From Flavivirga jejuensis (GTDB lineage Bacteria; Bacteroidota; Bacteroidia; Flavobacteriales; Flavobacteriaceae): a stretch of DNA of 64,000 nucleotides. The position numbers and the translations under genes are program-made. The DNA lies in NCBI RefSeq assembly GCF_030540765.1, contig NZ_JAUOEL010000007.1, positions 62,001 to 126,000 on the forward strand. The letters run 5' to 3'. Shown here piece by piece: positions 1 to 64,000 of the stretch (position 1 is its first letter; every line of letters begins with the position of its first letter). The notes below the pieces were generated by a model. That model saw only the letters and a program-made list of their open reading frames with translations, had not been told where the DNA came from and did not search any database.

Positions 1-69
1 CTCTCTTTAGTCATTAGTCTAATAATTTATACTATTTTAGATTTATATTAATCCTATTTATCCCTCAAA

Positions 70-1854
70 ATGTTAAAAATTACTCCGTTTTTATTTTTAA
101 GAAAATCTGCAATAATTATTATCCTATTAGTAGTTGGAAATTGCCATGCACAACGTAAGGAAATGAATGCCGCTAAAAAGGAATTAAAAGTAGGCAATAT
201 TTTTAAGGCTGTTAGGTTTGCATCATTGTCACTAAGTATGGATAGTGCAACTAAACGAATGATTAAAATAACACAAGAAATTATTGCTGAAAATCTAGAT
301 AACGCTTTAATTTTAAAACAAAGCCAGATTTTAGAATTTGATAAAATTGCAAGCAATTACCATCGTGATACATCTGTAATCTATAAAGACTCTATAGTAT
401 ATAGTATAAAAGGGTTAATGGCATTGCAAGAACGTCTTGGAAATATTTCGGAAAACAAGCTACTTGCTACAAAAAAGCGTGGTAAAAATATTAGTGTACC
501 AACCACAGATTATACTCCACAATTAAAGGCATCTTTAAGCGCCCTAAAAGAAATAAAAATTAGAGCAGCTAATGATTATCTAAAAGAAGCAAGAGCTAAA
601 AGTAAGGCAGTAGATATAAGTGAATTGAAAATAGCATTTGAATACTATATTAAGGCTTCTAAATTAAATCCGTCTTTAGAATCTGAATTAAATAGTGAAA
701 AAACATCAGTTGGAAATGTTATCGGTCAAATTATGCTTAAAGAAGCTAATTCAATGTTGAAAAAAAATGAAAATGTAGAACAAATAGCAAGTGCTTATGA
801 TATTTTACGATATGCAAAATTTTATTCATCTTCAGACAACATAAGTTTTAAACTAAAGCAAGTAAAGCTTAAACTTCTAAACACCTATTATTCTAAGGTT
901 AGCAAGCTTTTAGTATTGGATAATTTATCTAAAGAACAGCTAAAAGCGATTGAAAAAGAGGAATACACAGGACATCCAAAAGATGAAAATGGGAACTATA
1001 TTGTAGAAGGCCTTAAAGTCAGTATAGACCCATTTGCTAAAAAACAAGAAACCATTAACACTAAAACAAATAAACAAGGCTTTGTTGATAGTAAAAAACT
1101 TACCAATAAAGCACCTAATAAAAGTAAAACAGTAAGTATATTTAGCTTTAAAAATAGTTATAAGGCTCTAGAATATATTCAAAAATTAATGGAAATTGAT
1201 CCTGATTATAAAAACATTAAATTAATCAAATCAATTGCTGAAAATAGAACCAGATATGTAGATGGTAGAAATAGTGAAACCTATAATACAGCTCAATTTG
1301 GTGATAAAATCTGGATGACTCGAAATTTAAATTATAGAGTTCCAGGTGCTGAATATCAGCTTCAATGTATCAATGAGTCTAAAACTGAAAAAAAAGAGCT
1401 AGGTTATTTTTATAATTGGTATACATTAACAAAATATAACAAGAACTCAAATACTATTAATACACAAGGACTTTGCCCTAAAGGGTGGCGTGTCCCGAAC
1501 GATTCTGATTGGCAATCATTAATTAATGTAATTAATGCAGACAATAGTAAACTAAGTACATTTAATGCGCAATACGGAAGTTCAAATACAATTGCTAATC
1601 CATCTGGTGACAGGTGTACAAAATATATGAATGTACGCATTGGATTTTATTGGTCATCGGGTTTTACAAAAGAAACAATTAATAACACCAATATATTTGG
1701 TGTGAATTACACCACTTTTTCGGGAAATACTAAACGTGTTAGTAAATCTAACCCCACATTTCATAATAGTAATAAAAGCGGAGATGTTCAAGATGGTAAT
1801 GAAAGAGCTAATAAATCTTTTATGAACTGTAGATGCGTAACAGATTTAGAATAA
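70..1854 (+). CDS. Secreted FISUMP-domain protein with helical N-terminal region
   Basis: A 594-residue exported protein of unknown function. Residues about 10-27 form a hydrophobic signal segment ending near HAQ. Residues about 30-390 are Lys/Glu-rich and helical with weak TPR-like spacing. From about residue 395 the sequence has the FISUMP (Fibrobacter succinogenes major paralogous domain) pattern: VDGRNSETYNT, an IWMTRNLNY stretch, a YFYNWYT segment and a CPKGWRVP signature before a DW pair. FISUMP domains occur in many secreted Bacteroidota and Fibrobacteres proteins and have no established activity. The gene stands alone and converges on the AraC gene; a short palindrome lies between the two stop codons. 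The helical-repeat N-terminus is similar in style to the protein at 7334-8656, but I see no clear homology. The domain call is confident; no function is inferred. Confidence 0.75.
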   Translation: MLKITPFLFLRKSAIIIILLVVGNCHAQRKEMNAAKKELKVGNIFKAVRFASLSLSMDSATKRMIKITQEIIAENLDNALILKQSQILEFDKIASNYHRDTSVIYKDSIVYSIKGLMALQERLGNISENKLLATKKRGKNISVPTTDYTPQLKASLSALKEIKIRAANDYLKEARAKSKAVDISELKIAFEYYIKASKLNPSLESELNSEKTSVGNVIGQIMLKEANSMLKKNENVEQIASAYDILRYAKFYSSSDNISFKLKQVKLKLLNTYYSKVSKLLVLDNLSKEQLKAIEKEEYTGHPKDENGNYIVEGLKVSIDPFAKKQETINTKTNKQGFVDSKKLTNKAPNKSKTVSIFSFKNSYKALEYIQKLMEIDPDYKNIKLIKSIAENRTRYVDGRNSETYNTAQFGDKIWMTRNLNYRVPGAEYQLQCINESKTEKKELGYFYNWYTLTKYNKNSNTINTQGLCPKGWRVPNDSDWQSLINVINADNSKLSTFNAQYGSSNTIANPSGDRCTKYMNVRIGFYWSSGFTKETINNTNIFGVNYTTFSGNTKRVSKSNPTFHNSNKSGDVQDGNERANKSFMNCRCVTDLE

Positions 1855-1870
1855 TTTAAACTAATGATTG

Positions 1871-1889
1871 TAATAGAAAATTTCTATTA
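1871..1889. terminator. Short perfect palindrome between convergent genes
   Basis: A 9-1-9 perfect palindrome (arm TAATAGAAA) sits between the stop codons of the FISUMP gene and the AraC gene. It could be a weak bidirectional terminator. It is A+T-rich and lacks a clear T-run, so support is modest. Confidence 0.35.
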
Positions 1890-1907
1890 ACATAACAGAG
1901 GTGTGAT

Positions 1908-2909
1908 TTAAAGATTTTTAACCTTATTTCTTAACTTACTAGGTACATAGTTATACTTCTTTTTAAAAGCAACAGTAAAATGTTGTGGGTTTTTATAGCC
2001 AACCGCCACAGCTACATCAGATACATCAACATTATTTTTTACTAACATTTGTTTGGCTTTTTCCATTCTTAAATCTGTAAAATATCTAAAAACAGGCTTT
2101 TTATAAACTATCTTAAAATTTCTTTTTAACTTATATTCATTAACACCTATTAACTGAGATAAGTCACTTATAGTTATTGTTTTATGAATGTTTTTTTGAA
2201 GTATTTTTTCAGATTTTACTACTTGATTATATTCTATTTCATTTAGTTTTATTTCCTTTTTTTCAGTAGTTTGTGAATCCATTTCTGAGAATAAATAACT
2301 AAACAATTCTTTTACTTTAGATTCTAAATAAACCTGTTTAATTTCTTTTTGAAACGAACAATTAATAATATCACTAATGATGAGTAATAAATCTACTGGA
2401 ATAACTTTACTTTCAGGAAATAGTTTATAGCTCGTTTTCTTTTTTAAAGATTTTATAAAAGAAGCATCTTTTTTTTCAAAATAATGTTTGAATGATTTCC
2501 TTAAATAATCTTCTGTAACTAGTATACTAAACTCTTTTCTCTTTTTTGATTTTAAACTAATAACGCCTTTAGGTTTTGGTAAATAAAAAAAATTATAACT
2601 CCCATTATTAATAGTAATAGACATTTCATTTTTATTATCGGGAATATACTCAAGCTTCCCTTCTATTTCAAAATGAACTTTTAAATAAGGAAAATCATGA
2701 GCTACCTCTAATAAAATTGGAGATGACAAATAATCTTTTCTCATATTAATTATAACACCATCTAATAAAATTTCTTTGTTTTTAGATTTTGAAAAATGAG
2801 TGTTCAAAGATGTTTTTACTTCATCAATCATTTCATTTTTTAAATCTGGTTGATATTCAGTTAAAACAGCTTCTTTATGATAATTTTTTATTTTAAAACT
2901 AGATATCAT
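1908..2909 (-). CDS. AraC-family transcriptional regulator of xus-like locus 1
   Basis: A DNA-binding regulator, probably controlling the divergent TonB receptor gene. The C-terminal ~100 residues hold two helix-turn-helix motifs of the AraC type, including SDLSQLIGVNEYKLKRNF and a second helix ending HFTVAFKKKYNYVPSKLR. The N-terminal ~200 residues form a sensor region. I place the start at 2909: this gives 333 residues, the same length as the paralogue at 8910-9911, and the open frame upstream to 2993 adds 28 unaligned residues. The two proteins align throughout, for example KEILL and NFFYLPK segments, so they are paralogues. Flavobacterial regulators beside siderophore receptors are often PchR-like activators; the ligand here is not known. 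Confidence 0.85.
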   Translation of the reverse strand: MISSFKIKNYHKEAVLTEYQPDLKNEMIDEVKTSLNTHFSKSKNKEILLDGVIINMRKDYLSSPILLEVAHDFPYLKVHFEIEGKLEYIPDNKNEMSITINNGSYNFFYLPKPKGVISLKSKKRKEFSILVTEDYLRKSFKHYFEKKDASFIKSLKKKTSYKLFPESKVIPVDLLLIISDIINCSFQKEIKQVYLESKVKELFSYLFSEMDSQTTEKKEIKLNEIEYNQVVKSEKILQKNIHKTITISDLSQLIGVNEYKLKRNFKIVYKKPVFRYFTDLRMEKAKQMLVKNNVDVSDVAVAVGYKNPQHFTVAFKKKYNYVPSKLRNKVKNL

Positions 2910-3001
2910 AAGTTGATATATTAAAGATGGTTTAATTATTAAAATGTACAAATACGTCTTTTTAAATCTCTTTCGCGTAAACAACAAATTCACTTCTACA
3001 A

Positions 3002-3009
3002 TACATTTG
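3002..3009 (+). promoter_or_regulatory. -7 box of the xusA-like gene 1
   Basis: TACATTTG matches the Bacteroidota -7 consensus TAnnTTTG and lies 33 bp before the ATG at 3042, giving a leader of about 25 nt. No clear -33 TTG is visible. Just downstream (about 3016-3037) is an A/T-rich TTTAGAATAAATAT stretch that resembles a Fur-type half site; that reading is inference. Confidence 0.5.
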
Positions 3010-3041
3010 TCGTTCTTTAGAATAAATATAAATAAGCGTAA

Positions 3042-5399
3042 ATGTATAAAAATTATTTCTTCTTAATTGGTTTACTTTTTTTCATGACTAAATTAATTGG
3101 GCAATCTTCTATATCTGGGCATATATTAGATGTAAATGGAAAGAATTTATTAGGTGTTAATCTGCTTTTAAAAGGAACAGAACTTGGCACTATTAGTGAT
3201 TACAATGGAAATTTTGAAATTAAAAAAGTACCCAATGGAAATTATAATTTAATAGTATCAAGCATTGGATACAAAAAACAAATCATCGCTATTACAATAC
3301 ATAACAAACCTGTTATTATAAAAATATTGATGTATGAAGAAAAAGAAGCCTTAAAAGAAGTTCTCTTAACAGGAAAAACACATCAACAGAAAAAAAGAGA
3401 AGCCCCTATTAAAATTGATGTTATAAGTGTAGATAAAATTTTAGAGCGCGCTACCCCTGTAACAACAATTATTAATCAAACCTCTGGTGTAAAAGTTAGG
3501 CAAAGTGCTGGTGTTGGTAGTCCAACAATTGTTAACATTAATGGATTACAAGGAGGTGCTATTCGTTTTTTTAAAAATGGAATTCCTACTGACTATTTAG
3601 GAAGAGCATTTCAAATTGGTTTAATTCCCTCTAATTTAATTTCGGATATTGAAATATACAAAGGCGTTTTACCTATTCAATTAGGTGCAGATGCTTTAGG
3701 TGGAGCAATAAATATTGTAACAAAAAAAACAGACCATAATTTTTTAAATACATCTTATTCTATAGGAGCCTTTAATACGCATGAAGCCAGTATTAATGCT
3801 AATTATTTAATACCTAAAACAAAAATTCAGGCTGGTTTAAGTAGTTATTATATCTACTCCAATAATAACTATAATTTTGAAGGCCCTGTTTTAAATGAAG
3901 AAACTCAAAATTACTCGTATGAAACTGTAGAAAGATTTCATGATGGTATAGAAACCGCTTTTGTTCAAGGTAATTTTGGAGTTCATGATACTAAATATGC
4001 TGATATATTAAATATTGAAATGTCTTATTTTAATTTTAATAAAGAAATTCAAACAGGAAATAACATTACTGTTGCTATAGGAGAAGCTACATTTAAAGAA
4101 ACTAACAAAATAGGAAGTATCACCTACCAAAAAAAAATAACTTCCAATTTTAAAATTGATTTATTTTCTGCTTTTAGTAAAAAAAACACGATACAAAAAG
4201 ATCTGTCTAATAATAAATACAATTGGCTTGGTGCTATTACTAGTACTGATAATTTTACAGGAGGTGAAACAGGCGATACAAAAACAGATAGCAATATTAA
4301 TCAAGAAAGTTTTGTTGCCAGGCTTTTAGCTTCTTATAAAATTAATAAAAGCTTAGAACTAAAATTGAGTTCTACATATAATAGTAAAAACCAAGTAGGC
4401 ACAGACCCTTACCAAAGCACAAATTTCACAACAGGAATTCAACCTATTACAATTCCATCTTATTATAAAAAAACAGTTTCGGGTATTAGTGCATATTCAA
4501 AATTATTTGAAGGGAAAATCACTAATGAATTTACCTTTAAACATTTTCATTTAAATACAGAATCTGCTAATATTTTTGGTGATGTTTTAACAACTGAAAA
4601 ACATAATAGTTCTTTTGGTTGGGGAAACTCTACTAAATATAAGATAAATAGTGATGCTTTTCTCAGAATATCTTTTGAAAACACAACAAGAATACCTGAG
4701 TCTGAAGAATATTTTGGAGATAACCTATTTAATTTAAGTAACGCTAACCTAAATCCCGAAAAAAGCAAAAACTTAAATATCGGATATTACTCTAATTTAA
4801 ATACATCAAAAACGCTTTTTTTAGACATAAATACCTTCTATAGAGATACTAATAATTTTATAAGAAAATTACCTGTAGGATTTGTGTTTACTCAAAATCA
4901 AAACACCGATACGCAAATAACAAAAGGTATAGAATCCTCTTTAAAATTAAAACTACAAAATAATTTTAGAGCAAACATATCAATTACTTACCAAGATATG
5001 CGTAGAGTTAATACAGGTGGATCTGCTATTGAAAATTCAAGAACTCCAAACACTCCTTATTTTTTTACGAACCTAAATGTTTTTAAAAATTATAAACATC
5101 CTTTTCGTTTACCTGTTTTTATAGACTTATACGCGAATTATAATTATACAGAACAATATTTATTAACAGCAACTTCAAAAATTTTAGAACCAGCTTTATT
5201 TGAAAGAGATATAAGCTTTACAGATTTAATTATACCTGAACAACACCAAGTAGATATTGGATTTACAGTTAAGTTAAAAAAATTACCAATTAGCATAAAT
5301 ACTGAAATATCAAACCTAATAAACTCAAAATTATACGATGAATTTAGAATACAAAAACCATCAAGAGCATTTAGGTTAAAAGTTACATATAAATTATAA
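3042..5399 (+). CDS. TonB-dependent outer-membrane receptor, siderophore (XusA-like), locus 1
   Basis: A 785-residue receptor. Residues 1-20 are a signal peptide ending IGQ, followed by a CarboxypepD_reg-like beta-sandwich (about 22-105), a plug domain (about 115-230, with NINGLQGGAIRFFKNGIP and IEIYKGVLPIQLGADALGG) and a 22-strand-type beta barrel ending in VTYKL. It transports a ligand across the outer membrane using TonB energy. It aligns along its whole length with the receptor at 13530-15911. The partner DUF4374 lipoprotein follows after 14 bp, which is the arrangement of the xenosiderophore system XusA-XusB described in Bacteroides thetaiotaomicron (recalled, not searched). The ligand is therefore probably a ferric siderophore. 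Confidence 0.85.
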   Translation: MYKNYFFLIGLLFFMTKLIGQSSISGHILDVNGKNLLGVNLLLKGTELGTISDYNGNFEIKKVPNGNYNLIVSSIGYKKQIIAITIHNKPVIIKILMYEEKEALKEVLLTGKTHQQKKREAPIKIDVISVDKILERATPVTTIINQTSGVKVRQSAGVGSPTIVNINGLQGGAIRFFKNGIPTDYLGRAFQIGLIPSNLISDIEIYKGVLPIQLGADALGGAINIVTKKTDHNFLNTSYSIGAFNTHEASINANYLIPKTKIQAGLSSYYIYSNNNYNFEGPVLNEETQNYSYETVERFHDGIETAFVQGNFGVHDTKYADILNIEMSYFNFNKEIQTGNNITVAIGEATFKETNKIGSITYQKKITSNFKIDLFSAFSKKNTIQKDLSNNKYNWLGAITSTDNFTGGETGDTKTDSNINQESFVARLLASYKINKSLELKLSSTYNSKNQVGTDPYQSTNFTTGIQPITIPSYYKKTVSGISAYSKLFEGKITNEFTFKHFHLNTESANIFGDVLTTEKHNSSFGWGNSTKYKINSDAFLRISFENTTRIPESEEYFGDNLFNLSNANLNPEKSKNLNIGYYSNLNTSKTLFLDINTFYRDTNNFIRKLPVGFVFTQNQNTDTQITKGIESSLKLKLQNNFRANISITYQDMRRVNTGGSAIENSRTPNTPYFFTNLNVFKNYKHPFRLPVFIDLYANYNYTEQYLLTATSKILEPALFERDISFTDLIIPEQHQVDIGFTVKLKKLPISINTEISNLINSKLYDEFRIQKPSRAFRLKVTYKL

Positions 5400-5413
5400 A
5401 TAAATTTTAAATT

Positions 5414-6652
5414 ATGAGTACAATGAAAAATAGATTATTTCCATTAATCGCTATCGCCACAATAATAATGTCTTGCGGCAGCGATGATGATATTAACACT
5501 AATGGTGTTATAGAAAACGAAGCCTATGCCATGTTTATCCAAACAGATGCAGAAGCAAATACAGGGCTTTTAGTTCCGTTTAGCGAATTGCCAGCTGGAG
5601 AAATTGATGTATCAGCAATAACAAACGGAATTCAAATAAATGCCATAAGAACACCTGGAATAGGTTATGGAGGCGCCGTTTATAATTCAAATAACTCTGC
5701 TGGTAACTCAGGGATTCAAAAATTTTCATTAAGTGATGATAACACTTTTTTTGATGATGGTTTTATTCCCACAGGAGCTCAATACGCAAGTGGAAATATG
5801 TTTGGTTTAATTTCTAAAACTAAAGGTTATTATTCTAATAGCGATGTTAGTCAAACAGCTATGCAAATTTTTAATCCAGAAACGATGCAACGTACAGGTG
5901 AAATAGATTGTTCTACTGAGATTAATGCTATTAAAGATGAATTAGAAGATGTCGTTTCTACAAGTTTTGGCGGGTTTGTTATAGAAAGAGATGGTAAAGT
6001 GTTTACAGAAGTTTATTTTACTAATGAAAGTGGGTTTCAAGTAATCGATAAAACTTATGTTGCCGTATTTGACACAGCTACAGATACTTTAGATAAGATA
6101 ATTGTATGGGATGATTATATATTATTAGGATATGGTTTAAAAAACACAAACTATATCAATTTTGATGAGGATAACAATTTATACTTAAATGGTTTTATCG
6201 GTAATTTTACAGATCCAGAAGGTCCTAATTTTAGAAGTTTAAGAATTAACAATAACGAAACAGATTTTGATACTACTTGGGATATTAACGCGCAAAGAGA
6301 TTTTTCAAACGGAGAAAATTTTGCTTTAGGAGGCGCTATAATTAACAATAAAATGTATGTTAAAATGTTTGAGAATACTATAGGTAATGATTTTAGTGGT
6401 GTTGCTGCATTAGATTATTACGCTTATGAGATTGACTTAGATACTAAACAACCAACTAAAATTAATGACATTCCTGTTGGTTATTGGGTAAGTGTTTATG
6501 GTCCATCTTTATTTGATGATAAACCATACTTTGTTGTTGAAAATGATGATGAAGGAAAAGCATATTTCTATTCTTACGATACAGATTCTAATACATCTGA
6601 AAAAGAGATCACAATAATAGGTGGAAGTCCAACGCAAATAATAAAGTTATAA
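5414..6652 (+). CDS. DUF4374 surface lipoprotein, XusB-like siderophore-binding protein, locus 1
   Basis: A 412-residue lipoprotein. The signal sequence ends in the lipobox IIMSC with the lipid-modified Cys at residue 21, followed by the acidic run GSDDD typical of surface lipoproteins in Bacteroidota. The rest is a beta-propeller-like DUF4374 region; FNPETMQRTGEID and the AIRTPGIGYGGAVYN stretch are shared almost word for word with the paralogue at 12303-13526. An internal ATG at 5423 is an alternative start. It lies 14 bp after the receptor gene, so the two are co-transcribed. By analogy with XusB it should capture a ferric siderophore at the cell surface and pass it to the receptor; the function is inferred from family and context. 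Confidence 0.82.
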   Translation: MSTMKNRLFPLIAIATIIMSCGSDDDINTNGVIENEAYAMFIQTDAEANTGLLVPFSELPAGEIDVSAITNGIQINAIRTPGIGYGGAVYNSNNSAGNSGIQKFSLSDDNTFFDDGFIPTGAQYASGNMFGLISKTKGYYSNSDVSQTAMQIFNPETMQRTGEIDCSTEINAIKDELEDVVSTSFGGFVIERDGKVFTEVYFTNESGFQVIDKTYVAVFDTATDTLDKIIVWDDYILLGYGLKNTNYINFDEDNNLYLNGFIGNFTDPEGPNFRSLRINNNETDFDTTWDINAQRDFSNGENFALGGAIINNKMYVKMFENTIGNDFSGVAALDYYAYEIDLDTKQPTKINDIPVGYWVSVYGPSLFDDKPYFVVENDDEGKAYFYSYDTDSNTSEKEITIIGGSPTQIIKL

Positions 6653-6733
6653 TCCCAAAAATTTATATGCAAGTTGAACCCTTATATTCTTCTTAGCATT
6701 TTAGTTTTACAAATAAGATAAATAGATATTAAA

Positions 6734-7141
6734 ATGAATAAACAAATAAAAATTACAATAATATGGAGCTTTATAGGTCTTGGACTTGGTATGCATTCTC
6801 TTTTAGAACAAAGCGAAGCTATTTTCTTTAAACCTTTATTAGAAGAACCTATAAGCGCTGGTATTCCTCCTTTTGCACATGTTATTTATATTCTAGCCAT
6901 GATATTTCCTATGATTATGGCTTTTTTACATTTATTTTATACTAAAAAAGGATTCCTTATTTTTTCAATGGTGTATGCTGGACTTTTATCCATATTAAAT
7001 ATATTTCACGTGATTGAAACTTTAATGGTTAATATTGGTAATATCTCTCAAATAATATTATTACTTTTTGTTGCTATAGCGAATATAGCTTTGATATTTT
7101 TATTAAATAAATATAAAAAAGAGGTTATTCTTCCTAATTAA
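6734..7141 (+). CDS. Small four-helix integral membrane protein, unknown
   Basis: A 135-residue protein with four hydrophobic segments (about 8-22, 47-66, 73-92 and 102-124) and short charged loops. I do not recognise the family. It follows the lipoprotein gene by 81 bp on the same strand and ends just before a strong hairpin, so it is probably the last gene of the locus. Locus 1 has no PepSY protein, whereas locus 2 has one plus two small membrane proteins. This protein may stand in for an inner-membrane partner, but nothing in its sequence shows that. Confidence 0.7.
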   Translation: MNKQIKITIIWSFIGLGLGMHSLLEQSEAIFFKPLLEEPISAGIPPFAHVIYILAMIFPMIMAFLHLFYTKKGFLIFSMVYAGLLSILNIFHVIETLMVNIGNISQIILLLFVAIANIALIFLLNKYKKEVILPN

Positions 7142-7148
7142 ATAAAAC

Positions 7149-7209
7149 AATTACAAAAGCTCGGTAAGGGAAAGATGTTTTTATCTACTACTTACTGAGC
7201 TTTGTAATT
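7149..7209 (+). terminator. Long stem-loop at the end of xus-like locus 1
   Basis: An imperfect stem of about 19 bp (7149-7168 pairs with 7191-7209, AATTACAAA / GCTC core, one bulge) with a loop of about 22 nt starts 7 bp after the stop codon at 7141. It is the likely 3' end of the operon. There is no strong T-run, so it may act as an RNA-stabilising hairpin as well. Confidence 0.55.
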
Positions 7210-7245
7210 ATTTGGAAATACTAGTCTTGATATCACACGCTATAC

Positions 7246-7265
7246 CACATTACCACTTCGCTCCT
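7246..7265. repeat. Degenerate intergenic repeat, copy 1
   Basis: CACATTACCACTTCGCTCCT matches 16168-16187 at 18 of 20 positions. It continues into a C/G-rich TTCG-repeat patch (to about 7285) that stands out from the A+T-rich surroundings. Short elements with CTTCGCTTCG runs are common between flavobacterial genes. Confidence 0.45.
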
Positions 7266-7333
7266 TTCGTCGCTTCGCTTCGAGAAAAGTTTACTTTGCA
7301 ACAAAAAAGCCAATCTTTTTAAAAATAACGAAT

Positions 7334-8656
7334 TTAATAACTAACTACCCCTTTGGCATATAAAAAATCTGAATTTAAAGATTTTGATATATTTTTAACT
7401 GTACCATCAATGGCATTTTGAATTAATGATAAGTCGGAAGGTCTTGTCTCTGGTTTTGTTCTATAAGGCAATCCTCTGCTTTCCTTTTTAGTAAGTGCCT
7501 TATCATTTCCAGTAAGCTTATACCACTTAGTGTACCAATTTGATGAACCTTGAAAAGTTTCTGAATACTTAATTTCCCCAGTAGAATTATCAACAATTTC
7601 GACAAAGACTTTTGTTTTTGATGAGCTTTCCATACTAAAATAAGTTACACTTGCTCTTACTGTGCTCATTATTTCATTACCGTCCTTATCTTTTCCAGTA
7701 ACAATCTCTCGCTCATAATTTGCATTTTCCGATTCTGTACCACTATGATCTACAAATATGTCGCTTACAGCTAAATTAATTATAAAATCTGTAGGTACTG
7801 ATTCTGATACTAGCCGAATGTGTCTCATACGTTCACCGTTAAAAGAAGAGGACAACTCATCTTTTATCATTAATTGCAAGGACTTATCAAGTCTTTTATA
7901 TGTTGAAGACCGAATGGTTTCTGGATATACGGTAACATTATAAATCGATTTTTCTACCGCTATATCTTCTCTGTCTTTGGCATCTTCATAATTCTCTTCA
8001 TAAGCTTGAACAATGGCATAATAAGAACTGATTTTTTTCCAGTCAGCTTTTTTAGTTGCTGTTGTCTCTTTTTGAACAGCTAAATTATAATAACAAGGAG
8101 CTATTAAGTTTGCTGTATGATTATAAGCTTGGAGAGCCTTATTCATTTCTTCCTTATTATATGGTAAAACTTCATATTCTAATAAATTATCATTAGATAA
8201 TTTAATCTTATTTAATTTTTGTAAATACTTTAAATAATCAATATAGCATTTTTCTGTTTTTGCTTTTTCAATAAAGCTTTGTTTACTAAGTGCCTCTCTG
8301 ATACTATCCATTTCATCATTAACTGCAGCCATTGCCTCTTTCGACAAATCTGGTGTAAATTTTTTTTTATACCTTTTTATCTGTCTGTTTTTTGTGGCTT
8401 TAGACAGTCCTAACATATAATGATGCAATGCCGTTTTTATATTTCCGTTTTTTAAATACTTTTTTGCATTAGACTTATGTTTTACAAGAGAAAGATTTTT
8501 GTTTACATAATTTATAAAAGCCCAATGGCTTGGGTTATCTTTCAATGATTTTTTAGTAATTATTTTTAATTTGTCATCATCAGACAATTGGCTCTGAGCG
8601 AATAAAAAGGGACTAGATAGTAGTACAAAAGACAGAAATAAAAACAGTAATCTCAT
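7334..8656 (-). CDS. Exported protein of unknown function
   Basis: A 440-residue protein with a clear signal peptide (residues 1-20, ending FAQ). Residues about 25-230 are Lys-rich and helical, with TPR-like spacing around NGNIKTALHHYMLGLSKA. The second half is richer in beta structure and contains VTVYPETI and a region on responses of paired Ser/Thr residues without recognisable catalytic motifs. I cannot assign a family. It lies between the two siderophore loci, is transcribed toward locus 1, and the small ORF at 8716-8826 is 59 bp upstream on the same strand, so the two may share a transcript. Confidence 0.7.
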   Translation of the reverse strand: MRLLFLFLSFVLLSSPFLFAQSQLSDDDKLKIITKKSLKDNPSHWAFINYVNKNLSLVKHKSNAKKYLKNGNIKTALHHYMLGLSKATKNRQIKRYKKKFTPDLSKEAMAAVNDEMDSIREALSKQSFIEKAKTEKCYIDYLKYLQKLNKIKLSNDNLLEYEVLPYNKEEMNKALQAYNHTANLIAPCYYNLAVQKETTATKKADWKKISSYYAIVQAYEENYEDAKDREDIAVEKSIYNVTVYPETIRSSTYKRLDKSLQLMIKDELSSSFNGERMRHIRLVSESVPTDFIINLAVSDIFVDHSGTESENANYEREIVTGKDKDGNEIMSTVRASVTYFSMESSSKTKVFVEIVDNSTGEIKYSETFQGSSNWYTKWYKLTGNDKALTKKESRGLPYRTKPETRPSDLSLIQNAIDGTVKNISKSLNSDFLYAKGVVSY

Positions 8657-8715
8657 AATTATTTTTTGGATTTATATTAATTCAACGTACCAAAAATAAT
8701 CTCTGAATACTTTAC

Positions 8716-8826
8716 TTAATTACGGGTACCCATAAAAGGATCCATATAAATTAAAAATGTTTTATAAACCAGGATGCAAAGCGCAGTAATACTTACTGGT
8801 ATTATAGAAAACAACATTAATTCCAT
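8716..8826 (-). CDS. Candidate 36-residue single-pass membrane peptide
   Basis: A short open frame beginning ATG GAA TTA ATG and ending CGT AAT TAA. The peptide has one hydrophobic segment (about residues 4-27, containing SIIPVSITALCILVY) and a polar tail. It is preceded by AAAAGGAGAAAGTG, a good Shine-Dalgarno sequence with suitable spacing, which is rare in this window. It lies between the AraC gene and the secreted-protein gene on the same strand. I do not recognise a family; coding is supported by the ribosome-binding site and composition only. Confidence 0.45.
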   Translation of the reverse strand: MELMLFSIIPVSITALCILVYKTFLIYMDPFMGTRN

Positions 8827-8909
8827 TCACTTTCTCCTTTTCTACAAAAAGAATATTGCATTACATATCAATCATATTGAGTTTTACCTTATTTATAGAT
8901 TTCTACTAC

Positions 8910-9911
8910 CTAATGCTTTTTTAACTCACTTGGTAAATAATTAAATTTTCTTTTAAAAGCTACTGTAAAATGCTTAGGATATTTATAACCAACAGCATAG
9001 GCAACTTCAGAAATACTCATGTCATTTTGAAGTAATAAATCGCTGGCTTTTTTCATCCTCAAATCTGTTAAATATGTAAAAATTGTTTTTCCTGTAACGA
9101 TCTTGAAATTCTTTTTTAATTTACTTTTATTAACTCCAGACATTTTTGCAAGTTTATCTATAGTTAAATATTCTGCTAAGTTTTCTACTAATATTTTTTC
9201 AACATCAACAATCATCTGCCTGTCATTAACACTTATACTAAACAATTCATCAACAGGTTCTTGTAATTGATTTAATTGAGTAAAAATATAGCTAAAAACC
9301 TCTTTAATTTTAGATTCTATGTATACTTCTTTAATCTCTTTCTCAAAAGAACATTTAATAATATCATTTGCAATAACTAATAAATAACTTGGAATAAAAG
9401 GGCTTTTTTTAAACATAACAAAAAAAACATTTTCTTGAAGTGCTCTACCAAATCTATTACTTATTTTGTTAAAATTGGATTTAAATGTATCTCGTAAAAA
9501 TTGTTCAGTCACCACAATTTCTAAAGATCTAACTTTAGATTTTTTTAATGTAATTGTTCCTTTTACTTTAGGTAAATAAAAGAAATTATATCTCCCCGAA
9601 TCAACAAAGACAACATCCTCTTCATGATGTTCTGATGCATAAAACATGCTTCCCTGAAGTTCAAAATGTACTTTTATAAAAGGAAAAGGGTAATCAATAT
9701 CAATATTTACAGGTGGTGTTATAGTTGAATCTCTAAGCACCAAACTTGCACCTTTTAATAAAATTTCTTTATACTCTGATTTGAAAAAATCGGTCTGAAT
9801 GATTTCTTTTGTTTCTAAAAAGCTATTTTTTTCTAAATCAATATTCAGCTCATTTCTAATTTCATCTCCATTATTAGTCTTTACTGTAAATTTTGACTTT
9901 TTATCCCCCAT
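8910..9911 (-). CDS. AraC-family transcriptional regulator of xus locus 2
   Basis: A 333-residue regulator paralogous to 1908-2909. The C-terminal region (about 230-333) has two helix-turn-helix motifs, IDKLAKMSGVNKSKLKKNF and a second ending HFTVAFKRKFNYLPSELKK. The N-terminal sensor half contains the shared KEILLKGA and NFFYLPKVKG segments. It is the last gene of the locus, 90 bp after the PepSY gene, and has its own -7 box 23 bp before the start, so it can be transcribed separately. It most likely activates the receptor operon that begins at 15911, through the 21-bp-spaced repeats upstream of that promoter; this is inference from position. Confidence 0.87.
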   Translation of the reverse strand: MGDKKSKFTVKTNNGDEIRNELNIDLEKNSFLETKEIIQTDFFKSEYKEILLKGASLVLRDSTITPPVNIDIDYPFPFIKVHFELQGSMFYASEHHEEDVVFVDSGRYNFFYLPKVKGTITLKKSKVRSLEIVVTEQFLRDTFKSNFNKISNRFGRALQENVFFVMFKKSPFIPSYLLVIANDIIKCSFEKEIKEVYIESKIKEVFSYIFTQLNQLQEPVDELFSISVNDRQMIVDVEKILVENLAEYLTIDKLAKMSGVNKSKLKKNFKIVTGKTIFTYLTDLRMKKASDLLLQNDMSISEVAYAVGYKYPKHFTVAFKRKFNYLPSELKKH

Positions 9912-9933
9912 ATGATATTTACTTAAGAAACAT

Positions 9934-9941
9934 CAAATTTA
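9934..9941 (-). promoter_or_regulatory. -7 box of the locus 2 AraC gene
   Basis: CAAATTTA on the plus strand reads TAAATTTG on the minus strand, matching TAnnTTTG. It lies 23-30 bp before the ATG at 9911, so the regulator has a promoter of its own inside the intergenic gap. Confidence 0.5.
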
Positions 9942-10001
9942 AGTTAAATCAGATTTAAAAATAGTAATGTTTATTTTTTTGTTTCAATCAATCATAAAAG
10001 T

Positions 10002-11636
10002 TTAAGCTGATAGAGAAGTAGTAGCGTTCTTTTTTGATTTCTTTGTAAGTATAAGCCCCATAAAAGTTATCAATCCAAAAAGCGCCCAACTTATATCTAT
10101 AAAAAAAGAATCTTTATAACCTTTATCTAAAGAACTCCAAAACCATAAACCCGATTGAAATCCATTTAAAAGAGGAACAAAAACTCCTAATAACGCTGCG
10201 ATTATAAGAGCATTTCTTGTGATTGTTTTTAAGTTGTTTGAGAGATATGCATAAAACGTATAGACCAACCAGAATATGAAGAATACCCCTGTAATAATAT
10301 TAAAACGATTTTCTATATTTTGTGGAAATATTTTTGCTACACAAAATAATAAAGCGAAAGATGGAAATAATCCCATGCAAATACCCGTATAAATTGCTAC
10401 AACAGATTTATTAAATTTCTTTTTGATTAAATGTTTTTTATTATTCCTAGCTTCTAACCATAACATAACACCAGATTGAATAACAAAACATGTAAGCATA
10501 GCTAAGAGAAAATAAATGATTTTCACAAAATATCCACCAAATGCTCCAAAATGAAAAACATGAAGTAGATATAACACACTTTCTTGATAGGTTACCTTAT
10601 TAAATGGTTTTTTTTCTACAATACTTGCATCTGATACATTATAAATAATATGGGCACTTTCAAATATCGATTTTTCTTGTTTTTCTATAAATAAAAAAGA
10701 TGCACGAGCATTTTTGTAATTAAAATTAGTAATATTTACAAAAGAAAGCCTATAATCATCTACTCTAAGCTCATCTTTAGCTTTTTTAAATATTAAGTTA
10801 AGATTTTCTCTGTTTTTTAAAGGTTCCTCTATTCTATTTTCATACTTACTTGAGGGCGCTATATACTCCATTAATCCTCCTTGTTCTCCATTAAAAAGCA
10901 CATTAGCTGTAGGAATAAATACGATTATAGAAAGTGAAAAAAAAGCACCAGTAATAGCGTACATTAACTGAAAAGGCAAGCCAATAATACCTAATGCTGT
11001 ATGACCTGAAGACCATAACTGTTTTATTGAATTTTTAATACGAAATGAAAAAAACATAGGTACTATTTTTTTCCAATGTATTATAGTACCTGCAATAATG
11101 GATAAAAAGAAAAACATAGCTAAAATACCCGAAAGGTAAACGCCAATTTTAGGAATAGGCTCAAAGTAATGTAACTCATAAATAAAAGTACCGAGAAAAC
11201 CATGTTGTTCAATACTTTTATTATCTGTGATTTTATAAGTATTTGGGTCAAGTTTTAGTGAAATTAATTCATTTTCTTTTTGAGTTAAAGCACCTCTATT
11301 ATTTGCAGTTGATAAGGAATCTTTCTTTTTCGATGGTTGAGAAAGCACCATGATATAAGGTTTAGGATCATCCCCAGAGCCAATAAAAATATTTCTACCA
11401 TCTAAGACATATCCTTCATTATCAAGAACCGATAATGTTTTTTCATAATCTATAGCAATAGCTTCAGGCTTTTTTACATTTGCCTCCCATCTATTTATGT
11501 TTGTTTTAAACAAAGCAAAAGCGCCTGCAAAAAAACAAATAAAAAGCCCTACAGCAATAGTTATACTACTTACTGTATGTAGGTTATAAAAAACATTATA
11601 AATTCTTTTATCTTTCATATTTTTAGGACTTTGCAT
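10002..11636 (-). CDS. xusC: PepSY-associated transmembrane protein, XusC-like ferric-siderophore reductase candidate
   Basis: A 544-residue inner-membrane protein of the PepSY_TM type. A first helix (about 17-37) is followed by a periplasmic PepSY-like region (about 40-165), a helix pair around WKKIVPMFFSF and GHTALGIIGLPFQ, a second periplasmic section (about 255-350) and at least five more helices. His residues at the ends of helices (GTIIHW, SSGHT, LLHVFHFG) could bind haem. XusC-type PepSY proteins are thought to reduce or move siderophore iron at the inner membrane. The annotated start overlaps the upstream gene by 14 bp; an ATG at 11618 (MKDKR) would leave a 4-bp gap and is equally likely. 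It is co-transcribed with the four genes upstream, below the internal terminator. Confidence 0.8.
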   Translation of the reverse strand: MQSPKNMKDKRIYNVFYNLHTVSSITIAVGLFICFFAGAFALFKTNINRWEANVKKPEAIAIDYEKTLSVLDNEGYVLDGRNIFIGSGDDPKPYIMVLSQPSKKKDSLSTANNRGALTQKENELISLKLDPNTYKITDNKSIEQHGFLGTFIYELHYFEPIPKIGVYLSGILAMFFFLSIIAGTIIHWKKIVPMFFSFRIKNSIKQLWSSGHTALGIIGLPFQLMYAITGAFFSLSIIVFIPTANVLFNGEQGGLMEYIAPSSKYENRIEEPLKNRENLNLIFKKAKDELRVDDYRLSFVNITNFNYKNARASFLFIEKQEKSIFESAHIIYNVSDASIVEKKPFNKVTYQESVLYLLHVFHFGAFGGYFVKIIYFLLAMLTCFVIQSGVMLWLEARNNKKHLIKKKFNKSVVAIYTGICMGLFPSFALLFCVAKIFPQNIENRFNIITGVFFIFWLVYTFYAYLSNNLKTITRNALIIAALLGVFVPLLNGFQSGLWFWSSLDKGYKDSFFIDISWALFGLITFMGLILTKKSKKNATTSLSA

Positions 11637-11907
11637 AATAAATATATAACACTGAAAATAAAATGATTACTAACAAAATCAACCAACTAACCCACACCTT
11701 TTTTATCCAATAAACAAGCACCATAAAAAATCCCCAAAGAATAAATATTGAAAATAGAGATGTTGGAACAACATAAGCGAATCCTATAAAAAAAGCGAGA
11801 GCTAAATGAAAATTAATAGAAGCTACAGGAGCTATTAAAGTAACTGCAATAATTTTACTTGCTCTAGTCCAATTAGATTTTGTTAAATATTTTTTATTTG
11901 CTGGCAT
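11623..11907 (-). CDS. Small membrane protein of siderophore operon (possibly DUF3649-like)
   Basis: A 94-residue protein with three hydrophobic segments (about 17-34, 39-68 and 72-90). It overlaps the upstream gene by a single base (ATG and stop share position 11907) and abuts the PepSY gene, so translation is coupled. Small DUF3649 and DUF3325 membrane proteins accompany PepSY proteins in proteobacterial siderophore operons; size, topology and position fit, but I cannot confirm the family from sequence alone. Confidence 0.7.
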   Translation of the reverse strand: MPANKKYLTKSNWTRASKIIAVTLIAPVASINFHLALAFFIGFAYVVPTSLFSIFILWGFFMVLVYWIKKVWVSWLILLVIILFSVLYIYYAKS

Positions 11908-12242
11908 TACATGGTATTTACTATAAATTCTAAGCCAATTATTAGTATGACTATTAATAAAAAATGTGAAATTTTAATACAGTTATATGGAGCAAACAAT
12001 ACCACCAAACCCAACATTAACATGTAAAGTAATGTGATTATTGAAATACCTATGGTTATACCAGAACTATAACAAAATAGTATTGCGGAAATAATAAATA
12101 ATAGCCCCGAAATAAAACGAACTATTATTCTTTTATTAGCAATAGAACGTGTAAATCCTGTTTTATTAAATTCTATTCTGTTAGACGTTATATAAAAACC
12201 CCAAACCGATAAGAAAGAAAATATGATGGCTAAACTATACAT
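11907..12242 (-). CDS. Small membrane protein of siderophore operon (possibly DUF3325-like)
   Basis: A 111-residue protein with four hydrophobic segments (about 2-18, 44-58, 63-84 and 90-108) and a conserved-looking RSIANKRIIVR basic loop. It is the first gene below the hairpin at 12263-12288 and is coupled to the next gene by a one-base overlap. DUF3325 proteins of similar size sit beside PepSY proteins in siderophore operons of Proteobacteria; this assignment is tentative. Confidence 0.7.
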   Translation of the reverse strand: MYSLAIIFSFLSVWGFYITSNRIEFNKTGFTRSIANKRIIVRFISGLLFIISAILFCYSSGITIGISIITLLYMLMLGLVVLFAPYNCIKISHFLLIVILIIGLEFIVNTM

Positions 12243-12253
12243 TGAATATAAAA

Positions 12254-12290
12254 AATAAAAGCCTCAAAGTAACTTGTGCTACTTTGAGAC
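12254..12290 (-). terminator. Internal terminator or attenuator between xusB and the inner-membrane genes
   Basis: Perfect 9-bp arms CTCAAAGTA (12263-12271) and TACTTTGAG (12280-12288) enclose an 8-nt loop. On the minus strand the stem is followed by GCTTTTATTTTTTA, a good U-tract. It lies 13 bp after the xusB stop codon and before the small membrane genes, so it should reduce their expression relative to the two outer-membrane components. Confidence 0.75.
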
Positions 12291-12302
12291 GATATTAATA
12301 TT

Positions 12303-13526
12303 TTACTCATTTATTTTAACCAATTGGCAAGGCATGCCTCCTTCAAAAGTAATCGCTTCAAGAACTTCGCCTGTAGTTAAATTATAGGTATAATATCCTT
12401 GATATGTATCACTTGAAACTAGAAAATAAATTAATCCATCTATTTCTGTAGGGCCATGATTTCCATATTGTTGCCCTCCACTACTTGGGATTTCTTCAAT
12501 TTTTGTTGCAACAGAAGTATTATTAATATCTATAATATAAAACTCCCCATCTATATTTGTAAAATTACTATAATCTGGAGCCATTCCTTCAGACTTTAAT
12601 TTAACGTACAATTTATCTCCTGAAACTGCTGGACCACCTAATAAAAAGCTTCCTTCTTCTCCTATTATTTCATTAAAATCAACTTCCCAAGAAGCATCAA
12701 AATCTGTTTCTCCTGCATTGATACGAATACATTTAGAACCTATTTCGTTGGCTATTCCAATAGGAGCAGCTAAATAAATAGTTCCATTATCTGCTTTGGT
12801 TACAAAATTTGTATTTTTTCTATCATATCCAAGATAAAGGTAATCGTTATATTCTGCCATATTTACAAACTCATTTGTATTTGTATCTATAACCGCAACA
12901 TACGTTTTATCGAAAGCATGAACTCCAGATGCGTTAAAAAAGAATACTTGTGTATAAAGAAAACCTTCACTTGCTACCATAAAAGAGCCTAAACGTGTTA
13001 AAACAACATCATCTGTCATATAAGGTGCCATTTTATCTGCAATGTCAATTTCACCTGTACGTTGCATCGTTTCTGGATTAAATGTTTGAATAGCTGTTCT
13101 ACTTCTATCAGAATCTGTATAGTACCCTGCTGTTTCACTTATCATTTCAAAAATAAAAGCACTTTCTCCTACAGATATAAAACCAGCATCGGATAAAGAA
13201 TTGTCTTCATAAGTAAATTTTTGAATTCCAGAATCTCCAGTATTATTAGAGGTATTATATATAGCCCCTTTATAAGAGATGCCTGCTGTTCTTGCTGCTC
13301 CAATTAAATTGTATGATTCATCTGTTGGATTAATATCTCCAGATAACATTTCTTCTGAAGTTAAAATTAAACCACTACTATCTGATGTATCTGTAATTAA
13401 CCAAAAGGCGTAGCCAGTAGTTGTTTCATTTCCTTCATTTGGAGTATCATCGTTATTTGAACAATTGAAAAAGAATAGAACTGTAAGAGCTATTGTAGTT
13501 AAAAATTTAAAGTTTATAATTTTCAT
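12303..13526 (-). CDS. xusB: DUF4374 surface lipoprotein, XusB-like siderophore-binding protein, locus 2
   Basis: A 407-residue lipoprotein whose signal ends FFFNC with the lipidated Cys at residue 22, followed by SNNDD. The mature part is a beta-propeller-like DUF4374 domain and aligns throughout with the protein at 5414-6652 (shared YNTSNNTGDSGIQKF-type and FNPETMQRTGEID segments). It starts 3 bp after the receptor stop codon. In the Xus system of Bacteroides the corresponding lipoprotein binds enterobactin-type siderophores at the surface (recalled). The difference between the two copies in the loops suggests different ligands, which is inference. Confidence 0.83.
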   Translation of the reverse strand: MKIINFKFLTTIALTVLFFFNCSNNDDTPNEGNETTTGYAFWLITDTSDSSGLILTSEEMLSGDINPTDESYNLIGAARTAGISYKGAIYNTSNNTGDSGIQKFTYEDNSLSDAGFISVGESAFIFEMISETAGYYTDSDRSRTAIQTFNPETMQRTGEIDIADKMAPYMTDDVVLTRLGSFMVASEGFLYTQVFFFNASGVHAFDKTYVAVIDTNTNEFVNMAEYNDYLYLGYDRKNTNFVTKADNGTIYLAAPIGIANEIGSKCIRINAGETDFDASWEVDFNEIIGEEGSFLLGGPAVSGDKLYVKLKSEGMAPDYSNFTNIDGEFYIIDINNTSVATKIEEIPSSGGQQYGNHGPTEIDGLIYFLVSSDTYQGYYTYNLTTGEVLEAITFEGGMPCQLVKINE

Positions 13527-13529
13527 AAT

Positions 13530-15911
13530 TTAATTATTTATTGAATATCTAAGTTTTATATTAAAATTTCTTCCTGGTTTCTGTACTCTAAAACCATCGT
13601 ATATTTCGGCATTAAACACATTGTTTGTTTCTAAATTAACCCATAAAGGAAGTTTCTTTACTTTATAAGTGAGTCCTAAATTGATTAAGTTTTGTGTAGG
13701 GATAAGATTAGATTCAGAATTAGCATTTCCAAAAAGTGAGGGTTCTTCAGATTTTGGAATGGCGTTTAATAAATACTGTTCTGTGAAGTTGTAATTCCCA
13801 TAAAACTCAAAAGAGCCTCTTAAAATTTCTCTTTTAAGTTTATAATTTATGCCAAAACTACCGAAGAAATAAGGAATATTGGGTCTTCTAGAATCTGTAA
13901 GTAGTATATCTCCACTGTTTTCAATATTCTTACGCCTTATATTTTGATATGTAAGAGATACATTATAATTAAGTTGGGGAATGGGGTTTGATTTTAAAGT
14001 AAATTCTGCTCCTAGTATTTGAGTGTCATCAGTATTCTTATATTGACTTTGATAAAGAGAATAGGCTTGCAAAATAACATTATTTTCTATAAACCTATAA
14101 AAAGAATTAAAATCGAACCACAACGTTTTTACTTCATTTAGATGCGTATAAAAGCCTAAGTTTAAATTATTACTTCTTTCTGGTTTTAATGCTGTATTTC
14201 CAAGAATATCTGATTCTGAATCACCAAAATATTCTAGCATATTAGGTATTCTTGTTGAGTTCTCGTACGATACCCGTATAAATTGATGGTTGTTTATTTT
14301 ATATTTTATAGAATTCCCTATACCATAACTCGCATTAGATAAACTCTTAATCTCACCATAATCTACAATAGTGGGTGTTACTGCAGATCCATTAATACCA
14401 AATCTTTTTAGAGTGAGCACATTAGATATTTTCCCGTTAAAAAACTTAGAAGTAAAACCTAAACCTGTTACATTTTTAGTGTATTTGGATGGCGTATTAA
14501 GAAAATCTATACCATTTTCTTCTATTTGAAAAGGATTACTACCTGTTCGCTTGGTATTTGTATAATTATGATTAAAATTAAACTGATGGCTTTTGTTCAA
14601 TTTATAAGTTAAATTTATTCTACCAACCGTATTTTTAAAATTTAAAGACTCATAAGATTGTGATTCATCATCTGATTCTCCTGAATGATTTTCAGTTTCA
14701 TATGGTGTTGCTTCACCATACCAATTATAATAATTTTCGGGGGTATCATCATACAAAGAACTAATTTTACTATAAGCTCCAAAAATATCAATATTTAATT
14801 TTCCAAGTTTCTTTATGTAATGCGTATTAAAAATAGCTGCATTTTCAGAATACGTTACTTCTCCATATACTTGACGCATCCAAATATCGCTTTGTCTATC
14901 CGAATGCATATCAGAAAAAGCAATCCCTAATTCTAATAAATCAGCAATTTTAGTATGCTTTATCCCTGTTTTAAATTCTGCAAAAGTACTTTTTGCTGCA
15001 CTATGAAATCTATTTACATGTTCTTCTTGTAGAACAGCTGTTTCTTCATCAGGGATATCAACTAAAATTTTATAATCATTGTCAGACGTAACATAATATG
15101 AAGATAAACCTATAAATAATTTTGTTTTAGGAATTTTGTAATAGCCATTAACATTAAATTGGTGGCTGTTAAATGCCCCAAAACTATACGAAGCGGTTAA
15201 TCCATTATTTCTATAATCATTAGATATTAAATTAACAGCTCCACCTAAAGCATCAGCCCCTAATGCTGTTGGTAAAACACCTTTGTAAATTTCTATATTT
15301 TTAAGCTGATCTGTTGGAAGAAAACTAAGGTTGAACGCTTTTCCAAGATAATCAAGAGGAATGCCATCTCTAAAAAAACGAATATCATCTCCCTGCATCC
15401 CATTAAGGTTTATTATAGTACTTCCTCCTACGGCTCCATTTTGACGAATATTTACACCAGATACTTGTTTTAAAATTTGTGGTAAAGAAATAGCTCGTCT
15501 CTGGAGTTCCTTTATATCTATAACTTCTATTTTAACAGGTGCCTCTCTTTGTCTTTGCGTTTTACTCTTATCTACAAGAATGACTTCTTCTAAAATTTCA
15601 TCTTGATGCTCAATACTTACATTTAATATATTTTGGTTGTCTTTTTTAGGTTTGAAGAATATGTTTTTACTTTTATAACCATACAATGAAAAATTAATAT
15701 TCAAATCGTTAATTTGAATATTATTAAACTCGTAATTTCCATTTGCATTAGTAACTACAGCTGTATTAGTTTCTATTATATCTACAAGAACACCACTTAA
15801 AGGAACACCAGAAGTAGTTGTTACAACACCTTTTATAGTAGTTGTTTGTGAATTTAAAGAAATACAAAATATTAAAGTGAAAATGAAAAAAATAAACTGC
15901 TTAACCCCCAT
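13530..15911 (-). CDS. xusA: TonB-dependent outer-membrane siderophore receptor, XusA-like, locus 2
   Basis: A 793-residue receptor: signal peptide (1-21, ending LNS), CarboxypepD_reg-like domain (about 24-110), plug (about 120-235, with NLNGMQGDDIRFFRDGIP and a LGADALGGAVNL loop) and beta barrel ending LRYSINN. It is paralogous to 3042-5399. It is first in a minus-strand operon with lipoprotein, two small membrane proteins and the PepSY protein. A TAAATTTG -7 box lies 26-33 bp before the ATG, and paired AraC-like direct repeats and a 19-bp palindrome lie further upstream. It should import a ferric siderophore or similar iron chelate across the outer membrane. Confidence 0.87.
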   Translation of the reverse strand: MGVKQFIFFIFTLIFCISLNSQTTTIKGVVTTTSGVPLSGVLVDIIETNTAVVTNANGNYEFNNIQINDLNINFSLYGYKSKNIFFKPKKDNQNILNVSIEHQDEILEEVILVDKSKTQRQREAPVKIEVIDIKELQRRAISLPQILKQVSGVNIRQNGAVGGSTIINLNGMQGDDIRFFRDGIPLDYLGKAFNLSFLPTDQLKNIEIYKGVLPTALGADALGGAVNLISNDYRNNGLTASYSFGAFNSHQFNVNGYYKIPKTKLFIGLSSYYVTSDNDYKILVDIPDEETAVLQEEHVNRFHSAAKSTFAEFKTGIKHTKIADLLELGIAFSDMHSDRQSDIWMRQVYGEVTYSENAAIFNTHYIKKLGKLNIDIFGAYSKISSLYDDTPENYYNWYGEATPYETENHSGESDDESQSYESLNFKNTVGRINLTYKLNKSHQFNFNHNYTNTKRTGSNPFQIEENGIDFLNTPSKYTKNVTGLGFTSKFFNGKISNVLTLKRFGINGSAVTPTIVDYGEIKSLSNASYGIGNSIKYKINNHQFIRVSYENSTRIPNMLEYFGDSESDILGNTALKPERSNNLNLGFYTHLNEVKTLWFDFNSFYRFIENNVILQAYSLYQSQYKNTDDTQILGAEFTLKSNPIPQLNYNVSLTYQNIRRKNIENSGDILLTDSRRPNIPYFFGSFGINYKLKREILRGSFEFYGNYNFTEQYLLNAIPKSEEPSLFGNANSESNLIPTQNLINLGLTYKVKKLPLWVNLETNNVFNAEIYDGFRVQKPGRNFNIKLRYSINN

Positions 15912-15936
15912 CGAAAATAATAAAATTTATTTCCGG

Positions 15937-15944
15937 CAAATTTA
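15937..15944 (-). promoter_or_regulatory. -7 box of xus operon 2
   Basis: The minus strand reads TAAATTTG, matching TAnnTTTG, 26-33 bp before the ATG at 15911. The direct repeats at 15970-16002 lie just upstream of it, where an activator would bind. Confidence 0.55.
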
Positions 15945-15969
15945 TTTACATAAAAACAACTATAAATCT

Positions 15970-16002
15970 GAATAAGGTTTTAATAATACCGAATAAGGTT
16001 TT
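15970..16002. promoter_or_regulatory. Tandem direct repeats, probable AraC operator
   Basis: GAATAAGGTTTT occurs at 15970-15981 and again at 15991-16002, start-to-start 21 bp, so the two copies lie on the same face of the helix two turns apart. AraC-family dimers typically bind such repeats. The pair starts 26 bp upstream of the -7 box of the receptor operon. Confidence 0.6.
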
Positions 16003-16011
16003 TGTTTTTAC

Positions 16012-16030
16012 TTATTCTAAATAAGAATAA
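16012..16030. promoter_or_regulatory. 19-bp palindrome upstream of xus operon 2, possible Fur box
   Basis: Arms TTATTCT and AGAATAA are separated by 5 bp, giving a 19-bp A/T-rich palindrome. The half site TTTAGAATAA also occurs just before the start of the first receptor gene (about 3018-3027). Length, composition and gene context suit Fur, but the assignment is inference. Confidence 0.4.
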
Positions 16031-16167
16031 TACGGTTTCTAAAAAATATTTGAATAGAATACTATGTTTTTATATACTGTTTAGACTGATAAAAGATGGA
16101 ATATTATATATCATTTCATTGTGATTTTCAGTTTACAAGTAACTTTGTTGTAAAATTCTATTTCATA

Positions 16168-16187
16168 CACATTTCCACTTCACTCCT
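16168..16187. repeat. Degenerate intergenic repeat, copy 2
   Basis: Matches 7246-7265 at 18 of 20 positions and is likewise followed by a TTTCG-rich patch. The two copies bracket the second siderophore locus together with the secreted-protein gene. Confidence 0.45.
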
Positions 16188-16306
16188 ATCCTTTCGGCTA
16201 CGTTTAGAACAGACTTGTTTCAAACAAAGCGTATTCCATACCATCATCTCCACATAATTTTTAATAATCTAAAACTACTCTTGACATCAAACCAGCAGCA
16301 ACCCCA

Positions 16307-16897
16307 CTAGGTGAACTTTAGTAATCTACAAAGTTGAAATAATATAAATTTAATTTTCTTTTTAGCTTCTTTTCTAATCAAAGAAAACCCCTTTGTAATA
16401 TGTTTTTCTACCGATTTAACAGTAACTCCCAAGTAATTCGCGATTTCAATATTGGTAAGTCCTTCTTTTTTACTCAAAATAAAAACTTGTTTACATTTTG
16501 GAGGTAATTTTTCAATTTCAGAATTCACCAAAGAAATTTTTTCTTTTAAAATACTGTCGTTTTTATGGTCAATTACATTATTTAAATTTTCTATAAAAAT
16601 TCTACCCAATGTTGATATTGATTTGTCTTTATGGTACCTATTTACAAATTCATTATAAACAGATTTATATAAAAAATTCTTTATCGAATAAGAAGAGTTG
16701 AGTTTTTTTCGAAATTCCCAAGTCTTTAAAAATACAACCTGAACAATATCTTGGGATGAATAATGATTTTTAGTTAAACTTAAAGCATATGCAAATAGCT
16801 TTTTATAATACGTATCAACTAGAAAAGAATATGCTTTTTCGTCTTCTTTAATTAAAGATTCTATCAAGAATTTGTTATCAAAAAAGTCTTTGGGCAT
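16307..16897 (-). CDS. ECF-type RNA polymerase sigma factor (FecI/sigma-70 family)
   Basis: A 196-residue sigma factor. Region 2 spans about residues 20-95 (YSSQDIVQVVFLKTWEFRKK is its DNA-melting and -10 recognition part) and region 4 about 125-180 (LPPKCKQVFILSKKEGLTNIEIA followed by a recognition helix GVTVKSVEKHI). This is the Bacteroidota 'polysaccharide-locus' ECF type. It is divergent from the FecR gene across 109 bp, whereas these genes are usually on one strand. It should be released from FecR when the SusC protein's STN domain signals substrate, and then transcribe the locus. Confidence 0.9.
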   Translation of the reverse strand: MPKDFFDNKFLIESLIKEDEKAYSFLVDTYYKKLFAYALSLTKNHYSSQDIVQVVFLKTWEFRKKLNSSYSIKNFLYKSVYNEFVNRYHKDKSISTLGRIFIENLNNVIDHKNDSILKEKISLVNSEIEKLPPKCKQVFILSKKEGLTNIEIANYLGVTVKSVEKHITKGFSLIRKEAKKKIKFILFQLCRLLKFT

Positions 16898-17006
16898 TTT
16901 TAATTATAATTAAATTTTAATGAAAAATACTAAAATATTTTAAAATCAGGTGGGGTTTTAAAAATAAGCCTTGTTATATATATAAATACTAACATAAAGT
17001 ATCAAA

Positions 17007-18173
17007 ATGATAAATCCAAAAATCAAAAAACTCTTAGTTAGATACGTTACAGACTCATTAACTGATAATGAGGAAGATATACTTTTAGAGTGGTTGACTT
17101 TTTCTAAAAACAGGTTGTTATTTAAGAACTATATACAAATCAATTATGCCATTAACTATAATTTAAATGATATTGATACTAATGATATTAAAAAGATGTT
17201 GTTTTTGAAAATACGAAAAGACAAGTCTATTTATTATAAATATAACCTTAATACTGTTTTTAAGTATGCAGCACTGTTCATTATATTTCTTGGTTTGGGT
17301 TATGCATATCAACAAGATTATTTTAGAAATAAAATAGAACAGCCAAAATTAAATATTCCAAATGAAGCCATTACACTTCAATTAGATAATGGGGAAATTA
17401 AAATTTTAAATGAAGAAAAAACATCTGAAGTTAAAGATGAAAAAGGAAACATATTAGGTACACAGAATAAAACAAAATTGGTTTATAAGTCTAAAAATAA
17501 CACAGAGAAATATTCATTTGTTTATAACACATTATTCGTCCCTTATGGTAAGCAATTTGAAATCCAATTATCAGAAGGTACTACCGTTTTTCTTAATTCG
17601 GGAACTACATTTAAATACCCAGTGGAGTTTATCGAAGGTAAAGATCGTTTAGTTTATGTTGAAGGAGAAGCTTTCTTCGAGGTAGTAAAGAATGTAGAGC
17701 ATCCATTCATAGTTAACGCAAACGATATCAATATTCAAGTACTAGGAACAAAGTTTAATGTATCATCTTATAAAGAAGACATGAGCATTAATACAGTATT
17801 AGTTGAAGGCGCTGTCAATTTATACGATAAAGAGAGTACTTATAATACCAAAACAGCAATAGTTTTAAAGCCTGGTTATAAAGCAACCTGGAATAAATCT
17901 AATAATGAAGCACTAATCGAAAAAGTAGATGTTGAATTATATTCTGCATGGATTGATGGTAAAATTGTTTTTAGACATATGGCTTTTAATGACATAATAA
18001 AAATACTAGAACGCCACTACAATATCGATATAATTAATAATAATAAAATCTTAGGAGATAAGCTTTTTACCGCAAACTTTGATATTGAATCAATCGATCA
18101 GGTTCTTAAATCATTTAACGAAAATCATTCGATAGCGTATAGCATTGAAAATAACCAAGTAATAATTAATTAA
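17007..18173 (+). CDS. FecR-family anti-sigma factor
   Basis: A 388-residue inner-membrane protein. Residues 1-80 are cytoplasmic, residues about 88-105 (YAALFIIFLGLGYAY) are the single membrane helix, about 170-270 form the FecR domain (VPYGKQFEIQLSEGTTVFLNSG and HPFIVNANDINIQVLGTKF), and the last ~70 residues match the DUF4974 STN-like C-terminal domain (VFRHMAFNDIIKILERHY). It holds the divergent ECF sigma factor inactive and contacts the SusC signalling domain in the periplasm. A hairpin at 18280-18304 separates it from the susC gene. Confidence 0.9.
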   Translation: MINPKIKKLLVRYVTDSLTDNEEDILLEWLTFSKNRLLFKNYIQINYAINYNLNDIDTNDIKKMLFLKIRKDKSIYYKYNLNTVFKYAALFIIFLGLGYAYQQDYFRNKIEQPKLNIPNEAITLQLDNGEIKILNEEKTSEVKDEKGNILGTQNKTKLVYKSKNNTEKYSFVYNTLFVPYGKQFEIQLSEGTTVFLNSGTTFKYPVEFIEGKDRLVYVEGEAFFEVVKNVEHPFIVNANDINIQVLGTKFNVSSYKEDMSINTVLVEGAVNLYDKESTYNTKTAIVLKPGYKATWNKSNNEALIEKVDVELYSAWIDGKIVFRHMAFNDIIKILERHYNIDIINNNKILGDKLFTANFDIESIDQVLKSFNENHSIAYSIENNQVIIN

Positions 18174-18279
18174 ACCTAAACTAAATAAAAAACTACAGAT
18201 GACTTAAAAACACATTAAAAACCTTCGGAACAATCACTATATCGATTATTTAAATTAAAAGAAGAAATCAAATAAAAAA

Positions 18280-18304
18280 CGAAAGATGCTACCAACATCT
18301 TTCG
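18280..18304 (+). terminator. Hairpin between fecR and susC
   Basis: Perfect 9-bp arms CGAAAGATG and CATCTTTCG with a 7-nt loop, preceded by AAAAAA and followed by ATTTTAT. It looks like a bidirectional intrinsic terminator about 107 bp after fecR and 57 bp before susC, so susC probably has its own promoter. Confidence 0.65.
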
Positions 18305-18360
18305 ATTTTATAATAGTGGCCAAAAATCATTAATTAACCAGCTAAATACAAAGCAAAAAT

Positions 18361-21300
18361 ATGAAAAAATCATTTATGGCGGATAGGTTTGTCCCTTTGC
18401 CATTAAAATTTGACTTAAAAATGAAACTTACTACTTTTTTCTTAATAGTTTCTTTATTTCAAATTCAAGCTAATGAATTGTACTCCCAAAAGGCAAAAGT
18501 TACTTTAAATCTTGAAAATGTAAGCTTGGAAAGAGTTTTAATTGAAATTGAGTCCTTAACGGAATTTAAAATTTTATACAGTGATAATGACATTGATTAC
18601 AAGAAAATAGTATCTGTAAAACATAAGAATGAGTATGTTACAAAAGTTTTAAAAAAATTATTTGTAAACACAAATATTGTTTTTAAAGTTATTGACAAGC
18701 AAATAATTTTGAAATTAAATTCTGAAAACGAAATTAAACATATTGCCCCCCTTAACAATGTTAGTTTCGATATTCAAGAAAAAGTAATTTCGGGTATCGT
18801 TACAGACGAATTTGGTGTACCATTACCTGGAACAAGTGTTTTGGTAGAAGGAACATCAAAAGGTACCAGTACAGACTTTGATGGTGAATATAAATTAAAA
18901 GTTTCTAATGGAGATACGTTATTATTCTCATACGTTGGCTATTCAGCTATAAGAGTTATAGTAAATGATCAAAATGTTATTAATGTAACATTAAAAGAAG
19001 ATTCGGCTGCTTTAGATGAAGTGGTGGTGGTTGCTTTTGGAGAGCAAAAAAAGGAAAGTGTTGTCGCATCTATTACAACTGTAAAACCTAGTGAGCTTAA
19101 GGTGCCTTCTAGTAATTTAACCACGGCATTAGCAGGACGAGTTTCGGGGTTAATATCATATCAACGTAGTGGAGAACCAGGGCAAGACAATGCAGAGTTT
19201 TTTGTTCGTGGTATAACAACGTTTGGACATTCAAGAAGTCCACTTATTCTTTTAGATGGATTCGAAATTACCGCTAGTGAACTTGCAAGAGTACAGCCAG
19301 ACGATATTGGTAGCTTTTCCATAATGAAAGATGCTACTGCAACGTCACTTTATGGAGCAAGAGGAGCTAATGGTGTCATATTAGTTAAAACAAAGGAAGG
19401 AAAAGAAGGAAAAGCCCAAATTTCTTTTAGATACGAATCCACTTCTTCACAACCTACACAAATACCTGAAGTTCTTGAAGGTGTCGATTATATGAAACTT
19501 TATAATCAAGCGCAATTTAATGATAACCCTTTTGCCCCTAATTTTTATTCTGTACAACGTATCGAAAACACAATAAATAACCTTAACCCCTATGCATACC
19601 CGAATGTAAATTGGTATGATGAGTTGTTTAAAAGCCAAGCAATAAATACAAGATATAATATAAATGCAACTGGTGGTGGTAAAGTAGTTAATTATTATTT
19701 AGCTGCTTCTTATAACAGAGATAATGGGCTTTTATCGGTCGATGAAAAGAATGACTTTAATTCTAATATTCAAATAGATAATTATAACCTTCGTTCTAAT
19801 TTGAATATTAAATTAAGTGAAAAGACTAAGATAGGATTAAAAATTAATTCAGACTTTAGGAGGGCAAATACCCCTCTTATATCTGGAGCAAACGTTTTTA
19901 CGAGTGTTATGTCTATTAACCCTGTTGAGTTTCCTAAGTACTTTGCGCCTGATGAAGCAAACCTTTTTACAAGGCATATTTTATTTGGTAATTCTGGAAA
20001 TGGAGAATTCGTAAACCCTTATGCAGAAAGTGTAAAAGGGTTTACAGACTATTTTTCAACTACCGTATTATCTCAATTAACATTAGAATCGAAGATAACA
20101 AATAATTTAACCTTTACAGGGAATTTTACAATTCAATCTTTTGGAGAATTTTCGTCATCAAGAAGCTATACCCCATTTTATTATAGGTGGAAAGATTACG
20201 ACCAAGTGGCCGATACTTATACTTTAGAACAAATTAATACAGACGGATCAGAGGCTCTAGGTGATGCAAGCGTATCACGTGATTCGAATTCGCGTAATTA
20301 TTTTGAGGGGCGTTTATTATATAACAAAACGTTTAAAAAGAAGCATGCCGTTAGCGGTTTACTAGTTGGTCGAGCTGAAGAAAAGATGAATCAAGGAACA
20401 GGAACTGGTACATATTCTACTTTACCATCTCGTAATAATGGTATTTCTGGTAGGTTTACTTACGGTTTTGATTCCAGGTATTTATTTGAAGCCAACTTTG
20501 GTTATAATGGCTCTGAAAAATTTGCTGATAAGGAGCGTTATGGTTTTTTTCCAGCCATTGGTTTTGGGTATTTAATGTCTAACGAATCTTATTGGAAAGG
20601 TTTAGAAGATATTATTGATACCATGAAATTAAAATTCACTTACGGTTTAGTAGGAAATGACGCAATAACTTCAGCAGACGATCGCTTTTTCTTTTTATCA
20701 CAAGTTAACACCTCAGGAGCTGGATATACATGGGGAGTAAATTTCCAAAATTCTAATCCTGGATACTCCGTAGAGAGATATGCAAACAGACTAATAACTT
20801 GGGAGGTTGCAGAAAAATACAATTTAGGACTGGAAATGAGTATTGCCAATTTTATTAATTTAAATGTAGACTTCTTTAAAGAAAACAGATCTGATATTTA
20901 TTTACAACGTGATTTTATTCCAAGTTCTTTAGGCTTATCTGCAAATATTTACGGAAATGTGGGAAAAGCATCGTCTAAAGGTGTCGATGGATCTTTAGAT
21001 TTCAACTATTCTTTTAATCAAGATTTTTGGATAAGTGGACGTTCTACATTTACCTATGCTACAAGTAAAATTATTGAAAACGAAAGTCAAATACTTTACG
21101 ATTATCAAGATCGTAAAGGACATTCTGTAAATCAAGCATGGGGGTTAGTCGCAGAACGTTTATTTGTAGATCAAACCGAAATTGATAATTCACCAGAACA
21201 AACATTCGGTCCATATCAAGCTGGAGATATTAAATATAAAGATATTAATGGTGACGGTCTTATAAATGGCAACGACCAAGTTGCTATAGGGAACCCAACC

Positions 21301-21780
21301 AGTCCAGAAATTATTTATGGCTTTGGTATAACCTCTGGTTTTAAAGGATTCGATTTTTCTTTCTTTTTTCAAGGCTCCGCTAAATCGTCTTTTTTCATAG
21401 ACTCCGAAGGTATTGCTCCCTTTGTAAACAGACGTAATGCTTTGCAAGTTGTAGCAAATGATTATTGGAGTATAAATAATCCAGACCCAGATGCATTTTG
21501 GCCTAGACTATCTGCTGCTCAAGTAGGTAATAATACCCAAACATCTACTTGGTGGTTAAGAGATGGCTCTTTTTTAAGACTTAAAAATATAGAAACGGGT
21601 TTTTCTATACCAGATGAAACATTAAAGAAATTAAACTTGAAGAAGCTAAGAATTTATGCTAGTGCTACTAATTTATTTACCATAAGCAAATTTGACCTAT
21701 GGGATATAGAAATGGGAGGTGACGGATTGGGATATCCCATACAGCGAGTCATTAATATAGGTGTACAAGCCTCTTTATAA
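18361..21780 (+). CDS. susC: SusC-type TonB-dependent oligosaccharide transporter with STN signalling domain
   Basis: A 1139-residue outer-membrane transporter. After a long basic leader and hydrophobic signal (about 21-40) it has an STN (secretin/TonB short N-terminus) domain at about 47-120, a CarboxypepD_reg-like domain (about 140-220), a plug with FGEQKKESV and GRVSGLISYQR (about 225-340; LILLDGFEI, MKDATATSLYGARGANGVILV) and the large barrel. The STN domain identifies it as a transducer for the FecR/sigma pair just upstream. It pairs with SusD, 29 bp downstream, as a lidded importer of oligosaccharides. The substrate is not evident from this protein. Confidence 0.93.
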   Translation: MKKSFMADRFVPLPLKFDLKMKLTTFFLIVSLFQIQANELYSQKAKVTLNLENVSLERVLIEIESLTEFKILYSDNDIDYKKIVSVKHKNEYVTKVLKKLFVNTNIVFKVIDKQIILKLNSENEIKHIAPLNNVSFDIQEKVISGIVTDEFGVPLPGTSVLVEGTSKGTSTDFDGEYKLKVSNGDTLLFSYVGYSAIRVIVNDQNVINVTLKEDSAALDEVVVVAFGEQKKESVVASITTVKPSELKVPSSNLTTALAGRVSGLISYQRSGEPGQDNAEFFVRGITTFGHSRSPLILLDGFEITASELARVQPDDIGSFSIMKDATATSLYGARGANGVILVKTKEGKEGKAQISFRYESTSSQPTQIPEVLEGVDYMKLYNQAQFNDNPFAPNFYSVQRIENTINNLNPYAYPNVNWYDELFKSQAINTRYNINATGGGKVVNYYLAASYNRDNGLLSVDEKNDFNSNIQIDNYNLRSNLNIKLSEKTKIGLKINSDFRRANTPLISGANVFTSVMSINPVEFPKYFAPDEANLFTRHILFGNSGNGEFVNPYAESVKGFTDYFSTTVLSQLTLESKITNNLTFTGNFTIQSFGEFSSSRSYTPFYYRWKDYDQVADTYTLEQINTDGSEALGDASVSRDSNSRNYFEGRLLYNKTFKKKHAVSGLLVGRAEEKMNQGTGTGTYSTLPSRNNGISGRFTYGFDSRYLFEANFGYNGSEKFADKERYGFFPAIGFGYLMSNESYWKGLEDIIDTMKLKFTYGLVGNDAITSADDRFFFLSQVNTSGAGYTWGVNFQNSNPGYSVERYANRLITWEVAEKYNLGLEMSIANFINLNVDFFKENRSDIYLQRDFIPSSLGLSANIYGNVGKASSKGVDGSLDFNYSFNQDFWISGRSTFTYATSKIIENESQILYDYQDRKGHSVNQAWGLVAERLFVDQTEIDNSPEQTFGPYQAGDIKYKDINGDGLINGNDQVAIGNPTSPEIIYGFGITSGFKGFDFSFFFQGSAKSSFFIDSEGIAPFVNRRNALQVVANDYWSINNPDPDAFWPRLSAAQVGNNTQTSTWWLRDGSFLRLKNIETGFSIPDETLKKLNLKKLRIYASATNLFTISKFDLWDIEMGGDGLGYPIQRVINIGVQASL

Positions 21781-21809
21781 CATGAAGTTATTTTTAAAAA
21801 TAAAATAAT

Positions 21810-23747
21810 ATGAAAAAAATTATTAAATATATAAAAACCCTTACAATCATATTGTTAGGAGTATCATGTTCAGAATATTTAGATGTGGTGCCAGACAATA
21901 CGGTAGAAGTAGAACATTTATTTGAAACAAAACAAAAAGCTATTTCTGCTTTAGCTACTTGTTATAGTTTTATGCCTTTTAATGACCATGTAAATAATAG
22001 CATGCAGTCTGCTGGCGATGAGTTTGTTCCAAGATTAGATCCAGATTGGGTTGATAGAAACAGAGGTATAAATATAATGAGAAGTGGATTTCAGGGAGCA
22101 AATGATCCTATATTGAATTTTTGGGATGGCAGAATATCAGGAACCGCACTTTACGATGGCATCCGAGTATGTAATACCTTTTTAAATAGTATTTCTAGAG
22201 TACCAGACATAACAGAAACTGAAAGAGTAGATTGGATTGCTCAAGTTAAATTCCTTAAAGGCTTTTATCACTTTTACCTAATAAATAGATATGGTCCAAT
22301 TATAATAGCCGATGAAAACCTAGCACCATCTGAGGATCCCGAGTCAGTAAAACAATATAGACAGCCTGTAGATACTTGTTTTGATTATGTTATTAATTTA
22401 TTTGACGAAGCTATTCCAGATTTAGATGAGAGTAGAACACAATCGTATCTTGGTCAAATAGATAAGACTATAGCCATGAGTATTAAGGCTAAAGTCCTTA
22501 TGTATGCAGCAAGCCCACTTTTTAATGGAAATTCAGAATTCTATGGTTCGTTTATAAATGAAGAAGGTTCACCTTATTTTAATTTAGAAGAAGATCCAGA
22601 AAAATGGAAACTGGCATTAGATGCTACCGAAGAAGCTATTGCTCAAGCATTATCTGTTGGAAAATCAATGTATGTATATAATCAAGAACCTTATTTCTTT
22701 GATAGAGATGATTGGGAGGTATCTGGAATTATGAAACACGCATATAGCTTAAGATTTTCTATTGTAGAACCTTGGAATAATGAGCTTATTTGGGGGCTTT
22801 CTAATATAAATGATCGAAGTAGCGGGTTTACTTTTCAAACTGCTACTAATATACGTGCAGAAGGCAGCACAGTAACATCAAATGCTTGGCAATGGATGGG
22901 AGTAAGTCACCGTATGACCGAATTATTTTACACTAAAAATGGCGTTCCTATTAATGATGATAAAACATTTAATTATGAAAATAGGTTAAGCATTGGAGAA
23001 ATTCCTGAAGATGATGATTATTTTAGAGGCTATTTGCAACCACTTGAGCGCACAGTTAATCTATACTTAAACAGAGAACCTCGTTTTTATGCCTGGTTGG
23101 GTACAGATAGAGGAATCTGGAGAGCACAACAAGCCCGTAATAATTTAAAAATGCGTTTTGGAGAAAGTCCAGGAGGACAAACGCATGCAACAGATTATTT
23201 TTGGACAGGTATTGGTGTAAAAAAGTTTGTGCACCCAGAAACAACATCCGATCAAGGATGGGAAACTACAACATTTTATCCCAGAGCAATAATGAGGTTA
23301 TCAGAACTATATCTTATGAGAGCAGAAGCTCGTAATGAGTATAGTGGTCCAGAGCAACGTGTTTACGATGATTTAAATGTTATTAGAACACGAGCAGGAA
23401 TTCCTAATATTGAAACAGTTTATAGTGATGCTAATATTGTTAAAAATACAGGAAAACATACCGATAAAGCTGGATTAAGAGATATTATTCATACAGAAAG
23501 AATGATTGAGCTAAGTTTTGAAGGACATCGTTATGATGATATTCGTAGATGGAAACGTGCGACTCAGTTTTTTATAGACCCTATTCTTGGTTGGAATGTA
23601 GACAAAGATTTAACAAGCGAATTTTACGAGTTAACAACCAAACAAACCCGTAACTGGATAACGCCGCGCGATTATTTATTTCCAATAATGTTAAACGAGT
23701 TAAGGCTAAACTCTAACCTAATCCAAAACCCAGGTTGGGATCGATAA
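21810..23747 (+). CDS. susD: SusD/RagB-family surface glycan-binding lipoprotein
   Basis: A 645-residue lipoprotein; the signal ends GVSC with the lipidated Cys at residue 20, followed by SEYLDVVPDN, the standard SusD N-terminus. Typical TPR-like helices and the C-terminal RLSELYLMRAEARNE and YDDIRRWKR motifs are present. It forms the hinged lid over the SusC barrel and helps choose the glycan. It lies 29 bp after susC and 16 bp before the next lipoprotein gene, so they share a transcript. Confidence 0.93.
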   Translation: MKKIIKYIKTLTIILLGVSCSEYLDVVPDNTVEVEHLFETKQKAISALATCYSFMPFNDHVNNSMQSAGDEFVPRLDPDWVDRNRGINIMRSGFQGANDPILNFWDGRISGTALYDGIRVCNTFLNSISRVPDITETERVDWIAQVKFLKGFYHFYLINRYGPIIIADENLAPSEDPESVKQYRQPVDTCFDYVINLFDEAIPDLDESRTQSYLGQIDKTIAMSIKAKVLMYAASPLFNGNSEFYGSFINEEGSPYFNLEEDPEKWKLALDATEEAIAQALSVGKSMYVYNQEPYFFDRDDWEVSGIMKHAYSLRFSIVEPWNNELIWGLSNINDRSSGFTFQTATNIRAEGSTVTSNAWQWMGVSHRMTELFYTKNGVPINDDKTFNYENRLSIGEIPEDDDYFRGYLQPLERTVNLYLNREPRFYAWLGTDRGIWRAQQARNNLKMRFGESPGGQTHATDYFWTGIGVKKFVHPETTSDQGWETTTFYPRAIMRLSELYLMRAEARNEYSGPEQRVYDDLNVIRTRAGIPNIETVYSDANIVKNTGKHTDKAGLRDIIHTERMIELSFEGHRYDDIRRWKRATQFFIDPILGWNVDKDLTSEFYELTTKQTRNWITPRDYLFPIMLNELRLNSNLIQNPGWDR

Positions 23748-23763
23748 ATTAATAAGAATAATT

Positions 23764-25092
23764 ATGAAAAAATATATATTTAATTATAAATCATATACTA
23801 TAAAAGCCTTTATTTTTTTATGCTTCGGTATGTTAATAGTTCTTTGTTCTTGTAATGACGACGATACAAACGGAGACACTACCCCTCCAAAAGAAATTAC
23901 TAATGTCACATTCGAACCAAGTAATGGAGGAGGCACATTTTTCTATGACGTTCCAGAAGATGAAGATGTATTACTTGTAAAAGCTGTATATAAACTAGAT
24001 AGCGACAAAACTATTTTTAGATCAAGTAGCTTTTATACAGACTCTTTAAAAATAGATGGCTTAGGTTCTTTAAAGCCATACACCGTAGAACTGATTGCTG
24101 TAGATCGAACAGGTAACGAATCTAAACCAGTAATTCAAGAAGTAACACCTTTAACACCAACAACACAACTTGTTTTAACTACAGTAGAAATCATTCCGTC
24201 TTTTTCAAGTGTTTTTGTTAGATGGGAAAATCCCCAAAGAAAGAATGTTGTTATAGGGGTAAGTTATACAGTCAATAATTTTACTGTAATAAAGAAATTT
24301 GCTAGTAATGAGTTATCAGAAAGAATTTTAATTGATAATTTAGAAACCAGCCCTCATGATATTTCTGTTTTTATTGAAGATGATTTTGAGAATAAAACAT
24401 CAGCAAAAGTTTTTAACATTAAACCACTAGGAGATGTTTTACTAGATAAAACTAAGTTTTCTTTTTTAAGAGATGAGTTGCTACCAGATGAGATGCATGA
24501 AACATGGGTAGAACTAGATGATCAAGGTATGGAAATAACACAAAACAGAACGGTTATTCGATCAGAAAAAGAAGGCGGTTTTGAAGGCAGTTGGAATGCA
24601 GAAGAACGTAACCCCGATGGCGAAATTCAATTTTTTTGGGACGGCATAGTAGACGATGGTATTCTAAGAAATAAAAACTTTTTTAGTACAGGACTATCTG
24701 GAAGCATACCGTTTTCTTATTATATCGATTTAGGAGAAGAAGTAGTCATGAGTCGTTTTAGAGTATGGCAGCAAGATTGGAACCAGATAGAAACTGGTAA
24801 AGATCAATCTGGAAATGCATACAGCAATGGAAATGTTGAGATCTTTGAATTATGGATAAGTAACGATAAAGTAAATTGGGAACGCATACGCAAAGCTATT
24901 ATTGTTAAACCATTTGATGAAATTGAAGCCAAACAAGAAGCCTTAGATGGTCATCATTTCATTGTCTATGAAGAAGACCCCAGGTTCACAAAACCTTTTA
25001 GATACTTAGAATACAGAGGGCTTCAACGTTTTGATGAAGCTGACGGAACTTGTTATGCATCAGAGCTATCTATTTATGGTAATCCTAATTAA
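23764..25092 (+). CDS. Surface lipoprotein with DUF4959, DUF5126 and DUF5000 domains
   Basis: A 442-residue lipoprotein with the lipid-modified Cys near residue 28-30 (LCSC) followed by NDDD. Three domains are recognisable by pattern: DUF4959 (about 35-135, TPPKEITNV and NGGGTFFYDVPEDEDVL), a fibronectin-like DUF5126 (about 140-235, VFVRWENPQRKN) and a discoidin-like DUF5000 C-terminus (about 290-442, GSIPFSYYIDLGEEVVMSRFRV and a final ELSIYG). Such proteins accompany SusC/SusD pairs and act as surface glycan-binding proteins. Tandem placement after susD supports that role; the ligand is unknown. Confidence 0.83.
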   Translation: MKKYIFNYKSYTIKAFIFLCFGMLIVLCSCNDDDTNGDTTPPKEITNVTFEPSNGGGTFFYDVPEDEDVLLVKAVYKLDSDKTIFRSSSFYTDSLKIDGLGSLKPYTVELIAVDRTGNESKPVIQEVTPLTPTTQLVLTTVEIIPSFSSVFVRWENPQRKNVVIGVSYTVNNFTVIKKFASNELSERILIDNLETSPHDISVFIEDDFENKTSAKVFNIKPLGDVLLDKTKFSFLRDELLPDEMHETWVELDDQGMEITQNRTVIRSEKEGGFEGSWNAEERNPDGEIQFFWDGIVDDGILRNKNFFSTGLSGSIPFSYYIDLGEEVVMSRFRVWQQDWNQIETGKDQSGNAYSNGNVEIFELWISNDKVNWERIRKAIIVKPFDEIEAKQEALDGHHFIVYEEDPRFTKPFRYLEYRGLQRFDEADGTCYASELSIYGNPN

Positions 25093-25139
25093 AACTTGGA
25101 TTCCCATAAAATGTTATTTAAATATAAAAATAGAATATT

Positions 25140-26618
25140 ATGAAATTTAATAATTTAATTATAGCAGTTATACTCTTAATTGGTTGTTTTTCTTGTGATG
25201 ATTTAGATGATAAACATAACCAGTATCTCACAGAAACAGTATATCCAGGTAGGATAGACAGCTTAAGAACTTATATAGGTATAGAACAAGTTTATTTAGG
25301 TTGGGATAAGCCCACAGACAATAAAGCAGACAAAACAATAGTCGATTATGGCATAGAAACCATTGTTTTTGATGCTGCTATTGATACATTAGTTGTAACA
25401 GGACTTGATTCTGGAGAGACTTATAACTTTCAGGTATATAATATAGATACAAATGAGAACCAATCGGTAAAACTTTATGCTGATTTGTTTCCAGTTTCTA
25501 AAGATTGGATAGCTAGAAACCTGATGTTATCTCAACCAATTGTAACGCCTACAGATGGCGTTAATGTAAACAGTTTAACCTTTAGTTGGAAAGCACTAAA
25601 TAATGGTGTTATGCAATATAAAGATGGACTAGAGTTTATCTTAACTGATGAGAACGAAAATGAAATTACAGACATATCTGTTGAAAATAATGTTGACGAA
25701 GGTGTATTAATTATTGTAGCCTCTAATTTAGATATAAATAAAAGCTATACCCTTTCATACAAAATGAGTTTTAGTCCAAAAATAGATAACAAAGTAATTT
25801 TAGATACAACGCCTCTAATGGGCGAAATAACATTTATTCCAAACGATTTTGCACTTGATCCTATTTATTTACTAACAGCATCCACAGGTTGGGATGAATC
25901 TTCGTTTATAACTATAGCAGCTGTCGAACCAGGTAAATATGTTGCTAAGAGTATTAGTTTAGGTGCAGGAGAGGTGTTTAGAGCTTTTAAAGAACCTAGT
26001 TTATCGTCAGAAGAACAATATGGTTTTTCTTCTTTCAATGTGGTTTCTGCTTTAATGAAGGTAAGCGATGACGGGGATGATAATTTACAATTAATATCGA
26101 CTGCTTCTGGGCTTTATAATTTAACTATAGAAACCACTAGTAAAATAATAAGTATTTCGGGAACCTATGATGGAATAATAGAATTCCCAGGAACTTTAGA
26201 AGCTGAAAATTATAACACAGGCGGACAAGGTGTAGCGTATAGTGATTATGATGGTAATAACAGAGGTAACAGTTATAGAAATGATGGCGTAGACATTAGT
26301 GGAGGGCCTACTCCAAGTTTTAATGTTGGTTGGACTAATGATGGTGAATGGCTAGCTTACACCGTAGAGGTACTAGAAACAGGATCATATAGAGTGAACT
26401 TTTCTATAGCTTCTGCTAATGCTACAGTTGGTCAATTAGTTTTAAAATTTGATGAAAAAGAGACATTAGTTTTTCAAGGCGTAGGAACAGGTAGTTGGAA
26501 TATTTTTACGAATCAATTAGCTGGTGATATTGAATTAGAAGCAGGGATTTATGAATTAAAAGTAGAAATGAGAAATCCAGGGCTTAATTTCGATGCGCTA
26601 ACTCTAACTAAAAATTAA
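25140..26618 (+). CDS. Surface glycan-binding lipoprotein: DUF4998, SusE/F-like and CBM6 domains
   Basis: A 492-residue lipoprotein with Cys16 (LIGC) or Cys19 as the lipid site, followed by DDLDD. Residues about 30-130 match DUF4998 (YPGRIDSLRTYIG), about 230-345 resemble a SusE/SusF starch-binding-type domain (YLLTASTGWDESSF and a GEVFRAFKEP segment), and about 350-492 are a CBM6-type module (GTLEAENYNTGGQGVAYSDYD, DGEWLAYTVEV, NFDALTLTKN). CBM6 modules bind beta-glucans, xylans and agarose, so the locus may target a neutral or sulphated glucan rather than alginate. It closes the plus-strand operon. There is no T9SS sorting domain. Confidence 0.83.
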   Translation: MKFNNLIIAVILLIGCFSCDDLDDKHNQYLTETVYPGRIDSLRTYIGIEQVYLGWDKPTDNKADKTIVDYGIETIVFDAAIDTLVVTGLDSGETYNFQVYNIDTNENQSVKLYADLFPVSKDWIARNLMLSQPIVTPTDGVNVNSLTFSWKALNNGVMQYKDGLEFILTDENENEITDISVENNVDEGVLIIVASNLDINKSYTLSYKMSFSPKIDNKVILDTTPLMGEITFIPNDFALDPIYLLTASTGWDESSFITIAAVEPGKYVAKSISLGAGEVFRAFKEPSLSSEEQYGFSSFNVVSALMKVSDDGDDNLQLISTASGLYNLTIETTSKIISISGTYDGIIEFPGTLEAENYNTGGQGVAYSDYDGNNRGNSYRNDGVDISGGPTPSFNVGWTNDGEWLAYTVEVLETGSYRVNFSIASANATVGQLVLKFDEKETLVFQGVGTGSWNIFTNQLAGDIELEAGIYELKVEMRNPGLNFDALTLTKN

Positions 26619-26927
26619 CAGTAAAGAGCAACTACCATACTTAGAAACTGTTTAAGTTTTGTTTTTGGAATTAGTTTGGGTGGGTTAGGCTCTCAGTCAA
26701 GGCAAAATAAAGGCGAATAGCATCGCTATCTAAAGAAATTTTGTTGCTGAATGAGGGCTTAAGACTGCAAAAAGACTAAAGGATTAAATTTAAACAGTTT
26801 CTTAATATTTTAAAGTTTTTGATTAGCACTCGTAACCTATCGATGTAAGGATCATAGATAAAAGTCAATAAATATGAACAACATTTTACAAAAACAACCT
26901 CATTTAACTTACGTCGAACTCAGGTTC
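26619..26927. other. Non-coding gap between the glycan locus and the PL6 gene
   Basis: The gap is largely filled by the element at 26643-26802 with 13-bp inverted ends. The last 125 bp show no gene and no clear signal; the PL6 gene ends at 26928 on the opposite strand. Confidence 0.6.
26643..26802. mobile_element. MITE-like element with 13-bp inverted repeats
   Basis: AGAAACTGTTTAA (26643-26655) and TTAAACAGTTTCT (26790-26802) are perfect inverted repeats enclosing 134 bp with no open frame. The interior is less A+T-rich than its surroundings. The size and ends suit a non-autonomous MITE or an insertion-sequence remnant. I see no clean target-site duplication. Confidence 0.55.
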
Positions 26928-28673
26928 TTAGTTAACAACAAAACGAACTGCAGTCTTAATAGTTTTCAAAATATAAATACCAGATGAAAAATTACTAATA
27001 TCAATTTTAGTTCTATTCAGTTCTATATTTTGTGTATGAAGCAATTTTCCTTGAATATCGAATATTTTAATAGCCCCAATAACATCATTATTTTTTGAAA
27101 TAATCAACTCGTCATTGGCTGGCACAGGATAAAGTTTAATAACGTTCTTATCCAAATTCACATCACTAACAGACAATGTATTTAAAGCGCCAAAACCGAC
27201 TGTAGACCCAACATTAGCAACCTTATAAGGACCATCCGTACCACCAGATCCAAATTCTTCTGCTCCAGCATCAAAGCTCGCCTCTCTATTCCCATAGAGA
27301 ATATCTTTTGTTAAAAATGAATACACCCCTACTCCAGCATCAATAGCATCACTTCCAGATACTAGCCTATAAAAATCGGTACCACTAGTTAGCAGCCCCG
27401 AAGCTACTGTCTGATTAAAATTTACACCATTGGTTAAATCCCAATTTCCGTTTTGTGTAATATTACCTTCATACTTTGAAGCTCCCGTAGGAGCAGTAAT
27501 TTCTTGTAATGCAGAAATACTAGAGTTTAACATGATGTTATTTGCTATAATAACATTCTCTGGCGCCAAAGTTAAGCTGCTATTAACAACCGTTCCCACT
27601 CTAATGCCTAAATCACAATTAACAAAAGTATTATTAACTATTTGTACATTTTTAACTTGGTAGTATTCATTGAGTGCAGACCCAGGCTTACCATTAGATA
27701 TATTTATTCCTCCAGTAGTATTAGAACCTGATCCACTTGGCTTTCTGTAATTAAGACCTTCAAAATAATTATTATACACTTTATGATCTTCCCCAATAAC
27801 TCTTACGCCTCCTGAAAATGGATTATTATTTCCAAAAAAGTAGTTACCATAAACCTCTGTATTGTTTCCATGCCTTAAAGTTAAGGTACCTTGATAATCT
27901 CTAAAGGTGTTATTATAATATTTATTACTTCCACTTTTGTTTGAAATAATTTCTACTTCACCTGACCAATTATTGAATAAATTATCATAAACCTCTGTAA
28001 ATGAATCCGAAAGAGACGTAGTACTTACTCCTATTCGTATCGCGTCTTGGTCATTTAATCCATTAACATCATTATCTACAGGAACTCTATCTGCAAAATA
28101 ATTATGATGTATTTTAGAATAATCTGGTGTAGAGTTATCATGGTTGTCGTTAATTATACTTCCCACACCATTTTTTCCTATAAAAGAGCAATAACTCACT
28201 TCGTTATAGGCTCCATAAATAATGATCCATTTAAAAATATTTTCTTCTTGACTTGCTGTACCATTATATGAATCTATTTTTACATTCCTTACATGACAAT
28301 TTACACAATGGTTATTATTGGTATCTCTAAACTCAATAACTGGTTCAATTCTTTCATTATTTGAAATAAGACCTGAGGCATTTTGAAAAATAATACCTTC
28401 AAAAATAATGTAGCTCCCTCCTATACTGATATTTGAACGTCCTTCAAAAAACACATTCCCAGGATTTTGAGCTTTAATTATACATGGTTGAGAGTCTGTA
28501 GCATTTACATTAATTGATATTTGTACATCCACCCAAGTACCATCAACAAGTTCAATAACTGTACCAGCTTGTGCATTTGAAATAGCGTTCTGAAGCTCGG
28601 TATTATTACTAACAATTTGTGCTTGAACATTAATAATTAATAACAGTAAAAATACGGGTAAATAATTTTTCAT
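26928..28673 (-). CDS. PL6-family polysaccharide lyase (alginate lyase/chondroitinase-B fold), T9SS-secreted
   Basis: A 581-residue enzyme, counting from the ATG at 28673 (the open frame continues to 28703, but a signal peptide starts at MKNYLP). Signal peptide, right-handed beta-helix domain, then a T9SS sorting domain at the C-terminus (LYPVPANDELIISKNN and SGIYILKT). Catalytic residues fit PL6: Lys246 (ISNKSG) and Arg267 (LRHGN) are 21 residues apart, the same spacing as Lys250 and Arg271 in chondroitinase B, and GGVRVIGEDHKVYNNYF follows. PL6 enzymes cleave alginate or chondroitin by beta-elimination; in this algal setting alginate is likeliest. It is secreted and faces the SusC/SusD locus on the opposite strand. 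Confidence 0.87.
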   Translation of the reverse strand: MKNYLPVFLLLLIINVQAQIVSNNTELQNAISNAQAGTVIELVDGTWVDVQISINVNATDSQPCIIKAQNPGNVFFEGRSNISIGGSYIIFEGIIFQNASGLISNNERIEPVIEFRDTNNNHCVNCHVRNVKIDSYNGTASQEENIFKWIIIYGAYNEVSYCSFIGKNGVGSIINDNHDNSTPDYSKIHHNYFADRVPVDNDVNGLNDQDAIRIGVSTTSLSDSFTEVYDNLFNNWSGEVEIISNKSGSNKYYNNTFRDYQGTLTLRHGNNTEVYGNYFFGNNNPFSGGVRVIGEDHKVYNNYFEGLNYRKPSGSGSNTTGGINISNGKPGSALNEYYQVKNVQIVNNTFVNCDLGIRVGTVVNSSLTLAPENVIIANNIMLNSSISALQEITAPTGASKYEGNITQNGNWDLTNGVNFNQTVASGLLTSGTDFYRLVSGSDAIDAGVGVYSFLTKDILYGNREASFDAGAEEFGSGGTDGPYKVANVGSTVGFGALNTLSVSDVNLDKNVIKLYPVPANDELIISKNNDVIGAIKIFDIQGKLLHTQNIELNRTKIDISNFSSGIYILKTIKTAVRFVVN

Positions 28674-28705
28674 TATGTCTAAATTAAATAATTGGAAAAC
28701 CAAAT

Positions 28706-28715
28706 TGGTTAACCA
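28706..28715. promoter_or_regulatory. Palindrome near the PL6 promoter
   Basis: TGGTTAACCA is a perfect 10-bp palindrome nested beside another, AACCAAATTGGTT (28698-28710). With the -7 box CAAATATA/TATATTTG at 28720-28727 it would sit near the transcription start, a typical repressor site. The shape TGGT..ACCA recalls GntR/FadR-type operators; that link is inference. Confidence 0.45.
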
Positions 28716-28719
28716 GTTT

Positions 28720-28736
28720 CAAATATAACAAATTTA
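28720..28736 (-). promoter_or_regulatory. Candidate -7 boxes of the PL6 gene
   Basis: Two overlapping candidates on the minus strand, TATATTTG (28720-28727) and TAAATTTG (28729-28736), both match TAnnTTTG and lie 47-63 bp before the ATG at 28673. The first gives a leader of about 40 nt. Confidence 0.45.
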
Positions 28737-28779
28737 TAAAGGAAAAATCATTTTATAATAAATTAATATAGAATAATAG

Positions 28780-30357
28780 TTAAACGTTTCCTATTAGAGT
28801 ACCAGCATTTAGTTTACCATATCCATAATATATACTGTGTCCATTATTATCGTAATTAGCATTGTGTTTATCAATTTTATCACAACTTAATTTGATAAGA
28901 TCAATGACTTCTGAAAAACTAATGTTAGGTTTTAATGAGACAAGTAATGCTAAAATTCCTGCAACTCCAGGACAAGCACTTGAAGTACCTCCAAATGTTG
29001 CTGTATAGTCTCCAACATTATATCCTCCTCCACCTTGTACATCTGTTGTCCATATACCTTCTGTTATTGGTTTTGGGTGATTGAAAAGTGGATATTCAAA
29101 ATCGTTACTAGGAAATGAACAAATTAACTCTTTTCCAAAATCGCTATAAACAGATCTTTTATCAGTATCATTGCAGGCTCCTATAGCCATTACTTTAGGA
29201 TAACTTGCGTAACCATCAAAATATATATTTTCTCTACCATTACCAGCTGCCCAAACAATAAGACAACCATTTCCATTTCTTCCCTTAGATGTTGCATAAT
29301 CGATAGCTAATCTCGTAGAATCTGGAAGTCTAACTCTTCTAGTATGAGTGGGATCACTTGGGTCACTCCAATTCCCATCACGTGGTCCCCAACTACAGGA
29401 AATTATGTCCGCTCCATTATCTGCAGCCCAAACAAAAGCCTCAGCTTCATTCATCGAGCCTAAATTTGAATTTAAACGAATGGGCATTAATTTTGAATCT
29501 GGAGCAACCCCTGAAGCCATTTTTATTCCAGAAGCACAAGCAACTCCAGCACAAGCTGTACCGTGATTTTCGTATTTGAATTTTGGTCTTGGATCGGATG
29601 TCTTTAAAGTTGCATCCCAAGGATGAACAACCTTTCCTTTTGTATTGAATTCTGGATGATCAATATCTATTCCGTCATCAATTATTGCAATTGTAGCTTC
29701 ATTACCTTTTGTATGCTTCCAAGCTTCTAATACATTTATGTGAGCATCTACATCCGTATTATTTAATTTTGTTTTTTTTAAATGCCACTGTTGTTCATAA
29801 ATATTTTTTTTCTTTTTATATCTAATAAGTTCTGGATGACATAATTCAACTTCTTTTTTGTCTAAAAGTGAATTGGCAATATCAAAAACCTTTTTACCAA
29901 CCCCAGATTTAGCTGCAACAAAATATGCATTAGCTGCATAAGTCACTTTTTTCTTTACACTAAGTTCAAATGAATCCAAAACAAACGTACACTCAGGCTC
30001 ACTTAAATGTTCTTTAAATTTTATAAATATGTTTTCCGTATATAAATGTATTCCATTATCATTATCTATAAATACACGCCCTGCAAATCTAACATTATCT
30101 TCCTTTGACACTAATTTTCGTACTTGATTTCGAATCTGTTTACCTGAAAGATCTCCAAGAGCATTACAATGATATATATTAACTAAGGCTTCAGGAAATG
30201 AAGATACTAACATTAAATTATCAACCAATCGTTTCTTTTCTGGATTCAATTGATCCCAATTTAGATGTTCTTGATTAAAACGAATTGCGACAAGTGAGTT
30301 TGCTTCTTTTAAGTTAATTTTTTGTCCTTTCTCCCCTCCAAATCTATAAGATACCAT
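28780..30357 (-). CDS. S8-family subtilisin-like serine protease without signal peptide
   Basis: A 525-residue protease. Residues about 205-515 form the S8 catalytic domain, with Asp227 (IIDDGIDIDHP), His265 (HGTACAG) and Ser459 (GGTSSACPG) and the oxyanion Asn in WAAGNG. Residues 1-200 are an N-terminal domain of a type I do not recognise (YRFGGEKGQKINL at the start). There is no hydrophobic signal peptide and no T9SS domain, so the protein probably acts inside the cell or leaves by an unusual route. A minus-strand -7-like TATATTTG lies at 30393-30400. It is next to the PL6 gene but separated by 106 bp and is not obviously part of the glycan pathway. Confidence 0.88.
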   Translation of the reverse strand: MVSYRFGGEKGQKINLKEANSLVAIRFNQEHLNWDQLNPEKKRLVDNLMLVSSFPEALVNIYHCNALGDLSGKQIRNQVRKLVSKEDNVRFAGRVFIDNDNGIHLYTENIFIKFKEHLSEPECTFVLDSFELSVKKKVTYAANAYFVAAKSGVGKKVFDIANSLLDKKEVELCHPELIRYKKKKNIYEQQWHLKKTKLNNTDVDAHINVLEAWKHTKGNEATIAIIDDGIDIDHPEFNTKGKVVHPWDATLKTSDPRPKFKYENHGTACAGVACASGIKMASGVAPDSKLMPIRLNSNLGSMNEAEAFVWAADNGADIISCSWGPRDGNWSDPSDPTHTRRVRLPDSTRLAIDYATSKGRNGNGCLIVWAAGNGRENIYFDGYASYPKVMAIGACNDTDKRSVYSDFGKELICSFPSNDFEYPLFNHPKPITEGIWTTDVQGGGGYNVGDYTATFGGTSSACPGVAGILALLVSLKPNISFSEVIDLIKLSCDKIDKHNANYDNNGHSIYYGYGKLNAGTLIGNV

Positions 30358-30582
30358 AATGTTTGATTTTATAATTAATAACCAGTATATAGCAAATATA
30401 TTGTCAACAAGTATATTTGAACATACCCAATGAAGGGTATATTTTAGAATACCCCTGCTCTAGCATGCCAAAATGGGTTCAAGTTCTTACTTAGTTTAAT
30501 CCTAATAAAATATTTTGTAGAAGTATGTGTATGGTAATGCTTAAAGGCTCTGGTTTTATAAATATTCTTCCGCAGTTGCCTG

Positions 30583-31539
30583 TTAATTCCAAGCAAGCAG
30601 TTTTCGTTCTTGCCAGTAATTATTAGAATTTATGCTATGTCTTTTTAATTCTCTTAATTCTTCTTTAGATAAAATAACCTTATTTACTTTAAGGTTGGAT
30701 TTTAAATGCTCACTGCTTGAGGCACCACTTAAAACCATACTTTTTGGCATGTTTTGCTGGCAAAATTTTAAAGCAATTGCATCTGTACCAACATGGTGTG
30801 TTTCAGCCAGTTTCTCTAAAGTATTATAGAGTTCCTTATAGTGTTTATAATTACTATTTTTAAAGAGTCGCCCATTTGCAAGCGCTTCTTTAATAATAAC
30901 TTTCTTGTCTTGTTCAAAAAGCTCGTTTGATATGGTTTCTAAACTTTGATCTAAAATATTGTAAGTTACCTGAAAAGCATCAAACAAAGCATGGCCTGCT
31001 ACTTCAACATCCAAAGCTTTTTTAATGACTTCAGTTTGATTGGCTCCAGTTGTAGTGATACCAATTTCTAAACCATATTCATATTTCAAGGTGGCAAGTC
31101 GGTTTAGAATAGCTTCGTTCTTTAAAACACCTGTTTCTATAGTAGCAGAGTGAATTTGGTATACTTTTAAGTTTGATGCAAATGTTTTAGACACCTCCCA
31201 TTGTTCATTCAATTTAGATAAACTATGTTCCTTGATTTCATGAACTTTTGCTTTGGCATCAAAATTAGCGACATACGTATATCCCCATTTTGTTGCTACT
31301 TGAATAGCAGGATCATTTTTAGTTTGTAACCATTCTAATAATAAACCTTCCGCTAAACCATAACCAGGTGCTGTATCAAAATAACGCACGCCTAAATTGT
31401 AAGCTTCTTCTAATAACTTAAATCCATTGCTTCTAAAAATTTCTAAATTTGTCTGAACTACATTAGGATATCTAATGTTAATATATTGCGGACGACCTAT
31501 AGCAGCTGTTCCAAGACCTAATTGATTCATTGAATTCAT
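30583..31539 (-). CDS. Aldo/keto reductase family oxidoreductase
   Basis: A 318-residue NAD(P)-dependent oxidoreductase with the aldo/keto reductase tetrad: Asp55 and Tyr60 (YFDTAPGYG), Lys84 (VATKWGY) and His130 (YQIHS). The sequence from VGTDAIALKF resembles the C-terminal cofactor part. Substrate is not visible. It precedes the mannitol operon on the same strand by 185 bp and could act on a sugar aldehyde, but co-transcription is not shown. The gap between them holds only an imperfect hairpin. Confidence 0.85.
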   Translation of the reverse strand: MNSMNQLGLGTAAIGRPQYINIRYPNVVQTNLEIFRSNGFKLLEEAYNLGVRYFDTAPGYGLAEGLLLEWLQTKNDPAIQVATKWGYTYVANFDAKAKVHEIKEHSLSKLNEQWEVSKTFASNLKVYQIHSATIETGVLKNEAILNRLATLKYEYGLEIGITTTGANQTEVIKKALDVEVAGHALFDAFQVTYNILDQSLETISNELFEQDKKVIIKEALANGRLFKNSNYKHYKELYNTLEKLAETHHVGTDAIALKFCQQNMPKSMVLSGASSSEHLKSNLKVNKVILSKEELRELKRHSINSNNYWQERKLLAWN

Positions 31540-31724
31540 AAAACTTCCATATGATTAAAAAAATGTATCATCTTTTTTCTGGCAATATATTTCAAATTAT
31601 TTATAGCTCATTTTAGATAATAATTGGTATAAGAAGATAATGGTATCTTATTGGTCTCAAAAATAGTTAAAACCAATGAATTTATCCAATAGATAAAGCT
31701 ATATAAAATAGTATTTGAGTAAAA

Positions 31725-32606
31725 TTAAGAATTCATAAAACTTTCAATATCCTGAGTCTTTATTTTGGGATTAGCACCTTCGTTACTTGCCACTAAAGCA
31801 CCAACTGCACAAGCAAAGTCGATGGCATTTTGAGGAGACGCCCCTTTAAGTAATTTATCTATTAAAGAAGCCAAAAAAGAATCTCCAGCTCCAACGGTAT
31901 CAACAACAACTACTTTATAACCACTATTGTAATAAAAGGCGTCTTTATAATATAGAATAGCGCCATGGCGGCCTTTTGTAACACATATTGATTTGGTGTT
32001 GGTTTGTTCTGCTATAAATTTTATAGTTTGTTCTAGAGATCGTTGAGAACCTCCATATTGCTTCGCTATTTCGAAAATTTCATCATCGTTAAATTTAATA
32101 AAATCTGCTTCGTTCATCAAGTTATTTAAAACCTCTTTGGTATAATATGGTTCCCTAAGATTAACGTCAAAAATTTTATAGCTGGCCAACTTTAAAAGGG
32201 CATAGATCGTTTTTCTTGAAGTGTCATCTCTTGCAACTAAACTCCCGAAAATAAAGGCATCCGAATTTTTAGTAATTTCCTTAGCGTCTTCAGTTAACTG
32301 AATATTATCCCAAGCTCGTGGAAATTTAATATCGTAAGAGGCCGACCCTTTTTGATTCAACATTACTTTTACTTTTCCAGTTTTTAATTTTTTATCAATT
32401 TGAATATGTTCAGCATCAACACCATGTTCCTTTATAAATTCTATTATTTTTTCACCTTTGGCATCATCACCTCTACTACTAATTATAGCAACATTATTTT
32501 TTAAAGATTGTAATCTTATGGCAACATTTAAAGGTGCACCACCAATTTTTTTGTGATTAGGAAAAACATCCCACAAAATTTCTCCGAAGCAAACTATATT
32601 TTTCAT
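31725..32606 (-). CDS. Fructokinase, PfkB/ribokinase family
   Basis: A 293-residue carbohydrate kinase. The PfkB signatures are complete: an N-terminal GEILWDVFPNHKKIGGAPLN and a C-terminal DTVGAGDSFLASL with catalytic base Asp242. It should phosphorylate fructose from mannitol to fructose 6-phosphate with ATP. It abuts the dehydrogenase gene with no gap (that gene stops at 32607, this one starts at 32606), and the pair lies downstream of three ABC-transporter genes. The same order has been described for the mannitol operon of Zobellia galactanivorans, whose kinase is active on fructose. Last gene of the operon. Confidence 0.9.
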   Translation of the reverse strand: MKNIVCFGEILWDVFPNHKKIGGAPLNVAIRLQSLKNNVAIISSRGDDAKGEKIIEFIKEHGVDAEHIQIDKKLKTGKVKVMLNQKGSASYDIKFPRAWDNIQLTEDAKEITKNSDAFIFGSLVARDDTSRKTIYALLKLASYKIFDVNLREPYYTKEVLNNLMNEADFIKFNDDEIFEIAKQYGGSQRSLEQTIKFIAEQTNTKSICVTKGRHGAILYYKDAFYYNSGYKVVVVDTVGAGDSFLASLIDKLLKGASPQNAIDFACAVGALVASNEGANPKIKTQDIESFMNS

Positions 32607-34100
32607 TTAATTTTTGTTTAAAATCTTACTGTTCGTATCTGCCACACATTTTTCAATACCATAGGTTATTATCTTTTGATATGCTTTAGTATACGCAGCA
32701 ACAAATATTTCCGATTGGTTAAGTTTACCAAATACAGACTCTATTTCTAAAAAGACTTGCGGGTTTTCTTTTGAAGCCAAGGCCTTTTCTTGTAAAATAT
32801 TTTTAATAGCATCTTTACGATGTATAGTGTTGCCATTTTTATCTTTTCCTAAACTATATACTGCCCATGCAGCTATTACTAAAGCAGCATAATCTAATGA
32901 GCCTTTTTGTTTGAGTTGTGCATTTACGGTAGGTAAAATAAATATTGGGAATTTTGCAGAACTTTCAGAACAAATTCTTTCTATTTGGTCTTTTATATAG
33001 CTGTTTCCAAATCTTTGTAGTAATGACTCCTCATATTTTTGTAAATTAATACCTTCTAAATTACCCAAAATTGGTATAACCTCATGTTTCATATATGCAC
33101 GTAAAAACGCATGTAAGTCAGGATTATTAGCGGCTTCATCTATGGTGGAATACCCCATTAAAGCACCTATAATACCTAGTATAGAATGACCTGCGTTTAG
33201 CAAACTTAATTTCATTTTTTCATATGGCGCTACATTTTCAACAAATTGTGCCCCTACGGTTTCCCAAGCTGGTCTTCCTGCAATAAAATCATCTTCTATA
33301 ACCCATTGTATAAAGGGTTCACAGACAACTGGCCATGCATCATCAATTCCCGAGGTTTCTTTTAAATTGGTTATATCAATTGGTGCTGTTGCTGGTGTAA
33401 TTCTATCTACCATAGCATTAGGAAAGGAGACGTTTTGCAATATCCAAGGTGCTAATTCTGGTTCAGCAACGAGTACATAACTCAATAACATCTTTTTGGT
33501 CATGTGTCCGTTACCTTGTATATTATCGCAAGATTGTATGGTACAACCTACTAAGCCACGCTCTTTTCTTAGTTTTAGAGCTTGAGTTAAGTATCCAAAA
33601 ATTGTTTTTGGTGCTTGTGGATGTTTTTGATCATGTTGGATCAATTGATTTTCAAAATCAAATTCACCTGTAGCTTCATTATAATTATAGCCACCTTCCG
33701 TAATGGTTAATGTAATAATCTTAACTTCTGGACTAGCCATTTTTTCAATCACTAGTAATGGATCTTCGGGGGCAAACAAATACTCTACAATAGAGCCTAT
33801 AACTCTTTTTGTTAAGGAGCCATCCAGTTCTTTTACCACAAGTGTATACAGCCCGTTTTGATCTTTTAGGGTATTGTATATTTTGGTATCGAAATCTAAT
33901 AATGCGACCCCGCAAATACCCCAATCTGTTACTGATTCGTTTAATAATTGATCGGTATAAAAGGCCTGATGTGCTCTATGAAAACCACCAACGCCAACAT
34001 GCACAATACCTGTTTTTACTTTCTCTCTATTGTATTGAGGAATAGAAACACTGTCTTTTAACTTAGGTAAGTTCAGGCTATTTAATTTATAACTAGTCAT
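32607..34100 (-). CDS. Mannitol 2-dehydrogenase (long-chain polyol dehydrogenase)
   Basis: A 497-residue enzyme starting at the ATG at 34100; the longer frame to 34148 overlaps the upstream gene and is not preferred. It oxidises D-mannitol to D-fructose with NAD+. The family active-site pattern is intact: Lys297, Asn302 and His305 in KLSLLNAGHS, with the same spacing as Lys295, Asn300 and His303 of the Pseudomonas fluorescens enzyme. The N-terminal Rossmann domain has VGVGGFHRAHQAFY. Fructuronate reductase is a related alternative; position beside a fructokinase and an ABC transporter favours mannitol. It starts 13 bp after the permease gene. Confidence 0.88.
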   Translation of the reverse strand: MTSYKLNSLNLPKLKDSVSIPQYNREKVKTGIVHVGVGGFHRAHQAFYTDQLLNESVTDWGICGVALLDFDTKIYNTLKDQNGLYTLVVKELDGSLTKRVIGSIVEYLFAPEDPLLVIEKMASPEVKIITLTITEGGYNYNEATGEFDFENQLIQHDQKHPQAPKTIFGYLTQALKLRKERGLVGCTIQSCDNIQGNGHMTKKMLLSYVLVAEPELAPWILQNVSFPNAMVDRITPATAPIDITNLKETSGIDDAWPVVCEPFIQWVIEDDFIAGRPAWETVGAQFVENVAPYEKMKLSLLNAGHSILGIIGALMGYSTIDEAANNPDLHAFLRAYMKHEVIPILGNLEGINLQKYEESLLQRFGNSYIKDQIERICSESSAKFPIFILPTVNAQLKQKGSLDYAALVIAAWAVYSLGKDKNGNTIHRKDAIKNILQEKALASKENPQVFLEIESVFGKLNQSEIFVAAYTKAYQKIITYGIEKCVADTNSKILNKN

Positions 34101-34113
34101 TTTTTCTATATAT

Positions 34114-35082
34114 TTATTTACGTTCAAAACGTTGCAGTAATACCGCAAAAATAATGATAGCGCCTTTTACTACTTGTTGTGGATAAGATGGTACATTTAA
34201 TAGATTTAAGATATTCCCTATTAATCCCAGAATAAGCACTCCCATTAAGGTATTAATAGCAGTTCCTTTACCACCATTTAAACTTGCGCCACCAATTACT
34301 ACAGCAGCAATGGCATCTAACTCCCAGGCCATTCCCATATTAGGAGACCCTAAATTTGTTCTAGATGCCACAATTATTGCAGCGGTAGCAGCTAATGCTC
34401 CTGAAATGGCATATACTAAAAACTTATATTTATTTACTTTTATGCCTGATAAGCGGGAAGCCTCTTCATTACTACCTATAGCTATAATTAATCTGCCAAA
34501 TACATTATAGCGCAACATCACCATAACTAAAATAACGATAAGGAAAAATACTAATGCAATATTAGGGATTCCCAAAGTTGAATTATTTGCAAAATTAGAC
34601 ATAAACTCGCCTCCTGGGGTTTTAAAAGTAATTGGTGACCCCTTAGAATAAATAAAACCCAGCCCTCTTGCAATGGTCATTAACGCTAATGTTGCAACAA
34701 AAGGAGCCATTTTTTGATAGGCGACCAGGTAACCTGACACACTTCCTAGTGCAAAGCCGATACTAAGTGTTATTAGAATGGCTAAGGGTAAAACAATTAT
34801 GTTTACTAAAATAGCAAAGGTTACCGCTAATAAAGCAACCATAGACCCTACTGATAAATCAATTCCGCCAGTTAAAATCACAATTAACATACCAATACTA
34901 ATAATACCAATACCAGATACTTGTTTTAATAAATTAGAAAGGTTTGTGGAGGTAAAAAACACATCTGAAATTAATGCTGAAAAAATTACCAGCAATATAA
35001 AAATGAATATCGTGTTATATTTTACTAAAAACTTAAGCACACCTCCAGGACTACTTAGTTGTTTTTTTATTGTTAAGGCCAT
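34114..35082 (-). CDS. ABC transporter permease, RbsC-like (mannitol uptake)
   Basis: A 322-residue integral membrane protein with about eight hydrophobic segments, of the ribose/galactose (RbsC, BPD_transp_2) permease type; the signature GGIDLSVGSMVALLAV and the conserved IGSNEEASRLSGIKVN and GGASLNGGKGT segments are clear. It forms the channel of the transporter whose ATPase and binding protein are encoded just upstream. ABC sugar importers are uncommon in Bacteroidota, where MFS or TonB systems dominate. Confidence 0.88.
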   Translation of the reverse strand: MALTIKKQLSSPGGVLKFLVKYNTIFIFILLVIFSALISDVFFTSTNLSNLLKQVSGIGIISIGMLIVILTGGIDLSVGSMVALLAVTFAILVNIIVLPLAILITLSIGFALGSVSGYLVAYQKMAPFVATLALMTIARGLGFIYSKGSPITFKTPGGEFMSNFANNSTLGIPNIALVFFLIVILVMVMLRYNVFGRLIIAIGSNEEASRLSGIKVNKYKFLVYAISGALAATAAIIVASRTNLGSPNMGMAWELDAIAAVVIGGASLNGGKGTAINTLMGVLILGLIGNILNLLNVPSYPQQVVKGAIIIFAVLLQRFERK

Positions 35083-35111
35083 AATTTAGATTATTTAATC
35101 ATTAAACTGTA

Positions 35112-36626
35112 TTATTTTAATGGTTCTCCAATGGAGTAACGTAAAATGTTTTCTTCAGAAAATTTTTCTTTTGGTAGTTCTCCATAAAAGGTACCTTCAT
35201 GCATCACAAGAATACGATCTGCTATCCCCATTATTTCTGGCATATCCGAAGAAATAACCACTACCCCTACTCCTTTTTTAGCGACTTCGTTAATTAGGTT
35301 ATAGATTTCTATTTTAGCACCAACATCGACACCTCGTGTAGGCTCATCAATAATAATAACCTTACTATCTATACTTAACCATTTTGCTAAAGCTACTTTT
35401 TGCTGATTTCCTCCACTTAAATTTTTAACGTCAATTTCCGAACTTGGCGTTTTAACATTCAATTTTTCAATTAAACCCAAAACATTTTTATATTCGTTAT
35501 TTACATTGATAAAACCACATTTATTAGAGATAGAGTCAAAACTGGTAACACTAATGTTTCTTCTAATAGAAAGTGGTAAAAACACACCTTCTTCTTTTCT
35601 ATCTTCTGATACAAAACCAATTTGGTGGCCTACAGCGCTTACGGGAGTATTCGTATTTATTTCTTTCCCATTTAATAGTATGGTACCAGATTTCTTTTTA
35701 TCTGCTCCAAAAATAAGCTTGGCTGTTTCGGTTCTTCCGCTACCACCCAAACCTGCTATTCCTAGTACTTCACCAGGTCTCACTGAAAATGACACATCAT
35801 GAACCAAGGTATCTTTAGCCGTTAAATTTTTAACTTCAAAAATGGGTTCTTTGCCTATTTCAACATTACGTGTAGGGTATAAATCTTTCAATTCTCTACC
35901 AATCATTAAATGAATTATACCATCTGTATCTGTTTCTGATACGGCCATACTACCTGTATCTACACCATCTCTAAGAACGGTAACAGAATCTGCTATTTTA
36001 ATAATTTCTTCTAAATGATGTGAAATGTAAATAATTGATATGCCCTTTTCCTTTAATTTAAAAAGGTTCTCGAATAATTTTTGAGTATCGGTTGGATCAA
36101 AAACAGTTGTTGGCTCGTCCAGTACTAACACTTTAGTGTCTTCAGATAATGCCTTCGCAATTTCTACTACTTGTTTCTGAACAATACTTAAGTCTCTAAC
36201 AGTTGCCGATGCATCGATTTTAAACCCTAAAGAATCTATTAATTCTTGTGCATTTTTAGTTATTTCTTTCCAATTCATCCAAAATTTACTCGCTCCTAAT
36301 TTGTGCAAATAAATATTTTCTGCGACCGATAAATCATTGACCAAAGACAATTCTTGATATACCACACTAATACCTAAAACTTGACCTTCGTGCGTGTTTT
36401 TCGGGTTTATTTCTTCTCCATTTAGTACAATTTTCCCAGTATCTTTTTGATGAACACCACTAAGAATTTTTACCAATGTAGATTTGCCAGCTCCGTTTTC
36501 GCCAAGTAAAGCATGAATTTCACCATGCTTTACTTTAAAATCTACACCATCGAGTACAGAAACAACGCCAAAACTTTTTGATATTCCGGTCATTTCAACT
36601 CGGTATTCACTTTCTGAATTTTTCAT
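35112..36626 (-). CDS. ABC transporter ATP-binding protein, RbsA-like tandem ATPase (mannitol uptake)
   Basis: A 504-residue protein with two fused nucleotide-binding domains. The first has Walker A GENGAGKST, signature LSIVQKQVVEIAKAL and Walker B VLVLDEPT. The second has a degenerate P-loop (GLGGSGRTE) but an intact signature LSGGNQQKVALAKWL and DEPTRGVD. One active and one degenerate site is the norm for RbsA-type proteins. It powers the RbsC-like permease downstream, 29 bp away. Substrate assignment comes from the mannitol dehydrogenase and kinase in the same operon. Confidence 0.9.
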   Translation of the reverse strand: MKNSESEYRVEMTGISKSFGVVSVLDGVDFKVKHGEIHALLGENGAGKSTLVKILSGVHQKDTGKIVLNGEEINPKNTHEGQVLGISVVYQELSLVNDLSVAENIYLHKLGASKFWMNWKEITKNAQELIDSLGFKIDASATVRDLSIVQKQVVEIAKALSEDTKVLVLDEPTTVFDPTDTQKLFENLFKLKEKGISIIYISHHLEEIIKIADSVTVLRDGVDTGSMAVSETDTDGIIHLMIGRELKDLYPTRNVEIGKEPIFEVKNLTAKDTLVHDVSFSVRPGEVLGIAGLGGSGRTETAKLIFGADKKKSGTILLNGKEINTNTPVSAVGHQIGFVSEDRKEEGVFLPLSIRRNISVTSFDSISNKCGFINVNNEYKNVLGLIEKLNVKTPSSEIDVKNLSGGNQQKVALAKWLSIDSKVIIIDEPTRGVDVGAKIEIYNLINEVAKKGVGVVVISSDMPEIMGIADRILVMHEGTFYGELPKEKFSEENILRYSIGEPLK

Positions 36627-36645
36627 ATCAAATAAGTTTTATTAA

Positions 36646-37701
36646 TTAAAATAATGCTTTAGGATCGTAATATTTCGCAGCGTTTTCCTTTGTAATAAGT
36701 AATGGTGGCGTAAATGATGTTTTAGGAAAATCTCTTTTTCCGTTCATGTATTGAATGGCGTATTGTACAGCATTTTTACCAATTTGCACAGGACTGTTCA
36801 TTGCAGTACATCCGTAAAAATCTGTATCCATGATGTATTTAATAGCTTCTTTTTGTCCGTCTGCACCAGCAACAATTAAAATGTCATCTGTTTTACCAGC
36901 TTGAGCAATTGCCTTAATGGCTCCTAATACACAAACATCAGACTCGGTAATCACCACATTAATATCTGGATGAGCTACTAAAATATCTTCCATTGCTTTT
37001 AAACCTCCTGCGTAAGACCAATCTGTGTACGCTTGTGTTTTAATATCTAAATCTATATATCCTAAGCTTCGTAACTGCTCTTCGGTAATACCTTGTAGTA
37101 AACCTTGCTTACGCGTTTTTCCTACTGGGTTTCCTGCATTACCACTTAATAAAGCAATACTCATTTTATTGTTTCCGAATTTTTTGGCCAGCCACTCTCC
37201 TGCTAACTCACCGTTTGCTAAGTTATTAGATTGAATAGTGGTTACATAATCTGCAGAAGGATCTATAGAACTATCAATAATAAACACTGGTATGCCTGCA
37301 GCTTTAGCTGCTCTGGTAACACCAACTAGTGCATTAGGGTCTTTAGGATTCAATAATAATGCATCGACACCTTTCGTAATTAAATCTTCTACTGCAGCAA
37401 CTTGTTTATTAATATCATCTTGTCCGTCTGCAGATAAAAACACCATACCATTTTTTTCAGTATTGGTTTTTATACTTTTTAATAATGCTTGGTAATAAGG
37501 TGCGTTTAGTGATGGTGTACAATATCCTATTTTTTTACCTTTAAGATCTATAGCACTTTCAACCTTTTCACTGGTGTCAGTTGCGCTATTAACGTCATTT
37601 TTTGTTGCATTGTTTTGATCTACACAACTAAATAAATTAAGTACTAAAGCAAATACCAGTAAAGGCTTTAGCACATTTTTTAATCCGATTTTTGTTTCCA
37701 T
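36646..37701 (-). CDS. Sugar ABC transporter substrate-binding lipoprotein, RbsB-like
   Basis: A 351-residue periplasmic-binding protein with a lipobox (LNLFSC, Cys26) and the two-lobed ribose-binding fold: IGYCTPSLNAPYYQALL, GVDALLLNPKDPNALV and VFIIDSSIDPSADYVTTIQ are typical. It should capture mannitol in the periplasm and hand it to the RbsA/RbsC pair. The gene is 19 bp upstream of the ATPase gene and 30 bp downstream of the barrel gene. Confidence 0.88.
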   Translation of the reverse strand: METKIGLKNVLKPLLVFALVLNLFSCVDQNNATKNDVNSATDTSEKVESAIDLKGKKIGYCTPSLNAPYYQALLKSIKTNTEKNGMVFLSADGQDDINKQVAAVEDLITKGVDALLLNPKDPNALVGVTRAAKAAGIPVFIIDSSIDPSADYVTTIQSNNLANGELAGEWLAKKFGNNKMSIALLSGNAGNPVGKTRKQGLLQGITEEQLRSLGYIDLDIKTQAYTDWSYAGGLKAMEDILVAHPDINVVITESDVCVLGAIKAIAQAGKTDDILIVAGADGQKEAIKYIMDTDFYGCTAMNSPVQIGKNAVQYAIQYMNGKRDFPKTSFTPPLLITKENAAKYYDPKALF

Positions 37702-37731
37702 AATGATTGTATTTATTAAGAATTTGTGTTA

Positions 37732-38616
37732 TTAAAATAAAGTGATATCTAATTGCAATACTGTTATTTCTTTTTCAGGATTCCACATAGCAGTAACCTC
37801 TATTGGCATTTTGTAGTTTCCAAGGTTAATATTCTTACCAAAAGAAGCACCTACATTAATAAGATTTCCTGCGCCTTCTGTATAAAACGTTTTGTCTGTT
37901 ATAAAAGACCATGCTCCACCAGCAAAAAGCGACAGATTAGAATCCTCTTTCTCCCAAACTTTACTCTTAACTTCAAAATAATGGGTCCATGAGTTTTTTA
38001 AGGAACCATCTGTTTGTTCTTCATAATCTCCAGATCCACCATTTACAATTGTAGCTAAATACAATAATGTATTTGGTGTAATGTTATAGCCAAAGTTGAT
38101 GTCAACAAAATTATAGCCTTGCGTTTTATCATAACTCCAGTAATGTAGTTTATCGCCTCTTTCTTCTACGCCTGTATAATTGTTATGAGAAACTGCTTCT
38201 ATAAAAAATGTATCAGAAAAACGATATACCGTGTAAATTGAGAACTCCTTATAGTTTGCACTTACATTTTCTCCTGTGTTTTTATTTACCACATCGATAC
38301 TGGTAAAACTTGCCCCTCCCCAGACGCCAAATGTAAATTTTTCATTTCGGGAATTATACTCTAAACTAGTAGCAAAAACAGCACCTGGATGCACTACAAA
38401 ACCATGCCACGTGTGCATGTTCTTTAGATGTCCACTGGCATTAAATGCCTTGTAGTTATCTTTCATATCATCAGTTTGAGCCGAGATTAAATTTATTGTA
38501 AAAAACAATAGAGCACAAATAAAGGCAGTACTAAATACTCTTTTATTTTTTTCTTTGCCCAGAAAGTTAAAAACTGATTGCGCCTTTTTTTCAGAATTTT
38601 GTGTTATTAATTTCAT
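37732..38616 (-). CDS. Outer-membrane beta-barrel protein, candidate mannitol porin
   Basis: A 294-residue protein with an N-terminal hydrophobic segment (about 30-47, ending ISAQ) and then alternating strands with aromatic residues and a C-terminal TVLQLDITLF, typical of a small outer-membrane barrel of 10-12 strands. It is the first gene of the mannitol operon, with the promoter and palindromes directly upstream. I do not recognise a named family; similarity to nucleoside channels is not evident. Its position suggests it lets the polyol through the outer membrane. Confidence 0.72.
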   Translation of the reverse strand: MKLITQNSEKKAQSVFNFLGKEKNKRVFSTAFICALLFFTINLISAQTDDMKDNYKAFNASGHLKNMHTWHGFVVHPGAVFATSLEYNSRNEKFTFGVWGGASFTSIDVVNKNTGENVSANYKEFSIYTVYRFSDTFFIEAVSHNNYTGVEERGDKLHYWSYDKTQGYNFVDINFGYNITPNTLLYLATIVNGGSGDYEEQTDGSLKNSWTHYFEVKSKVWEKEDSNLSLFAGGAWSFITDKTFYTEGAGNLINVGASFGKNINLGNYKMPIEVTAMWNPEKEITVLQLDITLF

Positions 38617-38647
38617 TTTATGTGGGGGTTAAGATTAACAATTATTT

Positions 38648-38670
38648 ATAAACGTCATATTTACGTTTAT
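38648..38670. promoter_or_regulatory. Palindromic operator candidate at the mannitol promoter
   Basis: ATAAACGT (38648-38655) and ACGTTTAT (38663-38670) form an 8-7-8 palindrome. It lies immediately downstream of the -7 box at 38675-38682 and so covers the transcription start, the position of a repressor site for the divergent Nudix-family regulator gene. The assignment is inference. Confidence 0.55.
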
Positions 38671-38674
38671 TTTT

Positions 38675-38682
38675 CAAATGTA
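38675..38682 (-). promoter_or_regulatory. -7 box of the mannitol operon
   Basis: CAAATGTA on the plus strand is TACATTTG on the minus strand, matching TAnnTTTG. The start codon is at 38616, giving a leader of about 50 nt. Confidence 0.55.
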
Positions 38683-38685
38683 TAA

Positions 38686-38712
38686 AAAAAAATAACACAT
38701 TGTTATTTTTTT
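38686..38712. promoter_or_regulatory. Second perfect palindrome upstream of the mannitol promoter
   Basis: A 12-3-12 perfect palindrome with core AATAACA-CAT-TGTTATT, lying just upstream of the -7 box, around the -30 region. Could be a second regulator site or contribute to the divergent regulator promoter. Confidence 0.45.
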
Positions 38713-38864
38713 AGTAAAAAAATAAGGTTTTTACAATATTTAAACCCAAAAATTGCTATTTTGTTAGTATAATTTGAAAAAAAATAATATTAAATTATAA
38801 CGTGTTTTTTACATTTAATACCTATTTTTACAGTTGAAATCATAAAATTTACATATTTAGTCCT

Positions 38865-39602
38865 ATGAAATTTGAAAAAATTCCAAATATATCGGTAGAC
38901 TGTGTGGTCTTCGGATATGACACCATCACAAAATCACTCAATGTTTTAGTTATGAAGCGTTATTTAGAATCTGAAACTGGATCTGAAGTTTTGGTTGACG
39001 ATTATGTGTTAACGGGGTATCATGTTTATGAAAACGAAACTTTAGATGATTCTGCTACTCGAGTTTTAAAAGAATTAACAGGTTTAACCAATCAATATAA
39101 GAAGCAGTTTAAAGCTTTTGGTGACCCAGATAGATTAACGAATGAAAAAGATCTACCATGGATTAAGAATGAAGGATTTAATTTGAGAACAATTACTATT
39201 GCATATTATTTTTTATTAAAAACCGAAGAAGTTGATTTAAAAAACAGTGCTCATCAAAAAAAATGGTTTCCAGTTAAGGATTTACCAGAATTAGGGTTTG
39301 ATCATAGGCATATTATATTGGAGGCCTATGAGGATTTAAAAATAAAATGTTTGGCAGAGCCTGTTATTTTTGAATTATTACCCGATAAATTCACTATTAA
39401 TGAAGTACAAGATTTATATCAATCTATTTTAGGTATAGAGTTTGACAATCGTAATTTTAGGAGAAAATTGATCAACAAAAAATACATTATTGCAATTGAC
39501 GAAAAACAAGTTGGTGTTTCAAAAAAACCCTCTCAATTGTATATGTTTAGTAAGGATATTTATAAAAAAATATTTCAGAAAAATTATTTAATAAGTATTT
39601 AA
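38865..39602 (+). CDS. NrtR-like transcriptional regulator with inactive Nudix domain
   Basis: A 245-residue protein with a Nudix-type N-terminal domain (about 1-145) and a winged helix-turn-helix C-terminus (about 155-245; LLPDKFTINEVQDLYQSIL and a RKLINKKYI wing). The Nudix box is degenerate: G-x5-E-x7 is followed by RVLKELTGL where REUxEExGU is needed, so it should bind but not hydrolyse its ligand. Such sugar-sensing NrtR-family factors regulate divergent sugar operons in Bacteroidota. It is divergent from the mannitol operon across 248 bp that hold two palindromes, and is its likely regulator. Confidence 0.83.
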   Translation: MKFEKIPNISVDCVVFGYDTITKSLNVLVMKRYLESETGSEVLVDDYVLTGYHVYENETLDDSATRVLKELTGLTNQYKKQFKAFGDPDRLTNEKDLPWIKNEGFNLRTITIAYYFLLKTEEVDLKNSAHQKKWFPVKDLPELGFDHRHIILEAYEDLKIKCLAEPVIFELLPDKFTINEVQDLYQSILGIEFDNRNFRRKLINKKYIIAIDEKQVGVSKKPSQLYMFSKDIYKKIFQKNYLISI

Positions 39603-39761
39603 GTTATAGAACGCATCTTAACTTTTTCTATTTCCTAAAAAATGTCTGAATAAAAACAAAATCATGTTTATTATGAATGTTGTAATTCATAATTTGTACC
39701 ATATAAAATTGCTTAATACCCCTTAAAACTTTTAATTTTATTGTATATCATTAAAAGTTTT

Positions 39762-39797
39762 AAAATCGGTTAATATTCTAATTACAAAATCGGTTAA
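39762..39797. promoter_or_regulatory. Tandem 12-bp direct repeat upstream of the EamA gene
   Basis: AAAATCGGTTAA occurs at 39762-39773 and again at 39786-39797, 24 bp start to start. The repeats lie just upstream of TATATTCG (39803-39810), a -7-like box next to the start codon. Likely a regulator site; the factor is unknown. Confidence 0.45.
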
Positions 39798-39814
39798 AAA
39801 GGTATATTCGCGCC

Positions 39815-40714
39815 ATGTGGATGTATTTAGGTTTATTGGCTGCACTTTTTTTGGGATTACATAATTTATGTAAAAAACATGCTGTACAAGGAAATGAAGT
39901 TTTACCTGTACTTTTAGGTACAGTATGTTCTGGTTTTTTGTTACTTCTTCCATTTTTTATAGGCTCTATCTATTTTCCAGAATTCACCAAACAAATAGGG
40001 TTTCACATTACTAGTATTTCCTGGAAAACGCATGGTTTTATTTTTATAAAATCAATGATAATGGCAACATCTTGGATTTTGGCATATCAAGCTTTAAAAC
40101 ATTTACCATTAACAATTGTTACTCCAATACGCTCGGCTGGTCCTTTTTTCACCTTTATTGGTGCTATTCTAATTTATCAGGAAAAACCTAATTTTTTACA
40201 GTGGATAGGTTTTTCACTTATTATTTTCTCAGTAATACTCTATTCTAAAATAGGAAAAAAAGAAGGCATCAATTTTAAGAGGAATAAATGGATATTTGCC
40301 ATTATTGGTGCAACATTTTTAGGAGCTTCTAGTGGTTTATACGACAAGTTTTTAATTCAGAACTTAACGTTAAACCCACAAACCTTACAATTTTGGTTTT
40401 GTTGGTACACCATACTAATTTTACTGGGTATTTTATCTGTAACATGGTTTCCTAATACTGTAAAACGAAAAGAGTTTAAATGGCGGTGGACTATTATTGC
40501 TGTTGGTGTTTTATTACAGGCAGCCGATTATTTTTATTTTAGAAGCTTGCAAGATCCTGATGCGCTAATTATGCTGCTTTCTGCTATAAAACGAAGTCAA
40601 ATACTAATTGCTGTTATTGTTGGTGGTCTTGTTTTTAAAGAAAAGAATAAACGTAAAAAATTAGTACCATTATTAGGTATTATGATGGGCGTATTTTTGA
40701 TTTTGTATTCATAA
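39815..40714 (+). CDS. EamA/DMT-family membrane permease
   Basis: A 299-residue protein with ten predicted membrane segments in two homologous halves, the EamA drug/metabolite transporter plan (SAGPFFTFIGAILIYQEKP in half one, LLSAIKRSQILIAVIVGGLVFKEK in half two). A second ATG at 39821 gives MYLGLLAALFLG and lies about 10 bp after the -7-like TATATTCG, so the message may be nearly leaderless and start there. Substrate unknown. Confidence 0.85.
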   Translation: MWMYLGLLAALFLGLHNLCKKHAVQGNEVLPVLLGTVCSGFLLLLPFFIGSIYFPEFTKQIGFHITSISWKTHGFIFIKSMIMATSWILAYQALKHLPLTIVTPIRSAGPFFTFIGAILIYQEKPNFLQWIGFSLIIFSVILYSKIGKKEGINFKRNKWIFAIIGATFLGASSGLYDKFLIQNLTLNPQTLQFWFCWYTILILLGILSVTWFPNTVKRKEFKWRWTIIAVGVLLQAADYFYFRSLQDPDALIMLLSAIKRSQILIAVIVGGLVFKEKNKRKKLVPLLGIMMGVFLILYS

Positions 40715-40775
40715 ATTAATACTTTCAATATCCATAACCTTATATGTTGGTGCTGTAAATTGAAAAATTGAATTT

Positions 40776-41819
40776 TTACAATTGGTAATCATTTCTAATT
40801 CGTTCAGCTCTTTTAACTTCGAAAGGTGTAAACCAATCCCAAGTGATACCTATATTTAATTGATTACCAGAATCTACAAAACGATAGTTATAATTATCAT
40901 GACCTGTAATGTAAGCTACAAATAAACCGACATCTTTATTAAAATTAAATGGATAACAAGTCAGGTTTAATTCCCCTCGAAAAGGCGCTACAAATGGATG
41001 AGCTCCTTGAATTATTTCTGTTTTCGCTCCAAGTGAATATCTAAATCCTTGGTTGTAAGTATGAATAAATTCATATCCAAAACCAAATCGATTTCTACCA
41101 TAAATACTTATATCAAAATCAGTATATCCTCCTTTATCAAAAAAACCAAACATATTTTTATGATACAGTTCCCAAGAAGCAGAAAACGAATGTACCTTAT
41201 ACGGTTTATTCTCATTATTAAGATTATTCAACCTGAAATTAAAAGATAACTTTGTAAGATTTGTTGAGAAATTACCATTATTTCTATTTAATAGTGCTGA
41301 TAAATTTGATTGATCATTTATAGTATTGTGCACTAAGTGGCACTCAGGAGATTCATCTGCAAATTCTGAACTAAAAGAACAACCTGATTGCCCATTAGAA
41401 TAATGCCCAGACTCAATAGCCCAAGCAAAGAAATTATTATTATCGGTTTTAACCAATCCTTGTAATCCCAATAAAATTCTATAAGAAGGTGTTTTTACTG
41501 GTAAAGAATTTTCTGTGTACATCCTAATATGCGGCTGAAAAAGCGCATAGATGGCATAACTTAGTTTGTCTATAGAATTTTGCATTATGTGACGCATATT
41601 GTTATAGAAACTATAATAAACTGTAGGTTTTGCATCAAATAAAATATCTTCATAGTCACTTATATTAGATAAATAACTAATACTTGGTTTTACGTGTATT
41701 GGATAGTACTCCTTAAACCCAGAATTATCTACTTTAGTCTTTAATGAATCTCTTGTGTTTTGTGCTGTTGCCAAAATGCATGAACATATCAAGAACAAAA
41801 ATAACATGCTGTTTTTCAT
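40776..41819 (-). CDS. Outer-membrane phospholipase A1-like protein (OMPLA/PldA fold)
   Basis: A 347-residue protein from the ATG at 41819 (the open frame extends to 41888, but a signal peptide MKNSMLFLFLICSCILATAQ starts here, 22-29 bp after a TAAATTTG -7 box). The segment GHYSNGQSG carries His139 and Ser141, matching His142 and Ser144 in HQSNGRS of Escherichia coli PldA. Further matches are NLTKLSFNFRL and a last barrel section with FVAYITGHDNYNY and GITWDWF. It should be a 12-strand barrel that hydrolyses phospholipids in the outer leaflet. A longer insertion separates the motif from any equivalent of Asn156, which I cannot place. Confidence 0.72.
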   Translation of the reverse strand: MKNSMLFLFLICSCILATAQNTRDSLKTKVDNSGFKEYYPIHVKPSISYLSNISDYEDILFDAKPTVYYSFYNNMRHIMQNSIDKLSYAIYALFQPHIRMYTENSLPVKTPSYRILLGLQGLVKTDNNNFFAWAIESGHYSNGQSGCSFSSEFADESPECHLVHNTINDQSNLSALLNRNNGNFSTNLTKLSFNFRLNNLNNENKPYKVHSFSASWELYHKNMFGFFDKGGYTDFDISIYGRNRFGFGYEFIHTYNQGFRYSLGAKTEIIQGAHPFVAPFRGELNLTCYPFNFNKDVGLFVAYITGHDNYNYRFVDSGNQLNIGITWDWFTPFEVKRAERIRNDYQL

Positions 41820-41840
41820 TACAATTAATTTAATTATTAG

Positions 41841-41848
41841 CAAATTTA
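41841..41848 (-). promoter_or_regulatory. -7 box of the OMPLA-like gene
   Basis: CAAATTTA on the plus strand reads TAAATTTG on the minus strand, 22-29 bp before the ATG at 41819. It decides the start codon, since the longer frame to 41888 would begin upstream of the promoter. Confidence 0.5.
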
Positions 41849-42272
41849 GATTAAACCATGAATGTTTTTTGCTATTAAATACTTCCAAGAGAGTTTAAAT
41901 ATACAAAAAGCGCTTACTGAATTAGTGCTTTTTTTAAGTAAAGTATTTCGCTTCTATCCATATAATATATGTTTACCATATTGTACATTCTATAAATAGG
42001 GCTGTCTAAAAAGTGTCGTTCTGAATATTATGATGTTTACGTCTAAGATCTATTTATAAAAAATAGGAGTAATTCAATATTAAGTAAAATATCCATTATC
42101 AAACGCTAAATAAATTTAAGCATTTTCGAGCGTACTTTTCGATTTTCTGTAAGTATAATTAGGGTATATTATGGTTTTATTTTTATATTGAAATATGAGC
42201 GAAATAGAAATCGAAGATTCATGAACTCCTATTTCTAAAATAAGAGTCAGTGAACTAAACAAATTATATGGG
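41849..42272. other. Non-coding gap upstream of the helicase genes, with a repeat end
   Basis: No gene is visible. At 42000-42012 it holds GGCTGTCTAAAAA, identical to one end of the element at 62490-62644, followed by a short TGTCGTTCTGAAT stretch. This may be a solo end or remnant. The remainder is A+T-rich without clear hairpins. Confidence 0.55.
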
Positions 42273-43610
42273 TTATTTTGAGTGATAATTGGTATTATCT
42301 AAAATGGTGACCCGTACCTTTTTCTTTTTTAATCGGGTATTGTTTAATTTTTCAACTAAATCATCTGCCATAGTTAATGCTACAGCCACAAAAGCACAAT
42401 CTTGTTTTAACTCAATAGTTCCCAATTCATCTTTATTTATGCCACCTTGTTTAAAAAAAAGACCAGCTATATCTCCTTTCGAAATTTTATCTTTTCGTCC
42501 ACCAGAAATAAACAAGGTTTGCCAGTATTGTGGTTTGCGTGGTGCTTTTTTAGAAATATTAATGCCTTTTACATTTTGAATAAATTCTGGTAATAGTTGA
42601 CTTTCCCACTTTAATATATAAGCGGTTCCTTTTGAATTGACCCGAGCTGTTCTGCCATTTCTATGAATGAATTCTTCTTCATGTCGAGGTAATTCATAAT
42701 GAATAATATATTTCATTTCTGGTATATCTATACCCCTAGCCGCTAAATCTGTAGCTAGTAATACTTGACATGATCCGTTTCTAAATTTAATTAAAGCACG
42801 TTCTCTATCCTTTTGTTCCATACCTCCAGAAAAACAGGCATGAGTAATTTTATTTTTCTTTAAAAAAGCACTTACTACGTCTATGCTGTCTCTTAAATTA
42901 CAGAAAATAATTCCAGGTTCATTGCCAATATGTTGTACCAAATCCAACAATGTTTTCAATTTATTCTTATCTGGAGAAACCACTGTTTTAATGGCCAATT
43001 TAGACGCTACTTTTTCTTTTAAATAATTAACAGTTATTGGCTTGTCTAATCTTACAAACCCTGGCACCTTAACACCTTGTGTCGCAGACGTTAAAACTCT
43101 TTTATTTATAGCAGGTAATTGACTAATAATTGCCTTCATTTCACTCTCAAAACCATCTTCTAGTGATTTGTCAAATTCATCTAATATAAGTGTTTTTATA
43201 CTAGATTTAGAAAAGCGATCACTGTTAAAATGATCCAATATTCTACCTGGTGTTCCTATTAAAATAGCAGGATTATGTTTAATTTCAATTTTGTCTTTAG
43301 ACATGGGTCTGCCTCCATAAACCGCATTTACTTTATAACCAGAACCCATAGAGCGAATAACTTGCTCAATTTGAATGGCCAATTCTCTTGACGGTACCAG
43401 TATTAATGCTTGAACCTCTTTAGATTCGGAGTTTAAGGCTTTCAATAATGGTAATGAAAAAGCCAATGTTTTCCCCGTTCCTGTTGGAGATAATATGATG
43501 GCATTTGTTGTTGCTTCAATTACAGAAACAGCTTCCTCTTGCATGGGATTCAAGGCCTGAATATTTAATTTTGTTAAAATATCCTGTTGATTTTTAATAT
43601 TATTTGCCAT
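42273..43610 (-). CDS. dbpA: DEAD-box RNA helicase with DbpA-type RNA-binding domain
   Basis: A 445-residue helicase: Q motif (LNPMQEEAV), motif I SPTGTGKT, Ia PSREL, Ib TPGR, motif II DEFD (Phe in place of Ala in DEAD), motif III SAT, and motif VI HRNGRTAR. Residues about 370-445 match the DbpA RNA-binding domain that in Escherichia coli recognises 23S rRNA hairpin 92. It works in late 50S ribosome assembly by ATP-driven RNA remodelling. It lies 8 bp after the next helicase gene and is co-transcribed with it. Confidence 0.88.
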   Translation of the reverse strand: MANNIKNQQDILTKLNIQALNPMQEEAVSVIEATTNAIILSPTGTGKTLAFSLPLLKALNSESKEVQALILVPSRELAIQIEQVIRSMGSGYKVNAVYGGRPMSKDKIEIKHNPAILIGTPGRILDHFNSDRFSKSSIKTLILDEFDKSLEDGFESEMKAIISQLPAINKRVLTSATQGVKVPGFVRLDKPITVNYLKEKVASKLAIKTVVSPDKNKLKTLLDLVQHIGNEPGIIFCNLRDSIDVVSAFLKKNKITHACFSGGMEQKDRERALIKFRNGSCQVLLATDLAARGIDIPEMKYIIHYELPRHEEEFIHRNGRTARVNSKGTAYILKWESQLLPEFIQNVKGINISKKAPRKPQYWQTLFISGGRKDKISKGDIAGLFFKQGGINKDELGTIELKQDCAFVAVALTMADDLVEKLNNTRLKKKKVRVTILDNTNYHSK

Positions 43611-43618
43611 AATGATCG

Positions 43619-44956
43619 CTACTTTTTACTTTTTTTAGAAGCTTCGGTTTTTGAATTACCTGTGCTTGTTTGTGCCAAATAATTTGCAAGTACTTTTTCT
43701 ATCAACTCTTCTTTCGTTAAATGATGAAATACCGTTCTTACTTTCTTTCTAAATTCTTCTGAAATGGTACGATTTGGTTTGGTTTTAAATATTTTTTTCG
43801 CCCATAATAAACCATTGTTTTCTTCTATGCTCTGCGCGTCTGCTTTTTTTAATGCATTAAAAACAATCCCCAATTCTTGTTCAAAATCAGCAATATCCTC
43901 CACTTCTTCTTTTTGTAATATAGTTAGCGAAAGTCCTTTAGATCCTGCTCTTGCCGTACGTCCACTTCTATGTACATAAGCATCATAAGTATCTGGTAAA
44001 TGATAATTAACAACATACGATATTTCTTTAACATCAATGCCTCGAGCTGCCAAATCGGTCGCAACCAAAATATCAATAAACCCTTCCCTGAATTGTCCCA
44101 TAATTCGGTCACGAATGCCTTGAGATAAACTACCATGAATAGCTCCAGATGAGAATTTATTAATAGCCAGGTTTTTCGCCAATTTATTAACAGCCGCTTT
44201 AGTCTTACAAAAGATAATCCCTCTTTCGCCTTCTTTAGTATTTAAAAAATGAAGTAATACGTCTAGTTTTTCTATAGGTTCTACAACTATATACTGATGA
44301 TCGATTCCCTGATGACCAACGGTAGACATGTCTGCCTCGATCTGTATCACATGTTTTGACATGTAGTTTTGAACCAGTTGCTTTATAGCACCAGGCATGG
44401 TGGCTGTAAACAATAACGTTCTTCTAGATTTAGGAATTTCTTTGATAATACGATCTAAATCTCCTTTTAAAGCACTCACCATTTCATCGGCTTCATCCAA
44501 CACCAAATACTTTAAGTTTTTAATGCTAATAGCGCCACGGTTTATTAAATCGACCAAACGCCCTGGTGTTGCCACGACAATATGAGTCGCGGCTTTTAAA
44601 CGTTCTATTTGTGGTTTTATAGGAATGCCACCGCACACTGCTGCAACAGAAATAGTTGGGCTATGGGAAGCAAAAGAAGTTAAATTAGCGTGTATTTGTT
44701 GCCCTAATTCTCTTGTAGGTGCTAATATTACAACCTGTACATAAGCGTTTTCAACATCGATTAATTGTAACAGAGGTAATCCAAAAGCAGCTGTTTTACC
44801 TGTTCCTGTTTTTGCTAAAGCAACAAGATCTTCTTTTTGATTAAGTACAATAGGAATTGCCTTTTCTTGAATATCTGTTGGAACAGAAATTTGTAAGTCG
44901 GCTAAACTTTTTTGTAATGACTGATTAATTCCTAAATCAGAAAACGGTTGTGACAT
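43619..44956 (-). CDS. DEAD-box RNA helicase (RhlE/CsdA-like)
   Basis: A 445-residue ATP-dependent RNA helicase with all motifs: AKTGTGKTAAFGLP (I), APTREL (Ia), TPGRLVDL (Ib), DEAD (II), TAT (III) and HRSGRTARAG (VI). The last ~80 residues are Lys/Ser-rich and lack a recognised RNA-binding domain. The first gene of a two-helicase operon, with a TATCTTTG -7 box at 44971-44978. It is close to the cold-shock protein gene, and helicases of this type often act at low temperature in RNA decay or ribosome assembly; that role is inference here. Confidence 0.9.
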   Translation of the reverse strand: MSQPFSDLGINQSLQKSLADLQISVPTDIQEKAIPIVLNQKEDLVALAKTGTGKTAAFGLPLLQLIDVENAYVQVVILAPTRELGQQIHANLTSFASHSPTISVAAVCGGIPIKPQIERLKAATHIVVATPGRLVDLINRGAISIKNLKYLVLDEADEMVSALKGDLDRIIKEIPKSRRTLLFTATMPGAIKQLVQNYMSKHVIQIEADMSTVGHQGIDHQYIVVEPIEKLDVLLHFLNTKEGERGIIFCKTKAAVNKLAKNLAINKFSSGAIHGSLSQGIRDRIMGQFREGFIDILVATDLAARGIDVKEISYVVNYHLPDTYDAYVHRSGRTARAGSKGLSLTILQKEEVEDIADFEQELGIVFNALKKADAQSIEENNGLLWAKKIFKTKPNRTISEEFRKKVRTVFHHLTKEELIEKVLANYLAQTSTGNSKTEASKKSKK

Positions 44957-44970
44957 AAAATAATTTTGAG

Positions 44971-44978
44971 CAAAGATA
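44971..44978 (-). promoter_or_regulatory. -7 box of the helicase operon
   Basis: CAAAGATA on the plus strand reads TATCTTTG on the minus strand, 15-22 bp before the ATG at 44956, giving a very short leader. Confidence 0.5.
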
Positions 44979-45023
44979 ACCTAAAGTCCCTGCTTTTAAC
45001 TAAAGTTGAAACCAATAAAGGAT

Positions 45024-45056
45024 AAAAAAAGCCCATCAATAATGATGAGCTTTTTA
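45024..45056 (-). terminator. Rho-independent terminator after the cold-shock gene
   Basis: On the minus strand GCTCATCA pairs with TGATGGGC around a TTAT loop and is followed by TTTTTTT (45024-45030 as A-run on the plus strand). It starts 22 bp after the stop codon of the cold-shock gene. Confidence 0.85.
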
Positions 45057-45077
45057 CTAAACTTGAAAGTATATGTA

Positions 45078-45269
45078 TTAGATAACTTTTACGTTCACTG
45101 CATTTAATCCTTTCTTGCCTTCTTGTAGATCAAATTCAACAGAATCGCCTTCACGAACCTCGTCTACTAATCCAGAAATGTGTACAAAGTGATCTTTATC
45201 AACTCCTTCTTCTGTAATAAATCCAAATCCTTTAGAATCGTTGAAAAATTTTACTGTTCCTTTACTCAT
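45078..45269 (-). CDS. cspA: Cold-shock protein, CspA family
   Basis: A 63-residue single-stranded nucleic-acid-binding protein with the OB fold: RNP1 as KGFGFI (residues 13-18) and RNP2 as HFVHI (27-31). It starts MSKGTVKFF as usual for Bacteroidota. It acts as an RNA chaperone. A CATCTTTG box, one base from the -7 consensus, lies about 37-44 bp upstream (45306-45313), and an intrinsic terminator follows. The leader is short, so the long cold-induced leader of Escherichia coli cspA is absent. Confidence 0.95.
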   Translation of the reverse strand: MSKGTVKFFNDSKGFGFITEEGVDKDHFVHISGLVDEVREGDSVEFDLQEGKKGLNAVNVKVI

Positions 45270-45430
45270 TGTAATGTAATTAAATTTTTAATACTTATTG
45301 ATTGGCAAAGATGATGCCATTTTTTTGACATACAACGTATTAATTTAATTATTTTTGTTTTATTCAACTTTATGAAGTCAAAATAACACGTACTACTGGT
45401 TTGGCAGGTCTCATAAATTCCTTCAAAAAA

Positions 45431-45835
45431 TTAACTATAAAAATCTTTATATCTAGTTGAATAATTCCATCGTGCTCTATGTCCTCTAATATCATAATGA
45501 ATAAAACCATTATATAGTCCCAAACCACCTTCTTTTAAAACGCCTTTCAAAATTAAATCTTCAAAAATTAACGCAAGGTCTTTGGATGTATATTGCTTCA
45601 TTGTAATGTCTGCAGCTTTACCTAATATATGTTGTGAATTTTTAACACCATTAATTTTTGCATTATATGCTTCACTTCTATAACCACTATTTATATGAAT
45701 AGGTTCTTTTAAAATATCTCTAACTATCTGTAAATTCACAGCTAGTTCTTTAATATTTTCTAGTACGTTTTCTGGCATTGTAGAGCCATCACGACTTTCA
45801 AATTCAATTTTATTAAAGTTTTTAGTTAATTGCAT
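45431..45835 (-). CDS. M15-family peptidoglycan peptidase without signal peptide
   Basis: A 134-residue zinc peptidase of the M15A type. The zinc ligands are His and Asp in SQHILGKAADI and a second His in FIHYDIRG; HINSGYRS is the usual N-terminal motif. It should cleave peptide cross-links in peptidoglycan. Size and absence of a signal peptide are like phage endolysins and the small cytosolic M15 peptidases found beside membrane proteins; the neighbouring membrane protein gene is 104 bp upstream. No phage genes are nearby. Confidence 0.85.
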   Translation of the reverse strand: MQLTKNFNKIEFESRDGSTMPENVLENIKELAVNLQIVRDILKEPIHINSGYRSEAYNAKINGVKNSQHILGKAADITMKQYTSKDLALIFEDLILKGVLKEGGLGLYNGFIHYDIRGHRARWNYSTRYKDFYS

Positions 45836-45939
45836 TTTGATTAATTAATTTTAAATTAATAAATATTTTACTAAAGTTTTATAATGCCTCTAGTTTATAC
45901 GCTTAAGAGTATTTACTATAAATACTTTTCCTTTAACTG

Positions 45940-46500
45940 TTAGGTCTTACTTTCGCGATTCTCACTAACTTTCAAGCCAACATATGCAGCAGAACTTATT
46001 CCCATAAGGCCTAATTCCCATTCCCCAAACGCTTCAAAGATACCGTTTGAAGCAAATTTCATAATGAAAATCAAACCAAAGATCAAATTAAAAACGACCG
46101 CTTGAAATCGATGGATACTAATGCCATTTTCGTCTGAAAGAATATTGTACATAAAACCTTTTTTATCAAGCCTATCCTGATGTCTGGGAATGTTATTACT
46201 GACTTCTGTGCTATCAATAACTCTTGCTGCAGTAGTGGTTCCCAAACTGATACCTAATAGTATTAAAGAAGATTTGTTTATTTTTTGAATCTCCCCCACA
46301 GTCCCATAGTAAATCGAAAAACAGCATAAAATGATCAAGGTCCACCATAACAGCTGAGACCTCGAAAAACTATAAGGTTTTTCACTTGAAGTACTTTGAT
46401 CTTTAAGAAGGTCTGTTTTTCTAGCTAAGTATAAGCCTACAAAAACCATCAAAATTGGTAACAGATACCGGAAAACAATTACCCTTATTTCTTCTAACAT
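45940..46500 (-). CDS. Membrane protein with two homologous helical-hairpin halves, unknown
   Basis: A 186-residue protein with about five hydrophobic segments. It has a visible internal duplication: SRSQ (46-49) and LLGIS (81-85) in the first half correspond to HRFQ (130-133) and LMGIS (165-169) in the second; the Gln to Gly distance is 34 residues in both. Between them is LSDENGISIH. I recall similar sequences in diverse bacteria, always uncharacterised, but cannot name a family. It is 104 bp upstream of the M15 peptidase on the same strand and could work with it. Confidence 0.7.
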   Translation of the reverse strand: MLEEIRVIVFRYLLPILMVFVGLYLARKTDLLKDQSTSSEKPYSFSRSQLLWWTLIILCCFSIYYGTVGEIQKINKSSLILLGISLGTTTAARVIDSTEVSNNIPRHQDRLDKKGFMYNILSDENGISIHRFQAVVFNLIFGLIFIMKFASNGIFEAFGEWELGLMGISSAAYVGLKVSENRESKT

Positions 46501-46816
46501 AATAATAAAATTTTTAATTAATATTCGTTGATAAATTATTTAACAGTCTATACCTTTTTAAATGTTACTTACAATCATTTGCTATTTAGTTTTAGACAAG
46601 AACAATATGTTTTTATAACTATTTTAAATGTGTGTAGCTTGTAATATTTTCATATAAAACACATTAGCTTCATAAAAGGACTACTAGCAGTAGGTATAAT
46701 ACTTCATTATACAAAAAAGATAACACAAAAAATGCTTCGATATTGTTTTTAACACCTTAATATTGGATTGAAAAAACAAAACAATTATAATTAGCCTCTC
46801 CCCGTCTGTATTGTTT
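46501..46816. other. Non-coding gap between the membrane protein and the oxidase
   Basis: A+T-rich sequence of 316 bp with no credible gene. It has an imperfect AATGTGT/ACACATT pair about 30 bp apart (46624-46664) and nothing else I can name. Confidence 0.5.
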
Positions 46817-48376
46817 TTACGCTAACCCAATAGTCTTTAGAAACTTATTAGAAAATAAGGCTTGCATCTCTGGCGATAACAACTTTTCACGTTGGGTTTT
46901 CCATTTTTCGACATTATCATTAAACATATGATTAACCAAATCTGGGAATTCCCAATCACTATTTTTTCCCCAATGTATGGTAAAGGGAATATTGTTAGCT
47001 TGCAAAGCTTTTATCATAAGCCTGGAGTATTCTTCCAAACTTATAATCTTACGTGTTTTTTTCCATAAAACACCATCAATCTCTATCATACAAGTAACAG
47101 GGAACTTAGTAAAACCTAATGTGGCTTTAGTTTGTTTTACAAATCGCAGTGCGAATATGCCTGGTATAGGACCTTCATCCCGTGTTAACTTACCAAGAAG
47201 ATTCATTGCTTTTTCTGAGTCTTTATGATTTATACCAAACGAGCATGCAAATGCAGGACCTTGATAAGGGGCATCCCAAAATATTTCTTTAAGCATCCCT
47301 GTGGTTTCTTCATTTACAACAGGCAAAATAGTTTTACGTAAACGTTTTACTAACCAGGGAATACTTTTAGGTAAATTTTCAGCTAATTTTACAAAGAGGT
47401 AAATTAAATCCCTGTATAAAGATTCTTTAATTACTGGAAACGGATCTGGGTAGGGTTCCTGAAAAGGCTTTTTATACATAAGCTCAACAACACAATCGGT
47501 TTCATTACTATACTGATTAATAAATATTTTATAATGAAATGGTCGATTACCTTTTCCATTGGCATCTGTTTCCTCTGGAATAACAAACGTTGAATTTTTA
47601 AAATCCATGGTATTGGCAAGTTCAAATGCAGCGCTCTTTTTTATTTTTTTCACATAACGTTTAATTAAAAATATAGGCTCTGCTTCTATTACAACGCCAT
47701 GAATAAAACCAAAACCACCTAAACCTACCAAAGCGGCATAAAATAAAGCGTCGTCTCTAATAACTCTGGCATTTAACGTTTGTATAAAAGTATCACTCAA
47801 AGCTGGTTTTGATTCAGGTTCCAGATATACTATATCTTCCTGGTTTGGACCAATAATAAGATTAAGCCCTACAACATAGTCTTGTACAGAACCTACATCA
47901 ACACCTGCACCATGTACACCAGTTGAAATACAGCCTGCAATAGTCTGTCCATTACTGGCACCAGTGGTTTTAAGCGATTTTCCGTTTTCGGCTAAAGTTT
48001 CAGATATTTCTTTAATAGTATTTCCACATTCAAACAAAAATAAGTTGTCAGGATTGTAAACATTATCTGGGTGACAATCGCCAGCGTGTATTGGCATTGA
48101 AATATTCATAAAACCATTATAATGCATACGATCCTTATGGCTGGCTATATTATTCATTGACCATGCAGAGCCATAAGCACGAAACCCCTCTCCTGCAGTT
48201 TTAGTTTCTTGTATTAAACGTTGTATCTCTTTGGCAACATCGTTATAACGATCCTTTTTTTTAGGCATAACGCGTTCTCCTTCTAACTTTGTCTGGTAGA
48301 GAAGCTTTAATGGAAATGGTCCATTCTTATGCAAAGTGTTCCACTCTTCTAGTAGTTTTAATTTAGTAGTAGCCAT
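46817..48376 (-). CDS. FAD-linked oxidase, D-arabinono-1,4-lactone/alditol oxidase-like
   Basis: A 519-residue flavoprotein. The N-terminal FAD_binding_4 domain (about 30-230) has a TTGASNGQTIAGCISTGVHGAG stretch, where GVHGAG is the pyrophosphate-binding motif, and the C-terminal third resembles the ALO substrate domain (IHWGKNSDWEFP near the end). It should oxidise an aldonolactone or alditol with oxygen. The sequence is longer and more divergent than typical members. It is co-transcribed with the small lipoprotein gene, 5 bp upstream. Substrate not assigned. Confidence 0.8.
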   Translation of the reverse strand: MATTKLKLLEEWNTLHKNGPFPLKLLYQTKLEGERVMPKKKDRYNDVAKEIQRLIQETKTAGEGFRAYGSAWSMNNIASHKDRMHYNGFMNISMPIHAGDCHPDNVYNPDNLFLFECGNTIKEISETLAENGKSLKTTGASNGQTIAGCISTGVHGAGVDVGSVQDYVVGLNLIIGPNQEDIVYLEPESKPALSDTFIQTLNARVIRDDALFYAALVGLGGFGFIHGVVIEAEPIFLIKRYVKKIKKSAAFELANTMDFKNSTFVIPEETDANGKGNRPFHYKIFINQYSNETDCVVELMYKKPFQEPYPDPFPVIKESLYRDLIYLFVKLAENLPKSIPWLVKRLRKTILPVVNEETTGMLKEIFWDAPYQGPAFACSFGINHKDSEKAMNLLGKLTRDEGPIPGIFALRFVKQTKATLGFTKFPVTCMIEIDGVLWKKTRKIISLEEYSRLMIKALQANNIPFTIHWGKNSDWEFPDLVNHMFNDNVEKWKTQREKLLSPEMQALFSNKFLKTIGLA

Positions 48377-48381
48377 AAGAT

Positions 48382-48729
48382 TTAATTTGATTTCTTTTCA
48401 CACACATATTTAATCTTTACTTTTCGTTTTTTTCCGAATGTTATCGTACTTAGTAGTAATCCTCCAAACGTATTGCGGTATTCTACCATGTTCAATTTAC
48501 CCGATTCGCAAGCATCAGACTCTTTAATAAGTAAAGTGAAGTCTTTTGAAAGTGGATTTATTTTTATAACCGTATCCAGTTCAACCACAGACATTCCGCG
48601 ATAATAGTCATCTCTATCTGAAAAAGGATCGGGTTGAGGCGCACCATTAATATTTCGTAACCTTACAGAATAACAGGATGTTATTGTACAAGCTATTATT
48701 AAGATAATTAGAAGTTTAAGTTGTTTCAT
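48382..48729 (-). CDS. Small lipoprotein, unknown
   Basis: A 115-residue lipoprotein: signal ends TITSC, with Cys at residue 19, then a polar 96-residue mature part with two further Cys (in SDACESG and KYVCEK) that could pair. I do not recognise the family. It is 5 bp upstream of the oxidase gene and shares its transcript. Confidence 0.65.
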   Translation of the reverse strand: MKQLKLLIILIIACTITSCYSVRLRNINGAPQPDPFSDRDDYYRGMSVVELDTVIKINPLSKDFTLLIKESDACESGKLNMVEYRNTFGGLLLSTITFGKKRKVKIKYVCEKKSN

Positions 48730-49472
48730 TGTTAATGTTTTTAGTACTAAACAAGATGAATTAAGTATTACTTATCACACGCCGCTAAATAACAGCATTA
48801 AAGAACTAGACGAAATCCCCAGTACAGGGTAATTCCGTAAAATGCTATTAAATATTTAAAGAGAGAATATTCTTAGTGACTAAAATCTAAGAGATAATAA
48901 ATATATGGAAATTATTTTAAATCATATATTTCTTACACATTTAAAAAAACAAACTCACAGGCCGTTCCTTATATTCTAAATGCTGGTAGACAATATTATA
49001 ATCCATATTTATTTATGATAACAAATTAACGGATACTTACATTTTATATAATTTCGAATACAATAAACACATAATGTTTTATCTTTGTAGCCAATTTATA
49101 ACACTTCGTGTTATCTTACAATTCTGGATTTCCAGACAATAAACTGTTTTTTAAATAAATAGTATTATAAATTGTATTTTTTGAATAAATAAAAACAAAA
49201 TTGTTTTTTTAACTTAGTAATAATTTTTTGATATTCCTAATAAACGAAACACACTTGTGCTAGCAAAATTATCATGTTTCGTGCTCTCCCGCTCTCTTAA
49301 ATTTTACAAATAATAGATTGCTATTCTTAATAAATGATGTGTGAATTGATTTTTTCAACTTGGAAACAATTTGGAGAAATCATTACTAAATTGATACGTG
49401 AATACATCATAATATGATGATTTAATTCACAAGCATTTTATTTATTTTTTTAACATAAAACCCCAAATTACA
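48730..49472. other. Non-coding region upstream of the GH9 gene
   Basis: A 743-bp gap between divergent genes, with no credible open frame. It holds a TATCTTTG -7-like box (49080-49087) that would give the GH9 gene a leader of about 380 nt, and a small palindrome ATAACAC-TTC-GTGTTAT (49098-49114) right after it, a possible operator. The remainder is A+T-rich. Confidence 0.5.
49098..49114. promoter_or_regulatory. Palindrome downstream of the candidate GH9 promoter
   Basis: 7-bp arms ATAACAC and GTGTTAT around TTC. It begins 11 bp after the -7-like TATCTTTG, about where transcription would start, so it could be a repressor site. Evidence is position only. Confidence 0.35.
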
Positions 49473-52439
49473 ATGAGAAATTTTATTAAACAAGGCATAA
49501 TTCTACTGTTATGTCTCTATTGTGCAAACAGTTTTGCGCAGACAAATTATGGTGAAGCATTACAAAAATCACTATTCTTTTACGAAGCTCAACAATCTGG
49601 CGAACTTCCATCCTGGAATCGTGTGAGTTGGAGAGCCGACTCAGCTTTAGGAGATGGCTCTGATATTGGAATAGATCTTACCGGAGGTTGGTATGATGCT
49701 GGAGATCATGTTAAATTTGGCTTCCCAATGGCATATAGTGTAACAACACTAGCCTGGGGAGGTATAGAATATAAAGACGCTTATAAAAGATCTGGCCAAA
49801 TGGATATTTTAAAACAAAATCTTCGTTTTGTAACAGATTATTTTATCAAGTGCCATACGGCTCCCAATGAGTTTTACGGACAACTAGGTAATGGCAGCCT
49901 AGATCATTCCTTTTGGGGCGCACCAGAAGTTATGGTAATGGACAGGCCAGCATACAAAATAGATGCTAATAACCCAGGATCTGATCTAGCAGCTGAAACG
50001 GCCGCAGCACTGGCTGCAACCAGTATCTTATTCCAAGATTCTGATCCAACTTATAGTGCTACGTTATTAACTCACGCCATACAGTTATATGATTTTGCAG
50101 ATACTTATAGAGGTATCTATTCGGAATCTATTACAGATGCCGCTGGTTTTTACAGATCATACAGTGGTTATAATGATGAATTAGTTTGGGGAGCCACCTG
50201 GTTGTACCGGGCTACCAATGATGCCACATATCTTTCGAAAGCGGAATTGGCATATGACAATTTAGGAAATGAAGGACAAAGCTCTGATAAAGCATACAAA
50301 TTTACAATGTCTTGGGACGATAAAAGTTATGGCTCTTATGTACTATTAGCTCAATTAACCGGGACAGCTAAATACATGACTGATGCAGAACGCTTTTTAG
50401 ATTTTTGGACCAGTGGTGTGAATGGAGAAACAGTAACTTACAGCCCTGGTGGTCAAGCACATTTAATACAATGGGGCTCACTTAGGTATGCTGCAAATAC
50501 GGCTTTTTTAGCTTTTGTTTATAGCGATAAGGTATCAACTTCTGCTGCAAATAAATTAAAATATCACGATTTTGCCGTGAGTCAAACAAACTATGCCTTA
50601 GGAGACAACCCGCTTAATAGAAGTTTTATGGTTGGTTTTGGAAATAATCCGGCAAATAACCCACACCATAGATCATCACACGGTCCTTGGGCAAATAGTC
50701 TTCAGGGGAGTCCAGAGATACCAAGTCATACCCTTTTTGGAGCATTAGCAGGAGGTCCTAAAGATCCTGATGATCAATTTGTTGATGATCGTGGTGATTA
50801 TATCGCCAATGAGGTGGCTTGCGATTATAATGCTTGTTTTACAGGGAATTTGGTGAGAATGTACGATGAGTTTGGAGGCGAGCCATTAGCAAATTTCCCA
50901 ATTGATGAAACTCCCAGTAGAACAGAAATTAGATCTTTTTCAAAATTTAATAGCGACAATGCTTATGGTAGCACAGTAAAAGTTTTGATTCAAAATAGAA
51001 CCGCTTGGCCAGCGCGAGTAACAGACAACCTTTCTTATAGATATTTCTTTGATATTTCTGAAGGAGTCGCCCAAGGGTATACTATTGATGATTATGATAT
51101 CACTTTAAACTCAGTTCAAGGCAATAGCACGTCTGTTATTAATGCATGGGATGCAGTAAATAACATCTATTATATGGAGGTTTCACTAGCGGGCGAAGAG
51201 ATAGCTCCAATTGGGGATCCTCAATTTCGAAGAGAAACACAAATTAATCTTCGTGTTCAAAATGGTGTTCCGTATGATACTTCTAACGACTGGTCTGCAC
51301 AAGGATTAAATAGTAGTACAGATATAGAGAGTGTTAACATTCCTGTATACGATAATGGCGTGTTGGTATTTGGTAATGAGCCAATACCTGGATCTGGTGT
51401 TAATGGTGGTACCATTACTGGAGGGCCATTTACTTTTACTGTTGGCGATGACATCGCAGACCATGTATCTGGAATTACCTTATCTGGCAATGTTGGTGAA
51501 AACTCACAATGGGTCGTAACCGATAATCAAAATAATATCGTAGCGCTACCAATTACGCCAGAAGACGTGAATTTCGATACAGAAACTTCTGGTATTAGTT
51601 TAATATGGCATTTAAGTTATAACGACGCTATTAGTGGACTTGCAATTGGAAATAATACTTCGGGCTTAACTGGAGACTTTAATCTTTCAAATACAATTTC
51701 TGTGATAAAAATAACAGAAGGTAGTAGTAACGATTGTAGTTTCGGGACTCCGCTGTCAACTTCATTACCTAATATTAACAGTGCTTTTACAAATATACAT
51801 GTGCTGGGAAATGGAGGCCCAAATCTGGATAATGTTACCATATTTACTATTAATTGGGATCTGAATAATAATGGGTTATATCAATTTTCTATAAATACCA
51901 ATAATGGCACTCCAAATTGGTATGTAGATTTAAGGGGCAGTCTTACATTTAGTTTTAACAGTACGCAACCAGACGCAACTTTTTCTGGTACTGGAATTAC
52001 TGGATTAGACGGTGCTTATTGGGTTACTGTAGATGCTGGGAATTTTGTAATGGTTTCAAAAACAGACGGATTTACACTCTATTTTAGTAATACCGCTAGC
52101 GAACCAATTTGTATTAGTTCTGTTGCAAAAATTTCAGAAAAAACCATTTCTGAAGCTTCACAAAAAATAGAATCTGTATCTAATCCAATACAAACTATTA
52201 TGCAATTGTCGCCAAACCCAGCACATAATAGCGTCACACTATCTAGCAATGACAGTTTACAACATACCATAATTCATTTAGTAAGCCTTACTGGTAGGGT
52301 TATGATGTCTGATAATATAGATGGTATTCAAAAAAAGACAACCATAAATCTTGAAGGACTTCAATCTGGGGTCTATATTCTAAAAGTTCATAATACCAAA
52401 ACAGGTATTATAATGAACAAAAAGATCATCAAAAAGTAA
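49473..52439 (+). CDS. GH9 endoglucanase with CBM3 and T9SS sorting domain
   Basis: A 988-residue secreted cellulase. Signal peptide (1-22, ending FAQ), GH9 catalytic domain (about 25-465) with the base pair Asp75/Asp78 in GGWYDAGDHVKFG and the acid Glu447 in YIANEVACDYNA; the YALGDNPLNRSFMVGFG segment supports the family. A CBM3c-type module follows (about 475-630, KVLIQNRTAWPARVTDNLSY), the GH9-CBM3c layout of processive endoglucanases. Next are a beta-sandwich region (about 645-745), the Cys-bracketed module (753-882, Cys755 and Cys880) shared with the GH5 protein, and a T9SS C-terminus. It cleaves beta-1,4-glucan outside the cell. Confidence 0.92.
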   Translation: MRNFIKQGIILLLCLYCANSFAQTNYGEALQKSLFFYEAQQSGELPSWNRVSWRADSALGDGSDIGIDLTGGWYDAGDHVKFGFPMAYSVTTLAWGGIEYKDAYKRSGQMDILKQNLRFVTDYFIKCHTAPNEFYGQLGNGSLDHSFWGAPEVMVMDRPAYKIDANNPGSDLAAETAAALAATSILFQDSDPTYSATLLTHAIQLYDFADTYRGIYSESITDAAGFYRSYSGYNDELVWGATWLYRATNDATYLSKAELAYDNLGNEGQSSDKAYKFTMSWDDKSYGSYVLLAQLTGTAKYMTDAERFLDFWTSGVNGETVTYSPGGQAHLIQWGSLRYAANTAFLAFVYSDKVSTSAANKLKYHDFAVSQTNYALGDNPLNRSFMVGFGNNPANNPHHRSSHGPWANSLQGSPEIPSHTLFGALAGGPKDPDDQFVDDRGDYIANEVACDYNACFTGNLVRMYDEFGGEPLANFPIDETPSRTEIRSFSKFNSDNAYGSTVKVLIQNRTAWPARVTDNLSYRYFFDISEGVAQGYTIDDYDITLNSVQGNSTSVINAWDAVNNIYYMEVSLAGEEIAPIGDPQFRRETQINLRVQNGVPYDTSNDWSAQGLNSSTDIESVNIPVYDNGVLVFGNEPIPGSGVNGGTITGGPFTFTVGDDIADHVSGITLSGNVGENSQWVVTDNQNNIVALPITPEDVNFDTETSGISLIWHLSYNDAISGLAIGNNTSGLTGDFNLSNTISVIKITEGSSNDCSFGTPLSTSLPNINSAFTNIHVLGNGGPNLDNVTIFTINWDLNNNGLYQFSINTNNGTPNWYVDLRGSLTFSFNSTQPDATFSGTGITGLDGAYWVTVDAGNFVMVSKTDGFTLYFSNTASEPICISSVAKISEKTISEASQKIESVSNPIQTIMQLSPNPAHNSVTLSSNDSLQHTIIHLVSLTGRVMMSDNIDGIQKKTTINLEGLQSGVYILKVHNTKTGIIMNKKIIKK

Positions 52440-52454
52440 TTTTTAATTTAAAAC

Positions 52455-52481
52455 AATTCCTAAAGGTGGGGGCTTTGGGAA
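52455..52481. terminator. Hairpin between the GH9 and GH5 genes
   Basis: ATTCCTAAAG pairs with CTTTGGGAAT (one T-G pair) around a GTGGGGG loop. It lies about 16 bp after the GH9 stop codon with no T-run, so it may be a processing or partial-termination site. Confidence 0.4.
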
Positions 52482-52509
52482 TGTTTCTTACATAATAATA
52501 AAACAAAAA

Positions 52510-54648
52510 ATGAGATATTTTATATTTATAATTTTTAGCATTGTATGGCTTTTTAGCGCTACAACGAACACGCATGCACAGCAACAAAATTTTTTAAACA
52601 CTTCTGGAAATAAATTATTTGATTCTGCAGGTAATGAGGTTCGTCTTACCGGAGTTAATTGGTTTGGTTTCGAAACATCTTTATACAGTCCTCATGGAAT
52701 TTGGTCTAGAGATACAAAAAGTGTATTAAAGCAAATTAAAGACTTAGGGTTTAATACTATTAGAATTCCTTGGTGTAACGAAATGTTGAACCCTGAGGCT
52801 AGTATAACCATAAACTCTTTTGGAACAGACCCCTACTCTGGAGTTTCACCAATGAATGCCGAGGAAGCTACGCTAAGTAAACCTATTGAGTTATTAGATG
52901 TTATAGTAAACTGGTGTCAAGAAAATAATATAAAAATTGTATTAGATAATCACTCCAGAGCAGCAGATGGTTTTTTAAACGAAGCCTATTGGTACACCGA
53001 TACTTTTTCTGAACAAGAATGGATAGCAGATTGGATATTTTTAGCGAATAGATATAAAAACTTTTCGGCTGTAGTTGCCATGGATCTTAATAACGAACCT
53101 CATGGGTCTACTTGGGGAGATAGCAACCCAAGTACAGATTGGAATAAGGCAGCAGAGCGTTGTGGTAATGCTATTTTAGAAGTGCATCCAGATGTATTAA
53201 TTATAGTTGAAGGTGTTGGTGAGTTTGAAGGAGATTCTTATTGGTGGGGCGGACAACTTAAAGGTGTAACAAAGTATCCTGTGCAATTATCTAATCCAAG
53301 TAAATTGTTTTATTCGGCACATGAATATGGTCCAGAGGTAGCGCCACAAGATTGGTTTGATTCATCAGATTTCCCTAATAATATGCCTGCAATTTGGAAT
53401 GAACATTTTCATTATTTATATGAAAACAATACATCTCCTTTATTTATTGGTGAATTCGGAATTAAAAATCAAAGTAATGCTACTGCTTATACCTGGTATA
53501 CGGAATGGATGGACTTTATGGGAAGTATTTATTCTTGGACTTTTTGGACCATGAACCCTAATTCTGGTGATACTGGGGGCATTTTAATGGATGATTGGAC
53601 CAGTGTTAATCAATGGAAAATGGACGTTTTAAGCCCTCATTTTGCACCGCTAATCCCAAATGTAATTGGTGGAAGTATCAATACACCTCCATTAGCAAGC
53701 ATAACAGCTTCTGTTACTTCTGGAAATGCACCGTTAAGTGTGCAGTTTGACGCTTCAGGATCATCGGATATTGATGGCGATACCTTAACCTATAACTGGG
53801 ATTTCGGAAATGGTGATACATCATTAGAAATGAATCCTCTAATTACTTATACAACTGCTGGATCTTATACGGTAACACTTACTGTTAATGATGGTGAAGT
53901 CAATTCTGCACCTGTAACCCAAACAATACTTGTAGAAGTAGATGGCGTTAACACTTGTGATTTTGATACGCCTATATCTAGTGCCCTACCAAGTTTAAAT
54001 GCTTCATATCATAATATTTATGTTTTAGGAAGTGGCGGTCCGAATTTAGATAATGTGACCACATTTACTATTAATTGGGATCTGAATAATAATGGGTTAT
54101 ATCAATTTTCTATAAATACCAATAATGGTACTCCAAACTGGTATGTAGATTTAAGAGAGAGTCTTACAGCCAGTTTTAACAGTACGCAACCAGAAGCGAC
54201 TTTTTCTGGTACTGGAATTACTGGATTAGACGGTGCATACTGGGTTACTGCAGATGCTGGGAATTTTGTAATGGTTTCTAAAACAGGTGGGTTTACTCTG
54301 TATTTTAGCAGTACAGCCAGCCAGCCAATTTGCGATAGTTCTGTTGCAAAAATTTCAGAAAAAGGGACTTCTGAAGCTTCAGAAAAAATAGAGATTGCTC
54401 CTGGTTTTATAAAATTAACGCCAAACCCTGTACTGGACATCGTGACATTATCTAGTAATGAAAGTTTACAACATTCTACAATTAAAATAATAAGCCTTAC
54501 AGGTAGAGTTGTTATGTTTGAAAGTGTAGAGGATGATCAAAAAGAGAAGACAATAAGCATTGAAGCCCTGCAATCTGGAATTTATATTTTAGAAGCTTTT
54601 AATACTAAGACAGGTGTATTAAAAAACAAAAAGATTATTAAAAAATAG
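52510..54648 (+). CDS. GH5 endoglucanase (GH5_1-like) with PKD and T9SS domains
   Basis: A 712-residue secreted glucanase. Signal peptide (1-23), then the GH5 barrel (about 25-380) with acid Glu196 (DLNNEPHGS) and nucleophile Glu315 (FIGEFGIK); LTGVNWFGFET and HGIWSRDTKSVL resemble the Acidothermus E1 cellulase, so subfamily 1 is likely. A PKD domain (about 392-478, ASGSSDIDGDTLTYNWDFG) follows, then the Cys-bracketed module (about 481-610, Cys483 and Cys608) and a T9SS C-terminus. It starts 70 bp after the GH9 gene and probably shares its transcript. It cleaves beta-1,4-linkages in cellulose or mixed-linkage glucan. Confidence 0.9.
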   Translation: MRYFIFIIFSIVWLFSATTNTHAQQQNFLNTSGNKLFDSAGNEVRLTGVNWFGFETSLYSPHGIWSRDTKSVLKQIKDLGFNTIRIPWCNEMLNPEASITINSFGTDPYSGVSPMNAEEATLSKPIELLDVIVNWCQENNIKIVLDNHSRAADGFLNEAYWYTDTFSEQEWIADWIFLANRYKNFSAVVAMDLNNEPHGSTWGDSNPSTDWNKAAERCGNAILEVHPDVLIIVEGVGEFEGDSYWWGGQLKGVTKYPVQLSNPSKLFYSAHEYGPEVAPQDWFDSSDFPNNMPAIWNEHFHYLYENNTSPLFIGEFGIKNQSNATAYTWYTEWMDFMGSIYSWTFWTMNPNSGDTGGILMDDWTSVNQWKMDVLSPHFAPLIPNVIGGSINTPPLASITASVTSGNAPLSVQFDASGSSDIDGDTLTYNWDFGNGDTSLEMNPLITYTTAGSYTVTLTVNDGEVNSAPVTQTILVEVDGVNTCDFDTPISSALPSLNASYHNIYVLGSGGPNLDNVTTFTINWDLNNNGLYQFSINTNNGTPNWYVDLRESLTASFNSTQPEATFSGTGITGLDGAYWVTADAGNFVMVSKTGGFTLYFSSTASQPICDSSVAKISEKGTSEASEKIEIAPGFIKLTPNPVLDIVTLSSNESLQHSTIKIISLTGRVVMFESVEDDQKEKTISIEALQSGIYILEAFNTKTGVLKNKKIIKK

Positions 54649-54949
54649 CTTTTTTTATAATCTTAAAAATAAACACGAAAGGATAATTATTTAGTAACTC
54701 TCTTTTTTTTTAATCTAAAAATTCTTCGCCTTCTAAGGTCGAGGTAGCCTATCTCATCGCTCCTTAGGAACCATCAAAATTGCCTTTTTTGGCTGTTCTG
54801 GGTGAGGTATAACATAACAAAATTATTGAAACTGACTATCCCCAATCCAAGCTTTCGTTAATCCTTTTCTCTCTTCAGATTCTGGAGGTCGTATTTAGGA
54901 AACGCATTTTAATGAATTTAACTTAGTAATACACACGAACAAATCAATT
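54649..54949. other. Gap between the GH5 and GH16 genes
   Basis: 301 bp with no gene. From 54720 to 54900 the composition is richer in C and G than its surroundings (TTCTTCGCCTTCTAAGGTCG) and does not match the coding modules. It may be an old intergenic repeat. The last 60 bp are a plain A+T-rich leader for the GH16 gene. Confidence 0.5.
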
Positions 54950-57900
54950 ATGAAAAAAAACCTATTATTTAAATCTATTATCACCTTTACAGTCCTGTTT
55001 TTTTCAGGAAGTATAGGATATACTCAATGTTCAGAACTCATTTTTAGTGATGAATTTTCAGGTACCTCCGTTGATCAAAGTAAATGGACCTCTATTGTTG
55101 GAGATGGATGCCCTACTTTATGCGGTTTTGGAAATAATGAAGAACAATGGTATCAACCAGAAAACACAACAGTACAGAATGGAAATTTAATAATTACGAC
55201 CAGAAATGAAGCCGTAGGAGGAAAACAATACACGTCTTCTAAATTAATTACTTCTGGTAAATTTAACTCCAAATATGGGCGCTATGAAGCCAGTATAAAA
55301 TTACCTTCTGCAGGAGGTGTATGGCCAGCTTTCTGGATGTTACCCGAAAATAGTAATTGGCCATTTACGGGGGAAATAGATATTATGGAAGCCAAGCATA
55401 AAAATGCTGAGAGTATAGAAGGAACTGTTCATTACTCTAATGGTGACTGGCAATATAATGGCAGAGAATATAATGCCGGACTCGATCTTTCTGCAGGATT
55501 TCATGAATATGCTGTAGAATGGGAACCCTCAGAAATTAGATGGTATGTAGATGATCAATTATATCATACGGTAACTCCAGCTAATACAGTAGATCCATGG
55601 CCTTTTAACGAAGGTGATTGGTACATTATTCTTAATGTAGCAGTTGGAGGTTCTGGAACACCTTACACAGGTAACATTCCTCCTACTCCATCAGATTACC
55701 CTACGCAGATGGAAGTTGATTATGTACGCATATACAGTAGTGTATTTAATACACAACTTATAGGAGATAACAAAGTATATGAAGGCGAAACGGATAAGGC
55801 ATATAGTATAACGGCAACAAGTGGAGCATCCTATAATTGGTCAGTACCCAATGGAGCTACAATAATTTCAGGACAAGGAACCAGCTCTATTTTGGTTGAT
55901 TGGGGTACTACTGGTGGAGATGTAAAGGTTCTAGTAAATATTCCTAATTGTGGAGAAAATGAATTCAAAATGAATGTTACTGTAAATCCAGAACTAGTAT
56001 TAGAATTTATTTATGAAGACTTTGAGAGCAATCGAAAGTTAACATATTCCTCAAAAACAGATGGCGTACTTAGTCAATCTGTAGCTAACCCAGGAATAAA
56101 CTCCGTAAATAATTCTTTAACAGTAGGAAAATATGTAAGAGCCTCGGGAGCTCAGTATGATGGATTGTATATGAACTCTCCAGATATCGGAAATGCTTTA
56201 GAGTATACTTCCAAAGAAAAAATAATTTGGATGGATGTTTATAGTGAAGCCCCAATTGGTACAGAATTCATTTTACAAATAGAAAATGGAGCGCTTTCTG
56301 CAGGAGATTGGCCTTCTGGTAGACATAGTAGATACAGTGCAAAGACGGTTACTCAAAATAAATGGGAAACCCTAGAGTTCGAATTAATTGATAGACCAGA
56401 TACCAGTGTAGGCGCTTTAGAAGCAGATCAACTTGTACTCTTAATAGATTCAGATAGTTATACAGGACATACAATATATATAGATAACATAAGAAAAATG
56501 GATGCCCCAGATCCTGTTTTATTAGAAGAAGTTGTAATAGCAAATTATGATGGAATAAATCAATTGACGAATTTTTTCCAAAATGGTGTGTACACAAAAA
56601 ATGTAACAAATCCAGATATCAATAACGTTAATAATAGTGCTAATGTGGCAAAATATATTAGAAATGCCGTCGAAACCTATGATGTGGTAGCTTTTAATAC
56701 CACAGCTATAGAGAATAGTGGTCCTTTTATTAAAGGAGAACATATCTTCTATATGGATCTATATACGGCTGCACCTGTGGGAACAGAAATTTTGTTAAGT
56801 TTAGAAAATCAAGCGAATTCTGATAATGATTTTCCTGTAGGTAGAAATAGTCAGTTTAGCGGTGTTATTAAAGAACAAAACGCTTGGCATACTGTAGCAT
56901 TTAGTCACTCTTCATCACCAGATGCAGGAACTTCTAATCTTTCTATCAATGAAATTTCGATACTTTTTAATTCTGGTTCTAATACTACTGAGACTTACTA
57001 TTTTGATAATTTTAGATATGGTATAACCAAATTACCATCTTCTTATCAATTTTCGGAAATGATTCAAGATTATAATGGAATTAATAATCTTACACTAAAT
57101 CCTACGACTACTGGAACTTATACAACAGATGTAGAAAATCCAGAAACGAATACCGTTAATGGGTCTTCAAGAGCAGCTAGCTACGCTAGAAATGCGGGAG
57201 AATTATATGATGCCTTATTTTTTGACACTAATGCCATAAATGATGCAAGTGCATATGTTTCAGAAGAAAAGAGATTTACTATGGATCTATATACTAGTGC
57301 ACCAATAGGCACTGTAATTAGCTGGCAATTGGAAGCTAGCTCTTTATCCACCCCATCTAATTATCCATCAGGAAGGCATAGTATATATCAGGCAGCTGTA
57401 AAAGAACAAAATAGTTGGCATACAATAGAATTTGTACTCACAGAAACACCAGATCTAATCGTTACTGATGCACAAATTGATAACATTGTATTCTTGTTCG
57501 ACCCGAATAGCAGTAACGGGGATACTTATTATATAGATAACTTAAGGTCTCTAACAACAGATGATGCCATACAAACACCTATTCTATCTTCAATAATCGT
57601 TTCATCTACGGATGCTTCAATAGGTTTAAATCAAACAGCATCATTTACTGCTCGGGGATTTGATCAAAATGGAGATATTTTTGCAACTAATTTTACCTGG
57701 ACAGTAACGGGAGGCTCTATAGATACTAATGGATTATATACAGGTAGCACTTTGGGAACGCATACAATAACTGCTACAAGCGGATCTATTTCAGGTACAG
57801 CTTCTATTATTGTAAATGAAAATTCAGCATCTTACACAGCAATACCAGGGATTATAGAAGCAGAACAGTATAAAGAAGGCGGAGAAGGAATTGGTTATCA

Positions 57901-58870
57901 TGATACGAGTACAGGAAATACAGGTGGAGCGTATCGACAAGATGATGTAGATATAGAAACCACTGAAGACTCAACAGGGATGTATAATGTGGGCTGGATT
58001 GATTCAGGAGAATGGTTAGCATATAATATTGATGGTACTGCTCCAACAAATGTTTATGATATCAACTTCCGTGTAGCCTCCCCCGATGGTAATGGTAAAT
58101 TTCATCTAGAGTTGGATGGCGTTTCTATTACAGAAGTGATATCTGTACCTGATACTGGCGGATGGCACAACTATGAAACAATTACCGTGACAGGTATTTC
58201 TATCAATAACGGAAATCATGAATTAAGAATTGTATTTGATTTGTCTGGATTAAATCTTAATTTCATAGAACTAAAAGCTTCCGAGGATACTGGTGGAGAA
58301 ACAAATTGTAATGGATTAGCAGCAAATGGTCAATATAGTTATGAGATTTCAGCAGATACTGTAAATCCAACAATTACTTTTATTCCAGAAATAGCAGGAA
58401 TAGGAGATACTGTATGTATTTTATATTACAGTACTTCTGCAACGGGGCCATACCCAGGATATGGTGTTACTCCAAATGTACCTTTCCAGACAAATACTAA
58501 TGAAGGAGAACATGTTTATTTCTATTACACTTATAGCTTACCTACAGGTGGTGAAAATAATACAGGAGCTTCTCCACATGATTTTGTGGTAGGCTCTTGT
58601 AGTGCTAGTAGTCAATTATCTGGTTTGGGTATAGAGAATGAAATATATTTATATACTAACCCTATAACTGATGAACTAAATATCAAAGGAGTTACCAACG
58701 AATCGCAGATATCAATCTTGAATATGTCTGGTCAATTAGAGACTATTCCAGAACTACAAAGCGGCGACAATTCTTCAAAATTTGATGTCAGTTCTTTAAA
58801 GTCAGGAATCTATTTTGTAAGAATATTCAATAGATCAATTTCAAAAGTATTAAAATTCATGAAGAAATAA
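54950..58870 (+). CDS. Multimodular GH16 laminarinase with triplicated modules, CBM6, CBM56-like and T9SS domains
   Basis: A 1306-residue secreted beta-glucanase. Signal peptide (1-25), GH16 domain (about 28-262) with catalytic Glu142, Asp144 and Glu147 in GEIDIMEA, and VWPAFWMLPENSNWP, the pattern of laminarinases. Then a PKD-like section (about 270-345), three homologous modules of about 170 residues each (about 352-523, 527-695 and 702-868), an Ig-like Big_2 domain (about 876-955), a CBM6 (about 960-1108), a CBM56-like module (about 1112-1225, PHDFVVGSC end) and a T9SS C-terminus. It should hydrolyse beta-1,3-glucan; CBM56 is known to bind beta-1,3-glucan. It is far longer than the usual 300-600 residues. 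Confidence 0.9.
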   Translation: MKKNLLFKSIITFTVLFFSGSIGYTQCSELIFSDEFSGTSVDQSKWTSIVGDGCPTLCGFGNNEEQWYQPENTTVQNGNLIITTRNEAVGGKQYTSSKLITSGKFNSKYGRYEASIKLPSAGGVWPAFWMLPENSNWPFTGEIDIMEAKHKNAESIEGTVHYSNGDWQYNGREYNAGLDLSAGFHEYAVEWEPSEIRWYVDDQLYHTVTPANTVDPWPFNEGDWYIILNVAVGGSGTPYTGNIPPTPSDYPTQMEVDYVRIYSSVFNTQLIGDNKVYEGETDKAYSITATSGASYNWSVPNGATIISGQGTSSILVDWGTTGGDVKVLVNIPNCGENEFKMNVTVNPELVLEFIYEDFESNRKLTYSSKTDGVLSQSVANPGINSVNNSLTVGKYVRASGAQYDGLYMNSPDIGNALEYTSKEKIIWMDVYSEAPIGTEFILQIENGALSAGDWPSGRHSRYSAKTVTQNKWETLEFELIDRPDTSVGALEADQLVLLIDSDSYTGHTIYIDNIRKMDAPDPVLLEEVVIANYDGINQLTNFFQNGVYTKNVTNPDINNVNNSANVAKYIRNAVETYDVVAFNTTAIENSGPFIKGEHIFYMDLYTAAPVGTEILLSLENQANSDNDFPVGRNSQFSGVIKEQNAWHTVAFSHSSSPDAGTSNLSINEISILFNSGSNTTETYYFDNFRYGITKLPSSYQFSEMIQDYNGINNLTLNPTTTGTYTTDVENPETNTVNGSSRAASYARNAGELYDALFFDTNAINDASAYVSEEKRFTMDLYTSAPIGTVISWQLEASSLSTPSNYPSGRHSIYQAAVKEQNSWHTIEFVLTETPDLIVTDAQIDNIVFLFDPNSSNGDTYYIDNLRSLTTDDAIQTPILSSIIVSSTDASIGLNQTASFTARGFDQNGDIFATNFTWTVTGGSIDTNGLYTGSTLGTHTITATSGSISGTASIIVNENSASYTAIPGIIEAEQYKEGGEGIGYHDTSTGNTGGAYRQDDVDIETTEDSTGMYNVGWIDSGEWLAYNIDGTAPTNVYDINFRVASPDGNGKFHLELDGVSITEVISVPDTGGWHNYETITVTGISINNGNHELRIVFDLSGLNLNFIELKASEDTGGETNCNGLAANGQYSYEISADTVNPTITFIPEIAGIGDTVCILYYSTSATGPYPGYGVTPNVPFQTNTNEGEHVYFYYTYSLPTGGENNTGASPHDFVVGSCSASSQLSGLGIENEIYLYTNPITDELNIKGVTNESQISILNMSGQLETIPELQSGDNSSKFDVSSLKSGIYFVRIFNRSISKVLKFMKK

Positions 58871-58946
58871 ACGACCTCGATGTAAGCATACAAGACATTC
58901 AATAGGAAATGTTTTCTACAAGTTTCGGGGTATTAAAAAAATTAGA

Positions 58947-58976
58947 AGCAGGAAACCTAAAATCAGGTTTCCTGCT
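58947..58976 (+). terminator. Strong hairpin after the GH16 gene
   Basis: 12-bp perfect arms AGCAGGAAACCT and AGGTTTCCTGCT around an AAAATC loop, about 76 bp after the stop codon. It is flanked by an A-run upstream (AAAAAAATT) and ATTTAAAA downstream, so it can act on both strands. Confidence 0.75.
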
Positions 58977-59129
58977 ATTTAAAACGGTTTTAAAATTGAA
59001 AATTTAATAATATCATGAAATCAATTCATTTTTTGCTTACACAGTCTTAGCTCTATTAAACCATATAGGTTTAAAAACCTACCATGTCTTTTCCTTGGTA
59101 AACTCTAAGAGCTTGTATTATCTATTAAC

Positions 59130-59252
59130 AAGTAACTTCAATATATAATAATAAGTCACAACCACATTTAAAAGATTTGAAGCGTATTGCGGAAATTTTA
59201 GATGTGAATATTAGGGAATTATTGATATCTATTAAAGATTCTAAATCTTAGA
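59130..59252 (+). pseudogene. Remnant of an XRE-type helix-turn-helix regulator
   Basis: In one frame the sequence reads QVTSIYNNKSQPHLKDLKRI, then AEILDVNIRELLISIKDSKS and a stop at 59250-59252. The QPHLKDLKRIAEILDVNIREL segment is the end of the DNA-binding and following helices of small flavobacterial Xre/Cro-type regulators. The 5' part is missing: the frame is closed by TAA at 59127-59129 and no ATG is near. It is a decayed gene fragment. Confidence 0.6.
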
Positions 59253-59474
59253 ATTTTAGTAGGACATTTTAAAGATTCTTTTCAGAAAGAAAAAAAATAA
59301 AATTTAGAGTAGTATGTTTATGTTAGACATCTAAATCACACTGAGATTCTATTCGTGTCTTAATTTAAACCAATTGTAATTATGATACGTATATAATGTA
59401 TCGATTTAAAAAATATTTTTTAAATGTATTTAATATATTGCAACTTATAAATCCCCAAATTTATAAAACGACTT

Positions 59475-60863
59475 ATGAAAAACCAGACCTACTACTACCT
59501 ATTAATTTTTGTCTTTATTCTTAATATATCATGTTACAATGACAGTGATGACGCAGACACTAATGGAGAATATGGCGCAGATATAGAAAATTTAGATGCT
59601 AATGGTTTACCAAAACTGGTTTTTAATGTTGATACACCTTTAATAACAAATAGCAACGCGTATACTATTGATGTTATAGAATGGGATATTCCAAATAATG
59701 GCACAGATGCTATAAAAACAACAGCAAATTTACAAGCTGCTATTGATTATGCACATGGTGAAGGCTTTGGAAAAGTGATATTACCAGAAGGTATTTTTTT
59801 GGTAGGAGAAGAAGGCAACGACATTTATCAAGCGGGTATTGATATTTATGAAAATACCGAATTTGTATTTAGTGAAGGTGCTATTTTAAGGATGGACACC
59901 AACAACAAATGGAATTATTGTGTGCTTAGACTAAATGGAGATAATATTATTGTACGTGATGGTACTATTATAGGAGATAAAGATACTCATGTATTTACAC
60001 CACGAGAAAGTGATGGAAAAACGGCTCATGATGAAGGTCATGGTATTTGTGTTTGGAGTAATAATAACGTCTTGGTTACAAACATGGAAATATACAGTGT
60101 TACTGGTGATGGTTCTTTGGTATTAGATTCTAACGATGTTACATTTACCAATAACGATATTTACGGTAACAGACGTCAAGGAATTTCTATAGTTGGTGGT
60201 GTACGAATTAAAATTACAGATAATGAAATACATCATATTAGCGGAACAGCTCCTCAATTTGGTATTGATATTGAAGGTCCTGGACGTATCGATGAAGATA
60301 TCTTAATTCAAAATAACTATTTTCATCACAATTCTGGTGGCGATATTGTAAATGCTAGTGGTGAAAATGTATATATACTAGATAATGTCATGGAACAAGG
60401 CGACAATAGCACGTATTTGGATGGTCCTATTGTGAGCTGGCATAAAACACATAACATTATTGCTAGAAATACCATTACTATGGTTACTGGATCTGCAAAT
60501 GGACGATTAGGTTATATACAATATTCTAGTGGTGGAGACAAAGGTCATAATCGCGCCACCTATGTTCATGAAAATGTATGTAATAGTTGTGGTATGTATA
60601 TGTATGATAGTTCGGATGCCGATGTACGTCGCAATCAATTTTTAGGCTATTTTTTAGCCTTTAGCGACTTTCAAAATGCCATATTAATTGATAATTTGGT
60701 AACATACTCAGAAGAACACACAAATCTTAGATATTGCTGGTCTTATCGTTTTAACAACGTTACGGGTCTTGCCAGTGGAAATTATTTGGGTGATAATCTT
60801 GAAGAAATACCTTTATCTGAAACAGTACCCCATACATTACAATGCGTATTGGATGGTTGGTAA
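59475..60863 (+). CDS. Right-handed beta-helix surface lipoprotein (pectate lyase/epimerase fold)
   Basis: A 462-residue lipoprotein: signal ends LNISC with Cys20, followed by acidic NDSDD. Residues about 50-440 form a parallel beta-helix: a PbH1-type N-cap (GTDAIKTTANLQAAIDYAHG, GKVILPEGIFLVG) and repeated coils such as VWSNNNVLVTNMEIYSVTG, DVTFTNNDIYGNRRQGISIV and ILIQNNYFHHNSGGDIV. This fold serves lyases, C5-epimerases and hydrolases. The PL6 Lys/Arg pattern is absent; no catalytic residues are certain. Attached to the surface downstream of the GH16 gene, it may act on an algal polymer. Confidence 0.75.
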   Translation: MKNQTYYYLLIFVFILNISCYNDSDDADTNGEYGADIENLDANGLPKLVFNVDTPLITNSNAYTIDVIEWDIPNNGTDAIKTTANLQAAIDYAHGEGFGKVILPEGIFLVGEEGNDIYQAGIDIYENTEFVFSEGAILRMDTNNKWNYCVLRLNGDNIIVRDGTIIGDKDTHVFTPRESDGKTAHDEGHGICVWSNNNVLVTNMEIYSVTGDGSLVLDSNDVTFTNNDIYGNRRQGISIVGGVRIKITDNEIHHISGTAPQFGIDIEGPGRIDEDILIQNNYFHHNSGGDIVNASGENVYILDNVMEQGDNSTYLDGPIVSWHKTHNIIARNTITMVTGSANGRLGYIQYSSGGDKGHNRATYVHENVCNSCGMYMYDSSDADVRRNQFLGYFLAFSDFQNAILIDNLVTYSEEHTNLRYCWSYRFNNVTGLASGNYLGDNLEEIPLSETVPHTLQCVLDGW

Positions 60864-60909
60864 CACCATAAAAACCTAACTTTCAATCGTTTGTAATTCA
60901 GAGCAAAGC

Positions 60910-60944
60910 GAAGAATCTTTATTATTAATCTCTAAAGATTCTTC
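60910..60944. repeat. REP-like hairpin, GAAGAATCT family, copy 1
   Basis: GAAGAATCTTTA and TAAAGATTCTTC are perfect 12-bp arms. The GAAGAATCT...AGATTCTTC core is the same as in the inner hairpin of 62557-62622, so the two are members of one repeat family. Confidence 0.6.
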
Positions 60945-61478
60945 AGTCATACTTCCCTGTCTGTGCCGATCAATCTCATTTCATCCGCTTGATAATTTTT
61001 TTCTCGATCCTCATTAAGTTGTATTGATTTTTAATCATTTATGAACATAAAACATGAACACTTTTTCCTTTTTCTTTAATACTTAATATTTACAGGTAAT
61101 TTGATGTTATATGGACAAATAATAGTGAATACTTATTGAGTAAAGTCCTTTCATTTTCAATATTCAAAAAAATCTTTTTATGTCCCGTTTTAAAAGACTT
61201 TGGCACTTATTATTGGATGTTTTTTGTATGTACTAGGCGCTACATTTCATCCAAGAGTATCACCAATAAGCAAAAACAGGAATGCGAATCTAAATAATCA
61301 CCATGCCATTATAGATAACCTGCCTCAGCAACCACCAGAAATCAGTTTCAAAATTATTAAATCCCATAAAATACTTATTTCGTCCCTAATTTAATTGATT
61401 TAAGCACTTTTTTTAGAACAACTTAAGTATACGTTATAAAATTACACAATATTATCTGTTATGCATTTTGGGAAAAAT

Positions 61479-61530
61479 TTGTCAGTTCAAATGATTTCGA
61501 CGAAAAAAGCTAAATCATTTGAACTGACAA
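61479..61530. repeat. 19-bp perfect inverted repeat
   Basis: TTGTCAGTTCAAATGATTT (61479-61497) and its exact complement AAATCATTTGAACTGACAA (61512-61530) enclose 14 nt. It resembles intergenic GTCAGTTCGAG..CTCGAACTGAC repeats I recall from flavobacteria. It sits 68 bp before the next gene, so it could also act as a terminator or leader structure. Confidence 0.7.
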
Positions 61531-61598
61531 TTATTTTAACTAAGAACAACAGGTTAACACAAGTATAAAATAACCTAATTTATTAAAATTTAAAAACC

Positions 61599-62462
61599 AT
61601 GAAAAAAAAATTACGCAACGTATTATTATCAACATTAGCTTTATCTACTGGCATTGCTTTTTCTCAAACAATTGTTTTTGATTCCAATTCTAATAATGGC
61701 ACTGTCGTATCTGGACCAAGTGTTACTCAAACTATTGAAGATGGATCTCTATATGTTTTAACTGCTACTCATAGTCCCGATGGCAATCAACCTAACAGTG
61801 GAGCTGCGCTATGGGATCTTGAAACTGACGATCAGGCGTTTTTTTATGAAAGTCCACAATCAGGAGGAGGAAGTTGGGAGATTAGTTTAACAAAAGACGG
61901 GGCTTCGCAAACATTTACTTTAAATCAAATTGATTTTGTAAATTTTAATCAGTCATCATCACAAACGATACAATTTAAAGGCTTTAAAGACGGTAATGAG
62001 ATTGTAATAGATACTACTGATGAAACACCAGCAGCCCCCAATAGCAATGGCGTCCCTGTTAGTTTTACTTTTACAACAAATAATGATAATAATACGAACC
62101 TTTCATCTTTTACTATAAGCACTCCAGATAATAATTTAAATACTCAACTCATTGATTTTCATAACATATCAATAACAATTCCTTCGGAAACTTTGAGTGT
62201 TGAGGAGGAAAAGGATAATGACAGTTTTAAAGTAACAGCTGCTCCTAACCCTACCACAGATAAAGTTACGATTAAGTTTAATAATGCGATTACAACTGAA
62301 AATGAGTTTAATATATTAGATATGAACGGTCGTTTAATTAAATCTCAAAAATCGAATAAACTACAAGAAACAATTGATTTAAGCTCATTTAAAAGTGGAG
62401 TTTATTTTGTAAAAATTTCTAACGAAAAATATATAAAGACCCTGCGATTGATTAAAAAATAG
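61599..62462 (+). CDS. T9SS-secreted protein of unknown function
   Basis: A 287-residue secreted protein: signal peptide (1-23, ending AFSQ), a beta-rich Thr/Ser/Asn-rich central region (about 25-205; repeated SNSNNGT and NNDNNTN stretches) and a T9SS type A sorting domain (about 215-287; VTAAPNPTTDKVTIKF and SSFKSGVYFVKISNEKYI). I do not recognise the central region; its strand pattern is that of an adhesin or a carbohydrate-binding module. Its own cluster position after the glucanases suggests a surface role with them. Confidence 0.75.
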   Translation: MKKKLRNVLLSTLALSTGIAFSQTIVFDSNSNNGTVVSGPSVTQTIEDGSLYVLTATHSPDGNQPNSGAALWDLETDDQAFFYESPQSGGGSWEISLTKDGASQTFTLNQIDFVNFNQSSSQTIQFKGFKDGNEIVIDTTDETPAAPNSNGVPVSFTFTTNNDNNTNLSSFTISTPDNNLNTQLIDFHNISITIPSETLSVEEEKDNDSFKVTAAPNPTTDKVTIKFNNAITTENEFNILDMNGRLIKSQKSNKLQETIDLSSFKSGVYFVKISNEKYIKTLRLIKK

Positions 62463-62489
62463 TTTAAAAACATCCTAATAAAACCATGG

Positions 62490-62644
62490 GGCTGTCTAAA
62501 AAGTAAGGGATTTTGTCATCTCATGTTTGTATGTTTTCAAAAGGGTCTTGTCATTTGGAACGAAGTGAAGAATCTTATTTAAAATCAAAACTTTAAAACT
62601 AAGAGATTCTTCACTTCGTTCCGAATGGCATTTTTTAGACAGCC
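62490..62644. mobile_element. MITE-like element with 13-bp inverted ends
   Basis: GGCTGTCTAAAAA (62490-62502) and TTTTTAGACAGCC (62632-62644) are perfect inverted repeats. Inside, a 19-bp perfect hairpin (62557-62575 and 62604-62622, GGAACGAAGTGAAGAATCT) makes a nested structure. The left end also occurs alone at 42000-42012. There is no open frame, and no clear target duplication. A non-autonomous element or palindromic repeat is the best reading. Confidence 0.6.
62557..62622. repeat. REP-like hairpin, GAAGAATCT family, copy 2
   Basis: 19-bp perfect arms (GGAACGAAGTGAAGAATCT and its complement) with a 28-nt loop, nested in the MITE-like element. The same core recurs at 60910-60944. Confidence 0.65.
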
Positions 62645-62980
62645 TCCTCTTCTACCAAAATTTTAGTTATAAAAGTACGCAGTAAACGATATCCATAACT
62701 TTTATGTTTGTAGCAATATGTCTACTATAGAAATAACCGCAAAGACCCTATAAATAATTTCTTGAAACTAACATACGTGTGTACACATCTCAATTAATTA
62801 CTTTGTCATTGCTGAGAGGAATTCACTAGTCAAATAAATAAGCCTAATCTTTAGATATTTCTTTTCAATAAGTAGAATTTCCTATTTCTACAAATCTATG
62901 TTCCATTAACATGAGTTAAAATATAGAGATCATATTGATGTTTTGTTTTGTACATAATGTGTTTTAGATATCAAGTAGAG

Positions 62981-63024
62981 ATTCCTGCCGTAGTTTATCT
63001 TAAGCGAAGACGAAAGGCAGGAAT
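62981..63024. repeat. Short inverted repeat ATTCCTGCC/GGCAGGAAT
   Basis: 9-bp perfect arms at 62981-62989 and 63016-63024 with a 26-nt loop, then GACAAAC. This is a widespread flavobacterial intergenic motif (GATTCCTGCC...GGCAGGAATGACAAA, recalled). It lies 43 bp after the stop of the histidine-kinase gene and could also end its transcript. Confidence 0.5.
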
Positions 63025-63066
63025 GACAAACAGCATACATACGTAGACTAATAAAAACATAAAAGA

Positions 63067-64000
63067 TTAACTAGATGTATCTTTCTTAGCATATTTGATC
63101 AATAGTTCTTTTAACCGCTCTATTTCTATTGGTTTTGCTAAAAACTCATCAATTCCTGCAAGTTTAGCATTAACGATATCTTCTTCAAAAGCACTTGCAG
63201 ATACAGCTATTATTGGTGTGTTTTTATTTGCAAATTTCTTGGTTTCTTTAATGGCCTTAGTCGCCTGGTAACCATCCATATCTGGCATATAAATATCCAT
63301 GAATACCATATCGAAATCTAAAATTTTATATAATTCGACAGCTTCAATACCATTTTTCACAAAAGTACAATCGGCCCCTTGACGCTCTAATAAAAATTTA
63401 ATAACCTTTTGATTCATACGGTTATCTTCTGCAACCAATACATTAAACTTATCTTGTAGTATCGGTTTTTGCTCAACTTTTTCTACTTTAATATTTAATG
63501 TCCTTTTTAATTGTAAACTAAAATAAAAAGTAGATCCTTCATTTTCTTTACTTTCTAATTTTAACTCTCCACCCATTAATTTTACTAGTTGATGCGAAAT
63601 AGAAAGCCCTATACCGCCGCCTCTATAATCTCTCATCATGGAGGCATTATATGGGCTTGAAGCGCTATTAAAAACTCTTTTAACTTCTCTTTCTCGCATA
63701 CCAATTCCAGTATCCTTAATGTAAAATGTTACTATCTGGTCGTCGTCAATACTAATAGTTTGGTCAACTATAATTTCTATTTTTCCCGAGTTAGTAAACT
63801 TAATGGCATTATTAATTAAATTGATTAATACTTGCTGAATCCTAGCCGAATCACCTAAAACAGAAAACGTATCTTTTTCTTCATATAAAAACTTAAAATC
63901 GAAGTCTAACCCTTTTTCCCAAGCTTGATATTCAAACACTTTAAAAAGATAAGACAAATCTAATTTTAAATCCATTGTTGATAAAGTCAAGTTAAGATCT
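63067..64000 (-). CDS. Hybrid sensor histidine kinase/response regulator, 3' part (5' part outside window)
   Basis: At least 310 residues; the frame continues upstream through 64000 (DLN precedes the TTG at 63990), so the apparent start is not real. Residues of the visible part form the HATPase_c domain (N box DSARIQQVLINLINNAIKF, G1 DTGIGM, G2 GGGIGLSISHQLVKLMGG) and a C-terminal receiver domain (VLVAEDNRMNQKV, phospho-acceptor Asp in FMDIYMPDMDG, Lys in LAKPI). The input, dimerisation and His-phosphorylation domains lie outside. It should take a signal by autophosphorylation and pass it to the fused receiver. No neighbouring target is visible. Confidence 0.9.
   Translation of the reverse strand, partial: DLNLTLSTMDLKLDLSYLFKVFEYQAWEKGLDFDFKFLYEEKDTFSVLGDSARIQQVLINLINNAIKFTNSGKIEIIVDQTISIDDDQIVTFYIKDTGIGMREREVKRVFNSASSPYNASMMRDYRGGGIGLSISHQLVKLMGGELKLESKENEGSTFYFSLQLKRTLNIKVEKVEQKPILQDKFNVLVAEDNRMNQKVIKFLLERQGADCTFVKNGIEAVELYKILDFDMVFMDIYMPDMDGYQATKAIKETKKFANKNTPIIAVSASAFEEDIVNAKLAGIDEFLAKPIEIERLKELLIKYAKKDTSS

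What the first reader, a model, noticed from the sequence alone, without database searches (positions are those of the whole stretch)
51723..54360. Cys-bracketed 126-residue module shared by GH9 and GH5 cellulases
Cys755-Cys880 in the GH9 protein and Cys483-Cys608 in the GH5 protein have identical spacing (125), with LDNVTxFTINWDLNNNGLYQ and GTPNWYVDLR nearly unchanged between them. It sits just before the T9SS domain. I know no carbohydrate-binding family with this pattern, so it may be an undescribed cellulose-binding module.
Basis: partly seen in the sequence, partly recalled or inferred. Interest (0 to 1): 0.7.

Follow-up and report, generated by a model that had tools for sequence, protein, structure and literature searches.

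The report
Cellulose-anchoring CBM113 modules on cellulases
Two neighbouring enzymes that digest cellulose carry the same small anchoring module, which belongs to a binding-module family first published in 2026 and looks tuned to cellulose alone rather than to cellulose plus the seaweed gel alginate.

Summary
A Cys-bracketed 126-residue module ends the GH9 and GH5 cellulases just before their T9SS tails: 105 of 126 residues and 312 of 378 bases are identical. It is a sugar-binding module, but not undescribed. It matches solved structure 9KVN, the UKD domain of CelAly (E 3.5e-43 and 3.9e-43). A May 2026 ISME J paper (PMC13235733) reports that UKD binds insoluble cellulose and alginate and founds family CBM113. 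No Pfam or NCBIfam model reaches its cut-off on it.

A survey of 275 full-length modules adds three points.
- The family splits into a cellulase-side and a lyase-linked branch. Basic residues at both alginate positions 36 and 100 occur in 51 of 77 lyase-linked and 0 of 189 cellulase-side modules.
- The window modules sit in the cellulase-side branch. They keep the aromatic platform (Y, W, Y) but have T/T and V/A at 36 and 100, so I predict cellulose binding with little or no alginate binding. This is untested, and the residue pattern is confounded with a single tree split.
- The striking identity of the two copies is probably partly recent gene conversion.

The genome's third copy is on a GH48 cellulase.

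The parts
49473..52439 (+). GH9 cellulase gene, 988 aa: GH9 - CBM3 - unassigned stretch - CBM113 - T9SS tail
   Evidence: ORF, Pfam GH9 E 1.1e-154
49548..50846 (+). GH9 catalytic domain (residues 26-458)
   Evidence: Pfam PF00759
50952..51182 (+). CBM3 (residues 494-570)
   Evidence: Pfam PF00942 E 4.3e-09
51735..52112 (+). CBM113 module of the GH9 protein, Cys755-Cys880
   Evidence: identity to the GH5 copy; phmmer 9kvn_A E 3.5e-43
51879..51923 (+). Stretch holding the codons of the predicted cellulose platform in the GH9 copy: Y49, W62, Y63 of the module (UKD Y50, Y63, Y64)
   Evidence: alignment A1, residues; UKD mutants in PMC13235733 section 18
51861..52049 (+). Probable converted core, GH9 side (module codons 43-105)
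   Evidence: 61, 55 and 60 of 63 bases in three 21-codon blocks, each above both orthologue comparisons
52212..52430 (+). T9SS C-terminal sorting domain of the GH9 protein (914-986)
   Evidence: Pfam PF18962
52510..54648 (+). GH5 cellulase gene, 712 aa: GH5 - PKD - CBM113 - T9SS tail
   Evidence: ORF, Pfam
52627..53565 (+). GH5 catalytic domain (residues 40-352)
   Evidence: Pfam PF00150 E 7.7e-50
53680..53925 (+). PKD domain (residues 391-472)
   Evidence: Pfam PF18911 E 5.7e-19
53956..54333 (+). CBM113 module of the GH5 protein, Cys483-Cys608
   Evidence: phmmer 9kvn_A E 3.9e-43
54100..54144 (+). Stretch holding the codons of the predicted cellulose platform in the GH5 copy: Y49, W62, Y63 of the module
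   Evidence: alignment A1, residues
54082..54270 (+). Probable converted core, GH5 side (module codons 43-105)
54421..54639 (+). T9SS C-terminal sorting domain of the GH5 protein (638-710)
   Evidence: Pfam PF18962

Best explanation
The module is a CBM113 carbohydrate-binding module of the cellulase-side branch. It is a small domain whose two end cysteines probably form a disulfide. A flat platform of aromatic residues (Y49, W62, Y63 of the module) stacks on the face of insoluble cellulose and keeps the secreted GH9 and GH5 cellulases at the fibre surface. Unlike CelAly's UKD, it lacks two of the three basic residues tied to alginate binding, so it should bind alginate weakly or not at all. 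Shown here: homology to UKD, the architecture, the residue identities and the branch it falls in. Reported in the literature for UKD only: the fold, cellulose and alginate binding, and the roles of the residues. Inferred: that the window copies share the fold, bind cellulose, bind little alginate, and have the disulfide.
For: Match to 9KVN over residues 1-124 of 126, E 3.5e-43 and 3.9e-43. UKD binds PASC and Avicel but not cellohexaose; mutants point to Y50/Y63/Y64 for cellulose and R36/K100/K110 for alginate (PMC13235733 section 18). The 9KVN letters carry R36, Y50, Y63, Y64, K100 and K110 at those numbers. Window copies: T, Y, W, Y, V/A, K. In 275 full-length modules, aromatic at 50, 63 and 64 in 185 of 189 cellulase-side modules; basic at both 36 and 100 in 51 of 77 lyase-linked against 0 of 189; after thinning to 75% identity 15 of 30 against 0 of 77. 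Median net charge -2 (lyase-linked, n 30) against -7 (cellulase-side, n 77); the window copies are -6 and -7, UKD 0 over the 125 letters used. The tree, built without columns 36, 100 and 110, puts both window copies in a branch of 78 modules, 77 cellulase-side and 1 unassigned, SH-aLRT 93. The three copies that the profile finds in this genome are on GH9, GH5 and GH48 proteins, although it has 8 PL7-type alginate lyase matches, none at a CBM113 place.
Against: No binding was measured for these copies. K110 is kept in both, and the third own-genome copy has K100 (T, K, K), so some alginate contact is possible. The residue and partner association rests on essentially one split: only 1 independent pair on supported branches (2 on all branches), so the sign test cannot reach significance. 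The branch support of 93 is below the tool's starred level. Some cellulase-side modules do carry a basic residue at 36 (21 of 189) or at 100 (12 of 189), and 26 of 77 lyase-linked modules lack the pair; one GH5+CBM6 module groups with UKD. The paper calls R36, K100 and K110 conserved.
Confidence: 0.82

Rival explanations
1. The window modules are dual binders like CelAly's UKD, tethering cellulases both to cellulose and to the surrounding alginate of brown algal walls.
For: Same family as UKD, K110 kept, and the genome encodes PL7-type alginate lyases. The paper regards the alginate residues as conserved.
Against: T/T at 36 and V/A at 100; net charge -6 and -7 against 0 for UKD; 0 of 189 cellulase-side modules have both basic residues.
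Confidence: 0.22
2. The module binds a different beta-glucan (laminarin, mixed-linkage glucan, xyloglucan) better than cellulose, in keeping with the neighbouring GH16 gene.
For: A GH16 protein is encoded directly downstream. One GH16-like and one GH26-like protein carry the module in the survey.
Against: The largest cellulase-side partner clusters are GH9, GH48, GH5 and AA10, with some GH8. UKD binds insoluble cellulose but not soluble cellohexaose. The GH16 protein itself has no CBM113 match.
Confidence: 0.1
3. The module is a structural spacer or a secretion element next to the T9SS tail, without sugar binding.
For: In 175 of 216 complete proteins the last module lies within 130 residues of the C-terminus.
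Against: In 36 of 216 it is internal and in 5 of 216 N-terminal, for example at the start of the own-genome GH48 protein. The platform residues are aromatic in 185 of 189 cellulase-side modules. The homologue binds cellulose.
Confidence: 0.05

Closest known systems
CBM113, founding member UKD of CelAly (PDB 9KVN; Aquimarina sp. 2-A2; PMC13235733)
   Same: Homologous over the whole module (59% to the GH9 copy), Cys at both ends, aromatic platform kept, appended to polysaccharide-degrading enzymes of flavobacteria
   Different: Window copies have W for Y63, T for R36 and V/A for K100; they are on GH9 and GH5 cellulases instead of a GH5+PL31 cellulase/alginate lyase, and lie in another branch of the family tree
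CBM3 (PF00942)
   Same: Cellulose module also present in the same GH9 protein
   Different: No detectable sequence relation: the Pfam scans of the two modules alone do not list CBM3
CBM96 and CBM80
   Same: The paper's neighbour-joining tree places UKD close to these (read in section 19)
   Different: Not compared here; no Pfam family reached its cut-off with the module

Membership tests
CBM113 | Sequence homology to the founding UKD domain | tested here: met
   phmmer E 3.5e-43 and 3.9e-43, GH5 copy aligned over residues 1-124
CBM113 | About 127-residue domain with Cys at both ends (UKD Cys884-Cys1010) | tested here: met
   Cys755-Cys880 and Cys483-Cys608; 272 of 275 survey modules
CBM113 | Non-catalytic module joined to a carbohydrate-active enzyme | tested here: met
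   GH9 and GH5
CBM113 | Aromatic cellulose-binding platform Y50, Y63, Y64 | tested here: met
   Y, W, Y in both copies; aromatic at all three, W for Y63
CBM113 | Alginate residues R36, K100, K110 (a property of the founding member; CAZy families rest on sequence similarity, from general knowledge, so I do not take it as defining) | tested here: not met
   1 of 3 kept (K110); T/T at 36, V/A at 100
CBM113 | Nine-stranded beta-barrel fold of 9KVN | not tested
CBM113 | Binding to insoluble cellulose | not testable with these tools
   needs purified protein
CBM113 | Assignment of these proteins by CAZy | not testable with these tools
   CAZy/dbCAN not available
Any Pfam CBM family | Score over the curated cut-off | tested here: not met
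   only SCP2 and Flagellin_D3 (GH9 copy) and Kre9_KNH (GH5 copy), all under their cut-offs

The most novel reading that the evidence does not exclude
CBM113 is two functional kinds under one name: a cellulase branch with an acidic surface and an aromatic platform often rich in Trp (two or more Trp at 50/63/64 in 86 of 189 against 0 of 77) that binds cellulose alone, and a lyase branch with basic residues at 36 and 100 that binds anionic uronate polysaccharides, alginate and perhaps ulvan (it also sits on ulvan-lyase-like proteins), in which the aromatic platform is sometimes lost (13 of 77). UKD's dual binding would then be a feature of the lyase branch, and the window modules the single-substrate kind.
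Probability: 0.5. Interest if true: 0.45.

Novelty: new member of a known kind. Interest (0 to 1): 0.33.

Why it matters
It shows that an eye-catching unknown module belongs to a very recently described binding family that no Pfam or NCBIfam model held here recognises. It also gives a sequence rule (positions 36 and 100) that may predict whether a CBM113 module is of the cellulose or the uronate kind. I did not see this rule in the parts of the founding paper that I read (abstract, sections 18 and 19, and found passages), and a pull-down could test it.

Tried and rejected
Undescribed CBM: rejected by the 9KVN match and the paper. Weak Pfam hits of the module (SCP2, Flagellin_D3, Kre9_KNH) are under their cut-offs. 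The own-genome matches L004 and L005 (E 0.08 and 0.2) are most likely chance: the profile does not list them at E up to 1. Simple conservation as the whole reason for the near-identity of the two copies: rejected in part by the block pattern, although over the whole module the two copies (0.83 of bases, 0.71 of codons at shared residues) are hardly closer to each other than to their same-genus orthologues (0.83 and 0.68; 0.79 and 0.69). Repeated independent gain of the basic pair with lyases: not supported, the tree gives 2 label changes and 1 supported pair; holding all cellulase-side modules in one clade is not rejected either (AU p 0.415). AlphaFold model and fold search: job not finished at the last poll, so no fold search was made. 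First clustering of partner segments over-merged, replaced by a stricter one. Partner classes rest on one representative for each of 28 clusters, all 28 scanned by Pfam, three also by PDB search, and the own-genome GH48 protein directly; the other proteins were not scanned one by one. The survey is not even: one search's match list was cut, the query profile is mostly cellulase-linked, and 11 of 286 module matches were dropped as too short. The 'cellulase-side' class also holds a cytochrome-like group, one GH16-like, one GH26-like, one expansin-like and one further GH5-like protein; 9 modules (two unknown clusters and one fragment) were counted apart as unassigned.

Full report
Observation. 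The GH9 protein (window 49473-52439) and the GH5 protein (52510-54648) each carry a module from Cys to Cys of 126 residues: 755-880 and 483-608. Without gaps, 105 of 126 residues and 312 of 378 bases agree; 29 codons differ silently and 21 change the residue. Pfam places GH9, CBM3 and the T9SS tail in the first, GH5, PKD and the T9SS tail in the second; on the module it lists only Kre9_KNH in the GH5 protein (E 0.21, under its cut-off) and the edge of an equally weak Cadherin-like match. NCBIfam lists only a far sub-cut-off CrcB match there, and Pfam scans of the modules alone give only sub-cut-off matches.

What it is. phmmer against PDB sequences gives one strong match for each copy: 9kvn_A, 'the unknown domain UKD in the bifunctional enzyme CelAly', E 3.5e-43 and 3.9e-43; the next matches of the GH5 copy are antibody chains at E 0.11 or worse. 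The paper behind it (PMC13235733, ISME J, 8 May 2026; I saw the abstract, sections 18 and 19 and found passages, not the whole text, figures or supplements) reports that UKD binds insoluble cellulose and alginate but not cellohexaose, has a nine-stranded beta-barrel, uses Y50, Y63 and Y64 for cellulose, may use R36, K100 and K110 for alginate, and founds CBM113 with 553 homologues, 83.7% of the Bacteroidota ones in Flavobacteriales, particularly Aquimarina. A search for 'CBM113' in the held library finds only this paper; a search with Aquimarina, GH48 and GH9 terms finds only this paper, and one on dual binding finds it and an unrelated-looking beta-glucan review (listing only).

How the window copies differ. 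On the alignment with 9KVN (numbering checked) both copies have Y, W, Y at 50, 63, 64, T at 36, V (GH9) or A (GH5) at 100 and K at 110. The cellulose platform is kept with a Tyr-to-Trp change; two of three alginate residues are gone.

Survey. With a 13-row profile I searched whole genomes, the window's own being counted in the first three: 4 of 12 of its genus, 10 of 397 drawn from its family, 4 of 395 drawn from its phylum (draws overlap), 39 of 66 of the genus that holds Aquimarina amphilecti (same contig place as), and 11 of 166 of the genus that holds Tenacibaculum agarivorans (likewise). From the listed matches I fetched 128 regions in 56 genomes and found 231 non-redundant proteins with 286 module matches, 275 of them full length. 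Partners were classed from one representative per cluster: GH9, GH48, GH5, AA10, GH8 and a few others on the cellulase side; PL14, GH5 with a beta-helix as in CelAly, PL14 with DUF5060, PF14099, other beta-helix proteins and ulvan lyase on the lyase side. Basic at 36: lyase 68 of 77, cellulase side 21 of 189. Basic at 100: 52 of 77 against 12 of 189. Both: 51 of 77 against 0 of 189; unassigned 7 of 9. Basic at 110: 75 of 77 against 135 of 189. Aromatic at 50, 63 and 64: 64 of 77 against 185 of 189. By partner, 'both' is 16 of 33 for PL14, 20 of 24 for CelAly-like, 8 of 10 for PL14 with DUF5060, 3 of 5 for ulvan lyase, 3 of 3 for PF14099 and 1 of 2 for other beta-helix proteins. Net charge differs too (medians -2 and -7).

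Limits of that result. A tree of 110 modules (UKD included) without columns 36, 100 and 110 needs only 2 changes between the classes (500 shuffles: mean 27), with the window copies in the 78-module cellulase-side branch, SH-aLRT 93; the tool warns of few columns and many open forks. So the residue rule marks essentially one split, and independent-pair tests have no power (1 supported pair). One GH5+CBM6 module (R, Q, K) sits beside UKD, perhaps an exchange between classes.

Gene conversion. In 21-codon blocks the two window copies agree in 35, 51, 61, 55, 60 and 50 of 63 bases; GH9 with its orthologue in G010 53, 54, 54, 48, 51, 54; GH5 with its orthologue 45, 52, 51, 51, 52, 49. The longest exact run is 66 bases between the two window copies against 17 and 21 with the orthologues and 30 between the two orthologues. 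A core of the module was therefore probably copied recently from one gene to the other, while the start of the module kept its own history. This is a pattern seen in one genome against one relative, not a formal test, and over the whole module the difference from the orthologues is small.

Setting. The genome's third CBM113 is N-terminal in a 998-residue CBM113-PKD-GH48-T9SS protein next to a GH8 gene. In two same-genus relatives (G005, G008) the GH9, GH48 and GH5 genes lie side by side, each with a CBM113; in a third (G010) GH9 and GH5 are adjacent as in the window. In the survey 35 proteins carry both the GH9-type and the GH48-type segment, 12 GH9 alone and 6 GH48 alone. The set looks like a coordinated crystalline-cellulose system whose parts share one anchor (inference). 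The genome has 8 PL7-type matches, none on a contig that holds a CBM113; a PL14 search found none, without a ringing control.

Verdict. A real module, correctly spotted, correctly guessed to be a cellulose-binding kind, but already described as CBM113. The new parts are the cellulase-side placement, the predicted loss of alginate binding and the probable conversion between the two genes.

Noticed in passing
L015:3739-6735 (-) (G000:C12): The own-genome CBM113-PKD-GH48 protein begins with a signal-like stretch and 'GEALHKSWFFYEAQQS', closely resembling the N-terminus of the GH9 cellulase (window GH9: 'GEALQKSLFFYEAQQS') set directly before CBM113. It looks like a relic of a fused GH9...GH48 ancestor; the same-genus GH48 proteins in L247 and L248 lack it.
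   Followed up: partly
L151:12391-18678 and 17 similar proteins (cluster 7): Proteins of about 2230 to 2330 residues where complete, with weak beta-propeller-like and RoxA/CCP-like cytochrome c matches, CBM3, PKD domains and CBM113, several beside GH9-GH48 and GH5 cellulase genes; possibly a redox partner for AA10 LPMOs (one representative scanned).
   Followed up: no
L203:13404-15479 (-): A CBM113 protein, representative of a cluster of 5, matches solved short ulvan lyases (E 5.7e-157); modules of that cluster are basic at position 36 in 5 of 5. The basic type may serve anionic algal polysaccharides in general.
   Followed up: partly
window 54950-58870: The GH16 protein holds three repeats of about 165 residues (within residues 345-880; 63 of 169, 66 of 160 and 69 of 161 aligned residues identical pairwise) with no Pfam match, between a PKD-like and a Big_2 domain.
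   Followed up: no
window 58307-58600: The GH16 protein has its own Cys-bracketed module (Cys1120-Cys1217) just before the T9SS tail, without Pfam match; residues 1122-1233 have no PDB sequence match at E up to 1.
   Followed up: no
window 51372-51734: The stretch of the GH9 protein before CBM113 ('FTFTVGDDIADHVSGITLSG...') has only sub-cut-off Pfam matches; similar letters recur between the two CBM113 modules of fused GH9-GH48 proteins (cluster 6).
   Followed up: no
L208:11783-13279 (+) and L217:4304-6526 (-): CBM113 proteins with Big_7 domains like CelAly's alginate-binding B1 (9kvu_A, E 1.6e-11 and 3e-09) but no catalytic domain over a Pfam cut-off; all 8 modules of their two clusters are basic at 36. 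Candidate unknown lyases.
   Followed up: no
window 26928-28703 (-): A chondroitinase-B-like protein with a T9SS tail lies elsewhere in the window.
   Followed up: no
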